Shown here in pieces: positions 1-64,000 of a stretch of DNA of 64,000 nucleotides. A program made the translations under genes and the position numbers. The stretch's first letter is position 1. Each line of letters starts with the position of its first letter. Under the pieces are notes generated by a model, which saw only the letters and a list, made by a program, of their open reading frames with translations, was not told the origin of the DNA and searched no databases. Source of the stretch: Thalassorhabdomicrobium marinisediminis (GTDB lineage: Bacteria; Pseudomonadota; Alphaproteobacteria; Rhodobacterales; Rhodobacteraceae); the NCBI RefSeq assembly GCF_003072065.1, contig NZ_QCYG01000001.1:186001-250000 (forward strand), given 5' to 3'.

Positions 1-194
1 GCCTTGGTCGTCGATTTGATGTGCCATTCGATCATCGGCAGGCCAAGGGCAGCGCTGACCTGACGGGCCAGCTCGGTCTTGCCGGTGCCCGGCTCGCCCT
101 TCACCAGAAGCGGGCGTTCCAGCGTCACGGCCGCGTTGACGGCCACGGTCAGATCGTCGGTTGCCACATAGGTGTCGGTGCCGGTGAATCGCAT
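1..194 (-). CDS. MoxR-family AAA ATPase, N-terminal fragment
   Basis: The first 64 residues of a minus-strand gene are present; the rest lies beyond the left edge. The Walker A motif GEPGTGKT occurs around residues 36-43, preceded by VTLERPLLVK, the usual context in MoxR-type AAA ATPases that act as chaperones with von Willebrand factor A partner proteins. The start is the ATG at 194-192. Only the P-loop region is visible, so the subfamily and partner cannot be given. It is divergent from dksA, with about 190 bases between them. Confidence 0.8.
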   Translation of the reverse strand, partial: MRFTGTDTYVATDDLTVAVNAAVTLERPLLVKGEPGTGKTELARQVSAALGLPMIEWHIKSTTK

Positions 195-230
195 CTTTTG
201 CCAGTCTTTCCGATAATTTACGTTTTGCCC

Positions 231-258
231 TAGCTATCATGTGGGGCCTGTCCATCAA
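231..258 (-). promoter_or_regulatory. candidate sigma-70 promoter for the MoxR-family gene
   Basis: Read on the minus strand, TTGATG (258-253) and TAGCTA (236-231) are separated by 16 bases. The predicted start of transcription is about 30 bases before the ATG at 194. The call rests on hexamer match and position only. Confidence 0.4.
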
Positions 259-387
259 GCCATGAAAATTTGCACGTGATCGGGGGTGACAGGGCGCGTG
301 GATGGGAGTAAAGGGTGCCCAAAGGAGGGCAGGGTTATGGCAAGTGCAAGCGAACATTCTGCAGGGATCGCCTCTGAGGGAGACACA

Positions 388-810
388 ATGAAAGCTGAGA
401 ATTTCCTTCCGGATGACTACAGACCGGCCGAGGATGAGCCGTTCATGAACGAGCGGCAGCTCGAATATTTCCGCCGCAAGTTGCTGGCGTGGCGGGCCGA
501 GATCCTTGAAGGCAGCCGCGACACGGTGGAAAGCATGAAAGGCGGCACGCGCAACATCCCCGACGTGGCCGACCGCGCTTCAGAAGAGACCGATCGCGCG
601 CTTGAGCTGCGCACCCGCGACCGTGAGCGCAAGCTGGTCGCCAAGATCGACAGCGCCCTGCGCCGCATTGATGAAGGTGAGTTCGGCTATTGCGACGTCA
701 CCGGTGAGCCGATCAGCCTCAAGCGGCTCGATGCCCGCCCCATCGCCACCATGAGCCTTGAGGCGCAGGAGCGGCATGAGCGGCGCGAAAAGGTGCATCG
801 CAACGATTAA
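388..810 (+). CDS. dksA: RNA polymerase-binding transcription factor DksA
   Basis: 140 residues with the DksA layout: N-terminal helix, long coiled coil and C-terminal zinc-finger-like globule. The coiled-coil tip carries Asp59-x-x-Asp62-Arg-Ala, matching the acidic tip residues that in Escherichia coli DksA work in the RNA polymerase secondary channel with ppGpp. The globule keeps one cysteine (Cys102); the other three zinc-ligand positions read Thr105, Ser123 and Ala126. Single-cysteine DksA proteins are known in Rhodobacter relatives. The chosen ATG has GAGGGAG six bases upstream and gives the usual MKAE start. A second in-frame ATG at 337 also has a strong Shine-Dalgarno (AAGGAGG, 322-328) and would add 17 residues. 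Confidence 0.92.
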   Translation: MKAENFLPDDYRPAEDEPFMNERQLEYFRRKLLAWRAEILEGSRDTVESMKGGTRNIPDVADRASEETDRALELRTRDRERKLVAKIDSALRRIDEGEFGYCDVTGEPISLKRLDARPIATMSLEAQERHERREKVHRND

Positions 811-822
811 GGGGTCCTTTGC

Positions 823-1983
823 GTGACCGGACATGAAGACAGGATCGGCGGCGGCCTCAACAGGGGTCGCCGCATTTGCGTTGTGGGTGGCGGGATCGGC
901 GGGCTGACGGCCGCGCTGGCCTTTGCGCGCAGCGGTGCCCGGGTCGAGGTTTACGAACAGGCGCCGGCGTTGACCGAGGTGGGCGCGGGCCTGCAGATCA
1001 CGCCGAACGGCGCGCGCGCGCTTGAGGCGCTGGGAATGCGCGAGGCGCTGGATGCCGCAGGGATCACTGCGCAGGCGGTCGCGCCGATGGATGCGCTGAG
1101 GGGGCGCGCGGTGACGCGGTTCGACTTATCCGACCTCGACGGGCCGCCCTACCGTTTCTTTCACCGCGCCGATCTGGTCGACATTCTCGCCCAAGCCTGT
1201 CGTGCCGCGGGCGTGACGGTGCACCTTGGCGCGCGGGTCGAGGCGCAGTCGCTTTCGGCGGACCTTGTGGTGGGGGCTGAGGGCATCCATTCGCCAACGC
1301 GGGCAGTGCTGAACGGGCCGCAAGAGCCGTTCTTCACGGGGCAGGTGGCCTGGCGCGCGGTGATCGACGCGCCCGACGCCCCGCCGGTGGCGCGGATCTG
1401 GATGGCCCCGCGCCGCCACGTGGTCACCTATCCGATCTCCGGCGGCCGGTTAAACGTGGTCGCCGTGCAGGAACGCCAGAACTGGGCGCCCGAGGGCTGG
1501 GCCCATGCGGACGATCCGGGCAACCTGCGCCACGTGTTCCGCGACGTTTCTGCCCCGCTCAAGGCCGTGCTGGCGCAGGTGGAGGAGGTTCACCTGTGGG
1601 GCCTGTTCCGCCACCCCGTGGCCGAGGTGTGGGGCCGCAGCGGGCTTTGCCTGCTGGGCGATGCCGCGCATCCGACGCTGCCCTTCTTGGCACAGGGCGC
1701 GAATTTGGCGATCGAGGATGCCTACGTTCTGGCGCAATCCTGCGATGGGCATGAGGATATTGCCGCAGCGTTAAGAATGTATGAATCCCGTCGCAAGCCA
1801 CGGGTCAAACGCGCCATCGCTGCGGCGACGGCCAATGCGCGCAAGTATCACCTGTCGGGTGCTGCGCGAAGAGTCGCCCATACAGGGTTGAAAACGCTGG
1901 GGATTGTTGCCCCCGGGGCTTTTGTGGGCCGGATGGATTGGCTGTACGGGCATGACGTGACCGCACCGCCGCGCGGTCGTTAA
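823..1983 (+). CDS. FAD-dependent aromatic monooxygenase (UbiH/salicylate hydroxylase type)
   Basis: 386 residues. The N-terminal Rossmann fingerprint VVGGGIGGLTAA (about residues 20-31) binds FAD, and the second FAD motif LLGDAAHPTLPF sits near residue 280, followed by GANLAIEDA. This is the class A flavoprotein hydroxylase plan used on aromatic acids such as salicylate or 3-hydroxybenzoate; the substrate cannot be deduced here because no aromatic catabolic genes are adjacent. Start is GTG, 12 bases after dksA. Its stop overlaps the stop of the convergent xthA by three bases. Confidence 0.85.
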   Translation: MTGHEDRIGGGLNRGRRICVVGGGIGGLTAALAFARSGARVEVYEQAPALTEVGAGLQITPNGARALEALGMREALDAAGITAQAVAPMDALRGRAVTRFDLSDLDGPPYRFFHRADLVDILAQACRAAGVTVHLGARVEAQSLSADLVVGAEGIHSPTRAVLNGPQEPFFTGQVAWRAVIDAPDAPPVARIWMAPRRHVVTYPISGGRLNVVAVQERQNWAPEGWAHADDPGNLRHVFRDVSAPLKAVLAQVEEVHLWGLFRHPVAEVWGRSGLCLLGDAAHPTLPFLAQGANLAIEDAYVLAQSCDGHEDIAAALRMYESRRKPRVKRAIAAATANARKYHLSGAARRVAHTGLKTLGIVAPGAFVGRMDWLYGHDVTAPPRGR

Positions 1984-2780
1984 GCGGCCAGATCTACCCA
2001 GACTGGCACGTGGTCCGAGGGTTTTTCCCGGCCCCGCACATCGGCTTCGATCCAGCAATCGTTGAGCATGTCAGCACATTGATAGGACAGCAGAAAATGG
2101 TCGATGCGGATGCCGTCGTTGCGGTCGTAAGCGCCCGCCTGATAATCCCAGAACGAGTAGTGCCCGCCCCCCTGATGGCGCGCGCGGAACGCCTCGGTCA
2201 GGCCGAGGTTCAGCAACCGCCGGAAGGCCGCCCGGCTGTCAGGGCGGAACAGCGCATCATCGCGCCAGGCGTCGGGGCGTTTCGCATCCTCGGCCTGGGG
2301 AATAATGTTGTAATCTCCGGCCATTAGGAAGGGTTCTTCTAGTTCGATCAGCGCTTGGGCACGGGCGCGCAGACGCTCCATCCAGCGCAGCTTGTAGTCG
2401 AATTTCTCGCCCGGAGCGGGGTTGCCGTTGGGCAGATAGAGGCCGCAGAGCCGCACAGGCGTCTCGCCGATCACCGTGGCCTCGATATAGCGCGCCTCGA
2501 TGTCGTCGGCCCCGTCGCGCCCTGCGCCTTCGCCCCCGGGCAGGCCGCGGGTCACATCCTCAAGCGGCAGCTTTGAGAGGATCGCAACCCCGTTGAAGCC
2601 TTTTTGCCCATGGGTTTCAACGGTATAGCCGAGGTTCTCAAAGTGCTCACGCGGGAAATTCTCGTCCACCGACTTGATCTCCTGCAGCAGGGCGACATCC
2701 GGTTGCGATGTCTCGAGCCACTCCGTCAGGGCGGTGATGCGGGCTTTGATGCCGTTGATGTTGAACGTCGCGATTTTCAT
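1980..2780 (-). CDS. xthA: exodeoxyribonuclease III (AP endonuclease)
   Basis: 266 residues, the usual length for ExoIII-type Mg-dependent endo/exonucleases of base-excision repair. It begins MKIATFNINGIKAR, has the metal-binding glutamate in LLQEIK (Glu34), the AGDYNIIPQ segment, and ends with the catalytic SDHVPVWVDL motif. It would cleave abasic sites and remove 3'-blocking groups. AGGTGG lies just before the ATG. It converges on and slightly overlaps the flavin monooxygenase gene. Confidence 0.94.
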   Translation of the reverse strand: MKIATFNINGIKARITALTEWLETSQPDVALLQEIKSVDENFPREHFENLGYTVETHGQKGFNGVAILSKLPLEDVTRGLPGGEGAGRDGADDIEARYIEATVIGETPVRLCGLYLPNGNPAPGEKFDYKLRWMERLRARAQALIELEEPFLMAGDYNIIPQAEDAKRPDAWRDDALFRPDSRAAFRRLLNLGLTEAFRARHQGGGHYSFWDYQAGAYDRNDGIRIDHFLLSYQCADMLNDCWIEADVRGREKPSDHVPVWVDLAA

Positions 2781-2843
2781 GGGCCACCTGTGATTGCCCG
2801 CCCGTTCTGCCCTGCAACGGGCCGCGGCACAAGGCGCAGCGCG

Positions 2844-3170
2844 CTACATCGAGAAGCTGACGCCGCAGCCGCACGAGCTGCTGGCGTTCGGGTTCTCGAT
2901 CACAAAGCGCGCGCCGATCAGCTCTTCGCTGAAATCGATGGTGGCATCGGCAAGGAAGGGCAGCGAGACGCTGTCGATCACGACCTTTTCGCCCTCACCC
3001 TCAAGCACCAGATCGTCATCGGCGGGGGCATCAAGGTCGATTTCATACTCGAACCCCGAGCAGCCGCCGCCCTTGACGCCGATCCGCAGCGCCTTGCCGT
3101 CGGCACTGGCGCCAATCTCGGCGAGCCGTTCAAAGGCGCGGGGGGTCACTTTCGGGGGCAGGGTCAGCAT
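2844..3170 (-). CDS. erpA: A-type iron-sulfur carrier ErpA/IscA
   Basis: 108 residues of the HesB/IscA/ErpA fold. The three conserved cysteines are Cys37 (GGGCSGFEY) and Cys100/Cys102 in the C-terminal SCGCGVSF motif. These carriers hold and deliver [2Fe-2S] or [4Fe-4S] clusters to apo-targets. The MLTLPP start was chosen because upstream sequence does not look like this family and a promoter (3201-3229) lies inside the longer open frame. Distinguishing ErpA from IscA by eye is uncertain; absence of isc/suf neighbours favours ErpA. Confidence 0.88.
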   Translation of the reverse strand: MLTLPPKVTPRAFERLAEIGASADGKALRIGVKGGGCSGFEYEIDLDAPADDDLVLEGEGEKVVIDSVSLPFLADATIDFSEELIGARFVIENPNASSSCGCGVSFSM

Positions 3171-3200
3171 AATCGGGCCTATCGGTTGCGCGTCAGGTTT

Positions 3201-3229
3201 AATATAGGAAAGGCAGGCAGAGGCGACAA
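3201..3229 (-). promoter_or_regulatory. sigma-70-type promoter for erpA
   Basis: On the minus strand TTGTCG (3229-3224) and TATATT (3206-3201) are separated by exactly 17 bases. Predicted transcription start is about 24 bases before the erpA ATG. A perfect six-base dyad, GCGACA (3223-3228) and TGTCGC (3235-3240), overlaps the -35 and lies between erpA and dgt. Confidence 0.6.
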
Positions 3230-3255
3230 GGCAGTGTCGCCAGTAAGGGACGAAG

Positions 3256-4455
3256 ATGACGGCAGTATTCGCGTGCAGCCCGGCGCAGACGCACGGGCGC
3301 TTGTATCCGGAAGACGAGAGCGCGTTTCGCTCTCCGTTCCAGAGGGACCGCGACCGGATCATCCATTCCAGCGCGTTCCGGCGGCTGAAACACAAGACAC
3401 AGGTATTCGTCGAGCATGAGGGCGATTATTTCCGCACCCGTCTGACCCATTCCATCGAGGTGGCGCAGGTGGCGCGGACCATCGCCGGGGCGCTGGGGCT
3501 CAACGGAGAGCTGACCGAGGCGGTGGCGCTGGCCCATGACCTTGGCCACACGCCCTTTGGCCACACCGGAGAGGACGCGCTGTCCGCGCTGATGCAGCCC
3601 TATGGCGGCTTCGATCACAACGCGCAGGCGATCCGCATCGTCACCTCGCTTGAACGGCACTACGCGGAGTGGGACGGGCTGAACCTCACATGGGAGACGC
3701 TGGAGGGGATCGCCAAACACAACGGTCCTGTTGCGCCCTTTCAGGGCGCCGGGCCGGTGGAGGCTCCTGTCCCTTACGCGCTTGAGGATTACAACGCCCG
3801 GCACGATCTGGAACTGCACACGCATGCCAGCGCCGAGGCGCAGGTGGCGGCGTTGTCCGACGACATCGCCTACAACCATCACGACATCCACGACGGGCTG
3901 CGGGCAGAGCTGTTCAGCACCGACGATCTGCTGCAATTGCCCGTGGTCGGTACCTGTTTCCGGCGGGTCGATGCCAAATACCCCGGTCTCGACAAGTATC
4001 GCCGCCGGCATGAAGCGCTGCGGCGGTTCTTCGGGGTGATGGTCGAGGATGTGATCGGTGTGAGTCGCGCCAACCTCGCCGCACTTGGGCCGCAAAGCTG
4101 CGCCGATGTGCGCGGCGCGGGGCGCATGATGGTGCAATTCTCGCCCGAGCTTTGGAATGACCTCAAGGTGATCCGCAAGTTCCTGTTCTCAAGGATGTAT
4201 CGCGCCCCCAGCGTGGTCGACATGCGGCGCGATGTGACGCAGGTGGTCGAGGATCTGTTCCCGTTTTTCATGGAGCAGCCCGAGCACTTGCCCAAACAGT
4301 GGCGTCGCGATGTGGAACGGTCGGATACAAAAACAGACTTGGCAAGAATTGTAGCGGACTACATTGCAGGCATGACAGATCGATTTGCGCTGCGCGAACA
4401 TGCCCGGCTGATCGGCAATACCCCGGTTCCGGAAGGTGTGACCTATGGCAATTGA
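3256..4455 (+). CDS. dgt: deoxyguanosinetriphosphate triphosphohydrolase-like protein
   Basis: 399 residues with an HD phosphohydrolase domain. His65 (RLTHSIEVA) and His94-Asp95 (ALAHDLGHTPFGH) supply metal ligands, with a further Asp in the ALSDDIAYNHHD segment. Members convert dNTPs to deoxynucleoside plus triphosphate and influence dNTP pools. AAGGGA lies before the ATG. Length matches the short alphaproteobacterial clade rather than the roughly 500-residue E. coli enzyme. The 3' end overlaps the antiporter gene by 11 bases. Confidence 0.93.
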   Translation: MTAVFACSPAQTHGRLYPEDESAFRSPFQRDRDRIIHSSAFRRLKHKTQVFVEHEGDYFRTRLTHSIEVAQVARTIAGALGLNGELTEAVALAHDLGHTPFGHTGEDALSALMQPYGGFDHNAQAIRIVTSLERHYAEWDGLNLTWETLEGIAKHNGPVAPFQGAGPVEAPVPYALEDYNARHDLELHTHASAEAQVAALSDDIAYNHHDIHDGLRAELFSTDDLLQLPVVGTCFRRVDAKYPGLDKYRRRHEALRRFFGVMVEDVIGVSRANLAALGPQSCADVRGAGRMMVQFSPELWNDLKVIRKFLFSRMYRAPSVVDMRRDVTQVVEDLFPFFMEQPEHLPKQWRRDVERSDTKTDLARIVADYIAGMTDRFALREHARLIGNTPVPEGVTYGN

Positions 4456-6292
4456 AACAGCAACCGATGCCGCGATGTCGCCGGTGATGGCCTTTGCGCT
4501 GGTCGGCGTCCTTGGCGTCGGGAGCCAATGGGTCGCGTGGCGGCTGCGCATGCCGGCGATCGTGCTGATGCTGGCGGCAGGCATTCTGGTGGGGCCGGTG
4601 CTGGGCCTGTTCGATCCTGCGCGGGACATCGGGCCGCTGATGGGGCCGATGATCTCGATCGCGGTGGCGATCATCCTGTTCGAGGGCGGGCTGACGCTGA
4701 ATTTCCATCAGTTGCGCGACGCGGCTGTGGGGGTGAAGCGGCTGGTGTTCATCGGCGCGCCGCTGGGCTGGATCACCTCGGCGCTGGCGCTGCACTACGG
4801 GGCCGGGCTGTCGTGGCAGGCCTCGGCCGTGTTCGGCGGCATCATGATCGTCACCGGCCCCACGGTGATCGCGCCGCTGTTGCGCACCGCGCGGCTGGCA
4901 CGGCGGCCGGCGGCCCTGTTGCACTGGGAAGCCATTGTTAACGATCCGGTGGGGGCCATGGCGGCCGTTCTGGCCTTCGAGGTGGTCGTGGTGATCAACA
5001 CAAAGACCATTTTCGGCGCGGCGGCGGTCGAACTGGCCGTCGGGATCGCGGCGGCGCTGGCCTTGGGCTGGGCTGCGGGCTTCGGGCTGGCGCGGGCGTT
5101 CAAGCGCGGCTGGGTGCCTGAATATATGAAGGTGCCGGTGCTGTTCGCAACGCTGCTGGCGGTCTTCGGGCTGACCGACGGCATCCTGCACGAAAGCGGG
5201 CTTCTGGCGGTGACGGTCATGGGCATCGTGATCGCCAACGCGGGTCTGCCGTCCTTTACCGAGGTGCGGCGGTTCAAGGAGCATGCGACGATCCTGCTGG
5301 TGTCGGGCGTCTTCATCCTGTTGGCGGCGGGTCTGGATTTCAGCCTGCTGGCGCAACTCACATGGCGCTCGGCGGTTTTCGTGTTGGCGGTGGTGTTGCT
5401 GGCGCGCCCGATCACGGTGTTTGCCTCGCTCATCGGGTCGGGTCTGCCGTGGCGCGAACAGGTGTTGGTGGCCTTCACCGGCCCGCGCGGCGTGGTGCTG
5501 GTCGCGGTGGCCGGCCTGTTCGGAGAGCGTCTGGTCTCGGTCGGGGTCGAGGATGCCGCCGTGATCCCGGCGCTGGCTTTCCTGCTGGTGGCGGTCACCG
5601 TGGTGCTGCATGGCTTCACGCTGGCGCCCTTGGCGCGGGCGCTGGGGCTGGCGGGGGCCGACAAGCCCGGCGTCATCATCATCGGCGGGTCGGACTGGTC
5701 CACCGCGCTGGCCGAGGCGCTGATGTCGGCGGATGTGCCGGTGCTGATGACCGACCCGAACTACAGCAACCTGCGCACGGCGCGGCGGGCGGGCGTGCCT
5801 ACGTTCTCGGGCGATATCCTGTCCGAGGGCGCGGAAGAGCGGTTGGAGCTGATCAGCTATTCGATGATCATCGCGGCCACGGACAACGATGCCTACAACA
5901 CGCTGGTGGCCACGGACCTCGGGCCGGAATACGGGCGCGAGAACGTGTTTCAGGTGGGCCGTGCGAAGTCCGAGAACCGTCGTCACCAGTTGCCTGCCAC
6001 GCTGGGCGGGCGGCCGCTGGGCCTGCAGGCGACCTATAACGAGTTGGGGCAACTGCTGCGCGAGGGCTGGACCTTCCGCATCACCCGCCTGTCCGAGGAA
6101 TTCACCTTTGAGGATTGGCGCGCCAAACGCCCCGAGGCGCGGGCGCTGGGGCTGTTGTCCGAGGATGGCGAGTTGAAGCTCTATTCCAAGGATTCCCACA
6201 TGAAGCCCGAGCCGGGGATGCAGGTCGTCGCCTTCCGCCCGCCCAACGGCGAGAGCAACACGGACGAGACGCAGCCGCCGATCTCAGCCTGA
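4445..6292 (+). CDS. CPA1-type cation:proton antiporter with C-terminal TrkA-N domain
   Basis: 615 residues. Residues 1 to about 400 form a run of 12 or so hydrophobic segments, including the half-helix signature GPTVIAPLL and the ion-site region EAIVNDPVGA, typical of NhaP/CPA1 Na+(K+)/H+ exchangers in the inner membrane. From about residue 410 a soluble TrkA-N/RCK-like nucleotide-binding domain follows (KPGVIIIGGSDW...DPNYSNLRTARRAG...ISYSMIIAATDND), suggesting ligand gating. It starts inside the dgt reading frame, so the two are probably co-transcribed and translationally coupled. Ion selectivity cannot be read from sequence alone. Confidence 0.88.
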   Translation: MAIETATDAAMSPVMAFALVGVLGVGSQWVAWRLRMPAIVLMLAAGILVGPVLGLFDPARDIGPLMGPMISIAVAIILFEGGLTLNFHQLRDAAVGVKRLVFIGAPLGWITSALALHYGAGLSWQASAVFGGIMIVTGPTVIAPLLRTARLARRPAALLHWEAIVNDPVGAMAAVLAFEVVVVINTKTIFGAAAVELAVGIAAALALGWAAGFGLARAFKRGWVPEYMKVPVLFATLLAVFGLTDGILHESGLLAVTVMGIVIANAGLPSFTEVRRFKEHATILLVSGVFILLAAGLDFSLLAQLTWRSAVFVLAVVLLARPITVFASLIGSGLPWREQVLVAFTGPRGVVLVAVAGLFGERLVSVGVEDAAVIPALAFLLVAVTVVLHGFTLAPLARALGLAGADKPGVIIIGGSDWSTALAEALMSADVPVLMTDPNYSNLRTARRAGVPTFSGDILSEGAEERLELISYSMIIAATDNDAYNTLVATDLGPEYGRENVFQVGRAKSENRRHQLPATLGGRPLGLQATYNELGQLLREGWTFRITRLSEEFTFEDWRAKRPEARALGLLSEDGELKLYSKDSHMKPEPGMQVVAFRPPNGESNTDETQPPISA

Positions 6293-6294
6293 CA

Positions 6295-6322
6295 TTGACC
6301 TAACCGCCACGGGTGGTAAACC
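6295..6322 (+). promoter_or_regulatory. candidate promoter for the argS-scpB operon
   Basis: TTGACC (6295-6300) and TAAACC (6317-6322) are 16 bases apart, placing a start site about 25 bases before the argS ATG. The -35 is strong; the -10 is ordinary. Confidence 0.45.
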
Positions 6323-6352
6323 GCGCGAACCCATCCCTGACGAGATAGACCC

Positions 6353-8089
6353 ATGAACCTGTTTTCCGATATCCGCGCGCTTGTGATCGACTGCCTTGAC
6401 GTTCTGGCCGCCGAAGGCGTTCTGCCCGACGGTCTGGCCTATGACAACGTCACGGTTGAGCCGCCCCGCGATCCGGCCCATGGCGACATGGCGACCAACG
6501 CGGCGATGGTGCTGGCCAAGCCTGCCCGTATGAAGCCGCGCGACATTGCCGATGCGCTGGCGGGCAAACTGGGCGCGGATGCGCGCATCAGCAGCGCCGA
6601 GGTGGCCGGACCGGGGTTCTTGAACCTGCGGCTTGCGGCGGGGGTCTGGGCCGATGTGGTGCGCGCCGCGCTCACCGATGCAAGCTACGGCACATCCGAC
6701 ATGGGGCAGGGCCGCAAGATCAACGTGGAATACGTCAGCGCCAACCCCACCGGCCCGCTGCACGTGGGCCACACGCGCGGCGCGATTTTCGGCGACGCAC
6801 TGGCGTCCTTGCTGGATTACGCGGGCTACGATGTCACCCGCGAATACTATATCAACGATGGCGGCGGTCAGGTCGATGTCCTCGCCCGGTCGGTCTATCT
6901 GCGCTACCTTGAAGCCCACGGGCAAGAGGTCACCTTCGAGGATGGCACCTATCCCGGCGACTATCTGATTGCCGCGGGTGAGGCGCTCAAGGACAAAGTG
7001 GGCGATGCCTATGTGGGCAAGGACGAAGACGTCTGGCTGGCCGAGGTGCGCAGCTTTGCCACGGACGCGATGATGGACCTGATCCGCGAGGATCTGGCCG
7101 CGCTCGGCATCAAGATGGACGTCTTCTTCTCGGAGAAATCGCTGTACGGCACCGGCCGCATCGAACAGGCGATCGACGATCTGAAATCCAAGGACCTGAT
7201 CTATTGGGGCACGCTGAAGCCGCCAAAGGGCAAGATGCCCGAGGATTGGGCCCCCCGCGAACAATGGCTGTTCAAGTCCACCGAGTTCGGCGATGACGAG
7301 GATCGCCCGGTGCAGAAGGGTGATGGCGCTTGGACCTATTTCGCCCCCGACATCGCCTATCACTATGACAAGGTGACGCGCGGCTTCGACGGTCTGGTCG
7401 ACGTCTTCGGCGCGGACCACACCGGCTATGTCAAACGCATGAAGGCGGCGGTCGCGGCCCTGTCCGAGGGCAGGGTGCCGCTTGACATCAAGCTGGCGCA
7501 GATCGTGCGGCTGTTCAAGAACGGCCAGGAATTCAAGATGTCGAAGCGCGCCGGCACCTTCATCACGGTGCGCGATCTGGTCGATGAGGTGGGCAAGGAC
7601 GTCGCCCGCTTCATCATGCTGACGCGCAAGAACGACACGCCCTTCGACTTCGATTTCGACAAGGCGGTCGAGCAGTCCAAGGACAACCCCGTGTTCTACG
7701 TGCAATACGCCAGCGCGCGGGTGCATTCGGTGCTGCGCAAAGCCGCCGAGGCGGGGATCGACACCTCCGATCCGGCGGCGGCGGACCTGTCGCTGGCCGC
7801 GCACGAGGCGGAGCTGGCGCTGGCCGGCAAGATCGCCGAATGGCCCCGCGTGGTCGAGGTAGCCGCCCGCACCCATGAGCCGCACCGCGTCGCCCTTTAC
7901 CTTTACGACCTCGCGTCCGAGCTGCATTCGCTGTGGAATCGCGGCAACGACGATGCCTCTTTGCGCTTCCTGCAAGAGGATAACATCCCCGCAACACAGG
8001 CGAAAATCGCCCTGATCCGTGCCGCAAACGTTGTAATTTCCCACGGTCTGGGTATTTTGGGCGTAACTCCGGCAAAAGAGATGCGCTAA
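6353..8089 (+). CDS. argS: arginyl-tRNA synthetase
   Basis: 578 residues, class Ia synthetase that charges tRNA-Arg. An N-terminal Add1-like domain is followed by the HIGH-type signature [15 protein letters not shown] near residues 127-141 and a KMSK loop (FKMSKRAG) near 394-398; the C-terminal anticodon-binding helical domain contains the conserved HNLYDLAS-like segment ([15 protein letters not shown]). It heads a run of same-strand genes reaching scpB and the small protein at 11803. Confidence 0.97.
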
Positions 8090-8162
8090 AGCGCACGTGT
8101 CTGGAGCGTTGAGGCGTAGTTTGGGATGAAGGCGCGGCCCTCATCCAGAGTGAGGCAGGCAC

Positions 8163-9224
8163 ATGGTTAAGTATTCAGACGACCCCGCTGCGGGTGAAAC
8201 GGCGACTCCATCGGGGTTGGGCGCGGGCAAATACGTGAACGTGGCCGCGGCGGCGCTTTCCGTTGCGCTGATCGGTGGCGTCGGTGTCTGGGGCTACAAG
8301 CTGCTGGTGCGCGACGTGACCGGCATCCCCGTGGTGCGGGCGATGCAGGGCGACATGCGCGTGGCCCCCGAGAACCCGGGCGGCGAGATTGCCGCCCATG
8401 TGGGCCTTTCGGTCAATTCCGTCCCCGCAGACGGCGGCGCGGCAGAGCCGGAGGATCGCCTGATCCTTGCCCCCAGTCAGGTGAACCTGCAAGCGGAAGA
8501 CATGGCCGTGGCACCGGTTCTGGCCGATGGGCGCGACGAAACCCCTGCCGCCGAGGCAGGTGAGGTCGTGGCCGCCGGATCGCCCGAGATCGCCGATCCG
8601 CTGGCCCAGTCCCCGACGCCCGCGGCCCTGACCGACGATGCGGACGATGGCGCGGACGCCGTGGCCGCGGTCGCCGCAACCTCCGAGCCTTCCGGCCCGC
8701 TGAGCGCCGAAGACGTGCTGGCGCTGGCCGACCAGATCGCATCGGGCTCCGAGCCCATGGGCGCGCTGGCCGAGGGTGAGGACGTGCCGGTTGCGGTGGC
8801 CGTCAACGGTGTGACAGTCGATCCCGACGTGATCCCCGACGCGGTGCCCGGTGTGCGCCGCTCGCCACGCCCCTCAAGCCGCCCGGCGCGACGGGTGGCC
8901 CCGGCGGCCGCGCCTGCCGCCTCCACTCCGGCACCACAGGCCCCGGCGCAGGTGACAACGGCCGCGATCCCCGAAGGGACGAAACTGGTGCAGCTTGGCG
9001 CCTTCGACAGCCCCGACATCGCGGCGAACGAATGGGCGCGGCTGACCGGGCGGTTCCCGGAGTTTTTCGACGGCAAGGATCAGGTTATCCAAGAAGCGAA
9101 GTCCGGCGGGCGCACCTTCTTCCGCCTGCGGGCCACAGGCTTCGCGGACCTGAGCGACGCACGGCGCTTCTGTTCGGCGATGTCCGCCGAGGGCGCGCCC
9201 TGCATCCCGGTCGTCGTGCGCTGA
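8163..9224 (+). CDS. SPOR-domain inner-membrane protein
   Basis: 353 residues: short cytoplasmic N-terminus, one transmembrane helix at about 22-44 (AAAALSVALIGGVGVWGY), a long acidic Ala/Pro-rich periplasmic linker, and a C-terminal SPOR domain from about residue 275 (TKLVQLGAFDSPDIAANEWARL...). SPOR domains bind glycan strands lacking stem peptides and localise to the septum, as in FtsN. The neighbour nagZ also acts on peptidoglycan fragments, supporting an envelope or division role. GAGGCAGG precedes the ATG. The stop overlaps the nagZ ATG (TGATG). Confidence 0.9.
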   Translation: MVKYSDDPAAGETATPSGLGAGKYVNVAAAALSVALIGGVGVWGYKLLVRDVTGIPVVRAMQGDMRVAPENPGGEIAAHVGLSVNSVPADGGAAEPEDRLILAPSQVNLQAEDMAVAPVLADGRDETPAAEAGEVVAAGSPEIADPLAQSPTPAALTDDADDGADAVAAVAATSEPSGPLSAEDVLALADQIASGSEPMGALAEGEDVPVAVAVNGVTVDPDVIPDAVPGVRRSPRPSSRPARRVAPAAAPAASTPAPQAPAQVTTAAIPEGTKLVQLGAFDSPDIAANEWARLTGRFPEFFDGKDQVIQEAKSGGRTFFRLRATGFADLSDARRFCSAMSAEGAPCIPVVVR

Positions 9225-10213
9225 TGCGGTTCAACGCAGCGATCTTCGGGCCGGAAGGTCCGGTCCTGACCGATTGGGAGAGGGGCTTTTTCCGCGACAC
9301 ACGCCCCTTTGGGTTCATCCTGTTTGCCCGCAACGTGGAAGACCCCAACCAGCTCAGCGGCCTGTGCGATGATTTGCGGGACGCGGCGGGCCATGACGCG
9401 CCCATCCTCGTGGATCAGGAAGGCGGGCGGGTGCAACGGCTGCGCGCGCCCCATTGGCGCGAATGGCTGCCGCCGCTGGAACAGATGCAGCGCGCCCGCG
9501 ATCCGCTGCGCGCCATGTGGCTGCGCTACCGCCTGATTGCGGCCGAGCTGCGGCAGGTGGGGATCGACGCCAATTGCGCCCCCTGTGCCGACATTACGTC
9601 ACGCAAGACTCACCCCTTTTTGCGCAACCGCTGTTACGGCGGCGACGCGGCGACAGTGCTGGACGCCGCGCGGGCCGTGGCCGAGGCGCATCTGGCGGGT
9701 GGCGTGCTGCCGGTGATGAAACACATTCCCGGCCACGGGCTAGCGGCGGTGGACAGCCACAAGGACCTGCCCCAGGTCGATGCAGCCCGCGCCGATCTGG
9801 AAGCGCAGGACTTTGTGCCTTTCACCGGGCTGGCCGATCTGCCCATGGGCATGACCGCTCATGTGATCTATGAGGCGATCGACCCTGATGCGCCCGCCAC
9901 CACGTCGCGGACGGTGATGAACGTGATCCGTGAGCAGATCGGTTTTCAAGGCTTCCTGATGACCGACGATATCGGCATGGATGCGCTGGACGGCACGCCT
10001 GCGCAACGGGCCCATCGGGCCATTCTGGCGGGCTGCGACGCGGTGCTCCATTGTAACGGCAAAGCGCCCGAGATCGCCGCCGTGGCCGAGACTGTGGGCG
10101 AGATGACCGATGCCGCGCAGGCCCGCGCCGAAGCCGCCCTTGGCTGGCGCAAGACCCCCGCGCCCGTTGACATTGGCGCGCTGTCAGAGGAACTTGACGA
10201 CCTGTTGAACTGA
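9224..10213 (+). CDS. nagZ: beta-N-acetylhexosaminidase (muropeptide recycling)
   Basis: 329 residues, glycoside hydrolase family 3. The signature KHIPGHG lies near residues 165-171 and is followed by the catalytic-loop dyad in VDSHKDLP; the nucleophile is the Asp in MTDDIGMDAL near residue 247. NagZ removes GlcNAc from anhydro-muropeptides in the cytoplasm during cell-wall recycling. The start was chosen at the ATG overlapping the preceding stop because it gives the canonical NagZ N-terminus. Confidence 0.95.
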   Translation: MRFNAAIFGPEGPVLTDWERGFFRDTRPFGFILFARNVEDPNQLSGLCDDLRDAAGHDAPILVDQEGGRVQRLRAPHWREWLPPLEQMQRARDPLRAMWLRYRLIAAELRQVGIDANCAPCADITSRKTHPFLRNRCYGGDAATVLDAARAVAEAHLAGGVLPVMKHIPGHGLAAVDSHKDLPQVDAARADLEAQDFVPFTGLADLPMGMTAHVIYEAIDPDAPATTSRTVMNVIREQIGFQGFLMTDDIGMDALDGTPAQRAHRAILAGCDAVLHCNGKAPEIAAVAETVGEMTDAAQARAEAALGWRKTPAPVDIGALSEELDDLLN

Positions 10214-10265
10214 CACCCGCAAGCGGTGGCGCACCGGCCCCCGCGGCGGCGCGTGAAAGGGTCTG

Positions 10266-11048
10266 ATGAGCGAGACGAGCCTTTTTGCAAGCAACGTCAG
10301 CGAACGATTGGCCGCCGAGGCGCTGATCGTGGATGTGGACGGATTCGAAGGGCCGCTGGATCTGTTGCTGACCCTGTCGCGCACGCAAAAGGTCGATCTG
10401 CGACAGATTTCCGTGCTGGCGCTGGCGGAACAATACCTTGCCTTCATCCACAAGGCCCGCGATCTGCGGCTGGAGCTGGCGGCGGATTATCTGGTGATGG
10501 CCGCCTGGCTGGCGTTCCTGAAATCCCGGCTGCTGTTGCCGCCGGACCCCGCGGAAGAGGGGCCGTCGGGCGAAGAGCTGGCCGCGCATCTGGCGTTCCA
10601 GCTGGAACGGTTGGCCGCAATGCGCGATGCGGCGGCGAAGCTCATGGCGCGTGACCAGTTGGGCCGGGATTTCTTCGCCCGTGGCATCACCGAGGACGTG
10701 ACCCGCACCCGGCGGGTGACCTATACCGCGACGTTGCTTGACCTCATGCAGGGCTATGCGCGGATCCGCACCAAGGACGAATTCCGCCCCTTCGTGATGG
10801 ACCGCGACAAGGTCTTCACCATGGAAGAGGCGCTTGGCCGGATGCGCGGGCTGATCGGCTTTGCCGGTGATTGGACCGACATCCTGTCCTATCTTCCCGA
10901 AGGGTGGGAGGTGGACCCGATCAAGCGCCGCTCGGCCACCGCTTCGACCTTTGCGGCCTCGCTTGAGCTGGCGAAAGAGGGCCGCGTGGAAATCCGGCAA
11001 AGCGACACCTTCGCGCCGATCCAGATCAGGAAGAAAACCCATGACTGA
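10266..11048 (+). CDS. scpA: segregation and condensation protein A
   Basis: 260 residues of the kleisin ScpA, which bridges SMC heads together with ScpB in chromosome condensation. Diagnostic N-terminal segment FEGPLDLLLTLSRTQKVDLRQISVLALAEQYL near residues 27-60, then YLVMAAWLAFLKSRLLLP. GAAAGGG precedes the ATG. The gene overlaps scpB by eight bases, the usual coupled arrangement. Confidence 0.95.
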   Translation: MSETSLFASNVSERLAAEALIVDVDGFEGPLDLLLTLSRTQKVDLRQISVLALAEQYLAFIHKARDLRLELAADYLVMAAWLAFLKSRLLLPPDPAEEGPSGEELAAHLAFQLERLAAMRDAAAKLMARDQLGRDFFARGITEDVTRTRRVTYTATLLDLMQGYARIRTKDEFRPFVMDRDKVFTMEEALGRMRGLIGFAGDWTDILSYLPEGWEVDPIKRRSATASTFAASLELAKEGRVEIRQSDTFAPIQIRKKTHD

Positions 11049-11706
11049 CACGCCCGCCACCGCAGCGGCCAACGACGACGCCCCCGAAGAGAGCCTGTTC
11101 GAGGCCCCGCCCATGGGCGAGCAGGAGCGGATGGTCGAAGCGATCCTGTTTGCCAGTGCCGAACCGGTGACCCTGCGCGATCTGGCCGGGCGGATGCCTC
11201 ACGGCTGCGATCCGGCCGAAGCGCTGGTGCATCTGCGCAAACGCTATGAGGGGCGCGGCGTCACCCTGACCCGTGTGGGCGACGCCTGGGCCCTGCGCAC
11301 GGCGGCCGATCTGGGCTTTTTGATGCAAAAGGAAACGGTCGAGACCCGCAAGCTCAGCCGCGCCGCGGTCGAGACACTCGCCATCGTCGCCTATCACCAG
11401 CCGGTGACCCGTGCCGAGATCGAGGAGATCCGCGGGGTCAGCGTCAGCCGCGGCACCATCGACCAGCTGATCGAGCTGGAATGGATCCGGTTTGGTCGCC
11501 GCCGCATGACACCGGGCCGCCCGGTGACCTTTGTCGTGACGCAGAATTTTCTCGACCACTTCGGTCTTGAAAGCGCCCGTGACCTTCCGGGGCTCAAGGA
11601 ATTGCGCTCGGCCGGGCTGCTGGAAAGCCGGCCCGCGCCCCTGCCGGGGGGCGAGGACGGGGACGCAGAGGACGACAGCCAGTCCGAAATGTTCGATGAA
11701 AGCTAG
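11041..11706 (+). CDS. scpB: segregation and condensation protein B
   Basis: 221 residues of the winged-helix ScpB, the ScpA partner in the SMC complex. Recognisable segments are VEAILFASAEPVTLRDLA, AVETLAIVAYHQPVTRAEIEEIRGV and the C-terminal TQNFLDHFGLESARDLPGL. The ATG lies within the last codons of scpA. The C-terminal tail is acidic. Confidence 0.95.
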   Translation: MTDTPATAAANDDAPEESLFEAPPMGEQERMVEAILFASAEPVTLRDLAGRMPHGCDPAEALVHLRKRYEGRGVTLTRVGDAWALRTAADLGFLMQKETVETRKLSRAAVETLAIVAYHQPVTRAEIEEIRGVSVSRGTIDQLIELEWIRFGRRRMTPGRPVTFVVTQNFLDHFGLESARDLPGLKELRSAGLLESRPAPLPGGEDGDAEDDSQSEMFDES

Positions 11707-11802
11707 GGGCGCGCGCCTTCGAATCGCCCGAATGTGCTGGCACACCATGGAAAACCGGGGTGATCCGGCCTATATCTGCAGGAACGAGCGGAGGGAAAGC
11801 CA

Positions 11803-11988
11803 ATGAACCGACTGTTGAACATGGCGCTGCGGCTGATTATGAACAAGGGCATGAACCACGTGGCCAAACGCGGCGCGAAGCCCGGCCAGTCCCCCGCGCA
11901 GGCGCGCGAGGCGCAGCGAAACTCCCGTGAAAACATGCGCAAGATCCGCCACGCGTCCCGGATCATGCGCCGGATGGGGCGGTTTTAG
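11803..11988 (+). CDS. small basic hypothetical protein
   Basis: 61 residues, strongly basic (many Arg/Lys) and without a clear transmembrane segment or signal peptide. A GGAGGGAAAG Shine-Dalgarno lies a few bases before the ATG, which supports translation. It sits 96 bases after scpB on the same strand. I do not recognise a domain. The basic, methionine-rich, likely helical composition would suit nucleic-acid or membrane-surface binding, but that is a guess. Confidence 0.6.
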   Translation: MNRLLNMALRLIMNKGMNHVAKRGAKPGQSPAQAREAQRNSRENMRKIRHASRIMRRMGRF

Positions 11989-12011
11989 GCCCCGCGCGGT
12001 AGTGTCTTATC

Positions 12012-12049
12012 GCGACCGCTCGTAGGCGCGCGACAGAGCGAGGGGTCGC
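12012..12049. terminator. hairpin between convergent genes
   Basis: GCGACCGCTCG (12012-12022) and CGAGGGGTCGC (12039-12049) form an 11-bp stem with one mismatch between the ends of the small basic gene and the dCTP deaminase gene. No strong T-run follows, so it is only a candidate bidirectional terminator. Confidence 0.35.
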
Positions 12050-12059
12050 GCTTCGCCGC

Positions 12060-13136
12060 CTAGGCGCGGAAGTGTTTCGACAGCTTCAGCCCCTGTCCTT
12101 GATAGTTCGACTTGATGTCCTGCCCATAGAGGGCGGCAGGACGCTCAGACATATGTTCATAGACGAGGCGGCCGACGATCTGCCCGTGCTCGAGCACAAA
12201 AGGCGCTTCATGGCAGCGCACCTCAAGCACGCCGCGCGATCCGGCCCCGCCTGCGCCATCCCAGCCGAAGCCGGGGTCGAAGAAACCCGCGTAATGGACG
12301 CGGAATTCGCCCACCATGGCCAGATAAGGGGCCATCTCGGCCGCGCAATCGGGGGGGATGGCGATGGCTTCGCGGCTGACCAGAATATAGAAGGCGCCGG
12401 GGTCGAGGATGATGCGACCCTCGCGGGTGCGCACCTCTTCCCAGAACTCCGCCGGATCGTAATGACCGATCCGCGCCAGATCGATCACCCCGGTGTGGGG
12501 CTTGGCGCGATAGCCCACAAGGTCGCCGCTGCGGGGTTCAAGATCGACCGAGAAGCCCAGCCCGTCCGAGATCAGCGCCGGACCATCGACGATGGGGGTC
12601 GCGTCGTGCAGGGCCGACAGGGCGGCATCATCCAAAAAGGTCTTGCCGTTGCGAAAGATGATCTGGTTCAGCATCAGCCCCGGCCGCACCAGAACCGAAA
12701 AGGAGCGGGGGCAGATTTCAACGTAAAGCGGCCCGTCGTAGCCTTCGGGGACGCGGTCGAACTCTACCCCGTCGTCGGTGATGATCCGGGTCAGAAGGTC
12801 CAGCCGCCCGGTCGAGGATTTGGCGCTGGCGGCTGCGGTCATGCCCTCGGGCAGGGCGAGCCGCTCCATAAGCGGCACGACGTAAACGCAGCCCTTTTCC
12901 AGCACCGCGCCGCCGGACAGGTCGATCTCGTGCATGGTGAACTGTGCCAGCCGGTCGCTGACGGTTTGCCCGCGCCCCGCCAGAAACGAGGCGCGCACGC
13001 GAAAGGCGCGCTCTGCCAGCCGCAGATCGAGCGAGGCCGGTTGCACCTGTCCGTCGCTCAGCGGTTGCGTCGCGGTGATGGCCCCTTGACCGATAAGGCC
13101 GTGGATCTGGGTGTCGGAAAGAACGCCTGTTTTCAT
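12060..13136 (-). CDS. dcd: 2'-deoxycytidine 5'-triphosphate deaminase (long alphaproteobacterial form)
   Basis: 358 residues, about twice the length of the ~190-residue E. coli Dcd. It belongs to the dCTP deaminase/dUTPase fold: N-terminal QPASLDLRLAERAFRV matches the dcd signature, and a second related half appears after about residue 190 (VDLEPRSGDLVGYRAK...HYAGFFDPGFGWDG). It would make dUTP from dCTP for thymidylate synthesis. AAAGG lies six bases before the chosen ATG. It follows tRNA-Pro on the same strand, with a strong terminator between. Confidence 0.87.
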   Translation of the reverse strand: MKTGVLSDTQIHGLIGQGAITATQPLSDGQVQPASLDLRLAERAFRVRASFLAGRGQTVSDRLAQFTMHEIDLSGGAVLEKGCVYVVPLMERLALPEGMTAAASAKSSTGRLDLLTRIITDDGVEFDRVPEGYDGPLYVEICPRSFSVLVRPGLMLNQIIFRNGKTFLDDAALSALHDATPIVDGPALISDGLGFSVDLEPRSGDLVGYRAKPHTGVIDLARIGHYDPAEFWEEVRTREGRIILDPGAFYILVSREAIAIPPDCAAEMAPYLAMVGEFRVHYAGFFDPGFGWDGAGGAGSRGVLEVRCHEAPFVLEHGQIVGRLVYEHMSERPAALYGQDIKSNYQGQGLKLSKHFRA

Positions 13137-13158
13137 CTCAAACCTTTGGTCCGGTTGC

Positions 13159-13198
13159 AAAAACGCCCGCCGACGCAAGAAGCGTGGCGGGCGGTTTT
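13159..13198 (-). terminator. intrinsic terminator after tRNA-Pro
   Basis: Stem CGCCCGCC/GGCGGGCG (13164-13171 with 13186-13193) is extended by ACGC/GCGT (13173-13176 with 13182-13185) across a one-base bulge, with a five-base loop. On the minus strand it is followed by TTTTT (13163-13159). It ends the tRNA transcript; four Ts on the plus side suggest it may act both ways. Confidence 0.8.
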
Positions 13199-13202
13199 GT
13201 AA

Positions 13203-13279
13203 TGGTCGGGCTAGCAGGACTCGAACCTGCGACCTTCCGTCCCCCAGACGGACGCGCTACCAGGCTGCGCCATAGCCCG
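13203..13279 (-). tRNA. tRNA-Pro (anticodon GGG)
   Basis: The 77-base cloverleaf reads on the minus strand. Acceptor arms CGGGCTA/TAGCCCG pair perfectly, the anticodon stem TCCGT/ACGGA encloses loop CTGGGGG with anticodon GGG (codon CCC), and the T arm contains GGTTCGAACC. The discriminator base is A and CCA is encoded. Confidence 0.96.
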
Positions 13280-13344
13280 ACTTGATGCACCTCATACCGC
13301 ACTGGCTGGTCAGGGCAAGATGAAAATCGCATCAATTGCCAAGT

Positions 13345-14409
13345 CTATTGGGTCGGAACCCGGTCGCGCAGGGTTTGCATCCGTTGCAGCAGGGGGGCGA
13401 TCTCACCCGCGCGGCGCATCAGCGCCTCCGGCGGGGTTTTTTGCAGCAGATGGAAGAGGCGCGCGGGGGCCTTGCTGTCGGTGTCGGACGGATCGTCGGG
13501 GACGGTGATGGGCGGCGGCGCCGGTGTGGTTTCATCGGGCGTCGGGGCCGCTTCGGCCCGTGCGGGGTCCGCCGCAGGAGGTGTCGAGGTCGAATCGGTT
13601 GGTGCGTCCGGGTCCTCAGCGGGCGTCGGGGCCGGCTCGCTGCTGGCGGTGCTTGTAGGCGTTGGCGCGTCCGGCGTCTCTGTGACCTCCGCTGCGGCCT
13701 TGGCCGGTGCGGTCGGCGGCAGGGCAGGCGCATCCGCATGGGGCGGCAGGGCGTCTGTTTCGTCGGGCCGGGGCGGTGTCGTGGGCGATTCGTCGTCCTC
13801 CGGGGGCTGTGCCGCCTCACTCTCTGCGGGGGGCGTCTCGGCCTCTGCTTCCAACGGCGCAGGCGGAGCGGGATGCGAGACTGCCTCGGCGCCGGCGGGT
13901 GATTCCTCACCCGCGCCCCGCGCGCCGGTCTTGTCCTCGGCAGAGGAGAGGTTCAGCGACAGGGCCGGCCCGCGCGCTTCGACCTTGGGCAGGGTGACGA
14001 CGTTGGAGATGTCGAGGTCCTGACCGGCGGGGACGGCGGGGGCGGCGGCGGTTGTTTGGTCCGTGGCCGGGGCAGGCGGGGGCACCGGCGTGCTGGTCCC
14101 CTCGATCGCGCCGTCCTGCGCGGCCTGCGCGTCCAGCAGCGCTTCGCCCACCTTGGCAATCTTGCGCACGCCCTCCTCTCGCAAGAGTTTCTGCGCGCCC
14201 TTGATCGTCAGCCCGTCGTCATGCAGCAGCTTCTTGATCCCGGCCAGCAGGTTCAGGTCAGCGGGGCGGTAATAGCGCCGCCCGCCCGCGCGTTTCACCG
14301 GCTTCACCTGCGTGAACTTGCTTTCCCAGAAGCGCAGCACATGGGCGGGCGTGTCGAGCGCCTCGGACACTTCGGAAATCGTGCGGAAGGCATCACGGGA
14401 TTTGGACAT
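13345..14409 (-). CDS. MerR-family transcriptional regulator with long disordered tail
   Basis: 354 residues. Residues 1-75 are a MerR-type winged helix ([25 protein letters not shown]... [14 protein letters not shown]). From about residue 110 to the end the protein is Ala/Pro/Glu/Thr-rich and probably disordered, with only a short structured segment at the extreme C-terminus. No cysteine metal site like that of CueR is seen. It lies just after ihfA at the end of the yceD-rpmF-plsX-fabH-ihfA run, a conserved position for this regulator in many alphaproteobacteria. Its targets are unknown. Confidence 0.88.
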
Positions 14410-14432
14410 ATCTGCTCAGCCTTTGTGGGGCG

Positions 14433-14735
14433 TTATCGTTTGTTGCCCGCCGCCACACGGTCTTTCATCAGATGGCTGGGCCGGAAGCTCAGCACGCGGC
14501 GCGGGGTGATAGGCACTTCTTCGCCGGTTTTCGGATTGCGGCCGATGCGGGCGGCCTTGTCGCGAATCGAGAACGTCCCGAACGAGGAGATCTTGACGCT
14601 GTCCCCCCGGGCCAAAGCGTCGGACATATGGGTCAGCACGCTTTCCACCAGCTCGGCACTTTCGTTGCGCGACAGGCCCACCTCTTCGTGGACAGCCTCG
14701 GCGAGATCCATGCGGGTTAATGTCTTGTCGGTCAT
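14433..14735 (-). CDS. ihfA: integration host factor subunit alpha
   Basis: 100 residues of the HU/IHF fold. [20 protein letters not shown] opens the protein and the DNA-bending arm region reads [26 protein letters not shown] bends DNA as an alpha/beta heterodimer in recombination, replication and transcription. The chosen ATG has AGGGGGA upstream and matches the family N-terminus. Placement between fabH and the MerR gene is the common alphaproteobacterial arrangement. Confidence 0.95.
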
Positions 14736-14828
14736 TCGGTCCCCCTGATTGGTGCCCGACTTTAGGCTGCGGCGAAAAGACAAGTCAATAACAGGGGGTT
14801 GTCGGCCGCGCCTTGGGCGAAATGGCGA

Positions 14829-15800
14829 TCACCAACGCAGGACGACCGAGCCCCAGGCCAGCCCGCCGCCGATGGCTTCGGTGACCACCAGATCCCCGCG
14901 TTCGATCTGGCCGCGCTCCACCCCGACCGAGAGCGCAAGGGGGATCGAGGCCGCCGAGGTGTTGCCGTGGTCCTGCACCGTGAGCACGACCTTGTCCATG
15001 CTCATGCCTAGCTTCTTGGCGGTGCCCTGAATGATGCGGATGTTGGCCTGATGCGGCACGATCCAGTCCACATCACCGTGGCCAAGGCCCGCATTCTCAA
15101 GCGCGGCGTTGGCAGTTGAGGCAAGCTTTTCAACAGCTTGGCGGAACAGCGCATTGCCCTGCATCACCACGTGGCCGGTCTGGCCCGTGACCATGCCGCC
15201 GTCCACGTAGAGCATCTCGCGGTGCTGCCCATCGGAGTTCAGATCAACCCCGAGGATGCCGCGATCGCCGGTGGTTCCGTCCTCCTCGGACGCTTCAAGG
15301 ATCAGCGCCCCGGCGCCGTCCCCGAACAGCACGCAGGTGCTGCGGTCGGTCATGTCGAGGATGCGCGAAAAGGTCTCGGAGCCGATGACCAGCACGCGCT
15401 TGGCCTGACCCGAGAGAATCAGCCCGTTCGCGGTGGAGAGGGCAAAGACGAATCCCGCGCAGACCGCCTGAATGTCGAAGGCAAAGCCGCGGGTCATGCC
15501 GATTTTGTGCTGCACCATCGTCGCGGAGGAGGGGAAGGTGCGGTCGGGCGTCGAGGTCGCGACAATGATCGCGTCGATGTCGTCCGGCTCCAAATCGGCG
15601 TTTTCGAGCGCGGCTTGCGCGGCCTTGGCCCCCAGATCCGATGTGAATTCGTCCTCGGCGGCGAAATGGCGGCGTTCGATGCCCGACCGCGTGCGAATCC
15701 ATTCATCCGAGGTGTCCAGCGTGGCCTCGAACTCGGCGTTCGGCACGACCCGCTCCGGCAGGTAGTGTCCGACGCCACGAACCGTTGCGCGCAGTGTCAT
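14829..15800 (-). CDS. fabH: 3-oxoacyl-ACP synthase III (FabH)
   Basis: 323 residues, the condensing enzyme that starts fatty-acid chains from acetyl-CoA and malonyl-ACP. Active-site Cys114 lies in QAVCAGF, the His in the PHQAN motif and the Asn in GNTSAAS, forming the Cys-His-Asn triad. GVGHYLPERVVPN and DTSDEWIRTRSGIERRHFA are typical of the N-terminus. The ATG was chosen four bases after the plsX stop; the longer open frame overlaps plsX and is not FabH-like. Confidence 0.96.
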   Translation of the reverse strand: MTLRATVRGVGHYLPERVVPNAEFEATLDTSDEWIRTRSGIERRHFAAEDEFTSDLGAKAAQAALENADLEPDDIDAIIVATSTPDRTFPSSATMVQHKIGMTRGFAFDIQAVCAGFVFALSTANGLILSGQAKRVLVIGSETFSRILDMTDRSTCVLFGDGAGALILEASEEDGTTGDRGILGVDLNSDGQHREMLYVDGGMVTGQTGHVVMQGNALFRQAVEKLASTANAALENAGLGHGDVDWIVPHQANIRIIQGTAKKLGMSMDKVVLTVQDHGNTSAASIPLALSVGVERGQIERGDLVVTEAIGGGLAWGSVVLRW

Positions 15801-15804
15801 AAAG

Positions 15805-16899
15805 TCAGGTGTCCTTTGCCGTCTCCGAAGACGCATCTTCGATGTCGGTATCTTGGGCAAGGCTTGCTGCGGATGCAACCCGCGCCGCCAGTTTGTCCGT
15901 GAAGCCCGAGCGGGCGAGCTGCGCGGCAAGGGTCACGGCCGCCGCGACGCCCGTGGCATCGGCGCTGCCGTGGCTTTTGATGACCGTGCCGTTGAGGCCC
16001 AGAAAGACCCCGCCGTTGACGCGCCGCGGGTCGACCTTCTTGCGCAGCCGCTTGAGCGAGGACATGGCGAACAGCGCCGACATCTTCGACAGGACCGTTG
16101 CGGCAAAGGCCTCACGCAGGGAATCGGTGATCAGATTGGCGGTACCTTCGCCGGTTTTCAGCGCGACGTTGCCGGTGAACCCGTCGGTGACGACCACATC
16201 GACCCGCTGCGAGGGCAGGTCGCCCCCCTCAACGAAACCGACATATTCGAACTCGCCCTTGGGGGCGGCGCGGGCGATCAGCTCATGGGCGACTTTCAGC
16301 TCGGCGCGGCCCTTATGCTCTTCCACGCCGACGTTGAGCAGCCCCACGCGGGGCCGCTTGAGCCCCAACCCGTTGCGCGCGTAAGAGGCGCCCATCATCG
16401 CATAGGTCAAAAGATCCTCTTCATCGGCGCGAATGTCCGCGCCGGCATCGAGCATCACGTTGAAACCGGCGGCGTTGCGCGACGGCCAAAGGCAGGCAAT
16501 CGCCGGCCGGTTGACCCCTTCGGCTTTGCGCAGGCGGATCATCGAGACCGCCATCAGCGCGCCGGTGTTGCCACAAGACACGCAGACCGAAGCCTCTTTG
16601 GTGCGCACGGCGTCGATCGCCGACCACATGGAGGTCGTCTTGCCGTGGCGCATCACGTGGGAGGGTTTGTCGGTCATGGCGACCACATCGGGCGCATGCA
16701 CGATCGTGACCGCATGGCCCAGATCGCGCTTGGCGATCATCGGGGCAAGCGTGGCTTCATCCCCGTGCAACAGGATTTTGACGTCCGGCTCATCCCGCAG
16801 GAAAAGCGCAAGGCCCGCAACAACAGGTGCGGGCCCTTCGTCGCCGCCCATGGCGTCGACGGATAGAACAAGTGCAGCTTTGGTGTCAGAACCGGACAT
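15805..16899 (-). CDS. plsX: phosphate acyltransferase PlsX
   Basis: 364 residues, making acyl-phosphate from acyl-ACP at the membrane for PlsY-dependent phosphatidic acid synthesis. Signatures: SVDAMGGDEGPAPVVAG at the N-terminus, SCGNTGALMA, and VVTDGFTGNVALKTGEG. It sits between rpmF and fabH in the classical yceD-rpmF-plsX-fabH order, which couples phospholipid and fatty-acid initiation. Confidence 0.96.
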   Translation of the reverse strand: MSGSDTKAALVLSVDAMGGDEGPAPVVAGLALFLRDEPDVKILLHGDEATLAPMIAKRDLGHAVTIVHAPDVVAMTDKPSHVMRHGKTTSMWSAIDAVRTKEASVCVSCGNTGALMAVSMIRLRKAEGVNRPAIACLWPSRNAAGFNVMLDAGADIRADEEDLLTYAMMGASYARNGLGLKRPRVGLLNVGVEEHKGRAELKVAHELIARAAPKGEFEYVGFVEGGDLPSQRVDVVVTDGFTGNVALKTGEGTANLITDSLREAFAATVLSKMSALFAMSSLKRLRKKVDPRRVNGGVFLGLNGTVIKSHGSADATGVAAAVTLAAQLARSGFTDKLAARVASAASLAQDTDIEDASSETAKDT

Positions 16900-16926
16900 G
16901 TGACCCCTTTCCGACAACCCTATGGC

Positions 16927-17133
16927 TTAGGCTGCGTCGTCGTCCAGATCGATTTCATCCGCCTGTGCGACCACTTCGCGGTCGGCGTAGGAACCGCAGG
17001 ACGGGCAAACGTGGTGCGGGCGCTTAAGCTCACCGCAGGACGTGCATTCGTTCGGGTTCGCACCGTCAAGCGCGTGGTGGGACCGGCGGTTGTTCCGGCG
17101 GGATTTGGAGATTTTATTCTGTGGGACAGCCAT
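16927..17133 (-). CDS. rpmF: 50S ribosomal protein L32
   Basis: 68 residues. The N-terminal [20 protein letters not shown] is diagnostic for L32, and a zinc-ribbon-like pair of motifs (CTSCG ... CPSCG) follows, so this is the cysteine-containing form. CGAGG lies before the ATG. It is located 27 bases upstream of plsX on the same strand. Confidence 0.97.
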
Positions 17134-17264
17134 GTCGCAACCTCGGGGTAGGGGGCGCCCGATTCTGCGGGGACCCTGGTGAATTTCGTGTTTCGGATCG
17201 TATCAAGGGCGGGCTTTAGGCGATAATGCGCAGCCTGTCGAGACGTGATCTGAAAGGAAGCGCG

Positions 17265-17292
17265 AACATACTGTTTTCGCGCCGGATGGCAA
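17265..17292 (-). promoter_or_regulatory. possible promoter for rpmF-plsX-fabH-ihfA
   Basis: In the 188-base gap between yceD and rpmF, TTGCCA (17292-17287) and TATGTT (17270-17265) are spaced by 16 bases on the minus strand. The leader to rpmF would be about 120 bases. The gap contains no gene that I can support. Confidence 0.3.
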
Positions 17293-17321
17293 CCGTTTTT
17301 CTGCGCCGACCGGCGGGGGCG

Positions 17322-17885
17322 TCAGTCGTCCGTCTCGTCCTTGCTGGCAAGGCTGTCGCGCAGGGCCTGCAGACCCGCGAAGGGGCGGGCCTCTTCGTCG
17401 GTCATCGGCGTCTTGCCCGGTTCGGTGAACATGGCGCGCCCGTCGGTGCCGGTCTCCACCCCCTCTTTGCGGGGATAGGCGGGCAGGGCCAGCGCCAGCG
17501 CCTCGAGTGCGACGTCATAAAGATCGAGCGTGGCCGGCAGCGGATCGGCGGTGTCATCCTCGGTCAGCTCGACCTCTTCCGCGGCGGGATATTCGAAATC
17601 CGCCATGAAGGTGCGCGCGACCGTCTCGTCGATCCGCGTATTCACCGGCTCAAGCGTGACGACGCAGGCCTGCTCGACCGTGGCACCCAACGTGCCCTCA
17701 AGCCGCCAGTCGCTTTTGCCCATGGGCGACAGCACCCCTTCAAAGCGGAACTTCCGCAGGCCGGGCACGCCGAGTTCTTGCGCCAGCGCCGCGCGGGCCT
17801 GCGCATCGGGCTGCAGATCGAAGCCCGTGCGTTTGCGGTTCGGCAGGTCGGCAAAGCGGACCCGATGGCGGGGAAGATCACTCAT
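17322..17885 (-). CDS. yceD: YceD/DUF177 family protein
   Basis: 187 residues of the DUF177 family, encoded upstream of rpmF in most bacteria. The conserved segment ACVVTLEPVNTRIDETVARTFMADF and the acidic EEVELTEDDTADPLP stretch are visible. Homologues have been connected to rRNA/ribosome maturation, but the biochemical function is not settled. It is divergent from bamE with a 91-base gap. Confidence 0.9.
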   Translation of the reverse strand: MSDLPRHRVRFADLPNRKRTGFDLQPDAQARAALAQELGVPGLRKFRFEGVLSPMGKSDWRLEGTLGATVEQACVVTLEPVNTRIDETVARTFMADFEYPAAEEVELTEDDTADPLPATLDLYDVALEALALALPAYPRKEGVETGTDGRAMFTEPGKTPMTDEEARPFAGLQALRDSLASKDETDD

Positions 17886-17976
17886 GCGAAGGCACCCTTG
17901 AATAACGTCGCGTGTTGCCTGTAAATGCGGTAAAAGCCATCAGAAGCCAAGACGAGATCACAGGTTGGGGAACGAT

Positions 17977-18438
17977 ATGAGCACGACAGCACGCAAATCC
18001 CGCGCAGTTCTGGCCGCCTGTGTGCTGGCCATGACGGTCGGCTGCACCACCCTGTATCGCAACCACGGCTATGCGCCCAGCGATGCGCAACTGTCCGAAG
18101 TGCTGATCGGCGTGGACACCCGCGCCACGGTGGCCGACACGCTTGGCCCCCCGACGGCGGGCGGCGTGGCGACGGGCAGCGACTATTACTACGTGCAAAG
18201 CCGGTTCCAGCTTTATGGCCCGCTTGAGCCGCGCGAAATCGACCGTGAGGTTGTGGCGATCCGCTTTGACAGCGCCGGCGTGGTTGAGAATGTCGAGCGG
18301 TTCGGGCTGGAGAATGGCAACGTGGTGCCCTTGTCGCGCCGTGTGACCGAGCGCAACGTGCGCGACACGACCTTCCTGCGCCAGCTTTTCGGCTCGATCG
18401 GACGGTTCGACGCGGGCGATTTCCTGGGCGACAGCTAG
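17977..18438 (+). CDS. bamE: outer-membrane protein assembly factor BamE (lipoprotein)
   Basis: 153 residues. A signal peptide ends in the lipobox TVGC near residue 24, so the mature protein is lipid-anchored. The SmpA/OmlA (BamE) domain follows: QLSEVLIGVDTRATVADTLGPPT and SDYYYVQSRFQLYGP. BamE stabilises the BAM complex that folds outer-membrane proteins. The ATG at 17977 is preceded by GGTTGGGG; an in-frame TTG 12 bases earlier is less likely. Confidence 0.92.
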   Translation: MSTTARKSRAVLAACVLAMTVGCTTLYRNHGYAPSDAQLSEVLIGVDTRATVADTLGPPTAGGVATGSDYYYVQSRFQLYGPLEPREIDREVVAIRFDSAGVVENVERFGLENGNVVPLSRRVTERNVRDTTFLRQLFGSIGRFDAGDFLGDS

Positions 18439-18466
18439 AAACCATGCAACACGCGCGGCCCGCAGC

Positions 18467-19258
18467 ATGACGCGACGGTCCACGCCGCCCCGGTTGCCCG
18501 CCCCGTTTTCGCGCGGCGGCTTCACTGTGCGGTTCGCAGGGGACACAGACGACCAGCACCGGGCGCAAGAGCTGCGACATCTCTGTTTCATCGACGCCGC
18601 CGGACGTCCGGCAAAGCCAGGCGCGCGCGATGCGGACCGCTTCGATCCGCTGTGCGATCATGTGCTGGTCGAGGCTGCGGGCCGTCTGGTCTGCACCTTC
18701 CGTCTGATGCCCTATGCCAATGGCGCAGAGGCGCGGGGCGGTTATACCGCGGGCCATTACGACCTGAGAGCACTTGCGGACCATCCCGGACCGATGGTGG
18801 AGCTTGGCCGTTTCTGCATCGCGCCGGGGGGTGAGGGTGCGGACCTGTTGCGCGTCGCATGGGGGATGGTCGCCGCCTATGTGGACAGCATTGATGCGGC
18901 GCTTCTGTTCGGATGCTCGTCTTTCGCGGGGACGGACCCGCAGCCCTATGGCGCGGCCTTCGACCTTCTGGCCGCGCGGCATCTGGCCCCTGTACCTTGG
19001 CGGGTGGGGCGCGGCGCGCGTCCGGCGGTGGCCTTTGCAGACAGCGCCGCACCGGTGACCGATCATCGCCAAGCGCTGGGGCAGGTGCCGCCCCTGTTGC
19101 GCAGCTATCTGACCATGGGCGGCTGGGTCAGCGACCATGCGGTGATCGACCATGAAATGAACACCCTGCACGTCTTCACCGGTCTGCAAATCTCCGCGAT
19201 CCCGCCCGCCCGGGCGCGGGCCTTGCGCGCCATAGCCGCCGAAGCCGGGGCCGGCTGA
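18467..19258 (+). CDS. olsB: L-ornithine N(alpha)-acyltransferase OlsB
   Basis: 263 residues of the GNAT-like OlsB/hemolysin-acyltransferase family. Recognisable features: RFAGDTDDQHRAQELRHLCFI near the N-terminus, DPLCDHVLVE, VCTFRLMP, and VELGRFCIAP, a family hallmark. OlsB transfers a 3-hydroxyacyl group from ACP to ornithine, the first step to ornithine lipids common in roseobacters and induced by phosphate limitation in several species. The partner olsA is not in this window. It lies 28 bases after bamE on the same strand. Confidence 0.88.
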   Translation: MTRRSTPPRLPAPFSRGGFTVRFAGDTDDQHRAQELRHLCFIDAAGRPAKPGARDADRFDPLCDHVLVEAAGRLVCTFRLMPYANGAEARGGYTAGHYDLRALADHPGPMVELGRFCIAPGGEGADLLRVAWGMVAAYVDSIDAALLFGCSSFAGTDPQPYGAAFDLLAARHLAPVPWRVGRGARPAVAFADSAAPVTDHRQALGQVPPLLRSYLTMGGWVSDHAVIDHEMNTLHVFTGLQISAIPPARARALRAIAAEAGAG

Positions 19259-19281
19259 CGACGTGGCCCCCGCGAAGGGGG

Positions 19282-19310
19282 TTGCAGGTTGCAGGGCGGG
19301 GGGCTAGCAG
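19282..19310 (+). promoter_or_regulatory. promoter for uup giving a probably leaderless mRNA
   Basis: TTGCAG (19282-19287) and TAGCAG (19305-19310) are separated by exactly 17 bases. The -10 ends only six bases before the ATG at 19317, so transcription should begin at or within a base or two of the start codon. No Shine-Dalgarno sequence lies between. A CCCCC/GGGGG hairpin (19267-19281) just upstream may end olsB transcription. Confidence 0.6.
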
Positions 19311-19316
19311 ACCCCT

Positions 19317-21143
19317 ATGGCCCGGACACCCCTTTTACAACTGACCGACATCGCGCTGACCTTCGGCGGCGATCCCGTATTCGACGACCTCTCGCTGGTG
19401 GTGCAACCGGGGGACCGGGTGGCCCTTGTGGGGCGCAACGGCTCGGGCAAGTCCACGTTGCTTAAGGTGATGGCCGGATTGGTCGAGGTGGACCACGGCG
19501 GCGTCGTCTCGGCCCCCGGCGTCACCGTTGGCTACATGGAGCAGGACCCCACGATGGAAGGCTGCGCCACCTTGGGCGACTACGCTGCCAGCGGGCTGGA
19601 CATCTCAGAGGCGTGGAAGGTTGAGGCTGTGGCCGAAGGGTTGAAGTTCGACCCCGCCCGCGACGTCAACGTAGCCTCGGGCGGAGAGCGGCGGCGCGCG
19701 GCGCTGGCCAAGCTCATGGCCGAAGAGCCGGGGTTGATGCTGCTGGACGAGCCGACGAACCACATGGACATCGAAGCGATCCGCTGGCTGGAGCGCGAAC
19801 TGGGCCAGACCCGCGCGGGATTCGTGGTGATCTCGCACGACCGCGCGTTCCTCAATGCGCTGACCCGGGCGACGCTCTGGATCGACCGGGGCCGCGTACG
19901 ACGGCAGGAAAAAGGGTTCGAGCATTTCGAGGCGTGGCGCGACAAGGTTTGGGAAGAAGAGGACCAGCAGCGCCACAAGCTGAACCGGAAAATCAAGGAA
20001 GAGGCCCGCTGGGCCGTCGAAGGCATCTCTGCCCGCCGGACCCGCAACCAGGGCCGTGTGCGCGCGCTGCAGGCGCTGCGTGAAGAGCGGGCCAGCCAGA
20101 TCCGCAGGCAGGGCACCGCGGCGATGGTGCTCGAAGCGGGTGCGACCTCGGGCAAGAAGGTGATCGAGGCCAAGGGCCTGACCAAGTCCTTCGACGGCAA
20201 ACAGATCGTGCGCGGCTTCGATATCGACATCCAGCGCGGTGACCGGATCGCTTTCGTTGGCCCCAATGGCGTCGGGAAAACCACGCTTATCAAGATGTTG
20301 CTGGGGGAAGTTGACCCCGATGAAGGATCGGTCAAACACGGCACCAACCTGCAGATCGCGGTCTTTGATCAGGCGCGTGCGCAACTGGCGCCGGACCGCA
20401 CGCTCTGGGACAATCTGACCTCGGATCCCGCCATGGCGGTGAGCGGAAAAAGCGATCAGATCATGGTGCGCGGACAGCCGAAACACGTGGTCGGCTACCT
20501 CAAGGAATTCCTGTTCGACGAGGCGCAGGTGCGCGCGCCGGTGCGGTCCCTTTCGGGGGGCGAGAAGGCGCGGCTGCTGCTGGCGCGGCTGATGGCGCGG
20601 GAAAGCAACGTGCTGGTGCTTGATGAGCCGACGAACGATCTGGACATTGAAACTCTGGACCTGTTGCAAGACCTGTTGGGCGAGTATCCCGGCACGGTGA
20701 TGCTGGTCAGCCACGACCGTGATTTCATCGACCGCGTGGCCACCACCACCATCGCCATGGAGGGCGACGGCCGCGCCGTGACCTATGCCGGCGGCTGGAG
20801 CGATTATCAAAGCCAGCGCGCAGAAGAGGTGCGCGCGGACCGCAAAGCCGAAACACCCCCCGCAAAGGCCGAGAAACCCGCCGCCAAAGCCGCATCCGTT
20901 GGGGAAAAAGCCCCAGCAGCAGGCCTCAGCTTCACCGAGAAGCACCGGCTTGAGGCTTTGCCCGCCGAAATCGAACGGCTGGAAGCGGAAATCGCCAAGT
21001 TGGAGCAGCTCATGACGGACCCGGAGCTGTTCACGCGCGAGCCTGTGAAGTTCCAGAAAGCCACCGAGGCGCTGGTGGAACGGCAGGCGAAACTCGCCGC
21101 GGCGGAAGAGGAATGGCTGGAGCTGGCGGAGAGGGCGGACTAG
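19317..21143 (+). CDS. uup: ABC-F family ATPase, Uup type
   Basis: 608 residues, two ABC cassettes on one chain and no transmembrane segments, as in ABC-F proteins that act on ribosomes. Walker A motifs GRNGSGKST (about 42-50) and GPNGVGKTT (about 318-326), signature motifs SGGERRRAAL and SGGEKARLLL, and Walker B LLDEPTNHMD and VLDEPTNDLD. A Uup-like C-terminal extension with coiled-coil character (about 545-605) follows an Ala/Lys/Pro linker. Uup affects precise excision of transposons and ribosome function. The stop overlaps the convergent mazG. Confidence 0.92.
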   Translation: MARTPLLQLTDIALTFGGDPVFDDLSLVVQPGDRVALVGRNGSGKSTLLKVMAGLVEVDHGGVVSAPGVTVGYMEQDPTMEGCATLGDYAASGLDISEAWKVEAVAEGLKFDPARDVNVASGGERRRAALAKLMAEEPGLMLLDEPTNHMDIEAIRWLERELGQTRAGFVVISHDRAFLNALTRATLWIDRGRVRRQEKGFEHFEAWRDKVWEEEDQQRHKLNRKIKEEARWAVEGISARRTRNQGRVRALQALREERASQIRRQGTAAMVLEAGATSGKKVIEAKGLTKSFDGKQIVRGFDIDIQRGDRIAFVGPNGVGKTTLIKMLLGEVDPDEGSVKHGTNLQIAVFDQARAQLAPDRTLWDNLTSDPAMAVSGKSDQIMVRGQPKHVVGYLKEFLFDEAQVRAPVRSLSGGEKARLLLARLMARESNVLVLDEPTNDLDIETLDLLQDLLGEYPGTVMLVSHDRDFIDRVATTTIAMEGDGRAVTYAGGWSDYQSQRAEEVRADRKAETPPAKAEKPAAKAASVGEKAPAAGLSFTEKHRLEALPAEIERLEAEIAKLEQLMTDPELFTREPVKFQKATEALVERQAKLAAAEEEWLELAERAD

Positions 21144-21973
21144 GCCCGCTCGCGCCGTTTTGCCTCGTCCCAAAGCGCGTCCATCTCGGCCAAGTCACTG
21201 TCCGCAGGGGATTTTCCCCGCGCGGCCAGCAGGTCTTCGACCGCCTCGAACCGGCGCTGGAACTTGCCGTTCGCGGCGCGCAACGCCTCTTCGGGGTTCA
21301 CGTCCAAATGCCGCGCAAGGTTGGCCATGACGAACAGCAGATCGCCCACTTCCTCGCTCAGCGCTTCATGGCTGAGCGTGTCGCGCGCCTCGACCACCTC
21401 CTGCGCTTCCTCGGCGATCTTGTCGATCACATCGGCCACATCGGGCCAGTCGAACCCCACGCGGGCCGCGCGTTTTTGCAGTTTCAACGCGCGTAGCAGC
21501 GCGGGCAGGCCCACGGCGACCCCGTCCAGCGTGCGCCCCTCGTCGCGGTTGGCGCGTTCGGCGGCCTTGATCGCCTCCCAATCGGCGGTCTGCTGATCGG
21601 CGGATTTGTCCCGCGATTCGTCGCCGAAGACATGGGGGTGCCGCGCGACCATCTTGTCGGACATGGTGCGGGCCACATCGGCAAAATCGAAATGCCCGGC
21701 TTCCTCGGCCATCTGAGCGTGGAACACCGATTGAAACAGCAGATCGCCCAACTCGCCGCGCAGATCCGCCATATCGTCGCGCGCGATGGCATCGGCGACC
21801 TCGTAAGCCTCTTCGATGGTATAGGGCGCGATGGTGGCGAAGGTCTGCTCAAGGTCCCAGGGGCAACCCGTGGCCGGGTCGCGCAGGGCGCGCATGATCG
21901 CCAGAAGACGGTCCATCTGGCGGGCGGGGTCGGTGCTGTGGATCAGGGGATCGTGGGGCCGTGTCTGGGGCAT
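21140..21973 (-). CDS. mazG: nucleoside triphosphate pyrophosphohydrolase MazG
   Basis: 277 residues, close to E. coli MazG. Two MazG domains: N-terminal CPWDLEQTFATIAPYTIEEAYEVADAI with ELGDLLFQSVFHAQMA, and C-terminal DVIDKIAEEAQEVVEA with SEEVGDLLFVMANLARHL, which carry the EExxE and ExxD Mg-binding residues. It hydrolyses NTPs/dNTPs to NMPs, removing aberrant nucleotides and in E. coli lowering ppGpp. It is divergent from the M20 amidohydrolase. Confidence 0.94.
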   Translation of the reverse strand: MPQTRPHDPLIHSTDPARQMDRLLAIMRALRDPATGCPWDLEQTFATIAPYTIEEAYEVADAIARDDMADLRGELGDLLFQSVFHAQMAEEAGHFDFADVARTMSDKMVARHPHVFGDESRDKSADQQTADWEAIKAAERANRDEGRTLDGVAVGLPALLRALKLQKRAARVGFDWPDVADVIDKIAEEAQEVVEARDTLSHEALSEEVGDLLFVMANLARHLDVNPEEALRAANGKFQRRFEAVEDLLAARGKSPADSDLAEMDALWDEAKRRERA

Positions 21974-22034
21974 TGAGGGCGCGCTCCTTTGCTGTCAGAG
22001 TGACGCTAAACAGCCCCTGAACGAAGGTCCACCC

Positions 22035-23216
22035 ATGCCCGTACTCAACCGCATCGCCGCCTTTTCCGACGATATGACCGAATGGCGCAGACATCTGCAC
22101 CAGCATCCCGAACTGGGCCAGGAGTGCCATGAAACGGCGCGCTATGTGGTTGATCGGTTGAAGGAATTCGGGATCGAGGAGATTCACGAAGGCGTCGCCG
22201 TCTCCGGCGTTGTGGCGATCATCGAGGGGCGCGGCACTGGCGCGGGCGCGGGGCGCACCATCGGGTTGCGCGCGGATATGGACGCGCTGCCCATCACCGA
22301 GACAACCGGCGCGCCCTGGGCCTCGACCCACCCGGGGCGGATGCACGCCTGCGGCCACGACGGGCACACGACGATGTTGCTTGGGGCCGCGAAATATCTG
22401 GCCGAGACGCGCAATTTCGCTGGCCGCGTGGCGCTGATTTTCCAGCCCGCGGAAGAGGTCGGCGGCGGGGCCGAGCTGATGGTCGAAGAGGGCGTGCTCG
22501 AGCGTTTCAACATCGACGAGGTCTATGCCATCCACAGCGCACCGGGCACCCCCGTGGGCCAGTTCTACACCACGCCGGGCCCGCTGATGGCGGCGGTGGA
22601 CACCTTCCACGTGGACATCAAGGGCGAAGGCGGTCACGGGGCCTATCCGCAGGACACGCGCGATCCGATTCCCGCCGCCTTGGCGATCGGTCAAGCGATG
22701 AGCACCATCGTCAGCCGCAACCACCGTGCGCTGGACGATCTGGTGGTGTCCGTGACGATGATCCACGCCGGGTCCGCGGACAATGTGATCCCCGAAGGGG
22801 CCTATCTGGGTGGCACGGTGCGGACCTTCGACAAGAGCGTGCAGGCGATGGTGAAGCGCCGGATGGAAGAGATTGTCAAAGGCCACGCCGCCGCCTTCAA
22901 CGTCGAAGCGGTGCTGCGCTATGAAGAGGGCTATCCGCCGACCGTGAACTCCGAGCGCGAGACGGCTTTCGCCGTGGACGTCGCGCGGGATGTGGCGGCC
23001 GAAGGTGTGGTCACGGACGATGTCTCGCCCGAGATGGGCGCCGAGGACTTCGCCTACTTCCTTGAAAAGAAACCCGGATCCTATCTGTTTCTGGGCAACG
23101 GCGACACGGCGGGCCTGCACCAGCCCGACTACGATTTCGACGATGCCGCCGCGCCCTATGGCGCGTCCTTCTTCGCGCGGATCGCCGAGCGGGCCTTGCC
23201 GGTGGAGGGCAATTAA
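22035..23216 (+). CDS. M20-family amidohydrolase (hippurate/N-acyl-amino-acid hydrolase type)
   Basis: 393 residues of the M20D metallopeptidase family. DMTEWRRHLHQHPELGQECHETA opens the protein, the metal motif MHACGHDGHTTMLLG lies near residues 99-113, and the EEVGGGAELM segment follows, with a lid/dimerisation domain in the middle. Such enzymes split N-acyl or N-benzoyl amino acids; the exact substrate is not shown. GAAGG precedes the ATG. It overlaps the agmatinase-like gene (TAATG), so the two may act on related nitrogen compounds. Confidence 0.88.
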   Translation: MPVLNRIAAFSDDMTEWRRHLHQHPELGQECHETARYVVDRLKEFGIEEIHEGVAVSGVVAIIEGRGTGAGAGRTIGLRADMDALPITETTGAPWASTHPGRMHACGHDGHTTMLLGAAKYLAETRNFAGRVALIFQPAEEVGGGAELMVEEGVLERFNIDEVYAIHSAPGTPVGQFYTTPGPLMAAVDTFHVDIKGEGGHGAYPQDTRDPIPAALAIGQAMSTIVSRNHRALDDLVVSVTMIHAGSADNVIPEGAYLGGTVRTFDKSVQAMVKRRMEEIVKGHAAAFNVEAVLRYEEGYPPTVNSERETAFAVDVARDVAAEGVVTDDVSPEMGAEDFAYFLEKKPGSYLFLGNGDTAGLHQPDYDFDDAAAPYGASFFARIAERALPVEGN

Positions 23217-24181
23217 TGGCCCTTGAAGATGCGAAAACGCACGTCGATCTGGCCTTCACGCGGGACGATCTGAAAGGTTGCGCCGCCGAGAACACCTTCG
23301 GCGGGGCCACATCCTTTTTACGTCGCAAATATACCAAAGACCTGCGCGGGGTGGACCTCGCGGTGACGGGCGTGCCCTTCGATCAAGCGGTGACAAACCG
23401 GCCCGGCACACGGTTCGGGCCCCGCGCGATCCGCGAGGCGAGCACCCTGCAACCCTACGATCCGCCCTATGGCTGGGGCTTCGATCCGCTGGGCGACTTC
23501 GCCATCGCGGACTACGGCGATCTGGCGTTTGATTATGCGAACGTCGCAGGCACGCCCGCCGCGATCGAGGGTCATATCGCGGAGATCCTTGCCGCGGATG
23601 TGGGCACGGTGGCGCTGGGGGGCGATCATTTTATCACTCTGCCGATCCTCAAGGCCTATGCCGCCAAGCACGGCCCCCTCGGGGTGATCCAGTTCGACGC
23701 GCACTCCGACCTCTGGCCCGACGATGACATGGACCGCGTGGATCACGGGACATTCATGTACAAGGCGGTGAAGCTGGGGCTGGTGGATCCGGCGCGGTCG
23801 CTGCAGATCGGCATCCGCACCGAATGCGAGGATTACCAAGGTGTTCAATATCTTGACGCGCGAACTTGCCACGAAAAAGGTGCCGCTTGGGTGGCCCATC
23901 GCGCGCGTGAGATCGTGGGCGACGGCGCGACCTATGTGACCTTCGATATCGACGGCTTGGACCCGGCCTTCGCGCCGGGCACCGGCACGCCTGTCTGGGG
24001 CGGTCTGGCGTCCTGGCAAGCGGCCGCGATCCTGCGCGATATGGCGGGGATCAACATGGTCGGTGGCGACGTGGTTGAGGTGTCGCCGCCCTATGACGCG
24101 AGCGGGATCACCGCGGTGGCCGGTGCTCATGTCGCGTTTGAGCTTTGCTGTCTATACCTTTGGAATAAAAGAAACAAATGA
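23216..24181 (+). CDS. speB: agmatinase-like ureohydrolase
   Basis: 321 residues of the arginase/agmatinase family with a binuclear Mn site: GGDHFITLP, QFDAHSDLW and TFDIDGLDPAFAPGTGTP contain the His/Asp ligands. NRPGTRFGPRAIREAS is the agmatinase-type substrate loop. It would release urea from agmatine or a related guanidino compound; guanidinobutyrase activity cannot be excluded. Its ATG overlaps the stop of the preceding amidohydrolase gene. Confidence 0.87.
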   Translation: MALEDAKTHVDLAFTRDDLKGCAAENTFGGATSFLRRKYTKDLRGVDLAVTGVPFDQAVTNRPGTRFGPRAIREASTLQPYDPPYGWGFDPLGDFAIADYGDLAFDYANVAGTPAAIEGHIAEILAADVGTVALGGDHFITLPILKAYAAKHGPLGVIQFDAHSDLWPDDDMDRVDHGTFMYKAVKLGLVDPARSLQIGIRTECEDYQGVQYLDARTCHEKGAAWVAHRAREIVGDGATYVTFDIDGLDPAFAPGTGTPVWGGLASWQAAAILRDMAGINMVGGDVVEVSPPYDASGITAVAGAHVAFELCCLYLWNKRNK

Positions 24182-24272
24182 CGTCGGGCGCGGAGGTGTT
24201 GCGACGTGGCAGCGCGTCGCATCGGGGCCCGGGAGCCGGATGGGTTAATCTGAATGTAATGGTTGAGGTTGG

Positions 24273-24740
24273 GTGCGTAACATGCTGGAATACTTGATAT
24301 ATATTGCCGTCGGCCTGCTAGTGGCCGTGTTGGCCCTTGCGCTTTATGTGCGTTTGGCCCCCCTGAGGGCCGAAGCCTGGCACGCGGATACGCCGCCGAT
24401 CCTGAAACCGGGCACCTATCCCGGCGCGGGGAGCCACGTGGTCGAGCGGCGGATCGATGGCGACGGGCGCGCCACGTTGGAGCAACTTGACCGGATCATC
24501 CGCGCCACACCGCGCACGCGAGCGGTCGCGGGCTCGACTGAGGCGGGGAAGATCACCTATGTGACGCGCAGCGCGGTGATGGGGTTTCCCGACTACACCA
24601 CCGTCACCCTGGCCCGTGCGCCGGATGAGGCGACCGTCGCCTTGCAGATTTATGGCCGGTTGCGTTTCGGCCGCTCTGACCTTGGGGTGAACCGCAAACG
24701 GATCGAAGGCTGGCTGGCGCAGCTTGACGCGGCCGGCTGA
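24273..24740 (+). CDS. DUF1499-domain membrane-anchored protein
   Basis: 155 residues: one N-terminal hydrophobic helix (about 5-27) and a DUF1499-type domain (LEQLDRIIRATPRTRAVAGS...ITYVTRSAVMGFPDYTTV). Function is unknown. The GTG at 24273 has GAGG four bases upstream; an ATG at 24282 would remove three residues but is further from that site. prfA begins 18 bases after its stop. Confidence 0.75.
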   Translation: MRNMLEYLIYIAVGLLVAVLALALYVRLAPLRAEAWHADTPPILKPGTYPGAGSHVVERRIDGDGRATLEQLDRIIRATPRTRAVAGSTEAGKITYVTRSAVMGFPDYTTVTLARAPDEATVALQIYGRLRFGRSDLGVNRKRIEGWLAQLDAAG

Positions 24741-24758
24741 GCGGATAGACCGAAGCCC

Positions 24759-25814
24759 ATGATACCCAGCGAACGCCTTCTGCAGATCACCGAACGGTTC
24801 GAATACCTTGAAGCCCGCATGGGCGAGGGGCTGTGCGGGGACGAGTTCGTCCGGGTCAGCCGCGAATACGCCGATCTGCGCCCGGTGGTTGAGGTGGTGC
24901 GCGCCTATCAGGCGCTCGTCGCCGAGATCGAAGAGGCCGAGGCGATGCTCTCGGATCCGGAAATGCGCGAACTGGCCGAGATGGAACTGCCAGAGCTGCG
25001 CGAGAGGCTGCCCGAGGCGGAGCAGGCGGTGAAGCTTGCCCTGATCCCGCGCGACGCCGCCGACAGCAAGCCCGCGCTGCTCGAGATTCGCCCTGGCACC
25101 GGCGGCGATGAGGCGGGGCTTTTCGCCGGCGACCTGCTGCGCATGTATCAACGCTACGCCGAAGCTCGGGGCTGGAAGTTCGAGATTTTGGAAGAGAGCC
25201 TGTCGGAGCTGGGCGGCGTCAAAGAGGTGACCGCGCGGGTCTCGGGCCAGAATGTCTTTGCGCGTTTGAAATACGAAAGCGGCGTGCACCGGGTGCAACG
25301 GGTCCCCGAAACCGAGAGCGGTGGCCGCATCCATACGTCGGCGGCGACCGTGGCGGTGCTGCCCGAAGCCGAGGATGTGGACATCCAGATCAACGCCAAC
25401 GACATCCGGATCGACACGATGCGAGCCAGCGGCTCTGGCGGGCAGCACGTCAACACCACCGATTCGGCGGTGCGCATCACGCATATTCCCAGCGGCATCG
25501 TGGTGACGAGCTCGGAGAAGTCCCAGCACCGCAACCGCGAGATCGCGATGCAGGTGCTCAAGACGCGGCTTTACGATGCGGAACGGCAAAAGCTGCACGA
25601 TGAGCGGTCGGCGGACCGCGCGTCGCAGGTGGGCTCCGGCGACCGGTCCGAACGGATCCGCACCTATAATTTCCCGCAGGGCCGGATGACCGACCACCGC
25701 ATTAACCTGACGTTATACAAATTGGATCAGGTTATGCAGGGCGACCTGGATGAGGTGATCGACGCGCTCATTCAGGATGCACAGGCCGCCGCGCTTGCGG
25801 AGATGGGCGGGTGA
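24759..25814 (+). CDS. prfA: peptide chain release factor 1
   Basis: 351 residues. The GGQ motif that triggers peptidyl-tRNA hydrolysis ([18 protein letters not shown]) lies near residue 227 and is methylated by PrmC, encoded next. The stop-codon recognition segment [21 protein letters not shown] is present. Terminates translation at UAA and UAG. The last bases overlap the prmC start (GTGA). Confidence 0.97.
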
Positions 25815-26677
25815 CGAAGGACGCCCCCGGCGCGGACGCCCGGACCGGGGCGACAGGGCCGCCCGCGGCGACCGTTCAGGACGTGCTGCGCCACGCTGCG
25901 ACAGCGATTCCCCAGCGCGATGCGCGCCTGTTGCTGGCGCATGTGCTTGACGTGCCAGCGGACCGGATGACCCTGATTCTGCGGGATGCGGTAAGCGCGC
26001 CGCAGCGCGATGCGTTCGACGCTTTGGTGGCGCGGCGCGCAGCGGGGGAACCTGTGTCGCATCTGGTCGGCAGGCGGCAGTTCTATGGCCGCTGGTTCGA
26101 AGTGACCGCGCAGGTGCTCGACCCGCGTCCCGAAACGGAAACGCTGATCGAAACCGCGCTGGAGGTGGATTTCACCCGCGTGCTCGATCTGGGCACCGGC
26201 TCGGGCTGCATCCTTCTCACGCTGCTGGCGGAACGTCCGGACGCGACGGGGCTTGGGTTGGACCTTTCCGAAGCTGCCGTCGAACTGGCGACCCGCAACG
26301 GGGGCGCGCTCGGGGCCCACAAGAGGGCCGCCTTCGCCGTGTCGGACTGGTTCGAGCGGGCCACGGGCCGCTTCGATCTGGTCGTCTCGAACCCGCCGTA
26401 TATCGCCGCCGAGGAGATGCCCGGCCTCGCGGTGGAGCTGAGTTTCGAGCCGCGCATGGCGCTCACCGACGAGGGGGACGGCCTGTCGTGCTACCGCCGG
26501 ATCGCGGCGGGTGCCGATGCCCATCTGCACCCGGGCGGCTGGCTGATGGTCGAGATCGGGCCCACGCAAGCGCAGGCCGTCGCTGGAATGTTCACCGCTG
26601 CGGGGCTGGGAGAGGTCGGGATTCGGCAGGACCTTGATGGGCGGGATCGAGTCGTTCTGGGCCGAAAACCGCTGTAA
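25811..26677 (+). CDS. prmC: release factor glutamine methyltransferase PrmC
   Basis: 288 residues, SAM-dependent methyltransferase that modifies the Gln of the GGQ motif in release factors. SAM-binding motif [13 protein letters not shown] (about 119-131) and the catalytic NPPY motif (about 194-197, [12 protein letters not shown]). GTG start overlapping the prfA stop by four bases confirms the usual prfA-prmC pairing. Confidence 0.95.
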
Positions 26678-26875
26678 ATCCGCAAAAACGCGCCAAAATC
26701 GTGCCGAATCCGCAGAAACCCCTTGCGAAACAGGGCTGCAACGGCTTAGTCAGGGGCATCGGACCCAAGGGCTTGCCCTCGGTGCGATACAGCCAGAACA
26801 TCGCAGGCACGTTAATCTGAGGCTCACATGAGGTGAGACCGGGCCGCGACAGAAAAGTTAACTGGAACACCCTTT

Positions 26876-27553
26876 ATGAAGTCTTCCCGGTCCCGTTCGC
26901 GGAACAAGAACCGCAATAACAATCGCCCATCGGGCGGAAACATCGTCAACCGCGTGTTCGACAGTTCCGGCCCCGAAGGGAAGGTGCGCGGAACGCCGCA
27001 GCAGATCATCGAGAAATACAACCAGCTGCACCGGGATGCGGTGCTGTCCGGTGACCGGGTGAACGCCGAGAACTTCGCCCAGCACGCGGAGCACTACACG
27101 CGGATGCTGGCGGAAGCGCAAAAAGAAATCGACGCCAAGCGCGAAGAGCAGGAAAAACAGAACCGCGACCGTCAGGCGGAGCGGGATCGCGAGCGGGCGG
27201 AACGGCTCAAAGCGCAGGAAGACGCGGCCGCTGGCGGGTCCGACAGCCAGAGCGAGCAGGGCGCACAGCCCGACGCGGAGGCCCAGGACACCGGCGGGAG
27301 CGATCTGGTCGAAACACCGGAAGACGCCCCCAAAAAGCGCCGCAGCCGCAAGCCCAAGGCGCGCCCGGACCAGTCGAAAGACGACAAACCCAAGTCCGAG
27401 AAGCCAAAGGGCGAGAAGAAGGCTGACAAACCCAAGGGTGATAAACCAAAGGGTGATCAGGATGATGCGAAGCCGTCCCGGGATGACAGCGCGCAGGGCG
27501 GCGCGGATGGCTCGGACACGGGCAACGGGTCGGCACCGGAAGCTGCGGAATAG
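26876..27553 (+). CDS. DUF4167-domain protein with disordered charged tail
   Basis: 225 residues. The N-terminal 80 residues carry the alphaproteobacterial DUF4167 domain: a basic Arg/Asn stretch, then GGNIVNRVFDSSGPEGKVRGTPQQI and AENFAQHAEHYTRML. The rest is highly charged and repetitive, including near-repeats of KPKGDKPKGD. The basic N-terminus suggests RNA or DNA binding; function is not known. Upstream 26678-26875 holds no gene that I can support and no clear promoter; no strong Shine-Dalgarno precedes the ATG. Confidence 0.85.
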   Translation: MKSSRSRSRNKNRNNNRPSGGNIVNRVFDSSGPEGKVRGTPQQIIEKYNQLHRDAVLSGDRVNAENFAQHAEHYTRMLAEAQKEIDAKREEQEKQNRDRQAERDRERAERLKAQEDAAAGGSDSQSEQGAQPDAEAQDTGGSDLVETPEDAPKKRRSRKPKARPDQSKDDKPKSEKPKGEKKADKPKGDKPKGDQDDAKPSRDDSAQGGADGSDTGNGSAPEAAE

Positions 27554-27581
27554 CCGCGCAAAGGGTCACCGTAAGACATGT

Positions 27582-27610
27582 AAAGCCCTCGCACCCTGCG
27601 GGGGCTTTTT
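27582..27610 (+). terminator. intrinsic terminator after the DUF4167 gene
   Basis: A 12-bp stem (27582-27593 with 27597-27608, one T.G pair) closes a three-base CCC loop and runs into TTTTT (27606-27610). It sits 29 bases after the stop codon. Confidence 0.88.
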
Positions 27611-27652
27611 CATGGGGGCGGGGGCCAGCCCCCGTCGCGCCGAGGCGCGACT

Positions 27653-27684
27653 CCCCCGGGATATTTGCAATAGCAAAGATGAAG
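27653..27684 (-). repeat. 3'-end repeat element, copy 1
   Basis: A GGATATTTGC half and a GCAAAGATG half flank a short AATA loop, forming an imperfect dyad that abuts the rsmA stop codon. A second copy with the same core lies at 38489-38523, also directly after the stop of a minus-strand gene. The shared core and position suggest a dispersed 3'-end or terminator-like element. Confidence 0.65.
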
Positions 27685-27685
27685 G

Positions 27686-28522
27686 TCAGGCGGACAGGCT
27701 GCGGACGAGGGCGCAGAAGCGTTCGACGTCGATCTGTTCGGCGCGATCCGTGGGCTTGATGTCCGCCGCGCGCAGGTGATCCTCGATGTCCGGCGCCAAC
27801 CCCTTGAGCGAGGAACGCAACATCTTGCGGCGCTGGTTGAACGCTGTGGCGGTGACGTGCTGCAACATCTTGGCGTCGGCCGGAAACCGGGGCTCTGGCA
27901 GGGCGGCGAGGTGGACGACCGCGCTCGACACCTTGGGCGGAGGCGAGAAGGCCTCGGGCGGGAGGTTCAGCACGATCCGCGCCTCGGTCCGCCATTGGGC
28001 CAGAATAGCCAGACGTCCGTAGGCCTTGGAGCCCGGTTGCGCCGTGATCCGTTGCGCCACTTCGCGCTGAAACATCAACGTGAGGCTGTCCCAGAAGGGC
28101 GGCCAGTCCTTCGGGGTGAGCCAGCGGACAAGAAGCTCGGTCCCGACGTTATAGGGCAGGTTGGCTGCAACACGGATCGGCGGCCTAAGGTGGGCCAGCG
28201 GGTCGATGTCGAGCGCGTCCCCCTGCATCACCGTGAGCCGCCCGGGATAGGCGGCTTCGATCTCGGCCAGCGCGGGCAGGCAACGGGCGTCTTTTTCGAT
28301 GGCCAGCACGTGGCGCGCCCCTTCGGCCAGCAGACCGCGCGTCAAACCGCCGGGCCCGGGGCCGATCTCGAGCACGTCGTGATCCTCGTTCCGGCCCGAC
28401 AGCCGCGCGATCTTGGCCGTCAGGTTCAGGTCGAGCAGGAAGTTCTGCCCCAGCGACTTTTTCGCCGCAAGCGCGTGGGTCTCGATGACCTGCCGCAACG
28501 GGGGAAGGGTGTCGATGCTCAT
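27686..28522 (-). CDS. rsmA: 16S rRNA dimethyladenosine transferase RsmA (KsgA)
   Basis: 278 residues. Begins with [26 protein letters not shown], the family signature; SAM motif [16 protein letters not shown] near residues 50-65; catalytic [11 protein letters not shown] near 117-127. It dimethylates two adjacent adenines in the 3' terminal helix of 16S rRNA. It is the last gene of the lptF-to-rsmA operon. Confidence 0.96.
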
Positions 28523-28573
28523 AAGTGGGTCCCTTGTTTCATCTGACCAGATAAACTCCCCCCGGAGGGTCGG

Positions 28574-29548
28574 TCAGCCCTGTGCCCGTGCGGTGGCCAT
28601 TTGCGCCGCCATGCGCAGCGCGGCGATCATCGAGGTGGCGTCGGCCCGTCCGGTGCCGGCGATGTCGAAGGCGGTGCCGTGGTCGGGCGAGGTGCGCACG
28701 AAGGGCAGGCCAAAGGTGACGTTCACGCCGCCGGAGAAATCGAGCGTCTTGATCGGGATCAGCGCCTGATCGTGATACATGCAGATCGCCGCGTCGTATT
28801 GCGCGCGGGCGGCGGGGTGGAACATCGTGTCCGCCGAGAGCGGGCCCGCGATGGAAAGACCTTCGGCACGCAGGGCGGCCAGCGTGGGTATGATCAGGTC
28901 GAGTTCTTCCTGCCCGATCTTGCCGCCTTCGCCCGCGTGGGGGTTCAGCCCCGCCACCGCAAGGCGTGGCGCGGGGATGCCGAAATCGCGGATCAGGGCG
29001 GCGTGGGTGATCAGGATCGTGTCGGTGAGGGTCGCCGCGGTGAGCTGTTCGGGCACCTGCGCCAGCGGGATATGGATCGTCGCGGGCACCACACGCAACA
29101 TCTCGCAGGCGAGCATCATCACCACACTGTCGCGCCCGGCCAATGCGGCGAGGTATTCGGTATGGCCCGGATAGGCGAAGCCCGCGCCGTCGATCAATGC
29201 CTGCTTGTGGATCGGTGCGGTGCAGAGCGCCGAACAGGCGCCCGATTGCACCAGTGACACCGCATCCTTGATGGCATCGATGACGCCCTGCGCGTGGCGC
29301 GGGTCCGGCGTGCCGGGCACCCGAGGCGGGCCGAAGTCCCGTTCCAGCACCGGAAAGGCGGGCGCGGTCGCGGCGTCCGCGATGTCGGCCACGCCGACCC
29401 AATCGGTCCCCTGTGGCAGATGGCGCGGATCGCCGATCCAGACCATCGGCACCTCGCCCCGCAGCGTCTGCCACGCGGCGAGTGCGATTTCCGGACCGAT
29501 GCCCGCAGGTTCACCGCAGCTTATGGCGATGGGTCGCATGGCGCTCAC
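28574..29548 (-). CDS. pdxA: 4-hydroxythreonine-4-phosphate dehydrogenase
   Basis: 324 residues, NAD-dependent enzyme of vitamin B6 synthesis. Signatures: ISCGEPAGIGPEIALAA at the N-terminus, HTEYLAALAG, LNPHAGEGGKIGQEE and MYHDQALIPIKTLDF, which contain the metal-binding histidines. A GTG start (29548) overlaps the surA-like stop by four bases; an ATG three codons later is an alternative. surA-pdxA-rsmA is a widely conserved order. Confidence 0.95.
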   Translation of the reverse strand: MSAMRPIAISCGEPAGIGPEIALAAWQTLRGEVPMVWIGDPRHLPQGTDWVGVADIADAATAPAFPVLERDFGPPRVPGTPDPRHAQGVIDAIKDAVSLVQSGACSALCTAPIHKQALIDGAGFAYPGHTEYLAALAGRDSVVMMLACEMLRVVPATIHIPLAQVPEQLTAATLTDTILITHAALIRDFGIPAPRLAVAGLNPHAGEGGKIGQEELDLIIPTLAALRAEGLSIAGPLSADTMFHPAARAQYDAAICMYHDQALIPIKTLDFSGGVNVTFGLPFVRTSPDHGTAFDIAGTGRADATSMIAALRMAAQMATARAQG

Positions 29549-30765
29549 GGGGTGCGGATGGTCGCCGCTGCGCGCAGGTCTGCAAGCAGGGCGCTGGCAT
29601 AGGTTTCAAGCCGCTGGCCGGTGAGCTGGGTGCGGATCGTGTCACGGTCCGGACCGTCGCCCAGGGTCGGTGTGCGGCTGCACATCATCAGGAACACCAG
29701 CGTGTTTCCGTTGGCGCGGGTCAGGGCATAGGACGTCTCGCCCGGGTCGAGCTTGGCAAGCTCAAGGGCCACGTCCTGCGGGATTTGCGCGGGCGGCAGC
29801 GTGTCGCGCTGGAGCTGTTCCGCAGGCAGGCCGCGCGCCACGCCGTAAAGGTCGTCGCAGGTGTCGACACGGGCGTCGATCTGGGCTGCTTCGCGCAGGG
29901 CGCGTTCACTCAGCCCGCCGTCGATGTAGAAGGCCGCGTATTCGATGGCGGCGGGTTCCGGCGCGGGGCGGGGCACTTCGCGCACGCCGCGCATCTGGAA
30001 CAGCGCCACACCGTTGGTGATCGGGATCGGGGCGGTGACCTCACCCGGGGCAAGATCAAGGATCACGCCGCGCAGGCCCGCCGGGTAATTGGTGATCGGC
30101 AGCCAGTCGAGGCGGCCGCCCTGCGCGCGGGAGGGCAGCGCGGAAACACGGCGCGCCTCGGCCTCGAAGGTCGCGGTCGAGGTGGTCTGCGCGATGCGGT
30201 TTGCCGTGGCGATGGCCTGCTGCGCCTGAGGCGGTGGGGCGGGGATGATGATCTCGGACAAGAGCACTTCGATCGCCGAAGACCCGCCGGACTGCCCCAG
30301 CGCGCGGTCGATGTCGGATTCGCTCACCCGTGCCCGGTCGGCATAGCGCGAGCGGATGAAATCGCGCCAGCTGACGTTGACGCGCACGAAATCGCGGAAC
30401 GTCTCTTCCGAGACGCCACCCTGTGCCAGAACGGTCAGGAACTGGTCAAGCTGAAGATCCGCGCGGCCTGCGAACTCTTCCATGGCGGTGCGCAGGCTGT
30501 CGTCGGACAACCGCAGGCCGGCCCGGTCGAGGGCTTGCAGCTTCAGGCGATCCTCGATCAGTTGTTCGCGGGCCAGCTCGGACAGGTTGCCCGGGGTGCG
30601 GAAGGCGCGCAGCAAAGCCTCGCGCTGGGTGATCTCATACTCCGTCACCACGCTGTCGTTGACGATGATCGCAGGGGAGAATTGCGCCACGGCGCCCGTG
30701 GGAAGGGCGATGGGGGGCAGGGTCAGGGCCAGCGTTGTGGCGATCGTCGAGATCAGGGCGCGCAT
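29545..30765 (-). CDS. surA: SurA-like periplasmic peptidyl-prolyl isomerase/chaperone
   Basis: 406 residues. Signal peptide with probable cleavage after AVA (about residue 27), SurA-type N-terminal chaperone region (AIIVNDSVVTEYEITQREALL) and a parvulin-like domain from about 170 (EIIIPAPPPQAQQAIATANRI... SRAQGGRLDWLPI). It escorts unfolded outer-membrane proteins to BAM. The ATG at 30765 has GAGGA six bases upstream; an ATG four codons earlier has no such site. It lies directly after lptD, one of its clients in E. coli. Confidence 0.88.
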   Translation of the reverse strand: MRALISTIATTLALTLPPIALPTGAVAQFSPAIIVNDSVVTEYEITQREALLRAFRTPGNLSELAREQLIEDRLKLQALDRAGLRLSDDSLRTAMEEFAGRADLQLDQFLTVLAQGGVSEETFRDFVRVNVSWRDFIRSRYADRARVSESDIDRALGQSGGSSAIEVLLSEIIIPAPPPQAQQAIATANRIAQTTSTATFEAEARRVSALPSRAQGGRLDWLPITNYPAGLRGVILDLAPGEVTAPIPITNGVALFQMRGVREVPRPAPEPAAIEYAAFYIDGGLSERALREAAQIDARVDTCDDLYGVARGLPAEQLQRDTLPPAQIPQDVALELAKLDPGETSYALTRANGNTLVFLMMCSRTPTLGDGPDRDTIRTQLTGQRLETYASALLADLRAAATIRTP

Positions 30766-30797
30766 GGAAATCCTCATGTGTTGTCGGTCCGCTCGGT

Positions 30798-32915
30798 TCA
30801 GTTCGTGCAGCGGTGGGTCGGGCCGTCGACCGTGCGTCCGGCGCTGAAGCCGTTCAATTCGATCGCAAGCCCGAAGTCCGTGCTTGGGTCCACTGTAGTG
30901 GAAGAGGTGAAGCGGCGCGACACCGAAAAATCGACCGTCACGCATTCGTTTTGCCAGCCCACATCAAGGCCCGCGCGGGTCGGGTCCGAGGTGGTGACAT
31001 CGTAGCGGGCGTCAAAACCGGCCGACCAAGTGTCGTTGAAACGGTAATCCGCGTCGATGGTCCATTCGGACACGGACGAGGGGCGCACCTCGGCCAGATC
31101 GGCGGGCAGGAAGATGTAGCTGGTGGCCAGATCGAGCTTGTCGCCGGACCAGAGCGCACGGGTTTCCGATTTCGTCACCCCCAGCCGGTCGTCGAAGATC
31201 ACCCGACTGTCGAGGCTGAGGCCCGTGGGCGTGCGGATCTGCCCAGCCAACAGCCAGTCGGACAGCGTCTCGCCCAGCCCCGAGGTCGAGGAGAAGACCG
31301 GATCGCGTTCGGCCCGGAACAGCCGCCCCACGGTGAGCGTGCTGTCCCAACCCTGCGCCCCCAGCCGCGTCCACGTCAGACCCGCAGCCCCCCGCAACCC
31401 GGTCTCCACCGCATCCTCCCCGGCGAAGCGGGACAGGGCATAAAGGTTGGCCTGATCGAACTCGGTGGCGGTGCTGTCCTCGTTGCGGACCGGATCGCCG
31501 TCCACTTGCGACCACGCGAGGTTGAGCACCGGTTCCAGCACGTGGCTCGCCCGGGCGGTGCGGCGCAGCATGGGGTAGCGCAGCGTCGCGGCGGTGTAGA
31601 GGGTGGTGCGGAAGCTGTCGCCGATCGCACTGTCATCGCGCACGGCGTAGTAGTCCAGTTGCGTGCCAAGGCGGTTTTCCACCACCAGCCCCGCGTCGGT
31701 CACATGGGTGCCCCGCCAGTCCGCGCCCACGCCGAAGCGCGCCACATCGCGGCCGTCGACGTCGGTGCCGATGTCGCGGTAATGGCCTTGCAGGTCCGTG
31801 GTCAGCGTCAGCGTGCCGCCCCAACGTGTCAGGCGACGTTCGCGGCTGACGTCCAGCAGATAGGGGGGCAGCGTGGCCGAGTCCTCACTGTCGCGCAGGC
31901 TGTCGTAATAGGTGAAAGTGGTGCGGCCCAGGTCGCGATCCCGCACCCGGTCCAGCGTGATCTGGCTGTCGAGGCGGTCCTTGTCGGAATAGCCGTATTC
32001 CAGAAGATAGGCGTTGTCCGAGGCGGCTTCGATGTCGAAGCGCAGCTTGATGTCATGGCCGAGATCGAAAATACCGTCCGCGAAGATATAGCCGCGCGCG
32101 TCGGCAATCAGGTCGTCTTGGGTGACGGCCGCCTCAACCCGCAGGTCGCCGTTGGCGTAAGCCTGCCGGTAGCGCCCTTCGAGCGTCGTCGTCACCGAGG
32201 ACAGATAGGGCGTGAGCGTCAGGTCGCGGTGATCGCCCAGCTTGATGAAATAGGGCAGCTTGATGCCGATCCCCAGCGCATCGGTTGAGCTGACGCGCGG
32301 GATCAACAGCCCGGTCGCGCGGGCAAGGGTCGGGTCGGGCAGGCGCATGCGGGGGATGTAGAAGATCGGCAGGCCGGCCACGCGGAAGCTGGCGTCATCG
32401 AAATAAAGCTGCCGCTCGGCTTCGTCATGGATCACCCTGCGGGCGCGGATTTCCCACAGCGGGGCATCGCCCTCGGCGCAGATGTGGCAGGACGTGGCGG
32501 CGACCTGATAAAGCTGGGTGTAGCGCCCGTCGACCCGGTCGATCTGGTTAGCGGCCAGTTGCAATTGTTGATCCAGCACCAGCCGCGCCCCGCGCAAAAG
32601 CCCGTTGCGCAACTGCGGATCAAGCGAGGCCGCGTCGGCGGTGAAAAGCGTGCCATCCGCGCCTTCGATAAAGATCGGCCCCTCGATGCTGAGCCGGTCC
32701 GCGCTCGCGTCAAAGGTGATACGCCCGGCGGTCAGGCGGGTGCCCTCGAAGAACACCTCGACGTTGCCCTCGGCCACCAGCGATTGCCCGCCCGCCGGCA
32801 CGAAAACGCGGTCGGCGACCAGACTGGCTGCCGCCTGCGCCAATGCCGGGGCGGGGACCAGCACCAAAGCGAGCACGGGCAACACCCACAGGGCAAGCGC
32901 CGAAAGAAACCGCAT
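30798..32915 (-). CDS. lptD: LPS-assembly protein LptD
   Basis: 705 residues. Signal peptide with cleavage near APALAQA, an OstA/LptD N-terminal jellyroll domain (SLVAEGNVEVFFEGTRLTAGRITFD...), then a large beta-barrel domain rich in alternating polar and aromatic strands. LptD is the outer-membrane translocon for lipopolysaccharide. Its ATG overlaps the lptG stop (TGATG), so all inner- and outer-membrane Lpt parts encoded here are made together. The partner lptE is not in the window. Confidence 0.93.
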   Translation of the reverse strand: MRFLSALALWVLPVLALVLVPAPALAQAAASLVADRVFVPAGGQSLVAEGNVEVFFEGTRLTAGRITFDASADRLSIEGPIFIEGADGTLFTADAASLDPQLRNGLLRGARLVLDQQLQLAANQIDRVDGRYTQLYQVAATSCHICAEGDAPLWEIRARRVIHDEAERQLYFDDASFRVAGLPIFYIPRMRLPDPTLARATGLLIPRVSSTDALGIGIKLPYFIKLGDHRDLTLTPYLSSVTTTLEGRYRQAYANGDLRVEAAVTQDDLIADARGYIFADGIFDLGHDIKLRFDIEAASDNAYLLEYGYSDKDRLDSQITLDRVRDRDLGRTTFTYYDSLRDSEDSATLPPYLLDVSRERRLTRWGGTLTLTTDLQGHYRDIGTDVDGRDVARFGVGADWRGTHVTDAGLVVENRLGTQLDYYAVRDDSAIGDSFRTTLYTAATLRYPMLRRTARASHVLEPVLNLAWSQVDGDPVRNEDSTATEFDQANLYALSRFAGEDAVETGLRGAAGLTWTRLGAQGWDSTLTVGRLFRAERDPVFSSTSGLGETLSDWLLAGQIRTPTGLSLDSRVIFDDRLGVTKSETRALWSGDKLDLATSYIFLPADLAEVRPSSVSEWTIDADYRFNDTWSAGFDARYDVTTSDPTRAGLDVGWQNECVTVDFSVSRRFTSSTTVDPSTDFGLAIELNGFSAGRTVDGPTHRCTN

Positions 32916-34009
32916 CAGCCATCCTCCAGATGCAACAGCAGGCCAAGGGCGGCACCGATGGCCGCCACGGGCGGGCCCCAGGCGGCAAGCACCGGCGGGA
33001 TCTGCCCGTTCTCGCCCAGAATCTGCGCGAAATTGCGCAGGAAGAACAGGGCAAAACAGATCAGGATCGCGGTCAGCACCATCACGCCCGTCTTGCCGCC
33101 CCGCTGATGCCGCATGGTGAACGCCGAGCCGACCAGCACCATCGCCATCAGGAACGCGGGCAGGGCCAGTTCCATCTGCAGCCAGACCGCGTGCCGCGTG
33201 GCGGAGAAGCCCGCAACCTCGAGCCGGTCAATGAAGGCGGGAAGGTCCCAGATCGGGATCGCCGAAGGGTCGCCGAAACTGTCGCGGATTTCATCGGCGG
33301 TGAGGGTCGAGGGGATGCGCAGGGTGGGGTGCGTCGTGGCCCAAGCTTCGGCCACGCGCGAGCGGTCCAGCGGCCAGGCCTTTGCTTCTGTCAGGTCCCA
33401 GGCCCCGTCGCTCAGCGTGGCGGTCGCGGCCTCGATGCGGCGGGTCGGGCCACCGTCGGGGGTGAAAGTCAGGAAGGTGACATCCTCAAGCCGGGTGCCG
33501 TCGAGATTGGTGCGCGCGGCGCGGATCACCGTCTGGCTCAGGTCGTTGCCCTGCCGCAGCCACAGCCCGTTGTCCGAGATCGACAGGATCGACGGCCCGC
33601 CCGAGCGCAGGCTCGCCTCTTGCAGCTCAAAGGCTTTCGAGGTGGCGGCGACGATGGGGTTGAAGACGGCCACGGCCAAGGCCCCGATCAGCACGGTCAC
33701 GAAAAGCGGCGCGACCAGCGCCTTGAGGGCCGAGCGCCCCGCCGCGCGGGTCACGACCATCTCGGACGAGCGCGCGAGCCCGAGGAACATGGCAATCGTC
33801 GACAGCACCATGATCAGCGGCAGGATGCGGTAAAGACCGGCGGGCAGGTTCAGAAGACTTAGTTGCAGCAGCGTGCCGAAGGTCGCGTCCGACCCGAAGC
33901 GGCGCACCTGTTCGACCAGATCGATCAGCAGCATCAGCGTAAAGAACCCCAGCAGGGTTGCCGCGAAGGTCCAGGCGAAGCGGCGGGCGAAATAGCGGTG
34001 CAGGATCAC
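32915..34009 (-). CDS. lptG: LPS export ABC transporter permease LptG
   Basis: 364 residues of the YjgP/YjgQ family: two N-terminal transmembrane helices (YFARRFAWTFAATLLGFFTLMLLIDL and following), a periplasmic jellyroll domain (about 130-260), and three or four C-terminal helices. With LptF and LptB it drives LPS from the inner membrane into the Lpt bridge. The GTG start overlaps the lptF stop by four bases; upstream sequence in the same frame overlaps lptF and is not family-like. Confidence 0.93.
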   Translation of the reverse strand: MILHRYFARRFAWTFAATLLGFFTLMLLIDLVEQVRRFGSDATFGTLLQLSLLNLPAGLYRILPLIMVLSTIAMFLGLARSSEMVVTRAAGRSALKALVAPLFVTVLIGALAVAVFNPIVAATSKAFELQEASLRSGGPSILSISDNGLWLRQGNDLSQTVIRAARTNLDGTRLEDVTFLTFTPDGGPTRRIEAATATLSDGAWDLTEAKAWPLDRSRVAEAWATTHPTLRIPSTLTADEIRDSFGDPSAIPIWDLPAFIDRLEVAGFSATRHAVWLQMELALPAFLMAMVLVGSAFTMRHQRGGKTGVMVLTAILICFALFFLRNFAQILGENGQIPPVLAAWGPPVAAIGAALGLLLHLEDG

Positions 34010-35139
34010 GACGCACCCCCCGGCGCCGGGGGCCGCCGTTTGAGTGCATAAGGATGCGCTGCGATCCACAACAGCGCGTAAGAGATCACCAGCCCGCCCA
34101 GCCCCGCAAGATACATGAAGGGCCACAGCGCCGGATCGGACCGCGCCAGATTGGTGCCGGTGGATTCCAGCCCCTTGACCACGACCACCAGAAACACCGC
34201 CAGCGCGATGTTGCGCCACAGGCCGAAGCGGCTGAACCCGCCCGCGATCAGCGCGGAAAAGCCGATAAGGCCCGCGACGAAGCCCAGAAAGGCCTCACCA
34301 AAACGGTCGTGGCCGCGCACCATGAGCTGGCCTGCGGTCTGATGCACTTCATCGAGAATTTCAGGGGTGGGATCGAACAGCTCCCACGTCATCAGGCTGC
34401 TGGCCGAACGGCGCAGGGTGCGATCGCCGTCGATCAGCCCGCCGATGTCATAAACGAAATCCTCGAACCCCGTGGTGGTCAGCCGGTTGCGGCGCCGGTC
34501 CAGATCCTGCACCAGCCCGTTGACCATAACCAGTTGCGGCCCCTTGTCGGTCTTGACCAGATAGGCGCGGTCGGCGGTGTAGGTCAGGCTGCGGTCGGGG
34601 TCGGTGTTCTCGGAGATGAACAGATCGACCATCTCGCCGGTCTGGGAAATCTCGCGAATGTAGAAGGTCACATCGCCGGTTGGGGTGAGGAACTCTCCGG
34701 GCGTGAGGAGCCGCGCGGTGACGTTCTGCGCGATCTCGTCCTGCCTTTCGCGCAGTTGCTGCGTCGCCAGCGGGACAAGGAAATGGGTCAGCACGGACAT
34801 CATCAGCGCCACGATCAGCCCGAACCAGATCACGGGCTGGGCAAGACGGTAGGGCGAATAGCCCGTGGCCTGCACCACGGTCAGTTCGGATTCCGAGGCC
34901 ATGCGGTTCGTCACATAGACCGCCGCGACAAAGGCCGACAGCGGCAGCACGATGCGGATCAGGCCCGGCAACGACAAAGAAGTGAGTTCCAGAAACACCC
35001 AAGCCGACTGGCCGTCCGCGATCAATTGGTCGAACAGCACGACAGCGCGGTTGATCCAGTAGATCAGGATCAGGATGAGCGAGAAAAACCCGAACAAAAC
35101 AAGGAGTTGCGACAGCATATAGCGGTCAAATCGAGCCAC
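34006..35139 (-). CDS. lptF: LPS export ABC transporter permease LptF
   Basis: 377 residues with the same plan as LptG: N-terminal helices (LSQLLVLFGFFSLILILIYWINRAV), periplasmic domain and C-terminal helix bundle (FGLWRNIALAVFLVVVV). GTG start with AGGGGA about nine bases upstream. First gene of the minus-strand operon lptF-lptG-lptD-surA-pdxA-rsmA; divergent from pepA with a 144-base gap. Confidence 0.93.
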   Translation of the reverse strand: MARFDRYMLSQLLVLFGFFSLILILIYWINRAVVLFDQLIADGQSAWVFLELTSLSLPGLIRIVLPLSAFVAAVYVTNRMASESELTVVQATGYSPYRLAQPVIWFGLIVALMMSVLTHFLVPLATQQLRERQDEIAQNVTARLLTPGEFLTPTGDVTFYIREISQTGEMVDLFISENTDPDRSLTYTADRAYLVKTDKGPQLVMVNGLVQDLDRRRNRLTTTGFEDFVYDIGGLIDGDRTLRRSASSLMTWELFDPTPEILDEVHQTAGQLMVRGHDRFGEAFLGFVAGLIGFSALIAGGFSRFGLWRNIALAVFLVVVVKGLESTGTNLARSDPALWPFMYLAGLGGLVISYALLWIAAHPYALKRRPPAPGGAS

Positions 35140-35214
35140 CGAAGCATTCCCCTGTCCGTGATCCCCAAACCGAAGCTGTTCCTAGCGCATATGCCCGGTC
35201 AACCCAAGAGCTGT

Positions 35215-35244
35215 CTGGTCATCGCCGCGCGGGCAAGCTAGCTA
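35215..35244 (+). promoter_or_regulatory. candidate promoter for pepA-holC
   Basis: CTGGTC (35215-35220) and TAGCTA (35239-35244), 18 bases apart, would start transcription about 33 bases before the pepA ATG. The -35 is weak; the -10 has the TAGC form also seen before uup, ndk and the MoxR gene. Confidence 0.35.
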
Positions 35245-35283
35245 TTGCCCAAATTCGAAATGACCAACCCCGGAAGGTGCCCC

Positions 35284-36756
35284 ATGACCGAACTCGCCCC
35301 CCTATCCATCACCGAAATCGACCTTGGCACGCTGGCCGAGCGCTCCGGCGCGATTGCGGTCTTCGCCACCGAAGACGGCAAGCTGGATCAGAACGCCCGC
35401 AAGGTGAATTCACTGAGCAAGAAAGCGGTGGCCCGCCTCGTCGAAAGCGCGGCCTTCGAGAAGGCGAAAACCGGTGAGGCGGTGACGGTCAGCTATCCCG
35501 CAGGACTGGCCGCCGCCAAGGTGATCGTGGTCAAGATGCCGCGCCGCCCCTCGGTCGAGGTAGCGCGCAAGGCCGGCGCCGCGATTGCCAAGGCCCGCGG
35601 TGAGGATGACGTTCTGGTGCTGGGCGGCTCGATGGCGCGCATGGCGGATGTGGCCTTTGGCGTGGCGCTGCGCGGTTACGCCTTCACCCCGCACAAGACC
35701 GGCGCGCAGGACGCATTGGGCAAGATCGAGTTCATGGTGTCCGCGCCAGACGAGGTGCAGGCCGCTGCGGATGTGCTGATGGCCGTGGCCGAGGGCATCG
35801 TCTTCACCCGCGATCTGACCAATGAGCCCGCCAACCACCTGACCACCACCGAATTCGCCAACCGCTTGAAAGAGATGGAAAACATCGGCCTCACGGTTGA
35901 GGTTCTGGACGAGGACAAGCTTGAGGACCTCGGCATGGGCTCACTGCTTTGCGTGGGTCTGGGCTCTGCCTCGCCCTCCAAGGTCGTGGTGATGCAGTGG
36001 AACGGCGGCGGCGATGAAGCGCCCGTGGCACTGGTCGGCAAGGGCGTTGTTTTCGACACCGGCGGCATCAGCCTCAAGCCTGCGGGCGGCATGGAAGACA
36101 TGACGATGGACATGGGCGGCGCGGGCGTCGTCTCGGGCGTGATGCGGACGCTGGCCCTGCGCAAGGCCCGCGCCAACGTGGTCGGGCTGGTCGGACTGGT
36201 CGAGAACATGCCAAGCGACCGCGCCACGCGCCCCGGGGACGTCGTGACTTCGATGAAGGGCGACACGATCGAGGTGATCAACACCGACGCCGAGGGGCGT
36301 TTGGTGCTGGCCGACGTGCTGTGGTATGCGCAAGAGCGGTTCAAACCGTCCGCCGTGGTCGATCTGGCAACGCTGACCGGAGCGGTGATCATCGCGCTGG
36401 GGCGCGAGAATGCCGGCGTGTTCTCGAACGACGACGCCCTGTCCAAGGCGTTCTTGAAGGCCGCCGAGACCGAGGGCGAGGGCGCTTGGCGTCTACCGCT
36501 GGGCGCGGCCTATGATGCGAAGCTCAAAAGCCGCATCGCCGACATGAAGAACGTGGGCGGCGGGCGTGACGCGGGCAGCATCACGGCGGCGCAGTTCCTG
36601 CAGCGCTTCATCAAAGAGGGCACGCCCTGGATGCACCTAGATATCGCAGGTGTGGCCAGCGTGAAGGAAGATACAGTGCTGGCCCCCAAAGGGGCCACCG
36701 GCTGGGGTGTCGCGGCGTTGAACCGTTTGATCTCAGACACTTACGAAGCGGAGTAA
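35284..36756 (+). CDS. pepA: leucyl aminopeptidase (M17)
   Basis: 490 residues, two-metal cytosolic aminopeptidase. The C-terminal catalytic domain holds GKGVVFDTGGISLKPAGG and the signature NTDAEGRLVLADVLWYA, including the metal-binding Asp/Glu and the conserved Lys/Arg. An N-terminal macro-like domain covers about 1-160. In other bacteria PepA also binds DNA. ATG chosen for the family-like MTELAPLSI start with GGAAGG upstream. holC follows after seven bases, a frequent pairing. Confidence 0.96.
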   Translation: MTELAPLSITEIDLGTLAERSGAIAVFATEDGKLDQNARKVNSLSKKAVARLVESAAFEKAKTGEAVTVSYPAGLAAAKVIVVKMPRRPSVEVARKAGAAIAKARGEDDVLVLGGSMARMADVAFGVALRGYAFTPHKTGAQDALGKIEFMVSAPDEVQAAADVLMAVAEGIVFTRDLTNEPANHLTTTEFANRLKEMENIGLTVEVLDEDKLEDLGMGSLLCVGLGSASPSKVVVMQWNGGGDEAPVALVGKGVVFDTGGISLKPAGGMEDMTMDMGGAGVVSGVMRTLALRKARANVVGLVGLVENMPSDRATRPGDVVTSMKGDTIEVINTDAEGRLVLADVLWYAQERFKPSAVVDLATLTGAVIIALGRENAGVFSNDDALSKAFLKAAETEGEGAWRLPLGAAYDAKLKSRIADMKNVGGGRDAGSITAAQFLQRFIKEGTPWMHLDIAGVASVKEDTVLAPKGATGWGVAALNRLISDTYEAE

Positions 36757-36763
36757 ATCCACC

Positions 36764-37222
36764 GTGGGCGCTGCGTTCTTCTACCATCTGACCGAGGCAA
36801 GCCTTGAGCAGACCCTGCCCATGCTGCTGGAGAAATCCCGCGCGGCGGGCTGGGTGGTGGAAGTGCGCGGCACCGATGCGGGGGCGATGGCGCGGCTGGA
36901 TCAGGCGCTCTGGTCCGGCCCGCCCGAGAGCTTTCTGCCCCACGGGCTGGCGGGCGGCGATCACGACGCGGACCAGCCGATCCTGCTGACTGCCGGTCAG
37001 GCGGCGGCGAACGCGCCCGATTGCGTGATGTCGGTCCACGGCGCCGAGGTGCGCGCGGAGGAAGTGACGGCGGCTGAGCGGGTCTGCGTGCTGTTTGACG
37101 GCCACGACGGCGACGCGCTTGCACGGGCGCGGGTGCAGTGGAAGACACTGACCGACGCCGGCGTTTCGGCGCAATACTGGGCGCAGGACGCAGGCCGTTG
37201 GGAAAAGAAGGCCGAGAAATAG
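36764..37222 (+). CDS. holC: DNA polymerase III chi subunit
   Basis: 152 residues matching HolC: FFYHLTEASLEQTLPMLLEKSRAAGWVVEV at the N-terminus, DQALWSGPPESFLPHGL and the C-terminal VLFDGHDGDALARAR. Chi links the clamp loader to single-strand binding protein. GTG start seven bases after pepA. Confidence 0.93.
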   Translation: MGAAFFYHLTEASLEQTLPMLLEKSRAAGWVVEVRGTDAGAMARLDQALWSGPPESFLPHGLAGGDHDADQPILLTAGQAAANAPDCVMSVHGAEVRAEEVTAAERVCVLFDGHDGDALARARVQWKTLTDAGVSAQYWAQDAGRWEKKAEK

Positions 37223-37239
37223 CGCGGAGTGGCCCGCCG

Positions 37240-37803
37240 CTAGCGGTTCAGGATCAGCAGGTCGCGGCGGATTTCGATGCTTTCGAACCGGTTGAGATAG
37301 GACATCCCCAGCAGCGAGGTGTCCATGTTGCCCGAATTGACACTGGCGCGCACGCGGGTGTCACGGATGTCACCCAAGGTCACAGAATCGAGCCGCACCG
37401 GCGCGGTCGCAACCTCGCCATTCGCAGTGAACGCCGTGCCGATATAGGCCAGATTGCGCGGATCAAGGCCAATCCGCTCGGCGTCACGGGTCGAGAGCAC
37501 GACCTGACTTGCGCCGGTGTCCACAAGGAACTCGACCGGCACGTCGTTGACCTGCAACGTCAGGCGGAAGTGGTTGTCGAAGCCTTTCGGCACCTCGATC
37601 CGGCTGTCGGTGATCACCGCCTGTTGCGGCAAAAAGCCCGCACGGACCGTGTCCCAGTTGTCGGCAATCGTATAGGCGCCTACGAAAATCACGCCCCACA
37701 GCAGCAGGTTGCGCAATTGGGTGACGTTGACGAAGAGCGACACCAGCAGCGGCAGAAAAACGATGCCCACAAGGGCGAGGATGATGAACTGGGACGGCTC
37801 CAT
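37240..37803 (-). CDS. membrane-anchored retropepsin-like aspartic protease (TIGR02281 type)
   Basis: 187 residues. Two N-terminal transmembrane helices (about 5-25 and 31-48) precede a soluble domain with one aspartic-protease signature, FLVDTGASQVVLS near residue 100, so activity would require a homodimer as in retropepsins. The C-terminal LLGMSYLNRFESIEIRRDLLIL is typical of the TIGR02281 clan-AA family. The physiological substrate is unknown. The MEPSQF start was chosen because the longer frame overlaps marC. Confidence 0.85.
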   Translation of the reverse strand: MEPSQFIILALVGIVFLPLLVSLFVNVTQLRNLLLWGVIFVGAYTIADNWDTVRAGFLPQQAVITDSRIEVPKGFDNHFRLTLQVNDVPVEFLVDTGASQVVLSTRDAERIGLDPRNLAYIGTAFTANGEVATAPVRLDSVTLGDIRDTRVRASVNSGNMDTSLLGMSYLNRFESIEIRRDLLILNR

Positions 37804-37819
37804 GCCCCTCGATATAGGG

Positions 37820-38443
37820 TTAATTTCCCAAACCGAAAGAGCTGAGACCGTCGAGGACGAATTGCACCGAAAGCGCGGCCAGCAACATGCCCAGCAAGCG
37901 GGTGATGATGGTGATCCCGGTCTTGCCCAGCATCCGTTCGATGCGGGTCGAGGCAAGGAACATCACGAAAACCATCGCCATGATCCCCAAAAGCACCCCC
38001 ATGACCGCCGCATAGCCCACGGTGTTGTCGGTCTGACCCACCAGAAGGATGATGGTGGTGATCGATCCGGGTCCCGCGATCAGCGGAATGGCCAGCGGGA
38101 AGACCGAAGGGTCATCCTCGTCCAGATCGTCTTCCTCCGCCCGGTCTTCGCGGCGTTTCTGGCGCCGCTCGAACAGCATGTCGAGCGCGGTCAGGAACAG
38201 CAGGATGCCCCCGGCGATGCGGAAGGCGGGCATGGAAATGCCCGCAAATTCAAGGATGTCGCTGCCCGCGAGCGAGAAGACAAACAGGATCGCGATGGAG
38301 ACGGCGCAGGCGCGGATGCCGATGGCGCGGCGCTTGGCCGGGGACATGCCCGCCGTCAGGGCCACGTAAAGCGGGGCAAGGCCGATGGGGTCGATCACCA
38401 CGAACAGGGCGACGAAAGCGGTGATGAGGAAAGACGGATCCAT
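37820..38443 (-). CDS. MarC-family integral membrane protein
   Basis: 207 residues with about six transmembrane helices; the opening FLITAFVALFVVIDPIGLAPLYVALT and PLAIPLIAGPGSITTIILL are MarC hallmarks. A charged cytoplasmic loop (RRQKRREDRAEEDDLDEDD) separates the two halves. Despite the name, MarC proteins are not established drug-resistance factors and their transport substrate is unknown. It precedes the protease gene by 16 bases. Confidence 0.9.
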   Translation of the reverse strand: MDPSFLITAFVALFVVIDPIGLAPLYVALTAGMSPAKRRAIGIRACAVSIAILFVFSLAGSDILEFAGISMPAFRIAGGILLFLTALDMLFERRQKRREDRAEEDDLDEDDPSVFPLAIPLIAGPGSITTIILLVGQTDNTVGYAAVMGVLLGIMAMVFVMFLASTRIERMLGKTGITIITRLLGMLLAALSVQFVLDGLSSFGLGN

Positions 38444-38488
38444 TGGGCAAACCCTAGCTCAGGTCGGTGCGGGCGGAAAGGGCGGATG

Positions 38489-38523
38489 CCTCCGGCGGGG
38501 ATATTTGCGAAGCAAAGATGGGG
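38489..38523 (-). repeat. 3'-end repeat element, copy 2
   Basis: Same core as 27653-27684: GGATATTTGC, a GAA loop and GCAAAGATG, with a CCTCCGGCGG extension. It lies a few bases after the stop of the ABC-F gene on the minus strand, the same position relative to its gene as copy 1. Confidence 0.65.
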
Positions 38524-38529
38524 CGGGGG

Positions 38530-40392
38530 TTAGCCCTTCTCTGCCTTGTCGAGCCGCTCAAGCGCGGCCATCCAGAGGCCTTCGGCCTTCTCGAGCGCGT
38601 CGCGCACCTCGGCGTATTTGCGGTTCCAGGTTTCCAGCTCACCCTTGCGGGTATCCTCGTACAGCACCGGATCGGCGAGCTTCTGGCTCAGCTTGTCGGC
38701 CATCTCGTTGATCTTGTTGACGCGGTCTTCGCATTTGCGCACGTCGGCGCGCATGGCCAGAAGCTGGTCGCGGGTGATTTTCGGCTTTTCCGGCTTGGGT
38801 TTGGCGGCGCGGGCCTTGTCCGCCTTGCGCGTGTCCGGCGCGAGCAACATGCGGCGATAGGCCTGCAAGTCATCCTCATAGGGTTTCACGCGCCCGTCCT
38901 TCACCAGCCACAGCCGGTCGGCCACGAGGGACAGCAGGTGCATGTCGTGGGACACAAGGATCACCGCGCCGGTGTAGCGGGTGAGCGCTTCAACCAGCGC
39001 TTCGCGGCTTTCGATGTCCAGGTGGTTGGTCGGCTCGTCCAGGATCAGCAGGTGCGGCGCGTCGATGGTGGCCAGAAGCAACGACAGACGGGCCTTTTGC
39101 CCGCCCGACAGGCGCCCGACCTCAGTCTCGGCCTGATCGGCGCCAAGGCCGAACCCCGCCAGCCGCGCGCGCAGTTTCGCCCCGCCTTCGTGACCCCGCA
39201 GCCGGAACAGATGGTCAAGGGGTGTCTCGTCCACGCGCAGCTCATCTACCTGATGTTGCGCGAAAAATCCGATGCGGAGTTTGTTGGAGGCGGTGAACTT
39301 CCCGCCCATCTTCTCAAGCCGGCCCGACAGCAGTTTCGACAGGGTGGATTTGCCTTCGCCGTTGCGCCCCAGCAGCGCGATGCGGTCGTCCTGATCGATG
39401 CGCAGGTCAAGCTGGCCCAGTACCGGCGTGCCGTCGTAGCCGACGCTGACGCCTTCGGTCGCGATGATCGGTGGCGGCAGCTCTTCGGGCTTGGGAAAGG
39501 TGAAGACCGTGCGCGCCGCGTCTTCGGGGGCGCGGATCGTCTCCATCTTTTCCAGCATCTTCACGCGGGATTGCGCCTGCTTCGCCTTCGACGCCTTGGC
39601 CTTGAAGCGGTCGACAAAGGCTTGCAGATGGGCGCGCTTGGCGTCCTGTTTCTTGGCCGCCGCGCTGAGGAGGGCGCGTTTCTCGGCCCGCTGGCGCACG
39701 AACTGTTCATAGTTGCCGGTGTAATAGGTCAGCGACTTGTCCTCGAGGTGTAGGATGCCGCCGACCGAGCGGTTGAGCAGTTCGCGGTCGTGACTGACGA
39801 TCAGCACCGTATGCGGATAGCGCACGAGGTAGGATTCCAGCCAGAGCGCGCCTTCAAGGTCGAGGTAGTTCGTCGGTTCGTCCAGCAGCAGCAGGTCCGG
39901 TTCGGAGAACAGCACCGCCGCCAGCGCGACGCGCATTCGCCAGCCGCCCGAGAAGGCGGAGCAGGGTTGCAATTGCTCTTCTGCGGTAAAGCCCAGCCCC
40001 TTGAGGATCGATGAGGCGCGGGCCTCGGCCGACCAGGCGTCAATGTCCGTCAGGCGGGTCTGGATGTCGGCGATGCGGCCGGGATCGGTGGCGGTCTCCG
40101 CTTCGGCCAGCAGGGCCACCCGTTCCGTATCGGCCGCGAGCACCGTATCGATCAAAGAGACCTCATTGCCCGGCACCTCCTGGCTGACGCCGCCGATCTT
40201 CCAGCCCTTGGGGATGGAGATGTCGCCGGTGTCGAGCACCATTTCGCCGCGAATGATGCGGAAGAGCGTGGTCTTGCCCGTGCCATTGCGCCCCACAAGC
40301 CCGACCTTGTGGCCGGTGGGAATGGTGACCGAGGTGTTTTCCAGAAGGGTGCGCCCTTCGACGGAATAGGTGATATCCTGAATGCGTAACAT
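38530..40392 (-). CDS. ABC-F family ATPase, YheS-like
   Basis: 620 residues, two ABC cassettes without membrane segments. Walker A GRNGTGKTT and GRNGEGKST, signatures FSGGWRMRVAL and LSGGQKARLSL, Walker B LLDEPTNYLD and ILDEPTNHLD, with an Arg/Lys-rich P-site tRNA interaction-type linker between them and a C-terminal coiled coil (about 530-615). The FSGGWRMR signature fits the YheS/Rbb group. No convincing Shine-Dalgarno precedes the ATG, and the open frame continues upstream for 58 codons encoding a hydrophobic stretch. This is the window's second ABC-F besides uup. Confidence 0.9.
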   Translation of the reverse strand: MLRIQDITYSVEGRTLLENTSVTIPTGHKVGLVGRNGTGKTTLFRIIRGEMVLDTGDISIPKGWKIGGVSQEVPGNEVSLIDTVLAADTERVALLAEAETATDPGRIADIQTRLTDIDAWSAEARASSILKGLGFTAEEQLQPCSAFSGGWRMRVALAAVLFSEPDLLLLDEPTNYLDLEGALWLESYLVRYPHTVLIVSHDRELLNRSVGGILHLEDKSLTYYTGNYEQFVRQRAEKRALLSAAAKKQDAKRAHLQAFVDRFKAKASKAKQAQSRVKMLEKMETIRAPEDAARTVFTFPKPEELPPPIIATEGVSVGYDGTPVLGQLDLRIDQDDRIALLGRNGEGKSTLSKLLSGRLEKMGGKFTASNKLRIGFFAQHQVDELRVDETPLDHLFRLRGHEGGAKLRARLAGFGLGADQAETEVGRLSGGQKARLSLLLATIDAPHLLILDEPTNHLDIESREALVEALTRYTGAVILVSHDMHLLSLVADRLWLVKDGRVKPYEDDLQAYRRMLLAPDTRKADKARAAKPKPEKPKITRDQLLAMRADVRKCEDRVNKINEMADKLSQKLADPVLYEDTRKGELETWNRKYAEVRDALEKAEGLWMAALERLDKAEKG

Positions 40393-40582
40393 GAAGGGGC
40401 AGTGCCACGGGGGGCAGGCAGGGTCAATCGCCGCTTTGGGGGGCAGCGCTGAGGATCGGTGGGCGCGGATGGTTTCGGGCACGGCGATCAGCAACAGCAA
40501 AGCGGCCGCGATGATGAACAACGGCCACGCGGGCACAACCGCTATTGCGCGCAGGGCAGGGCGCAAAGGCGCAGAAGGTGGC

Positions 40583-40611
40583 TTTTCAACGCCGCACCCC
40601 CGTGCTAGCAG
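40583..40611 (+). promoter_or_regulatory. candidate promoter for ndk
   Basis: TTTTCA (40583-40588) and TAGCAG (40606-40611) with 17-base spacing would give a leader of about 27 bases containing the TGAGGT ribosome-binding site. The rest of the 252-base gap 40393-40644 shows no gene that I can support. Confidence 0.4.
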
Positions 40612-40644
40612 GCGCGCAATTCATTCAACCCCTATGAGGTCCCC

Positions 40645-41067
40645 ATGGCTATCCAGCGCACATTCTCGATCATCAAGCCCGACGCCACCAAGCGCAACCT
40701 GACCGGCAAGATCATTGCCAAGTTCGAAGAGGCCGGTCTGCGGATCGTCGCCTCCAAGCGCATCCAGCTGACGCTGGCGCAGGCGCAGCAGTTCTACGGT
40801 GTGCACAAGGACCGCCCCTTCTTTGACGAGCTGTGCGAGTTCATGATCTCCGAGCCGATCGTCGTGCAGGTTCTCGAAGGCGAAGACGCCATCGCGAAGA
40901 ACCGCGAAGTCATGGGTGCGACGAACCCTGCCGACGCCGCCGAGGGCACGATCCGCAAGGAATTCGCCCTGTCGATCGGTGAGAACTCGGTCCACGGCTC
41001 CGACGCTCCGGAAACCGCAGCAGAAGAGATCGCGTTCTTCTTCTCGGGTCTTGAGCTGGTCGGCTAA
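40645..41067 (+). CDS. ndk: nucleoside diphosphate kinase
   Basis: 140 residues, the standard length. [19 protein letters not shown] at the start and the catalytic His117 in [13 protein letters not shown]. Balances NTP and dNTP pools by phosphate transfer through phospho-His. TGAGGT precedes the ATG and a strong terminator follows, so it is probably monocistronic. Confidence 0.98.
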
Positions 41068-41090
41068 GCCGTTTGATCCTGTCAGATTAT

Positions 41091-41122
41091 AGCCCCGTCG
41101 GAGTGATCCGGCGGGGCTTTTT
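41091..41122 (+). terminator. intrinsic terminator after ndk
   Basis: An 11-bp stem (41091-41101 with 41108-41118, one T.G pair) with a six-base loop is followed by TTTT. It begins 24 bases after the ndk stop. Confidence 0.9.
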
Positions 41123-41137
41123 CGTGCCGGAGGGGCG

Positions 41138-41968
41138 ATGAGGACGTTTTTGCTGGTCGCGGCAGCCATGGTCGCTTTTGCGGCCAATTCGGTGCTCAAT
41201 CGTCTGGGCGTGAGCCAATTCGGGATGGACCCGCTGGCCTTCGCGGGCCTGCGTCTTGTGGCGGGGGCCGGTACCTTGCTGGCACTGATGCTGTGGCGCG
41301 GCGGCTGGCCCCGGTTCAGCCGCGCCCGGATCGCGGCCGCGCTCGCGTTGCTGATGTATATGGCGCCGTTTTCCATCGCCTATGTGATCCTGCCCGCTGG
41401 CGCGGGGGCGCTGATCCTGTTCGGAGCGGTGCAATGCACCATGTTTGCCGGGGCCGCACTGATGGGGCAAAGCACCACGGGCCGGCAATGGGGCGGCATG
41501 GTGGTGGCGATGGCAGGGCTCGCGTGGCTCATGTGGCCGCACCCCGGGGCACCCTCGGTCCAACTGGCCAGTGCGCTGGTGATGGGGATTGCGGGCCTGT
41601 CCTGGGGTCTGTTTTCGTTGATCGGACGCGGGTCGCGTGATCCCTTGGGGGATATGGCGGTGAGCTTTTTGCTGGTCTTGCCGTTCGCGCTGGGGCTTCT
41701 GGGGCTGGCCCCGACGCTGGCAACCCCGTGGGGCGGATATGCCGCGGCCCTGACCAGCGGCGCGGTGATGTCGGGGCTGGGTTATGCGCTTTGGTATCAC
41801 GTCTTGCCGAGGATACCGGCGACCACGGCAGCGGTCGCGCAGTTGAGCGTGCCGGTGATCGCCGTGCTGGCCGGCGCATTGCTGCTGGACGAGGCGCTGA
41901 CCTTGGAGGTGCTGGTCACATCGGCGGTCGTGCTGGGCGGGATCGCCGTGGCGGTGGCGGGGCGCTAG
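41138..41968 (+). CDS. DMT-superfamily (EamA) permease
   Basis: 276 residues with about ten hydrophobic helices in two repeated halves, each with EamA-like features (AANSVLNRLGVSQFGMDPLAFAGLRLV in the first, SVPVIAVLAGALLLDEAL in the second). Drug/metabolite transporter superfamily members export amino acids or metabolites; the substrate is not shown. It begins 16 bases after the ndk terminator and ends overlapping the convergent transglycosylase stop. Confidence 0.88.
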   Translation: MRTFLLVAAAMVAFAANSVLNRLGVSQFGMDPLAFAGLRLVAGAGTLLALMLWRGGWPRFSRARIAAALALLMYMAPFSIAYVILPAGAGALILFGAVQCTMFAGAALMGQSTTGRQWGGMVVAMAGLAWLMWPHPGAPSVQLASALVMGIAGLSWGLFSLIGRGSRDPLGDMAVSFLLVLPFALGLLGLAPTLATPWGGYAAALTSGAVMSGLGYALWYHVLPRIPATTAAVAQLSVPVIAVLAGALLLDEALTLEVLVTSAVVLGGIAVAVAGR

Positions 41969-42453
41969 CAGTCGCGGCGCACCTCGCGGTCGCGCAGGCC
42001 GGTTTCGACCAACATGCAGCGGTTGCGGGCTTCGTAATAGTAGCCGCGCGCATACCATTGCACTGCGCGGTCGATGCTGCCGTTGGAGAGTAGCCAGGCC
42101 CCGCGCAGGTAGCGGCCCGCGTAAAGCAGGTTGGTTTCCGCATCCAGAAGGTCACTGGGCGCGCCGGAAAAGCCCATGCCGCGCGCGGTGGCGGGCAGGA
42201 TCTGCATCAGACCGTAATAGGGGCCATTGCGGGCGCGGGGGCGATAGTCGCTTTCGCGCTGGATCACCGCGTGCAGCAGTTCTTCGGGGATGCCGTGATG
42301 GGCGGCGTATTTCCGCACCAGCTTGCGCATCTGCGGCGTCTCACCGGGATTGAGCGGGGCTTGCACCTCAACCGGCGGCGTTGCGACGGGGGCAGGGGCG
42401 GCGCAGGCTGCGAGCAGGGGCAGGAGCGGCAAAAGCAGGGCGTAAGGTTTCAT
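41965..42453 (-). CDS. lytic transglycosylase-like lipoprotein (SLT domain)
   Basis: 162 residues. Signal peptide ending in the lipobox LLAAC (Cys17), a short Pro/Val-rich linker, then a C-terminal SLT/goose-lysozyme-like domain: HGIPEELLHAVIQRESDYRP contains the catalytic Glu, followed by GLMQILPATARGMGF and NLLYAGRYLRGAW. It would cleave peptidoglycan strands from the membrane-anchored position. The domain is short but complete. Confidence 0.88.
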   Translation of the reverse strand: MKPYALLLPLLPLLAACAAPAPVATPPVEVQAPLNPGETPQMRKLVRKYAAHHGIPEELLHAVIQRESDYRPRARNGPYYGLMQILPATARGMGFSGAPSDLLDAETNLLYAGRYLRGAWLLSNGSIDRAVQWYARGYYYEARNRCMLVETGLRDREVRRDC

Positions 42454-42579
42454 GACCGCCGTTTTAAACCCGCCGCGAGTGTCACGCCAGCGCGTGGGTT
42501 TGCCCCGCGCGGGTTGCCGCCGATGGGGCGGCGCACGCCTTTGGCAGCCTTCCGTGTCGCTTGCGTCAGCCGCGCGGTA

Positions 42580-42696
42580 TCAAATGCCTGCGAAGTCTTT
42601 GAAGACGACAGGCTTCGGCGGTCCGGGGCGCCGTTTGGTGCCATTGGGCGCAGGCCGGGGAGGGCCGGGAATGGGGGTTGGTGTCTGGGTCGGCAT
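42580..42696 (-). CDS. proline-rich small ORF divergent from copA
   Basis: 38 codons starting at ATG 42696-42694. A strong AAGGAG site lies seven bases upstream. The product is proline-rich, begins MPTQTPTPIPGPPRP and ends PPKPVVFKDFAGI, with several Lys/Arg and no signal peptide or transmembrane segment. I do not recognise it. The 461-base span between the transglycosylase and copA contains no other gene that I can support. Divergence from the CueR-controlled copA promoter suggests a possible metal-linked role or a regulatory upstream peptide. This is inference. Confidence 0.55.
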   Translation of the reverse strand: MPTQTPTPIPGPPRPAPNGTKRRPGPPKPVVFKDFAGI

Positions 42697-42753
42697 GGGG
42701 CCGCTCCTTCGCTCTGGTTGCCTCTGACGGTCGGTCCGCCCTGCGGATTGCCT

Positions 42754-42776
42754 GTTTCATCAGGCTTATATGAAAC
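42754..42776. promoter_or_regulatory. inverted repeat upstream of the small ORF
   Basis: GTTTCAT (42754-42760) and ATGAAAC (42770-42776) are perfect inverted halves around a nine-base spacer containing CAGGC. It lies about 60 bases before the small-ORF start in an AT-richer stretch, as an operator for a dimeric regulator could. No regulator is identified. Confidence 0.4.
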
Positions 42777-42855
42777 CTAGAACGTAAAATTTGGTTCCAT
42801 GAGGGCCGGATTGTGGCGCAATCAGGGCGCAGCGGCGGGAAAGGCAGAAAACCCC

Positions 42856-42885
42856 TTGAGCTTCCAGTGACTGGAAGGGTTATCT
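42856..42885 (+). promoter_or_regulatory. CueR-type metal-responsive promoter of copA
   Basis: TTGAGC (-35, 42856-42861) and TTATCT (-10, 42880-42885) are set 18 bases apart, or 19 if TATCTC is used. The spacer is filled by a perfect palindrome CTTCCAGTGACTGGAAG (42861-42877). A long spacer holding a centred dyad is the MerR/CueR architecture in which the regulator untwists DNA when Cu+ binds. cueR itself is encoded after copA. Confidence 0.88.
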
Positions 42886-42914
42886 CGGCAATAACTGGAA
42901 CGAGGAGTCGCGTG

Positions 42915-45425
42915 ATGGCTGAGTCGCAAACAATCACTCTGGCCGTTGAGGGCATGAACTGTGCCTCTTGCGTGGGCCGTGTCGAGAAGGCGTTGAACGG
43001 GGCCGAGGGGGTCGCGCAGGCGCGGGTCAATCTGGCCTCGGAAACCGCAACATTCGAGGTTTCGGACACCCACGCAGTCGCGCGGGCGCAAGAGGCATTG
43101 GCGCAGGCGGGCTACCCTGCACGCAGCGAACAGGTCACCATGAGCATCGACGCGATGAGCTGCGCGTCCTGCGTGGGCCGGGTTGAAGCGGCGCTGGCAG
43201 CGGTGCCCGGCGTGATGAATGTCGCGGTCAATCTGGCGGCCGAGACGGCGACGGTGGATTATCTGCAAGGGGCCACAACGGGCGCCGATCTGGTGCAAGT
43301 CAGCACCGACGCGGGCTATCCCGCCACGGTCGCGGGGGCCACGGCACAGGCCGACCGGGTGGACCGCAAGGACGCCGAAGCGCGACAGTTGCGCCGCCGG
43401 ACGATGCTGGCCGCAGCACTCACGCTGCCGGTCTTCGTGCTTGAAATGGGCGCGCACATGATCCCCGGCTTCCATATGCTGATCGAGCGGACCATCGGGG
43501 TGCCGACCACGTGGCTGATCCAGCTTGTGCTGACGACGGTGGTGCTCTTCGGGCCAGGGCGCGCGTTCTTTGCCAAGGGCGTTCCCGCCCTGACGAAGGG
43601 TGCGCCGGACATGAACAGCCTTGTGGCGCTGGGCACCGGCGCGGCCTGGGGCTATTCCGTGGTGGCGACCCTGCTGCCGCAGGTCCTGCCCGAAGGCGTG
43701 CGCGCGGTCTATTTCGAGGCGGCGGCGGTGATCGTGGTGCTGATCCTGATCGGCCGCTGGCTGGAAGCCCGCGCCAAGGGGCGCACGGGCGCGGCCATTC
43801 AGGCGCTGCTGGGGCTGCAGGTCCGCACCGCGCGGGTGATCGCGGACGGGGACACGCGAGAGGTGGACATCGACAGCCTGCAGGTGGGCGATGTGATCCT
43901 CGTGCGGCCGGGCGAGCGGGTGCCGGTGGACGGGGAGGTGCTCGACGGCACCAGCAACGTGGACGAAAGCATGATCACCGGTGAGCCTTTGGCGGTCGGC
44001 AAGGCGGCCGGAGACGCGGTCACCGGCGGCACGGTAAACGGCACCGGCAGTCTGACATTCCGGGCCACGCGGGTGGGGGCGGACACGACACTGGCGCAGA
44101 TCATCCGCATGGTGGAAGAGGCGCAGGGCGCGAAACTGCCCATTCAGGGACTCGTGGACCGGGTGACGATGTGGTTCGTCCCCGCGGTTCTGGGACTCGC
44201 GCTGCTGACCGTGGCGGTGTGGCTGCTGGTGGGCCCCGATCCGGCATTGACGCTGGCGCTGGTGGCCGGGGTCTCGGTGCTGATCATTGCCTGCCCCTGC
44301 GCCATGGGGTTGGCGACGCCGACCTCGATCATGGTGGGCACGGGGCGCGCGGCTGAGATGGGCGTGCTGTTCCGCAAGGGCGATGCGCTGCAACGGCTGA
44401 GCGAGGTCGATGTGATCGCCGTGGACAAGACCGGCACCGTCACCGAAGGGCGCCCGACGCTGACGGATTTCGTGACCGCGAACGACTGGACCCGCGCGGC
44501 GGCTTTGCCCCTTGTGGCGGCGGTCGAGGCGCAGTCGGAGCATCCGGTGGCCGAGGCCATTGTCAGCACCGCCCGCAGCGAGGCCCTGACCCTGCCCGAG
44601 GTGACAGCGTTCCAATCTGTGACGGGCTACGGCGTGCAGGGCAAGGTCGCGGGCCGTACCGTTCTGGTGGGCGCGGACCGCTTCATGGCGCGCGAAGGGA
44701 TCGACACCACCGTGTTGCAAATGCAGGAGCGCGCTTTGGCGGCCCGGGGGCGGACCGCGCTTTACGCCGCCATCGACGGGCAGATCGCGGCGGTGATCGC
44801 CGTGGCCGATCCGGTCAAGACCTCTTCGGCGGCCGTGGTCACTGCGCTTCATGCGCGGGGGATCGAGGTGGCGATGATTACCGGCGACAAACAGGAAACC
44901 GCTGATGCCATCGCCCGCGAGGTCGGGATCGATCAGGTCGTGGCGGGCGTCTTGCCCGACGGCAAAGTCGCGGCGCTGGACGAATTGCGGCAGGGCGGGC
45001 GAACCGTGGCCTTTGTGGGCGACGGGATCAACGATGCGCCCGCGCTGGCCCATGCGGATGTGGGCATTGCCATCGGCACCGGCACCGACGTGGCCATCGA
45101 AAGCGCCGATGTGGTGCTCATGTCGGGGGACCTGCGCGGCGTCGTCAACGCGGTGACGGTGTCGCGGGCCACCCTGCGCAACATCCGCCAGAACCTCGGC
45201 TGGGCCTTCGGCTACAACGCCGCGCTGATCCCGGTGGCGGCGGGGGTGCTTTATCCGGTGTTCGGCGTGCTCTTGTCGCCGGTCTTCGCTGCGGGTGCCA
45301 TGGCGCTGTCGTCGGTCTCGGTCCTGACCAACGCGTTGCGGCTGCGGCGGCTGTCACCGGCCATGGACGAGCGGCGCGAGGTTGGCGCCGCCCGTCCGTT
45401 TTCCACCACGCAACCGGCAGAATAG
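42915..45425 (+). CDS. copA: copper-exporting P1B-type ATPase CopA
   Basis: 836 residues. Two N-terminal heavy-metal-binding domains with CxxC at Cys16/Cys19 and Cys83/Cys86 precede the eight-helix membrane part. The transport-site motif CPC is Cys460-Pro-Cys462, the phosphorylated residue is Asp504 in DKTGT, and the hinge [14 protein letters not shown] and [10 protein letters not shown] follow. These mark a Cu+ exporter in the inner membrane. GAGGAG lies seven bases before the ATG. It is expressed from the CueR-type promoter at 42856 and followed by cueR after 12 bases. Confidence 0.95.
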
Positions 45426-45437
45426 GAGGGGCCGCAC

Positions 45438-45827
45438 ATGAATATCGGAGAAGTCGCCAAACGCGCCGGACTGCCGCCCAAGACGATCCGCTATTATGAG
45501 GATATCGACCTGATCCGCCCCCAGCGCAGCGCCAACGGCTACAGGTCGTTCCGTGAAAGCGATGTGCACAAGCTGACCTTTCTGGGCCGCGCCCGTGCGC
45601 TGGGCTTTACCATCGAGGATTGCCGCATCCTGCTGGGCCTTTACGAGGATGAGACCCGCGAGAGCGCGCAGGTGAAAGAGATTGCCGCCCAGCATCTGGT
45701 GTCCATCGACGAGAAGATCGCGCAGCTTCGGTCCATGCGCGACACGCTGGCCGAACTGGTGCGCGCCTGTCACGGGGATGACCGGCCCGACTGCCCGATC
45801 CTGTCGGACCTGTCGGGGCAGGGATAA
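45438..45827 (+). CDS. cueR: Cu(I)-responsive MerR-family activator CueR
   Basis: 129 residues: MNIGEVAKRAGLPPKTIRYYEDIDLI winged helix, a dimerisation coiled coil, and a metal loop with Cys111 and Cys119 (CHGDDRPDC). Ser76 occupies the position of E. coli CueR Ser77, which selects monovalent ions (Cu+, Ag+, Au+). It would activate copA through the palindrome at 42861-42877. GGAGGG precedes the ATG, and it is probably co-transcribed with copA. Confidence 0.93.
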   Translation: MNIGEVAKRAGLPPKTIRYYEDIDLIRPQRSANGYRSFRESDVHKLTFLGRARALGFTIEDCRILLGLYEDETRESAQVKEIAAQHLVSIDEKIAQLRSMRDTLAELVRACHGDDRPDCPILSDLSGQG

Positions 45828-45893
45828 TTTTCGGAACCCTCCTGCGCTGGAAACCCGTTGAGTCGGTAAATATGGCCAACACAGGAGGGGGAC

Positions 45894-46838
45894 ATGCCCG
45901 ACGAGACCGACACAAACGCCCACGACAAGACCAGTCACGGCAAGACTGGTCACGACGGGGGCGGCGGGCACGGATCGTCCTATGGGCGGTTCTTCGCGAT
46001 GGTCGGCACATCGACCGCGCTGATGTTCGTGCTGATGTATCTCAACACTTATGCCATCGAACACGTCTTCTGGAGTGAGACACGGTTCTACATGACCTTC
46101 GTCATGGGCGCGACCATGGCGGTGGTGATGCTGTTGTTCATGTGGAGCATGTATAAGAATAAGACCGTGAACGCGGTGATCATTGCCGCGTCAGTCGTCG
46201 TGTTTGGCGGTGCGCTCTGGCTGGTGCGGTCGCAAGCCACCATCGCGGACGAAGCCTGGATGAGCGCGATGATCCCGCATCACTCCATTGCCATCATGAC
46301 CAGTGAACGGGCCGAAACCTCGGACCCGCGTGTCCATAAGCTCGCGCAGGAAATCATCGACGCGCAGAACCGCGAGATTTCCGAGATGCGGTTTCTGTTG
46401 AACGACATTGAGGCCCGTGGCGAAGCGGGTGCGGACTGGCCACTGGGTGAGGCCGAGGGGCCAACCCCGATCGCGGCGCTGTCCGACGCCCTTGCCACGC
46501 CGGTCATCGCGGGCATCCGCCCCGCACCCCTGTCGCGCGACGAGATCACCCGCGGGTTGGACGCAGCGGAGGCCTGCACTTTCGTCCGAGCGGTGAACGC
46601 ACGGCCGATCCTTGCGACGGACGCCGAAGGCACCGGGCTTGCCAAGATCTCGGGCGCTTTGGTGCGGTTCGAAGCCGGTGGCGATCTGCGGGACGGCGGC
46701 GTGCTTGAAGCAGACGGCGGCCGCCTGACGCTTGAGCCCGGCGACGCGGACGGAGAGGGGGCCACCCTGCTGTTCGAGCTGACCGAAGAGACACCGCTGG
46801 CCGTGGGCTTTGACGGCTATTGGACCTGCAACGGCTAG
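45894..46838 (+). CDS. DUF305-domain membrane protein of the copper cluster
   Basis: 314 residues. His-rich N-terminus (about 1-30, with several His-Asp/Gly), three transmembrane helices (about 31-53, 61-83, 88-110), then a periplasm-side DUF305 segment with WMSAMIPHHSIAIMTSERA near residues 119-138. About residues 190-314 form a second domain that I do not recognise, with conserved-looking Cys and acidic residues and an ending resembling a small beta protein. DUF305 proteins often accompany copper or heavy-metal genes. AGGAGGGGGA precedes the ATG. Confidence 0.85.
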   Translation: MPDETDTNAHDKTSHGKTGHDGGGGHGSSYGRFFAMVGTSTALMFVLMYLNTYAIEHVFWSETRFYMTFVMGATMAVVMLLFMWSMYKNKTVNAVIIAASVVVFGGALWLVRSQATIADEAWMSAMIPHHSIAIMTSERAETSDPRVHKLAQEIIDAQNREISEMRFLLNDIEARGEAGADWPLGEAEGPTPIAALSDALATPVIAGIRPAPLSRDEITRGLDAAEACTFVRAVNARPILATDAEGTGLAKISGALVRFEAGGDLRDGGVLEADGGRLTLEPGDADGEGATLLFELTEETPLAVGFDGYWTCNG

Positions 46839-46852
46839 GAAGGGACGCACCC

Positions 46853-47614
46853 ATGGCGACGGATACAGCACACAAGACGGCGCGGCTTTACCGGATGGTG
46901 ATGCCGGAGCATACCTGCCCTTACGGCCTGAAATCCAAGGACCTCCTTGAGCGCAACGGCTACACCGTTGAGGATCACCACCTCACCACGCGCGAGGAGA
47001 CCGACGCCTTCAAGGCCAAGCACAAGGTCGAGACCACGCCCCAGACCTTTATCAGGGACGAGCGGATCGGCGGGCACGACGCCTTGCGCGAATACTTCGG
47101 GGAAGAGGTCAAGGACGAGGACGCGACAAGCTACCAGCCGGTGATCGCGATCTTCGCGGTCGCCGCCCTGATGGCGCTGGGCCTGAGCTGGGCGTTCTTC
47201 GAAGACCTCTTCACGCTACGGGCGTTCGAATGGTTCCTTGCGATTTCCATGTGTTTTCTGGCCACCCAGAAGTTGCAGGACATCGAGAGCTTCTCGACCA
47301 TGTTCCTCAACTATGACCTGCTGGCGCAACGCTGGGTGCGCTACGGCTATCTCTACCCCTTCGGAGAGGCCACGTCGGGCATTCTGATGGTCGCCGGAGC
47401 GCTGGTCTGGATCAGCGCCCCCATCGCGCTGTTCATCGGGACGATCGGCGCGGTCTCGGTGTTCAAGGCGGTCTATATCGACAAGCGGGAATTGAAATGC
47501 GCCTGCGTGGGCGGCAATTCGAACGTGCCTTTGGGGTTCGTCTCACTCACCGAGAACCTGATGATGATCTTCATGGGCCTGTGGATGCCCGCGCGGGCGC
47601 TGGGCTGGTTCTAG
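46853..47614 (+). CDS. glutaredoxin-MauE fusion membrane protein
   Basis: 253 residues. Residues 9-88 form a glutaredoxin-like domain (RLYRMVMPEHTCPYGLKSKDLLERNGYTVEDH, TTPQTFIRDERIGGHDALREYF) in which CPYC is reduced to CPYG, a monothiol form. From about 95 a MauE/DoxX-like four-helix membrane domain follows, ending with CACVGGNSNVPLGFVSLTENLMM, whose Cys pair is typical of MauE. Such fusions are thought to pass thiol electrons across the membrane. Clustered with copper genes, it may maintain periplasmic copper-handling thiols; this is inference. It is 14 bases after the DUF305 gene. Confidence 0.85.
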   Translation: MATDTAHKTARLYRMVMPEHTCPYGLKSKDLLERNGYTVEDHHLTTREETDAFKAKHKVETTPQTFIRDERIGGHDALREYFGEEVKDEDATSYQPVIAIFAVAALMALGLSWAFFEDLFTLRAFEWFLAISMCFLATQKLQDIESFSTMFLNYDLLAQRWVRYGYLYPFGEATSGILMVAGALVWISAPIALFIGTIGAVSVFKAVYIDKRELKCACVGGNSNVPLGFVSLTENLMMIFMGLWMPARALGWF

Positions 47615-47625
47615 CCGGACGGGCG

Positions 47626-47737
47626 GTGGTGTCGCCCGCTGCCGGGCGCCGTGGTGTCGCCCGCTGCCGGGCGCGGTGGTGTCGCCCGCCACCGGGCGCG
47701 GTGGTGTCGCCCGCCACCGGGCGCGGTGTTGTCGCAG
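47626..47737. repeat. 25-bp tandem repeat, four copies plus a degenerate fifth
   Basis: Units start at 47626, 47651, 47676 and 47701, each beginning GTGGTGTCGCCCG and ending CGGGCGC plus one base. Copies 1-2 have CTGC and copies 3-4 have CCAC between the CGCCCG and CGGGCG arms, so each copy can form a small hairpin. A fifth unit starts at 47726 with GTGTTGTCGC and breaks off. The array lies 11 bases after the glutaredoxin-MauE stop and may end that transcript. There are no spacers, so it is not CRISPR. Confidence 0.92.
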
Positions 47738-47756
47738 AATGGTTAACCTGTAAACT
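47729..47756 (+). promoter_or_regulatory. candidate promoter for the cpdB-like gene
   Basis: TTGTCG (47729-47734) and TAAACT (47751-47756) are 16 bases apart. Transcription would start about 30 bases before the ATG. The -35 lies in the degenerate fifth copy of the 25-bp repeat. Confidence 0.45.
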
Positions 47757-47791
47757 GAACGCAGAGTTCACCTCACAGGGAGACAATAAAA

Positions 47792-49747
47792 ATGACACTC
47801 ACACTCAACCGGCGCGGCTTTCTGGCCAGCACCGCAGGCTTCATCGCCCTGCATCCGTTTTCCGCCAACGCCGCTGCAAATCAGGCGCATTTGCGCATCA
47901 TGGAGACGACGGACCTGCACGTGCACGTCTTTCCCTACGACTATTACGCCGACAAGGAGAGCGACACTGTAGGTCTTGCCCGCACCGCAAGCCTGATCCA
48001 GCAGGTGCGCGACGAGGCGTCCAACTCGCTGCTGATCGACAACGGCGATTTCCTGCAGGGCAACCCGATGGGCGATTACATCGCCTATGAGCGGGGCATG
48101 GCCGAAGGCGACAAACACCCCGTCATTCAAGCGATGAACACGCTGGGCTTCGACGCCTCGACCCTAGGCAACCATGAGTTCAACTACGGCCTTGATTTCC
48201 TGATGAAGTCCGTGGCCGGGGCCGAGTTCCCCATCGTCACGGCCAACGTCGCGCTTGAAACAGGCAGCGATCCGACCAAGGACAAGACGCTGATCCAGCC
48301 CTTCGTGATCCTTGATCATACCGTGACGGACGGGGACGGAACCGAGCATCCGATCAAGGTGGGGCTCATCGGCTTTGTGCCGCCGCAGATCATGAACTGG
48401 GACCGCCGCCATCTCGAAGGCAATGTGCAGGCCCGCGACATCATCGAAACGGCGAAAGCCTATATTCCGCTGATGAAAGAGCAGGGGGCCGATATCATCG
48501 TGGCCCTGTCGCACTCGGGCATCGGTGAAGCGGACGCCCACGACGGGATGGAGAATGCTGCCGTGCCGCTGGCGGGGCTTGACGGGGTGGATGCGGTGCT
48601 CACGGGGCACAGCCATCTGGTGTTCCCGTCGCCGACCTATGCCGATTTCGCCGGCGCCGACGTGGATGCGGGCACCCTGATGGAGACGCCCGCCGTGATG
48701 GCCGGCTTCTGGGGCAGCCACATGGGTCTGATCGACCTGCTGCTGGAACGGGACGGCAACGCATGGCGCGTGATCTCGGCGGAAACCGAGGCGCGGCCGA
48801 TCTCCATGCGGGGCGAGGATCGCTCGATCACGCCGCTGGTCGAAAGCGATCCGGAGGTGCTGGCCTCGGTGCAGCAGGAACACGACGAGACACTAGCCTA
48901 TGTGCGCCGCGCCGTGGGCAAGACCGACGCGCCGCTGCACAGCTATTTCGCGCTGGTCGCCGATGATCCGTCGGTGCAGGTCGTCTCGAACGCGCAGCGG
49001 TGGTATATTGAACAGATGCTGCAAGGGACCGAGCATGAGGGTCTGCCGATCCTCTCCGCTGCCGCGCCGTTCAAGGCTGGTGGCCGTGGCGGGCCCGAGT
49101 ATTACACGGACGTGCCCGTGGGCGATGTGGCGATCAAGAACGTCTCGGACCTCTATCTTTATCCCAACACCGCCCGCGCGGTCCGGGTGACGGGGGCGCA
49201 GGTCAAGGACTGGCTGGAACGCTCGGCGGGGATGTTCAATCAGGTCGAGAAGGGCGCGCAGGATGCCGTCCTGCTCAACCCTGAATTCCCCAGCTACAAC
49301 TTCGATGTGATCGACGGGGTCGAATACCAGATCGACCTCTCGCAGCCGTCGAAATATGACCGCGAGGGGGAGGTGATCAACCCCGACGCCAACCGCATCG
49401 TCAACCTCACTTACGAGGGAGAACCCGTTGACATGGATGCGGAATTTATCATCGCGACCAACAACTACCGCGCCAGCGGTGGCGGAAATTTCCAGGGTGC
49501 CACGCCCGAGACCACGGTTTTTGAAGGGCCCGACACCAACCGCGACGTGATCGTGCGCTACATCGTCGAGAAGGGCACCATCAACCCCAAGGCCGACAAC
49601 AACTGGTCCTTCGCGCCGCTGGACGGCACGACGGTTCTGTTCGACACCGGCCCCGCGGCCTCGGCCTATCTCGATCAGGTGGACATGGACATCGAGGAAG
49701 CAGGCGACGGGCCGGACGGCTTCGCGCGGTTCCGCATCACGCTCTAG
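47792..49747 (+). CDS. cpdB: periplasmic 2',3'-cyclic-nucleotide 2'-phosphodiesterase/3'-nucleotidase
   Basis: 651 residues. N-terminal Tat-like signal (NRRGFLASTAGFIAL, cleavage near ANA). The calcineurin-like metallophosphatase domain shows METTDLHVH, DNGDFLQGNPMGDY, TLGNHEFNYG and TGHSHLVF; the 5'-nucleotidase C-terminal domain follows from about residue 360. CpdB salvages extracellular nucleotides by removing 2'-cyclic and 3'-phosphates. AGGGAG precedes the ATG. Confidence 0.93.
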   Translation: MTLTLNRRGFLASTAGFIALHPFSANAAANQAHLRIMETTDLHVHVFPYDYYADKESDTVGLARTASLIQQVRDEASNSLLIDNGDFLQGNPMGDYIAYERGMAEGDKHPVIQAMNTLGFDASTLGNHEFNYGLDFLMKSVAGAEFPIVTANVALETGSDPTKDKTLIQPFVILDHTVTDGDGTEHPIKVGLIGFVPPQIMNWDRRHLEGNVQARDIIETAKAYIPLMKEQGADIIVALSHSGIGEADAHDGMENAAVPLAGLDGVDAVLTGHSHLVFPSPTYADFAGADVDAGTLMETPAVMAGFWGSHMGLIDLLLERDGNAWRVISAETEARPISMRGEDRSITPLVESDPEVLASVQQEHDETLAYVRRAVGKTDAPLHSYFALVADDPSVQVVSNAQRWYIEQMLQGTEHEGLPILSAAAPFKAGGRGGPEYYTDVPVGDVAIKNVSDLYLYPNTARAVRVTGAQVKDWLERSAGMFNQVEKGAQDAVLLNPEFPSYNFDVIDGVEYQIDLSQPSKYDREGEVINPDANRIVNLTYEGEPVDMDAEFIIATNNYRASGGGNFQGATPETTVFEGPDTNRDVIVRYIVEKGTINPKADNNWSFAPLDGTTVLFDTGPAASAYLDQVDMDIEEAGDGPDGFARFRITL

Positions 49748-49789
49748 GGTGGCGCGCCGGTTGGTCCGGCGCTGCACGCAACGACCCAC

Positions 49790-49822
49790 AAGGCCACGGC
49801 GCAGGCGCGTCGTGGCCTTTTT
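49790..49822 (+). terminator. intrinsic terminator after cpdB
   Basis: A perfect nine-base stem, AAGGCCACG (49790-49798) with CGTGGCCTT (49811-49819), is followed by TTT, 42 bases after the stop codon. Confidence 0.88.
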
Positions 49823-49842
49823 GCGCGTCCCCCCGCGCGAAC

Positions 49843-49861
49843 CTGACAATTCGCTGACAAT
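49843..49861 (+). promoter_or_regulatory. direct-repeat box for an OmpR/PhoB-type regulator
   Basis: CTGACAAT occurs twice (49843-49850 and 49854-49861) with an 11-base period, one helical turn, as bound by tandem dimers of OmpR/PhoB-class response regulators. A possible -10, TAGATA, lies at 49892-49897, and the first Ser/Pro-repeat gene starts at 49952. The response regulator encoded at 52291 is an obvious candidate ligand; PhoB is the alternative. Confidence 0.55.
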
Positions 49862-49951
49862 CGGATTCAGGTCCGTGACGGGGGCCTGCGGTAGATACGA
49901 TTCGAACCCGGGCCACAGGTATGCGCCTACACAACAAAAAAGGAGACAGAC

Positions 49952-50338
49952 ATGACCGATCAGACCGACAAGAGCCTTTCGCGCCGCAAGGCCATCGCCC
50001 GCCTCGGCGGGGCCGCCCTTCTGGCCTATACCGTGCCCACGTTCGCCGCCCTCTCTGCGGCTGAAGCGGCCTCCTCTGCCAGCCCTGCCTCCGACCCCAG
50101 CCCCGCATCGGACCCGAGCCCCGCATCCACGCCCAGCCCCGCGTCCGACCCCAGCGCAGCCTCGACCCCGAGCGAGCCTTCGGCGGCCAGCGATCCGTCC
50201 ACGCCGTCGACTCCAAGCACGCCAAGCACCGCGAGCGGCCCCAGCGGCCCGCGCGTGATGACGCAGGACGAATGCGAATCCGCCGGTGGTTCGGTCGTCA
50301 CCCGCGCTGACGGCGTCCGTATTTGCGATTTGCCCTAG
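49952..50338 (+). CDS. Tat-exported Ser/Pro-repeat protein with a C-terminal two-cysteine module
   Basis: 128 residues. A twin-arginine leader (Arg11-Arg12 then KAIARLGG...AYTVPT, residues 9-40) precedes a low-complexity tract, about 41-100, built of SPASDPS/TPS-type units that is about 45% serine. The last 28 residues form a different module with Cys108 and Cys125 (TQDECESAGGSVVT...VRICDLP), probably a disulfide-closed loop. No known domain. An AAGGAG site precedes the ATG. It lies 124 bases before the kinase/PqqD gene and shares its leader with the protein at 51701. It could be a substrate of the kinase; this is inference. Confidence 0.82.
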   Translation: MTDQTDKSLSRRKAIARLGGAALLAYTVPTFAALSAAEAASSASPASDPSPASDPSPASTPSPASDPSAASTPSEPSAASDPSTPSTPSTPSTASGPSGPRVMTQDECESAGGSVVTRADGVRICDLP

Positions 50339-50375
50339 GGACACCCCCAACTCACGGAACTAGGGAAAACGAGGG

Positions 50376-50402
50376 CCGGGCGGTGCCACAGGTATCGCCC
50401 GG
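50376..50402 (+). terminator. GC-rich hairpin between the Ser/Pro-repeat gene and the kinase gene
   Basis: CCGGGCGGT (50376-50384) pairs with ATCGCCCGG (50394-50402) over nine bases including one G.T pair, with a nine-base loop. No T-run follows, so it looks more like an attenuator or mRNA-stabilising end than a full terminator. Confidence 0.45.
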
Positions 50403-50462
50403 TCAGCGGCCTTTGCAGTGGGCCGAAAGTTCACTATGCATCAGACGACGCAAGGTAGGGCT

Positions 50463-51704
50463 ATGGTGACCGAGACGACTTTCGTGCAATTCGACGGGCT
50501 GGATCATCCGGTGGCGCTGAACGGCGCATCGGACCTTCTGCCCTTGATCGCGGACATCGCGACGGCCTGTCCGCACCGGCACAGCCGCTCGGCCCGCGCC
50601 GCCCCGTTCGCCACGCTGGCCCCGGCCGAAGGCGGCGACTGGACGCTGACCCCGGCCGACGCCCCGGACGCGCCGCGCCGCTGGGATGGGGTCAATGCGG
50701 TGTGCGATCTGGTGGCCGAAATGGCGTGGGAACGCATCCGCTCGCACCCCGACATGCTGTGCCTGCACGCGGGCGGGGTGGCCTTTGGCGGGCGCCTGGT
50801 GGCCTTTCCCAACGGGCGGCGCGCGGGCAAAAGCACGCTGACCGCCGCGCTTGCGCATCTGGAGCATGAGGTCTTTACCGACGACGTGCTGCCCGTGCGC
50901 AAGGACATCGACAGCGGCACGTTCCACGGCATCGCCAATGGCGTCGCCCCACGGGTGCGTCTTCCGGTGCCCGACAGCTTCGACGCCGCGCTCTCGCAGT
51001 GGGTTGCGCAGGATTTCGGGCCGTCGAACCGGCAATACAAATATGTGACCACCGCGCCCATCGCGCGGGCGGGGGCCACCATGCCGCTGGGGGCGATCGT
51101 GCTGCTGGACCGGCAGGAGACGCCCTGCGCGCCGCGGCTTGATCCGGTGACCGAGGATGAAGCGCTCGCCACCCTGATCACCCAGAATTTCGCCCGTACC
51201 CTGCACGCCAGCATCATCCTGTCTTCGGCCGAGGTGTTGGCGCGGCACTTGCCAGTCTACCGCTTGACCTATGCTTGCGGTCAACAGGCGGCGGCATATT
51301 TGTCGGCGCATGAGGCCCTGCAGGACTTGCCCGTGGCGCGGCACGACGCAACCGCGCCCGAGGTCCGGCAGGCCCCGTTGGAAGAGCGGAACCGCCCCGC
51401 GCCCGCCTTCGATCCCGCCGCGTCCTATGTCCGCCGCGACGGCGTCACCGAAACCCGCGCCGGAGAGGCCTGGTTTCTGGCCGACAGCAGCGGGATCGCG
51501 ATCTATCACCTCAATGGCAGTTCGGCGGCGATCTGGCGGCTTCTGGCCGAGCCGATCACTTTGGCTGAGGTCTGCGAGGTGCTGTGCGCGGCCTATCCGC
51601 AGGTTGATCCGGCGGCGATCCGCACGGACAGCGAAGCGCTGCTGCAAAACCTCGCCGCTGCCCGCCTGATCGAGACCGTCCCCGCGCAGGAGCCTGTGGA
51701 ATGA
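50463..51704 (+). CDS. HPr-kinase-like protein fused to a C-terminal PqqD domain
   Basis: 413 residues. The kinase half (about 80-300) has the HprK-type order: LHAGGVAF (His102), a P-loop RRAGKST (Gly122-Lys123-Ser124) and the acidic VFTDDVLPV (Asp140-Asp141). The Gly expected to open the P-loop is replaced by Asn (N-GRRA-GKS). From about 322 to 405 a PqqD-like domain follows (YVRRDGVTETRAGEAWFL...IYHLNGSSAAIWRLL), the winged-helix type that recognises leader peptides in RiPP pathways. In the family, HprK-like enzymes phosphorylate Ser. The ATG at 50463 has AGGTAGGG upstream; 50436 (ATG) and 50418 (GTG) are alternatives. The stop overlaps the next gene (ATGA). Confidence 0.85.
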   Translation: MVTETTFVQFDGLDHPVALNGASDLLPLIADIATACPHRHSRSARAAPFATLAPAEGGDWTLTPADAPDAPRRWDGVNAVCDLVAEMAWERIRSHPDMLCLHAGGVAFGGRLVAFPNGRRAGKSTLTAALAHLEHEVFTDDVLPVRKDIDSGTFHGIANGVAPRVRLPVPDSFDAALSQWVAQDFGPSNRQYKYVTTAPIARAGATMPLGAIVLLDRQETPCAPRLDPVTEDEALATLITQNFARTLHASIILSSAEVLARHLPVYRLTYACGQQAAAYLSAHEALQDLPVARHDATAPEVRQAPLEERNRPAPAFDPAASYVRRDGVTETRAGEAWFLADSSGIAIYHLNGSSAAIWRLLAEPITLAEVCEVLCAAYPQVDPAAIRTDSEALLQNLAAARLIETVPAQEPVE

Positions 51705-52291
51705 GCGGTCGTAACCCCCTTACACGGCGCGCGGCACTGGCGCGGCTGGGGCTCGGACTGGCGGCGGCCTATGTCGCGCCGACCGTCACGGGGCTGAGCG
51801 TGGCCCATGCCTCGACCCCCTCGGACGCCTCGGCCGCAAGCCGCGCCTCGCCCGCGTCGAAGCCCAGCCCGGTCAGCCCGCCAAGTCCAGCAAGCCCGCC
51901 GACGGCGCCCACCGCGGCCAGCCGTCCGTCGCCCGTCAGCGGGCCCTCGCGCCCCGGGACGGGGTCGACACATTCGGCGCCTTCGGCCCCCTCAGCCGCA
52001 TCGGGCCCCAGCGGTCCGGGGAGCTGTTCTGGCGCGCGCCTGCCCGATGGCGGCCAGATGTCCCGGCGCGATTACGAACGCGCGCAACAGGCGATCCAGC
52101 GCGGGCAGGCGCGCCCCCTGCGCGAGGTGCTGACCCGTGTGCAAGCCAGCCATCCCGGTACGGTGATCCGCGTCGGCTTCTCAAGCGATGGCGGATCGTT
52201 CCGGGTGCTCACGGTCAACAACTCCGGCGCTGTGGTCTCCGTGCGGGTGGACGCGGCCTCGGGCCGGATCACCGGAGCGCAGGCCTGTTGA
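51701..52291 (+). CDS. Tat-exported Ser/Pro-repeat protein with C-terminal PepSY-like domain
   Basis: 196 residues. Twin-arginine leader (Arg9-Arg10, AALARLGLGL, AYVAPT) nearly superimposable on that of the protein at 49952, then a Ser/Pro/Ala tract (about 38-108, SPASKPSPVSPPSPAS-like) ending in SGPSGP as in the other protein. From about 119 a PepSY-type domain follows: RPLREVLTRVQASHPGTVIRVGF...FRVLTVNNSGAVVSVRVDAASGRI. Cys109 and Cys196 could pair. PepSY proteins often sit next to two-component genes and modulate proteases or sensors. ATG overlaps the kinase stop and its own stop overlaps the regulator ATG. Confidence 0.83.
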   Translation: MSGRNPLTRRAALARLGLGLAAAYVAPTVTGLSVAHASTPSDASAASRASPASKPSPVSPPSPASPPTAPTAASRPSPVSGPSRPGTGSTHSAPSAPSAASGPSGPGSCSGARLPDGGQMSRRDYERAQQAIQRGQARPLREVLTRVQASHPGTVIRVGFSSDGGSFRVLTVNNSGAVVSVRVDAASGRITGAQAC

Positions 52292-52956
52292 TGCGCATTT
52301 TGATTGTCGAAGACGAGCGCAAGATCGCCGAACTGGTGGCCGATGTGTTGACCGCCGAAGGCATGATCCCCGAGATCGCCTCGGACGGGGAGGAGGGCTG
52401 GTTTCTGGGCAGCACGGAAAGCTATGCCGCAGCTATTCTGGACATCGGCCTGCCCAAGCGCGACGGGCTGTCGGTGCTGCGCAACTGGCGCGAAGAAGGG
52501 CTGGACCTGCCAGTGATCCTGCTCACGGCGCGCGCCAACTGGAGCGAACGGGTCGAGGGGATCGACGCGGGCGCTGACGATTATCTGGGCAAGCCCTTCC
52601 AGATGGAAGAACTGATCGCCCGTCTGCGCGCCTTGTTGCGGCGCGCCAGCGGCCAGAAGACGACGACTTTCGAGGCCGGACCCCTGCGCATGGACCTGCG
52701 CCAGATGCGTGTCTCGGTCGATGGCAAGCCGCTGAAGGTCACGCCGCTGGAATACCGGCTGCTCAATTACCTGATGCACCAGCGCGGCAAGGTCGTCAGT
52801 CAGGAAGAGCTGATCGAGAATGTCTATTTTCGCGACCATGAGCCCGACAGCAACGCGGTCGAGGTCTTGATCGGGCGTCTGCGGCGCAAGATCGGCGGCG
52901 GCGTGATCGAGACGCGGCGGGGCTTCGGCTATCTGATTGCCGAGGACCTGTCGTGA
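52291..52956 (+). CDS. OmpR/PhoP-family response regulator
   Basis: 221 residues. Receiver domain with acidic pocket Glu7-Asp8-Glu9, phospho-acceptor Asp51 (AILDIGLPKRDGL) and conserved Lys in GKPF; winged-helix trans_reg_C domain from about 125 (VTPLEYRLLNYLMHQRGKVVSQEELIENVY...VEVLIGRLRRKIGG...RRGFGYLI). Typical of PhoP/QseB. It overlaps its neighbours on both sides by one and four bases, so it is translated with the PepSY protein and the sensor kinase. It is the probable reader of the direct repeat at 49843. Confidence 0.93.
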   Translation: MRILIVEDERKIAELVADVLTAEGMIPEIASDGEEGWFLGSTESYAAAILDIGLPKRDGLSVLRNWREEGLDLPVILLTARANWSERVEGIDAGADDYLGKPFQMEELIARLRALLRRASGQKTTTFEAGPLRMDLRQMRVSVDGKPLKVTPLEYRLLNYLMHQRGKVVSQEELIENVYFRDHEPDSNAVEVLIGRLRRKIGGGVIETRRGFGYLIAEDLS

Positions 52957-54305
52957 GGACCGCGCTGAACCTGCGGCTGTTTCTTGCGGCGGTGATCGCC
53001 ACAGCGGTGGCGCTGGTGGCGACGGCGGTGGTGCTGAACTTCCTGTTCCGGCTGTATTTCGAGGACCGCCTGCGCGACGAGCTTGAGACCTATCTCATCC
53101 AGCTCAGCGGCAATGTCGCCGTCACCGACAGCGGCGAGGTCGAGGTTGGCCCGCTCGCCGATCCGCGGTTCAACAATCCGTTGTCGGGCTATTACTGGCA
53201 GATCGAGGTCGCAGGTGCCGATCCGGTCCTCTCGCCGTCGTTCTGGGGCGCGCCCATGGCGTTGGAGCGGCCCGAGCAGCCCGGTGTGATCCGCGTTCAG
53301 GACATCAACATCGGCACCGAAGAGCCTCTTGCCGTAGCCCATTGGGTGATCCTTACTGGTCAGGACGCAGCACAGCGCAGCCTGCATCTGGCGGTGGCGC
53401 TGGACCGGACGGATCTCGACGTTTCGGTCGCAGGTTTCCGTTTGAACTCAACGCTTTGGCTGGCGGTTCTGGGGGCCTTCCTGCTGATCGCGAGCGCCGT
53501 GCAGATCCGGCTGGGCCTGCGCCCGCTTGAGAAGGTCCGCTCGGAGGTGAACCGCGTCAGCCGCTCGCCCGCGGGGCGTTTGTCCGACGACTATCCGACC
53601 GAGGTGCTGCCGCTGGTGGAAGAGGTCAACCAGTTGCTTGACACCAACGCCGCCACGCTTGAGCGGGTGCGGGCGGGGGCGGGCAATCTGGCCCACGGGC
53701 TCAAGACCCCGCTGACGATCCTGCACGGGGTAGAGCGCAAGCTGCGCAAGGCGGGGCAAGACCTTCTGGCCGACGAGTTGCAGACCGAGATCGCCAGCAT
53801 CGAACACATCGTCGAACGGGAATTGGCGCGGCACCGCGACAGCGGCCAGTCTCGACAGGTCTGCGAGGTTGCCCCGGTGGTGAGGCGGCTGAGTGACGCG
53901 CTGAGCCAGCAGCCCGGGTCCGAGCAGATCCGCTGGTCCGTCGAGGTGGACGAACGATTGCGCGCGCCGTTTGACGAATTCGATCTGACCGAACTGGTGG
54001 GCAACCTTCTGGACAATGCGATGAAATGGACCGACGGGCGGATCGTCGTGCGCGGCGCGCTGTCGGGCACCGTGGCCAGCCTGACGGTCTGCGATGACGG
54101 GCCGGGGTTGAGCGACGCGGGGCACGAGATCGTGCTGGGGCGTGGGCGCAAGGCCGATCCGGAACGCTCGGGCACCGGGCTGGGCCTGAGCATCGCCGAC
54201 GAGATGGCGCAGGCCCATGGTTGCGCGCTCACGCTGGATCGCAGCGACATGGGCGGGCTTTCGGTGATGCTGGCGTGGGAGCAGGCAGAGGCCGCCCCGC
54301 GCTGA
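52953..54305 (+). CDS. sensor histidine kinase, PhoQ/QseC-like
   Basis: 450 residues. TM1 (about 8-32), a periplasmic sensor domain of about 130 residues, TM2 (about 167-187), a HAMP-like linker, the H-box AGNLAHGLKTPLT with His248, and a HATPase_c domain with DNAMKW (N box), DDGPGLS (G1) and GTGLGLSI (G2). GTG start overlapping the regulator stop (GTGA). The envelope location of the sensor domain and of the upstream exported proteins suggests that they may be detected in the periplasm. Confidence 0.93.
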   Translation: MRTALNLRLFLAAVIATAVALVATAVVLNFLFRLYFEDRLRDELETYLIQLSGNVAVTDSGEVEVGPLADPRFNNPLSGYYWQIEVAGADPVLSPSFWGAPMALERPEQPGVIRVQDINIGTEEPLAVAHWVILTGQDAAQRSLHLAVALDRTDLDVSVAGFRLNSTLWLAVLGAFLLIASAVQIRLGLRPLEKVRSEVNRVSRSPAGRLSDDYPTEVLPLVEEVNQLLDTNAATLERVRAGAGNLAHGLKTPLTILHGVERKLRKAGQDLLADELQTEIASIEHIVERELARHRDSGQSRQVCEVAPVVRRLSDALSQQPGSEQIRWSVEVDERLRAPFDEFDLTELVGNLLDNAMKWTDGRIVVRGALSGTVASLTVCDDGPGLSDAGHEIVLGRGRKADPERSGTGLGLSIADEMAQAHGCALTLDRSDMGGLSVMLAWEQAEAAPR

Positions 54306-54307
54306 GG

Positions 54308-55321
54308 TCAAGCCTTGCGCCGGTGGCCGTAGGGGCTTTCGCCGAACCGCGCCTTGAAGTGACGGGTGAAGACGTTGTTGGAATTGAACCCCGCCGCCAT
54401 CGCCACCTCGGACACCTTGAGATCGGTTTCCATCAACAGCGCCCGCCCGCGGTCCAGCCGGATGTTGCGATAGATCCGGGCCGGGGGCTCACCCATGAGC
54501 TGGATGAACAACCGCTCCATCTGCCGGCGCGAGACATGGGCGTGTTCGGCCAGCTCATCCAAGCTCAGCGGTTCTTCGATGTTCTGATACATCAGCCGCA
54601 AAATGGCGAGGATGCGCGGATTGCGCGAGTTGATCGCCTTGGCAATCGAGGAGCGCTGTTCGCCGGTCTGCGACACGTCGGGCCGGTTCAGGCACATGTC
54701 CGACACCGCCAGCGCGAAATCCTGCCCGTAATCCTCGGCAATAAGCGACAGCATCATCTCGGTCGAGGCAACGCCGCCGCCGCAGGTGAGAAGGTCTCCG
54801 TCGCGCTCGAACCGGTGCCGGGTGGGGGTGAGGTGGGGGAAGGTCTCGGTGAAGCCCGGCTGGTTTTCCCAGTGCAGGGTGAATTCCTTGCCCTCAAGCA
54901 CGCCGATCCGCGCAAGGGTCGAGGCGCCGGTGCAGATGCCCCCCAACGCGCCGCCGAACCGGTGATGCCGGCGCAGACGGGACAGGACCGCATCGCTGGC
55001 CACGCGGGTGCCGTTGTTGCCCGAACAGACAAACAGGTAGTCGCTGTCCTGCAATTGATCGAGGCTCCCATGCACCGCCAGATCGATGCCGGTGGACGAG
55101 GCCACGGGCGCGCCCGTCTCGGAGAGCACCTGCCAGCCGTAAAGGGGCTTTTGCGCAAGCTGGTTGGCGATGCGCAGCGGGTCGAGGGCGGCGCTGAAGG
55201 CCAGCAGCGTGAACTCGGGCAACAGCAAAAAGCTGAACCAGCGCGTGGGTTTGGGCGTGTCGATGGGAAAGCTGAACGCGCCAGAGGGCACCAGATCAGG
55301 GCGCTGCATTGATGCGGTCAC
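54308..55321 (-). CDS. GlxA-family AraC-type transcriptional regulator
   Basis: 337 residues. N-terminal DJ-1/PfpI (GATase1-like) domain (about 25-205, with GGALGGICTGASTLARIG around the nucleophile elbow) and C-terminal AraC helix-turn-helix pair (SLDELAEHAHVSRRQMERLFIQLMGEPPARI... EVAMAAGFNSNNVFTRHFKARFGESP). Family members control catabolism of quaternary amines, carnitine or related N-compounds. The GTG with GGGGGA upstream was chosen; an ATG at 55309 is also possible. It lies 20 bases after the Rieske gene at the end of the hut operon. Confidence 0.88.
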   Translation of the reverse strand: MTASMQRPDLVPSGAFSFPIDTPKPTRWFSFLLLPEFTLLAFSAALDPLRIANQLAQKPLYGWQVLSETGAPVASSTGIDLAVHGSLDQLQDSDYLFVCSGNNGTRVASDAVLSRLRRHHRFGGALGGICTGASTLARIGVLEGKEFTLHWENQPGFTETFPHLTPTRHRFERDGDLLTCGGGVASTEMMLSLIAEDYGQDFALAVSDMCLNRPDVSQTGEQRSSIAKAINSRNPRILAILRLMYQNIEEPLSLDELAEHAHVSRRQMERLFIQLMGEPPARIYRNIRLDRGRALLMETDLKVSEVAMAAGFNSNNVFTRHFKARFGESPYGHRRKA

Positions 55322-55341
55322 GTGATCCCCCAAGGTTGCCG

Positions 55342-56382
55342 CTACTCTGCCATCTGCCGATCGACCTGCTGTTCTTCGTTGATCATCGCTTGCAGTTGGC
55401 GTCGGAACCTCAGTTGCCCGCCGTCGATGGGCAAGTCAATATGCGGCGTGGTCTTGTTCGTCATCCCCTTTTGCACTTCGTTAAGCACGGCGCGATCCTC
55501 TTCAAAGGCATGTTGCACATCCTCGCTCATCATTTTTGACAGCGCTTCGTCGTCCGGGCGGATGTTGCGCAGCTGGAACCAGTAGTAGCGGGTGCGCCCT
55601 TCGTCCGTAGGGGTCATGAAGTTGTAGCTGTCCATGATGAAGGTTTTCTCGTGCAGTGGCCCGTCCGGCCCGCCGGTGCCCGCAGGGGTGAACACCGCCT
55701 TGATCAGCGCGTGGGACGGATAGCGCACCTCGTAGTGCTGTAGGCGGTCGCAGTTGCCTTCGAACTCCACCACCTTTTTGTAGAAGGGCGCGGGTTCGTG
55801 GTCCATCATCCAGCGGTGCACGATCACCCCATCGTCGGTCTTCTTGATCCGCAGGGGGGCGTCCTTGGTCTGGTCCGAGCCGAAGCTGCTCTGGTGCACC
55901 CATGCGACGTGTGTCGGGTCGAGCAGGTTGTCGCACATCAGCAGATAGTTGCAGTCCAGCTCCATCGCCGCGCCGCGGTTGATGCCCCAGGCGGGATCGT
56001 CGTAATGCTCGATCTCGAAGATGTCCGAGGGGTCCGCCAGCGCGGGGTTGCCCATCCAGATCCAGACCAGCCCGTATTTTTCGTGGCAGGGATAGGCGTG
56101 GACCTTGGCGTTCGACGGAATCCCGCTGGACCCCGGCGCCCAGACGCATTGGCCAACGCAGTTGAACGTCAGCCCGTGATAGCCGCATTCGACGGTGTCG
56201 CCCTTGATGCGCCCCTTGCTGAGCGGCAGTTTGCGGTGCGGGCAGGCATCCTCAAGCGCCACAAGATCGCCCGCTTCCGTGCGGAAAATGCAGACTTTTT
56301 CGCCCAGCACCATGATCTGCTGCAACTCGCGCGTCACCTCATGATCCCATGCGGCGACGTACCATGCGTTTCTGAGAAACAT
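55342..56382 (-). CDS. Rieske [2Fe-2S] oxygenase alpha subunit, VanA-like
   Basis: 346 residues. Rieske cluster ligands Cys47-x-His49 (CPHRKLPLS) and Cys66-x2-His69 (CGYHG); the mononuclear iron site is suggested by DNLLDPTHVAWVH. Single-component-type oxygenase chains of this size (vanillate O-demethylase, caffeine N-demethylase groups) demethylate or hydroxylate aromatic substrates and need a reductase, which is not encoded here. It follows hutU by three bases with an AAGGGGTAAGGG site inside the hutU end, so it is part of the histidine operon. Its substrate is unknown; N-demethylation of methylated histidine or urocanate is one possibility. Confidence 0.88.
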   Translation of the reverse strand: MFLRNAWYVAAWDHEVTRELQQIMVLGEKVCIFRTEAGDLVALEDACPHRKLPLSKGRIKGDTVECGYHGLTFNCVGQCVWAPGSSGIPSNAKVHAYPCHEKYGLVWIWMGNPALADPSDIFEIEHYDDPAWGINRGAAMELDCNYLLMCDNLLDPTHVAWVHQSSFGSDQTKDAPLRIKKTDDGVIVHRWMMDHEPAPFYKKVVEFEGNCDRLQHYEVRYPSHALIKAVFTPAGTGGPDGPLHEKTFIMDSYNFMTPTDEGRTRYYWFQLRNIRPDDEALSKMMSEDVQHAFEEDRAVLNEVQKGMTNKTTPHIDLPIDGGQLRFRRQLQAMINEEQQVDRQMAE

Positions 56383-56385
56383 CCC

Positions 56386-58056
56386 TTACCCCTTCAGAAT
56401 TCCCGGCAGATTAAGCCCTTGTTCGCGGGCACAGTCCAGCGCTTCTTCGTAGCCCGCATCGGCGTGGCGCATGACGCCGGTGGCCGGGTCGTTCCACAGC
56501 ACATTGGCGATGCGGCGGTCGGCGTCCTCGGTCCCGTCGCAGCAGATCACCATGCCGGAATGCTGGCTGAACCCCATGCCGACGCCGCCGCCGTGGTGCA
56601 GCGACACCCAAGTGGCACCCCCCGCGACGTTGAGCATCGCGTTGAGCAGCGGCCAGTCGGACACGGCGTCGGAGCCGTCGCGCATCGCCTCGGTCTCACG
56701 GTTGGGAGAGGCGACGGAGCCACTGTCGAGGTGGTCGCGCCCGATCACCACGGGGGCGCTGAGTTCGCCCGTGCGCACCATCTCGTTGAAGGCCAGCCCC
56801 AGCTTGTGGCGCAGGCCAAGGCCCACCCAGCAGATGCGCGCGGGCAGGCCCTGAAACGCGATCCGCTCGCGCGCCATGTCGAGCCAGTTGTGCAGGTGCG
56901 GGTCGTCGATCAGCTCTTTCACCTTGGCGTCGGTCTTGTAGATGTCTTCGGGATCACCCGAGAGGGCGCACCAGCGGAACGGGCCCACGCCGCGGCAGAA
57001 CAGCGGGCGGATGTAGGCGGGAACGAAACCGGGGAAGGCAAAGGCGTTCTCCAGCCCCTCTTCCTGCGCGACCTGCCGGATGTTGTTGCCGTAATCCAGC
57101 GTCGGCACGCCCGCGTTCCAGAAGTCGACCATCGCCGCCACCTGCACCTTCATGCTGGCACGGGCGGCTTTCTCGACCGCTTTCGGATCGCTTTCCTGCT
57201 TTTCGCGCCACTCGGCCACGCTCCAGCCCTGCGGCAGGTAGCCATGGACGGGGTCGTGGGCGCTGGTCTGGTCGGTCACGATGTCCGGTTTGACGCCACG
57301 TTTGACCAGTTCAGGGAAAATATCCGCCGCATTGCCGATCAGCGCGACAGACTTCGCTTCACCGGCCCTGGTCCAGCGGTCGATCATCGCCAGCGCCTCG
57401 TCCAGATCGTGGGTCTTTTCGTCCACATACCGCGTGCGCAGGCGGAAATCGGCGCGGGTCTCGTCACATTCCACGGCCAGACAGCAGGCCCCGGCCATGA
57501 CAGCGGCCAAGGGCTGCGCGCCGCCCATGCCGCCCAAGCCACCGGTCAGGATCCAGCGGCCCTTCAGATCGCCGCCATAGTGCTGACGGCCCGCTTCCAT
57601 GAAGGTCTCATAGGTGCCCTGCACGATCCCTTGGGTGCCGATGTAGATCCACGACCCGGCGGTCATCTGGCCATACATCGCCAGACCCTTCTTATCGAGT
57701 TCGTTGAAATGCTCCCACGTGGCCCAGTGCGGCACGAGGTTGGAGTTCGCGATCAGAACGCGGGGTGCGTCCTTGTGGGTGTTGAATACGCCCACGGGCT
57801 TGCCCGATTGCACCAGAAGGGTCTGGGTGTCGTCGAGGTCTTTCAACGCGGCAACGATGGCGTCGAAATCCTCCCATGTCCGGGCGGCGCGGCCGATGCC
57901 GCCATAGACCACCAGCTCATGCGGGTTCTCGGCCACGTCCGGGTGCAGGTTGTTCATCAGCATCCGCATGGGCGCTTCGGTCAGCCAGCTTTTCGCGGTG
58001 ATCTCGGGGCCCGTGGGCGGATAAATGTCGCGCTGGTTGTGGCGGGGATTGGTCAT
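56386..58056 (-). CDS. hutU: urocanate hydratase
   Basis: 556 residues, NAD-dependent enzyme converting urocanate to imidazolone propionate. Signatures: [20 protein letters not shown] for NAD binding, [17 protein letters not shown], and the active-site [10 protein letters not shown] cysteine. It overlaps hutG by four bases and precedes the Rieske gene. Confidence 0.97.
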
Positions 58057-58859
58057 GTCGTGCCTCCGTGAGAGTGGGCCAGTGTGGGGGCCAGATCGGC
58101 CAGCGTGTGCAGGATCTCGGCCAGATAGGGGCGCAGGCGGTCGGCTTTGCTCGCGTCATAGCGCCAGGGCGGGCTTTCCGCGGCAAGATAGGTGGACTGC
58201 GCAAGCTCCATCTGAATCGATTCCACCCCCGGCACGGCATAATGCCGCGTGGTCCAGCCGCCCTTGAACCGGCCGTTCACGACATGGCTGAACGGGGCCG
58301 CCTGCGCGCAAATCCGCGTGGTCGCCGCTCCGATCGCAGGGCTGCAGGTGGTGCCGTTGTTGGTGCCGATGTTGAAGTCGGGCAGGGTGCCGTCGAACAG
58401 GAACGGAATGTGTGAGCGGATCGAATGGCAGTCATACAGAATAGCCACCCCGTGGCGCGCGCGGACGCGGTCGATCTCGGTCTGCAGCGCAGCGTGGTAG
58501 GGGGCGTGGAACCGTGCCAGCCGGTCGGCGATGGCGTCGGAGTCGGGGGCCGTGTTCCAGATGGGCCGCCCGTCAAAATCCGTGAGCGGCACCAGCGTCG
58601 TGGTGTTCTGCCCGGGATAAAGGCTCACGCCGTTGGGGTCACGGTTCACGTCGATCACGTAGCGGTGGGCATTGGCCCGCACGGTCGTCACACCCTCAAG
58701 CAGCCCGTCATAGAGCCGGTCGATGTGCCAGTCGGTGTCGGCCAATTGCCGGCCTGTCTCGTTAAGGGTGTCCCAAATGGCGTCGGGGACATAGGTGCCG
58801 CAATGGGGCAGGCCCAGGATCACCGGACCGTCGCCCGCCTGCACGGTGACCGGCGTCAT
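58053..58859 (-). CDS. hutG: N-formylglutamate deformylase
   Basis: 268 residues of the N-formylglutamate amidohydrolase family. [50 protein letters not shown] and [16 protein letters not shown] are characteristic. It releases formate and glutamate in the last step of the five-step histidine pathway. Overlaps hutH and hutU by four bases each. Confidence 0.96.
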
Positions 58860-60397
58860 GGGGCATCCCCCGTCACCGCGTCCGGCAGATCGACCGATCC
58901 CGCCAACCGTCCCTCGGCCACCAGTGCCGCGGCCGCTTCAAGCGAGGGGGCCATGTAGCGGTCCTGTTCCAGCGTCGGCACCTCGGCCCGCAAGGTGTCG
59001 ATGGCCGCCTTGAGAGGTGCGCTCGTCCCAAGGGGTGCGCGGAATTCGATCCCTTGCGCGCCGCACATGGCTTCCACCCCGAGGATTACGTTCAGGTTTT
59101 TGTTCATCCGTGCAAGGCGATGGGCGGCGTGGGCGGCCATGCTCACATGGTCTTCCTGATTGGCCGAGGTGGGCGTGCTGTCGGTGGTGCAGGGATTGGC
59201 GAGGTGCTTGTTCTCGCTCATCAGCGCGGCGGTGGTGACCTCGGCGATCATCAGGCCCGAATTCAGGCCCGGATCGGGGGTCAGGAACGGTGGCAGGTCG
59301 CACGATAGGGTTGGGTCCACCATCAAAGCCACTCGCCGCTGGGCGATGGCGCCGATTTCGGACAGGGCGACGGCGATCTGGTCGGCGGCGAAGCCCACCG
59401 GTTCGGCATGGAAGTTCCCGCCCGAAACGATCAGCCCCTCCTCGACCAGCACCAGCGGATTGTCGGTCACGGCGTTGGCCTCAACCTCAAGCGTGCGGGC
59501 GGCGAAGTGCAGCAGGTCCATCGCGGCACCGGTCACCTGTGGCTGACAGCGGATGCAGTAGGGGTCCTGCACGCGGGTGTCGCCCTCGCGGTGGCTCTCG
59601 CGGATCTGGCTGCCCGCCATCAGGGCGCGTTGCGCACGGGCCACGGCGATCTGGCCGGCATGGCCGCGCAGGGTGTGGATCGCATCCTGCAGCGGCGCGG
59701 TGGAGCCCATGATCGCGTCCGTGGACAGCGCACAAGTCAGCACAGAGGTCGCCGCGTTGCGCCACGCGCCCCAGAGGCCGACGAGTGCGCAAGCGGTGGA
59801 GAATTGCGTGCCGTTGATCAGCGCCAGCCCCTCTTTCGGGCCAAGCACGATGGGGGTGATGTTTGCCCGGGACAAGGCCTGCGCCGAAGACATCCGTTCG
59901 CCGTCGTACATGGCCTCGCCCTCGCCAATCATGGTGGCGGCCATGTGGGCGAGGGGGGCAAGGTCGCCAGACGCCCCGACCGAGCCTTGCGCGGGGATCA
60001 CCGGGGTGACGCCGCGCGCCAGCATGTCTTGCAGGATTTCGACCGTGGTCATGGCCACGCCCGAGGCACCCCGGCCCAGCGACAACAGCTTAAGCACCAT
60101 CATCAGCCGCGTGGTGGCGACGTCCAGCGCCTCGCCCACGCCGCAGCAGTGCGACAGGATCAGGTTGCGCTGCAGGGTGGCCACGTCCTCGGGCGCGATC
60201 TTGACGCTGGCAAGCTTGCCGAAGCCGGTGTTGACGCCATAGACCGCCGCGTCCCCCGCCGCCGCCTTGGCGACCAGCCTGTGGGCCTGTTCGATGCCAT
60301 CGTGAAACGCCGGATCAAGGGTCACGGCGCGGGCATTGGCCCAGACATCCTTGAGTTGGCCAAGGGTCGCGGCCCCGGGGGTGAGGGTAACGGTCAT
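58856..60397 (-). CDS. hutH: histidine ammonia-lyase
   Basis: 513 residues. The MIO cofactor is made from the Ala-Ser-Gly in [14 protein letters not shown] near residue 143, and [11 protein letters not shown] is the conserved active-site loop. Converts histidine to urocanate and ammonia. The ATG overlaps the hutI stop by four bases (ATGA); codons further upstream overlap hutI and do not resemble the family. Confidence 0.97.
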
Positions 60398-61587
60398 AAC
60401 GTGCCTTTGAAAATGCGGGCGTGAAGCGGGTTGAAGCCGATGCGATAGGCGAGCTCGGCCGGGTGGGCGATGTCCCAGACACACAGGTCCGCGCGCAGCC
60501 CCGGCGCGATGCGCCCCCGGTCGGTCAGCCCAAGGGCGGCGGCGGCATGGGTGGTGACACCGGACAGCGCCTCAAACGGGGTCATGCGGAACAGGGTGCA
60601 GGCCATGTTCATCGTCAGCAGCAAAGACGCCAGCGGAGAGGAGCCGGGGTTGCAATCAGTGGCCAGCGCCATGGGCACGCCGTGGTCGCGGAAGGCCTGT
60701 ATCGGCGGCGCTTGGGTTTCGCGCAGGGTGTAGAACGCGCCCGGCAGGACGGTCGCCACGGTGCCCGCTTTGGCCAGCGCACGCGCATCCGCCTCGGTCG
60801 CGTATTCCACGTGATCGGCACTCTGCGCCCCGTAGCGCGCCGCAAGCTGCGTGCCGCCAATGTTGCTGAGCTGCTCGGCGTGGAGTTTCACGGGCAGGCC
60901 AAGCGCACCGGCCACGTCGAAGACGCGGGCGATCTGGGCGGGATCGAAAGCGATGCCTTCGCAGAACCCGTCCACCGCATCGACCAGCCCCTCGGCATGG
61001 GCTGCGCGCAGTGTGGGAATGCAAACCTCTTCGATATAGGCGTCGGGCCGGTCCTTGTAATCGTCTGGCACCGCATGGGCGCCCAGAAAACTGGTGCGCA
61101 CCTCGATCGGGCGGGCCATGGCGATCTGCCGCGCCACCCGCAACATCTTGAGTTCGGTGTCGCGATCCAGCCCGTAGCCGCTCTTGACCTCGATCAGCGT
61201 GACCCCCTCGGCGATCATGGCATCAACGCGGGTGAGCGCGTCCGCCAGCAGCGCGTCGTCCGGGGCCGCCCGGGTCGCGGCGACGGTCGAGACGATGCCG
61301 CCGCCCGCGCGGGCAACCTCTTCATAGCTGGCCCCGTTGAGCCGCAGTTCGAACTCCGCCGCGCGGTTGCCGCCAAAGACCACATGGGTGTGACAGTCGA
61401 TCAGCGCAGGCGTCACCAGCCGCCCGCCCAGGTCCTGCACCGGGCCGTCGCGATAGGGTGTGGGGATGTCGTCCATGGGACCGGCCCAGGCGATCCTGTC
61501 GCCCTCCATCGCCACGGCCCCGCGCGGGATCAGGCCGTAATCCCCCCCGCGGGGCAGGGTGACAAGGTGCGCATTGGTCAAAAGCAT
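60394..61587 (-). CDS. hutI: imidazolonepropionase
   Basis: 397 residues, amidohydrolase-superfamily enzyme opening the imidazolone ring to N-formimino-glutamate. Metal motif [16 protein letters not shown] near residues 66-81, [24 protein letters not shown] and LATDCNPGS are present. First gene of the minus-strand operon hutI-hutH-hutG-hutU-Rieske-glxA, driven from the promoter in 61623-61651. Confidence 0.96.
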
Positions 61588-61598
61588 GGGCGACTCAC

Positions 61599-61651
61599 TT
61601 GCTTCATGTTGTGTTTAATGCGATTATGTGCAGACATAATAACCCTGTCAA
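61599..61651. promoter_or_regulatory. divergent hut promoters with a shared HutC operator
   Basis: Minus-strand promoter for hutI: TTGACA (61651-61646), 17 bases, CATAAT (61628-61623). Plus-strand promoter for hutF: TTGCTT (61599-61604), 17 bases, GATTAT (61622-61627). A perfect palindrome ATTATGTGCAGACATAAT (61623-61640; arms of seven) overlaps both -10 elements, so one bound GntR-type dimer could shut both. hutC, at 63031, is the expected ligand. Confidence 0.85.
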
Positions 61652-61663
61652 CCGGAGTGGACG

Positions 61664-63034
61664 ATGCAGACGATTTGGGCGGAAACGGCGTTGTTGCCGC
61701 AGGGCTGGGCCAGTGATGTGCGGATCGGGATCGACGGCGACGGCCGGATCGACACGGTCGGAACGCGAATGACGCCGCAGGCCGGAGATGCCCGTGTGCC
61801 ACTCTTGCTGCCCGCGCCGGTGAACCTGCACAGCCACGCGTTCCAGCGGGCGATGGCGGGCCTGACCGAACAGCGCGGCCCGGACCCGCAGGACAGTTTC
61901 TGGACATGGCGACAGCTTATGTTCCGCTTCCTTGACCAGCTCACCCCCGCGCAGATCGAGGCGATCACCGCCTTCGTGCAGATGGAAATGCTCGAAGCGG
62001 GCTACGGCGCTTCGGTGGAGTTCCACTATCTGCACCATCAGCCCGGCGGTGCGCCCTACGACGATTTGGCGGAAACCTCGGCCCGCGTCGTCGCAGCTGC
62101 GGACACCAGCGGGATCGGTCTGTGCCTGCTGCCGGTGCATTACCAGTTCGGCGGCTGCGACGGGCGCGCACTGGCGCAAGGGCAGGCGCGGTTTGGCAAT
62201 GATCTTGACCGATTTCAGGCGCTGCATGACGGGGCGAAAGCGCACCTTGCCCATGCAGCGGCGGATGCGACGCTGGGGGCGGCCCCCCATTCGATCCGCG
62301 CCGTGGGCGTTGAAGACCTGCGCCGCTATTCTGACCTCTTCCCAACCGGACCGCTGCACATGCATCTGGCCGAGCAACGGGCCGAGGTGGAGGAGGTGCA
62401 GCAGCATCTGCGCGCCCGCCCCGTGGATTGGGCGCTCGAAAATATGGCGCTGGACGACCGCTGGTGCCTGATCCATTGCACCCAGATGACCCCCGAAGAG
62501 ACCGTGGCGCTGGCCGGGACCGGTGCGGTGGCCGGGCTGTGTCCGATCACCGAAAGCAGCCTTGGCGACGGGATTTTCGACGCCGTGCGCTGGCTGCACC
62601 ACGACGGCGCGATCGGCATCGGATCGGACAGCAACATCCGCGTGGCCCTGTCCGAGGAACTGCGCACGCTGGAGTATTCGCAACGGCTGCGCGACGGAAC
62701 ACGCGCGGCACTCGCGACCGCAGACCGCTCCACCGGTCGCCGCCTGTTCAGCAGCATCTGTGCGGGCGGCGCACAGGCCGCAGGGCGCAGGACCGGGCGG
62801 ATCGAGGCCGGTTTTTGGGCGGATCTGATGACGCTGGACACCACGTCGGAACACCTGTGGGGGAAGACCCGCAACACGGCGCTCGACGCATGGATCTTCG
62901 CGGGGGATGACCGGCTGGTGCGCGATGTCTGGTCCGCCGGGCGCCATCTGGTGACGGACGGCCAGCACATCGCACGCGGCCCCATTGTCGCCGCCTACAA
63001 GCGCGCGCTGGATGACTTGAAGGACGCCCTATGA
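61664..63034 (+). CDS. hutF: formimidoylglutamate deiminase
   Basis: 456 residues, amidohydrolase-superfamily. PVNLHSHAFQRAMAGLTE supplies metal ligands, and MHLAEQRAEVEEV, LIHCTQM and GIGSDSNIRVALSEELRTLEY follow. It converts N-formimino-glutamate to N-formylglutamate plus ammonia, defining the five-step route with HutG. GGAG precedes the ATG. The stop overlaps hutC by four bases. Confidence 0.95.
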   Translation: MQTIWAETALLPQGWASDVRIGIDGDGRIDTVGTRMTPQAGDARVPLLLPAPVNLHSHAFQRAMAGLTEQRGPDPQDSFWTWRQLMFRFLDQLTPAQIEAITAFVQMEMLEAGYGASVEFHYLHHQPGGAPYDDLAETSARVVAAADTSGIGLCLLPVHYQFGGCDGRALAQGQARFGNDLDRFQALHDGAKAHLAHAAADATLGAAPHSIRAVGVEDLRRYSDLFPTGPLHMHLAEQRAEVEEVQQHLRARPVDWALENMALDDRWCLIHCTQMTPEETVALAGTGAVAGLCPITESSLGDGIFDAVRWLHHDGAIGIGSDSNIRVALSEELRTLEYSQRLRDGTRAALATADRSTGRRLFSSICAGGAQAAGRRTGRIEAGFWADLMTLDTTSEHLWGKTRNTALDAWIFAGDDRLVRDVWSAGRHLVTDGQHIARGPIVAAYKRALDDLKDAL

Positions 63035-63732
63035 GCGCGCCCCGGCTCAACAACTGGCAGGCGGTGCAGGACGAGGTTCTGCGCCGCATCCATGCCCGCG
63101 AATGGCCCCCCGGCGCGTTGATCCCGAACGAAGCCGACCTCGCCGTTGAGTTCGGATGCTCCCGCGCGACCGTGAACCGTGCGCTGCGGGCCCTGGCCGA
63201 CAGCGGGTTGCTGGACCGACGGCGCAAGGCGGGCACCCGTGTCGCGGCGCAGCCGGTGGCGAAAGCGACGCTCGATATCGCGGTGATCCGGCATGAGGTT
63301 GAGGGGCGGGGGCAGGCCTACGGCTACCAGCGTTTGAGCCGCGCAGAAGCGGTTCCGCCCGCCGCCGTCTCCGGTGCCATGGGCACGGCGAGCGACCGGC
63401 CGCTGCTGCATATCCGCGCCCTGCATCTGGCGGACGGCCGGCCCTATGCGGTCGAGGATCGTTGGATCAACACCGGCGTCGTTCCACTGGCGCGGGCCGA
63501 GGGGTTCGAGACCGTAAGCGCCAACGAATGGCTTCTGGAGCACGCGCCCTATACCCATGGCGACATCGCGTTTTCCGCCGTAATGCTGGGGGCCGAGGAC
63601 GCCGGGACGCTGGACGTGGCCCCGGCTGAGGCCGCATTCGCCATCGACCGGTTGACGCGGGACGGGCCGGCCGCGGTGACGAAGGTCCGGTTGCTGTTCC
63701 CGCCGGGCTATCAGTTGCGGACAACACTTTAG
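63031..63732 (+). CDS. hutC: histidine utilisation repressor HutC (GntR/HutC family)
   Basis: 233 residues: N-terminal GntR winged helix (AVQDEVLRRIHAREWPPGALIPNEADLAVEFGCSRATVNRALRALADSGLL) and C-terminal UTRA effector domain, which binds urocanate in known HutC proteins (RPLLHIRALHLADGRPYAVEDRWIN). Overlaps the hutF stop (ATGA), so repressor and enzyme are made together and autoregulated through the 61623-61640 operator. Confidence 0.95.
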   Translation: MSAPRLNNWQAVQDEVLRRIHAREWPPGALIPNEADLAVEFGCSRATVNRALRALADSGLLDRRRKAGTRVAAQPVAKATLDIAVIRHEVEGRGQAYGYQRLSRAEAVPPAAVSGAMGTASDRPLLHIRALHLADGRPYAVEDRWINTGVVPLARAEGFETVSANEWLLEHAPYTHGDIAFSAVMLGAEDAGTLDVAPAEAAFAIDRLTRDGPAAVTKVRLLFPPGYQLRTTL

Positions 63733-63754
63733 AAAGCGGCGCAAGGGCCGGGGG

Positions 63755-64000
63755 TCAGTTCCCGGTCATGCGCAGGAGCACCTTCAGGGTCTTGGCGGTG
63801 ATCCGCAGGTCTTCGCGAAAGGACAGGCGTTGCACATAGGCGCGATCAAAGGCGATGCGCGACAGGAACGAGGAATCGCCGCGTCCCTCAACCTGCCAAT
63901 TGCCGCTGATCCCGGGGCGCACTTTGAAGTAATGCTGTCCACCCGCGGCCATATACATCGCCTTCTGCGAGGCCATGAATGGGCGGGGGCCGACGAAGCT
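63755..64000 (-). CDS. bacterial sugar transferase, C-terminal fragment
   Basis: The last 81 residues of a gene entering from the right edge. SFVGPRPFMASQKAMYM, FKVRPGISGNWQVEGRGDSSF and YVQRLSFREDLRITAKTLKVLL are the conserved end of undecaprenyl-phosphate sugar phosphotransferases (ExoY/WcaJ type), which start exopolysaccharide repeat synthesis in the inner membrane. The catalytic core lies outside the window. It converges on hutC with a 22-base gap. Confidence 0.88.
   Translation of the reverse strand, partial: SFVGPRPFMASQKAMYMAAGGQHYFKVRPGISGNWQVEGRGDSSFLSRIAFDRAYVQRLSFREDLRITAKTLKVLLRMTGN

Follow-up and report, generated by a model that had tools for sequence, protein, structure and literature searches.

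The window that we analysed is a stretch of 64,000 nucleotides from Thalassorhabdomicrobium marinisediminis, in which five neighbouring open reading frames on the forward strand were confirmed. Gene A (49952..50338) encodes a protein of 128 residues with an RR leader, which carries YTVPTF and an AxA-type end, and a Ser/Ala/Pro repeat body in which 23 Ser and 8 Thr were counted among 88 residues, with a short tail that contains Cys; a Pfam search with this protein gave no match. Gene K (50463..51704), whose likely start is the ATG at 50463 in an ORF that opens at 50418, encodes an HprK-like kinase that is fused to a C-terminal PqqD/RRE domain. Gene B (51701..52291) encodes 196 residues with an RR leader containing YVAPTV, a Ser/Pro body and a PepSY-like C-terminal domain. 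It is followed by an OmpR/PmrA-like response regulator (52291..52956, in an ORF that opens at the TTG at 52288) and by a PhoQ/QseC-like sensor histidine kinase (52953..54305). The initial annotation had described an HprK-like kinase with a C-terminal PqqD domain between two RR-leader proteins, which proved correct, and the ORF coordinates bore out the overlaps that it had given for the last four genes (ATGA for K/B, TGATG for B/response regulator and GTGA for response regulator/histidine kinase). That gene A could be a spurious repeat ORF (antisense ORF 50026-50301) was set aside in view of an upstream leader protein in 65 of the 67 distinct fusion loci that are described below; the two loci without one, L111 and L125, have 510 and 21 bases of upstream sequence, respectively.

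Judged from their sequences, the leaders of A and B are Tat signals with an RR pair, a hydrophobic stretch and an AxA cleavage site. In an alignment of 28 leaders (consensus LSRRxALxRLGxxAxAAYxAPxxTxLSAAxASS), in which a hydrophobic stretch was present, the sole invariant residues were RR (R11, R12), the Y and P of a YxxP motif and both Ala of AxA (A37, A39). Leader A scored 63.3 bits against the leader profile, and its candidate RRE-binding motif, YTVPTF, lies at 50027..50044 of the forward strand (Y26 and P29, invariant in the 28 leaders); YVAPTV of leader B lies at 51770..51787 of the same strand, and its Y24 and P27 show no variation among 18 B proteins. The initial annotation did not name YxxP within the leaders, and we consider it the key element. 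YxxPx[LFMVI] was found in all 94 leaders of the 67 loci, a count that is partly circular because the profile had been trained on leaders with Y and P. The exceptions to the motif were FxxP in the leader of genome G415 and one extra leader of G206, in which YVAT replaces YxxP. We rejected the idea that YxxP is a general feature of Tat signals, since none of the 29 control signals that were placed by eye carries it before the cleavage site; YLIP follows the cleavage site in two controls, and six of the 35 could not be placed. YxxP is the motif that is bound by the RREs of lasso peptides and of Linear Polyphosphorylated Peptides (LPP) in published structures (PMC13381572).

The initial annotation had linked the fusion to RR-leader proteins, and a co-occurrence search agreed with this. 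Among 248 genomes of the same family, in which leader and kinase were searched for separately, the kinase with PqqD was found in 22, and the leader was present in 22/22 of these compared with 1/226 of the others. Because separate searches picked the same genomes, the association exceeds what would be expected by chance; the p-values that were calculated for it take no account of relatedness. The contig of the sole leader-positive genome among the 226, G196, stops about 280 bases beyond the leader gene. G123, which belongs to the 22, still has its leader, but stops interrupt its fusion. At the level of loci, fusions that consistently lacked the repeat proteins were not what we observed: at least one leader protein is encoded beside the kinase in 66 of the 67 distinct loci (97% clustering), and the remaining locus starts 21 bases before the kinase. 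The 77-locus set does not contain L061, which was below the BLAST limit, or L127, in which the contig ends within the kinase; a leader is present in each of these two. In the order sample, an adjacent leader accompanied 17/17 near-full-length matches, some of which had been counted earlier, as well as the match in G415, and no leader was found in the flanks of partial or interrupted matches in six order-level genomes. Among the genomes of the class outside the family, 27 of the 28 leader-positive genomes were also kinase-positive, with the two genes unlinked in 11 of them; in G548, the leader was found without a kinase match, and four genomes (G619, G739, G809 and G814) gave kinase matches above 100 bits and showed no leader, possibly because they are outside the leader sample. 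Moreover, another class of the same phylum yielded three fusions, each with an adjacent YVAPTL leader.

The catalytic part of K is strongly conserved. The histidine codon at 50766..50768 (H101 of alignment A1) aligns with the His that opens the HPr kinase match and is presumably the HprK active-site His; together with the P-loop AGKS (50823..50834, A1 120-123) and Asp-Asp (50880..50885, A1 D139-D140), all on the forward strand, it is invariant in 21/21 aligned kinases, which share 27-52% identity with K. Alignment A1 leaves out L060, the interrupted kinase of G123; L119, L121 and L123 (ambiguous letters) are left out of the folding alignment A6, and L119 and L123 out of A7. The PqqD/RRE domain lies at 51423..51680 (+), about residues 320-405 counted from 50466, and the Pfam match to PqqD (E 8.5e-13) covers residues 359-418 when the long ORF is used for numbering. 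Within this domain, D388 (51627-51629) aligns with D70 of LppB and N350 with N33. In LppB, these residues hold the leader Tyr and fix the Pro kink, respectively (PMC13381572). The D70 position is D in 20/21 kinases and the N33 position is N in 18/21 and D in three, and the LppB pocket positions T30, V35, V63 and F74 are not conserved in the K-type RREs. When the kinase-PqqD profile was compared with the PDB, the top matches were leader-bound RRE crystals, 5V1U (1.2e-7), the LppB structure 9X8Z (3.3e-6), 6JX3 (2.6e-5) and 9X90 (1.4e-4), followed by HPr kinase 3TQF (1.8e-4) and then PqqD proper, 5SXY (0.015). The predicted structure of K (pLDDT 93.4, pTM 0.90) has a PEPCK/HprK fold with a TbiB1-like RRE, and the TbiB1-leader complexes 5v1v and 5v1u matched with a TMt of 0.85 and 0.83.

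By its NCBIfam names, the HPr-rel-A system also consists of an HprK-related kinase (TIGR04352, HprK_rel_A) and a PqqD-type chaperone (TIGR04353). We rejected membership of this system, since both parts of K score too far under the cut-offs: 32.5 bits (E 4.5e-8) against 200 for the kinase, with 26.2-53.0 bits for eight relatives, and 20.4 against 35 for the PqqD domain. Spread of close relatives on plasmids was likewise set aside, as the six matching records of the plasmid database were each below 40% identity.

The position of YxxP within the h-region of the leaders that were read would also suit a fusion that is mainly a Tat proofreading chaperone, which would retain the leader until a certain event and use its kinase activity for regulation and not for mass modification. 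For bufferins, it has been proposed that the partners in modification mask the signal peptide (PMC12452194). However, the catalytic residues are invariant and the low-complexity body of A offers nothing obvious to fold, and we regard this explanation as improbable.

The bodies behind the leaders bear on what is modified. The repeats of 66 A-type bodies, out of 67 because one with X was left out, differ from one another, yet each body has at least nine Ser (median Ser content, 29%). In the relatives, Pro is replaced by Ala, Gly, Glu or Arg and Ser is retained, so that of the Ser/Pro repeats in the initial annotation only the Ser proved constant. Bodies rich in Ser, Thr, Pro and Ala resemble mucin-type regions, and dTDP-rhamnose-type genes adjoin L044 (by eye), which would fit O-glycosylation of the bodies and a kinase that targets something else, e.g., a sugar or the regulator. 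We consider this very unlikely, because the RRE fusion links the kinase to the leader and no glycosyltransferase was found by Pfam among the nine window neighbours. In distant leader peptides, Ser/Thr are often few and repeats absent; of 35 distant bodies, about one third contain one Ser at most, and that of L281 contains two Thr and lacks Ser. Multi-site modification is therefore not general. Of the leader-guided multi-serine system of the initial annotation, leader guidance is well supported by comparison (co-occurrence, YxxP, residues and model), and the phosphorylation is putative. Many of these distant peptides have a single S/T or two, frequently within a PSPC/PTPC-like motif directly behind AxA. 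This pattern is compatible with K modifying a single Ser close to the N-terminus of the mature protein with one or several phosphates, with the Ser repeats as a spacer, and LppK is described as attaching several phosphates to a single Ser, S3 (PMC13381572). A spacer, however, would not need the Ser that stays constant across differing repeats, and we find this alternative unlikely, though worth keeping in mind. As a single contrasting case, the HprK-like kinase of L068, with no PqqD seen nearby, adjoins a Ser/Ala repeat protein without YxxP in its signal.

The C-terminal domain of B (about residues 118-196; 52052..52288, forward strand) is PepSY-like by its predicted fold. By sequence, the PepSY match (E 0.026) was under the Pfam cut-off and is only suggestive; in the model, the ten-residue blocks from 121 onward had a pLDDT of 88-95, and the Foldseek matches were headed by the PepSY protein UipA (7ath, probability 1.00, E 0.063) and included YpmB (2gu3, probability 0.97, E 0.19). 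The set of PepSY, response regulator and histidine kinase occurs in 27/67 distinct loci and is missing from 40, two of which have too little downstream sequence; both two-component genes follow B in 27/27 loci and are present downstream in 0/40 of the loci without B. An unrelated-looking response regulator lies upstream in L058. The PepSY-two-component set is thus an accessory of the kinase-leader pairing, and so would be the control by PepSY, regulator and kinase genes that was initially suggested. PepSY-two-component modules are common (PMC12714742), and this one could be an ordinary operon into which an unrelated kinase-PqqD gene was inserted by chance; with so many loci lacking the set and a YxxP leader on 27/27 B proteins, this is hardly credible. 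DbfQRS likewise encodes a small exported PepSY protein together with its response regulator and histidine kinase (PMC12714742), whereas B is set apart by its Ser-rich body and its Tat/YxxP leader.

The closest known systems are LPP of the Bacillota and CotH with CotB and CotG. CotH is a eukaryotic-type kinase that is active at the spore surface. We know of no RRE or Tat leader in CotH or its substrates. In the spore coat of Bacillus, this dedicated kinase multiply phosphorylates the Ser-rich repeats of surface proteins that are encoded by neighbouring genes, and a kinase gene beside genes for proteins with Ser-rich repeats is what both loci have in common (PMC7821199). LPP was described in 2026 (PMC13381572), so the initial statement that no described system has this combination needs a qualifier. 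The lpp cluster combines an HprK-like kinase with a discrete PqqD-like RRE that binds leaders with YxxPx[V/L/F], and its one to three linear precursors, with constant leaders and variable C-termini, are phosphorylated on Ser, as A and B may be (PMC13381572). An HprK-like kinase, by conserved residues, PDB matches and fold, and a putative RRE with YxxPx[V/L] leaders are likewise found here. Unlike in LPP, kinase and RRE are joined in a single protein within the family that was studied, the leaders are Tat signals with RR and AxA, the bodies have Ser repeats and the hosts are Pseudomonadota. The 28-leader consensus did not match that of LPP leaders (YxxPxVLxHQxIxFETxxS), and a Pfam search of the nine window neighbours (45.4-60.5 kb) found no SpI-like (archaeal-type SpI) peptidase, MsbA-like exporter or NTP transferase. 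Phosphorylated lasso peptides of the paeninodin type also have an HprK-like kinase and an RRE that binds [Y/W]xxP leaders (PMC13381572), but A and B have no lasso-type core; a lasso cluster was set aside, as Pfam found neither a macrolactam cyclase nor a B2-type peptidase among the same nine neighbours. Bufferins and other signal-peptide RiPPs share an N-terminal export signal on an enzyme-modified precursor and differ in their Sec signal, MNIO enzyme with a DUF2063 partner, Cys chemistry and copper (PMC12452194). In the open-licence PMC literature, nothing beyond PMC13381572 was found on HprK-like or HPr-rel-A kinases, no paper combined twin-arginine, leader peptide and RiPP recognition element, and combinations of PqqD, Rhodobacteraceae, kinase, RiPP and Tat gave nothing relevant by title; the available portions of RRE-Finder (PMC7470986) and of a structure-based RRE survey (PMC12710340) contain no word beginning with "kinase".

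Co-occurrence, YxxP, pocket and catalytic residues and the model together give good support to the putative reading that the HprK-like kinase with its fused PqqD domain acts, guided by the leader, on Ser-rich proteins destined for export. In our preferred reading, to which we assign a probability of about 70%, YxxPx[L/F/V/M/I] in the hydrophobic part of the A and B Tat leaders would dock in the groove of the PqqD/RRE domain of K and bring the body behind the leader, disordered and rich in Ser, to the HprK-like active site. By analogy with the related families, K would then phosphorylate Ser, possibly also Thr, in the cytoplasm and probably at many sites. On its release, the protein would leave through Tat and be cleaved at AxA, which would yield a phosphoprotein of the periplasm or the surface. 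Since the Tat h-region and the RRE motif overlap, RRE binding could also delay export until modification is complete. B would be the second substrate, and its PepSY domain, once exported, probably signals to the histidine kinase encoded next to it, much as DbfQ signals to DbfS, which would couple export or modification to gene control; a role at the surface or in metal binding may also be imagined. A bolder version, which is possible and which we offer tentatively, is that of a new RRE-guided class in the Pseudomonadota, in which one N-terminal peptide would be both Tat signal and RRE ligand, the kinase-RRE would hyperphosphorylate disordered Ser-repeat proteins, a bacterial counterpart of caseins and other secretory phosphoproteins, and gate their Tat export, and regulation would be exchangeable (PepSY-two-component, or sigma/anti-sigma with a same-leader protease).

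In the parts of the literature available, descriptions of RRE-guided phosphorylation by HprK-like kinases concern lasso and LPP peptides, with LPP restricted to the Bacillota (PMC13381572). Here, the YxxP code lies inside Tat signals, on proteins that are about 65-210 residues long, and it occurs in Alphaproteobacteria as well as in one or more other classes of the phylum. It offers a substrate hypothesis for kinases that are annotated merely as "PqqD family protein". If the preferred reading is true, RiPP-type enzymology would reach secreted proteins, the ordering of modification and Tat export would gain a test case, and phosphoserine could be introduced into a repeat protein in a compact way, behind a short tag.

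The pairing of an HprK-like kinase fused to a PqqD domain (K) with a twin-arginine (RR) leader protein rich in Ser is a real finding, and the core idea of the initial annotation, a leader-guided kinase acting on exported Ser-rich proteins, is well supported. In the window, gene A (49952-50338), gene K (ORF 50418-51704, ATG 50463 being the likely start), gene B (51701-52291), a response regulator gene at 52291-52956 and a histidine kinase gene at 52953-54305 all lie on the forward strand, with the ATGA, TGATG and GTGA overlaps present as originally described. Pfam analysis identified the PqqD domain of K (E 8.5e-13) and a marginal PepSY match of B (E 0.026), whose C-terminal domain is PepSY-like by predicted fold; the Pfam scan of A returned no match. 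K also gave a weak, below-threshold match to HprK_rel_A. The nine neighbours scanned (45.4-60.5 kb) were ordinary by Pfam: MerR, DUF305, MauE/glutaredoxin, 5'-nucleotidase, AraC-type, Rieske oxygenase, urocanase, FGase and aromatic lyase. The 5'-nucleotidase/metallophosphoesterase gene upstream of A (47792-49747) has its own RR-type leader, without YxxP.

Using K as the query, matches were obtained in 32 of 248 Rhodobacteraceae genomes, of which 22 had kinase plus PqqD in one gene (interrupted by stops in one, G123) and ten were weak, representing kinases without fused PqqD or parts only. When the loci of all 31 other matching genomes were fetched, an RR...YxxP...AxA protein adjoined the kinase on the same strand in 21 of 21 fusion loci (L041-L061), and the leader-profile search was positive in none of the ten weak-match loci (L062-L071). 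A scan of named genomes, whose pattern favours close relatives and which partly covers genomes already sampled, gave 57 loci whose titles range from Rhodobacteraceae genera to wider groups, at the broadest Pseudomonadota; 56 had leader matches and the remaining one, L125, had almost no upstream sequence. For the 77 kinase loci counted (67 distinct at 97%), at least one leader protein was found in 66 of the 67, with L125 the sole exception. At the order level, the kinase was matched in 24 of 244 genomes; a leader was adjacent in 17 near-full-length matches, which include the window and some earlier genomes, and in G415, and no leader was found in the flanks of six partial or interrupted matches.

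The association was also visible from the leader side. A profile built from 28 leaders and run on the same 248 genomes split the best scores per genome into two groups, with 23 genomes scoring at least 60 bits and the remainder no higher than 30.7 bits. These 23 were the 22 fusion genomes and G196; the assembly of G196 is 64% complete and its contig stops approximately 280 bases past the leader gene, so any kinase there would be cut off. YxxP was present in the leader of none of the seven weaker hits read (L224-L230). Co-occurrence in the family gave a Fisher p of 1.4e-30, a value that ignores relatedness. In the class samples, each including the window's own genome, the kinase profile matched 64 of 385 genomes, in many cases through PqqD alone or a weak kinase hit; matches to the leader profile came from 29 of 372. 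Leaving the own genome out, 27 of 28 leader genomes were kinase-positive (the exception being G548); the two genes were adjacent in 16 of these 27, and 25-119 kb apart or on different contigs in the other 11, which argues that the pairing is not mere linkage. Conversely, of the 32 other class genomes with a kinase match above 100 bits, 26 were leader-positive, two more (G813, G805) had an adjacent leader and none was seen in G619, G739, G809 and G814, the kinase and leader samples not being identical. Reading of 29 class loci found a leader within the 1.5-kb flanks in 18; nine of the 11 without one had a leader elsewhere in the genome. In many of these, kinase and PqqD are encoded by two separate, neighbouring genes. 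In the phylum sample, there were kinase matches in 16 of 349 genomes, and each of the three strong fusions outside the class had an adjacent leader.

Comparison of a profile of 21 fusions with the PDB ranked lasso and LPP (linear polyphosphorylated peptide) RiPP recognition elements (RREs) first (TbiB1 5V1U 1.2e-7, LppB 9X8Z 3.3e-6, TfuB1 6JX3 2.6e-5, PbaB1 9X90 1.4e-4), followed by HPr kinases. H101, A120-G121-K122-S123 and D139-D140, which line up with the His, P-loop and Asp pair of HPr kinase 3TQF, were invariant across 21 sequences sharing 27-52% identity with K. The AlphaFold2 model of K (pLDDT 93.4, pTM 0.90) retrieved PEPCK chains and then HprK chains in Foldseek, as well as TbiB1-leader complexes (TMt 0.85, rmsd 2.2); PEPCK and HprK belong to the same fold group. 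Given the invariant catalytic residues and the predicted fold, K is likely to be catalytically active as a kinase, and its PqqD/RRE domain is likely to bind leaders. According to Popov et al. (2026, PMC13381572), D70 of LppB holds the leader Tyr and N33 the Pro kink. The aligned residues of K are D388 (D in 20 of 21 fusions) and N350 (N in 18, D in three); pocket positions L32, C39, I56, Y60, V67, M78 and L83 are mostly hydrophobic in the fusions too, and T30, V35, V63 and F74 are variable.

The same source reports that the discrete RREs found in lasso and LPP pathways bind [Y/W]xxPx[L/V/I/F/A] leaders, and bind them less strongly when Y or P is changed (PMC13381572). The only invariant positions among our 28 aligned leaders correspond, judging by sequence, to the Tat motif (R11, R12), YxxP (Y26, P29) and the cleavage site (A37, A39). 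YxxPx[L/F/M/V/I] occurred in 94 of 94 leaders of the 67 loci, a partly circular count as Y and P are in the profile. As controls, 35 Tat signals scoring above the TIGR01409 cut-off were taken from the own genome and from relatives; 29 could be placed, of which none had [YW]xxP before the cleavage site and two had YLIP after it. In G415 (L309, 6739-8415), the leader reads FVIPTM, the body contains ten exact SNKSGK units and the gene adjoins separate kinase and PqqD ORFs. An extra leader protein in G206 (L311, 6480-6929), distant from the kinase, has YVAT and a GGSSS repeat.

Ser was the constant of the 66 A-type bodies (median 29%, at least nine per body), whereas the presence of Pro, Gly, Ala, Glu and Arg varies from body to body; two of the 66 belong to extra leader proteins, one of them an S8 peptidase in which Ser makes up only 6%. 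The repeats vary (SPASxP, SAA, GGGAS, SGG, EPS, RPTRPS, SSV, and YSRPS outside the class), and this constancy is consistent with Ser being the working residue within this group. The pattern is not universal: all 35 delimitable distant bodies had at least one Ser or Thr, many just one or two, and L281 had Thr only. Short substrates also occur among the distant ones; in these, S/T falls within a PSPC-like motif past the cleavage site. Several such Tat/YxxP peptides in L258-L284, with PSPC- or PTPC-like motifs just past the site and from genomes with split kinase and PqqD, are possibly single-site substrates. As a single natural contrast, an HprK-like kinase in L068 (8223-9593), with no PqqD seen nearby, lies next to a Ser/Ala/Pro repeat protein with no YxxP in its signal; a small lipoprotein-like ORF separates them.

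B, response regulator and histidine kinase come as a set, all three in 27 of the 67 distinct loci and absent from 40, including L079 and L128 with too little downstream sequence to tell. DbfQ is described as a PepSY protein acting on a neighbouring histidine kinase (PMC12714742). A second arrangement, found in Shinella and Paracoccus plasmids and G135, places a sigma factor and an anti-sigma-like gene alongside the fusion, together with an S8 peptidase bearing its own YxxP leader; in G026 it is away from the kinase. Thus, the A-K core stays the same while its control varies. The S8 serine peptidases with Tat/YxxP leaders adjoin the fusion in L313 (4040-7053), L314 (2949-5918) and L055 (7020-10042) and lie away from it in L310 (6154-7536), each accompanied by a divergent sigma factor and anti-sigma-like gene. 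In L045 (10246-12070), an ORF that looks transposase-like by eye splits the gene for the PepSY protein, which lies between those for the kinase and the response regulator; in L046, which lacks the set, a PepSY_TM protein (Pfam, 9301-9885) is directly 3' of the kinase. Chain-length/O-antigen-like ORFs (L301) and dTDP-rhamnose-type genes (L044) were also seen by eye near the kinase; LPP clusters, too, occur in capsule loci.

Most likely, the dual Tat/RRE leader would dock into the RRE of K, the Ser-rich body would be phosphorylated prior to export and the phosphorylated protein would then leave by the Tat route. We infer docking and phosphorylation from conservation and from what is known of these families. 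Any gating of export, like the final role, is speculative. RRE-guided phosphorylation by an HprK-like enzyme is already known from LppK of the Bacillota, which places several phosphates onto one core Ser (PMC13381572), so the principle is not wholly new; what is new here is the Tat leader, the kinase-RRE fusion and the Ser-repeat proteins. As regards the outcome, the closest parallel is CotH, which phosphorylates the spore-coat proteins CotB and CotG at multiple positions in their Ser-rich repeats (PMC7821199). At a reasonable guess, the proteins described here might form a layer of the envelope that is charged and cation-binding or adhesive.
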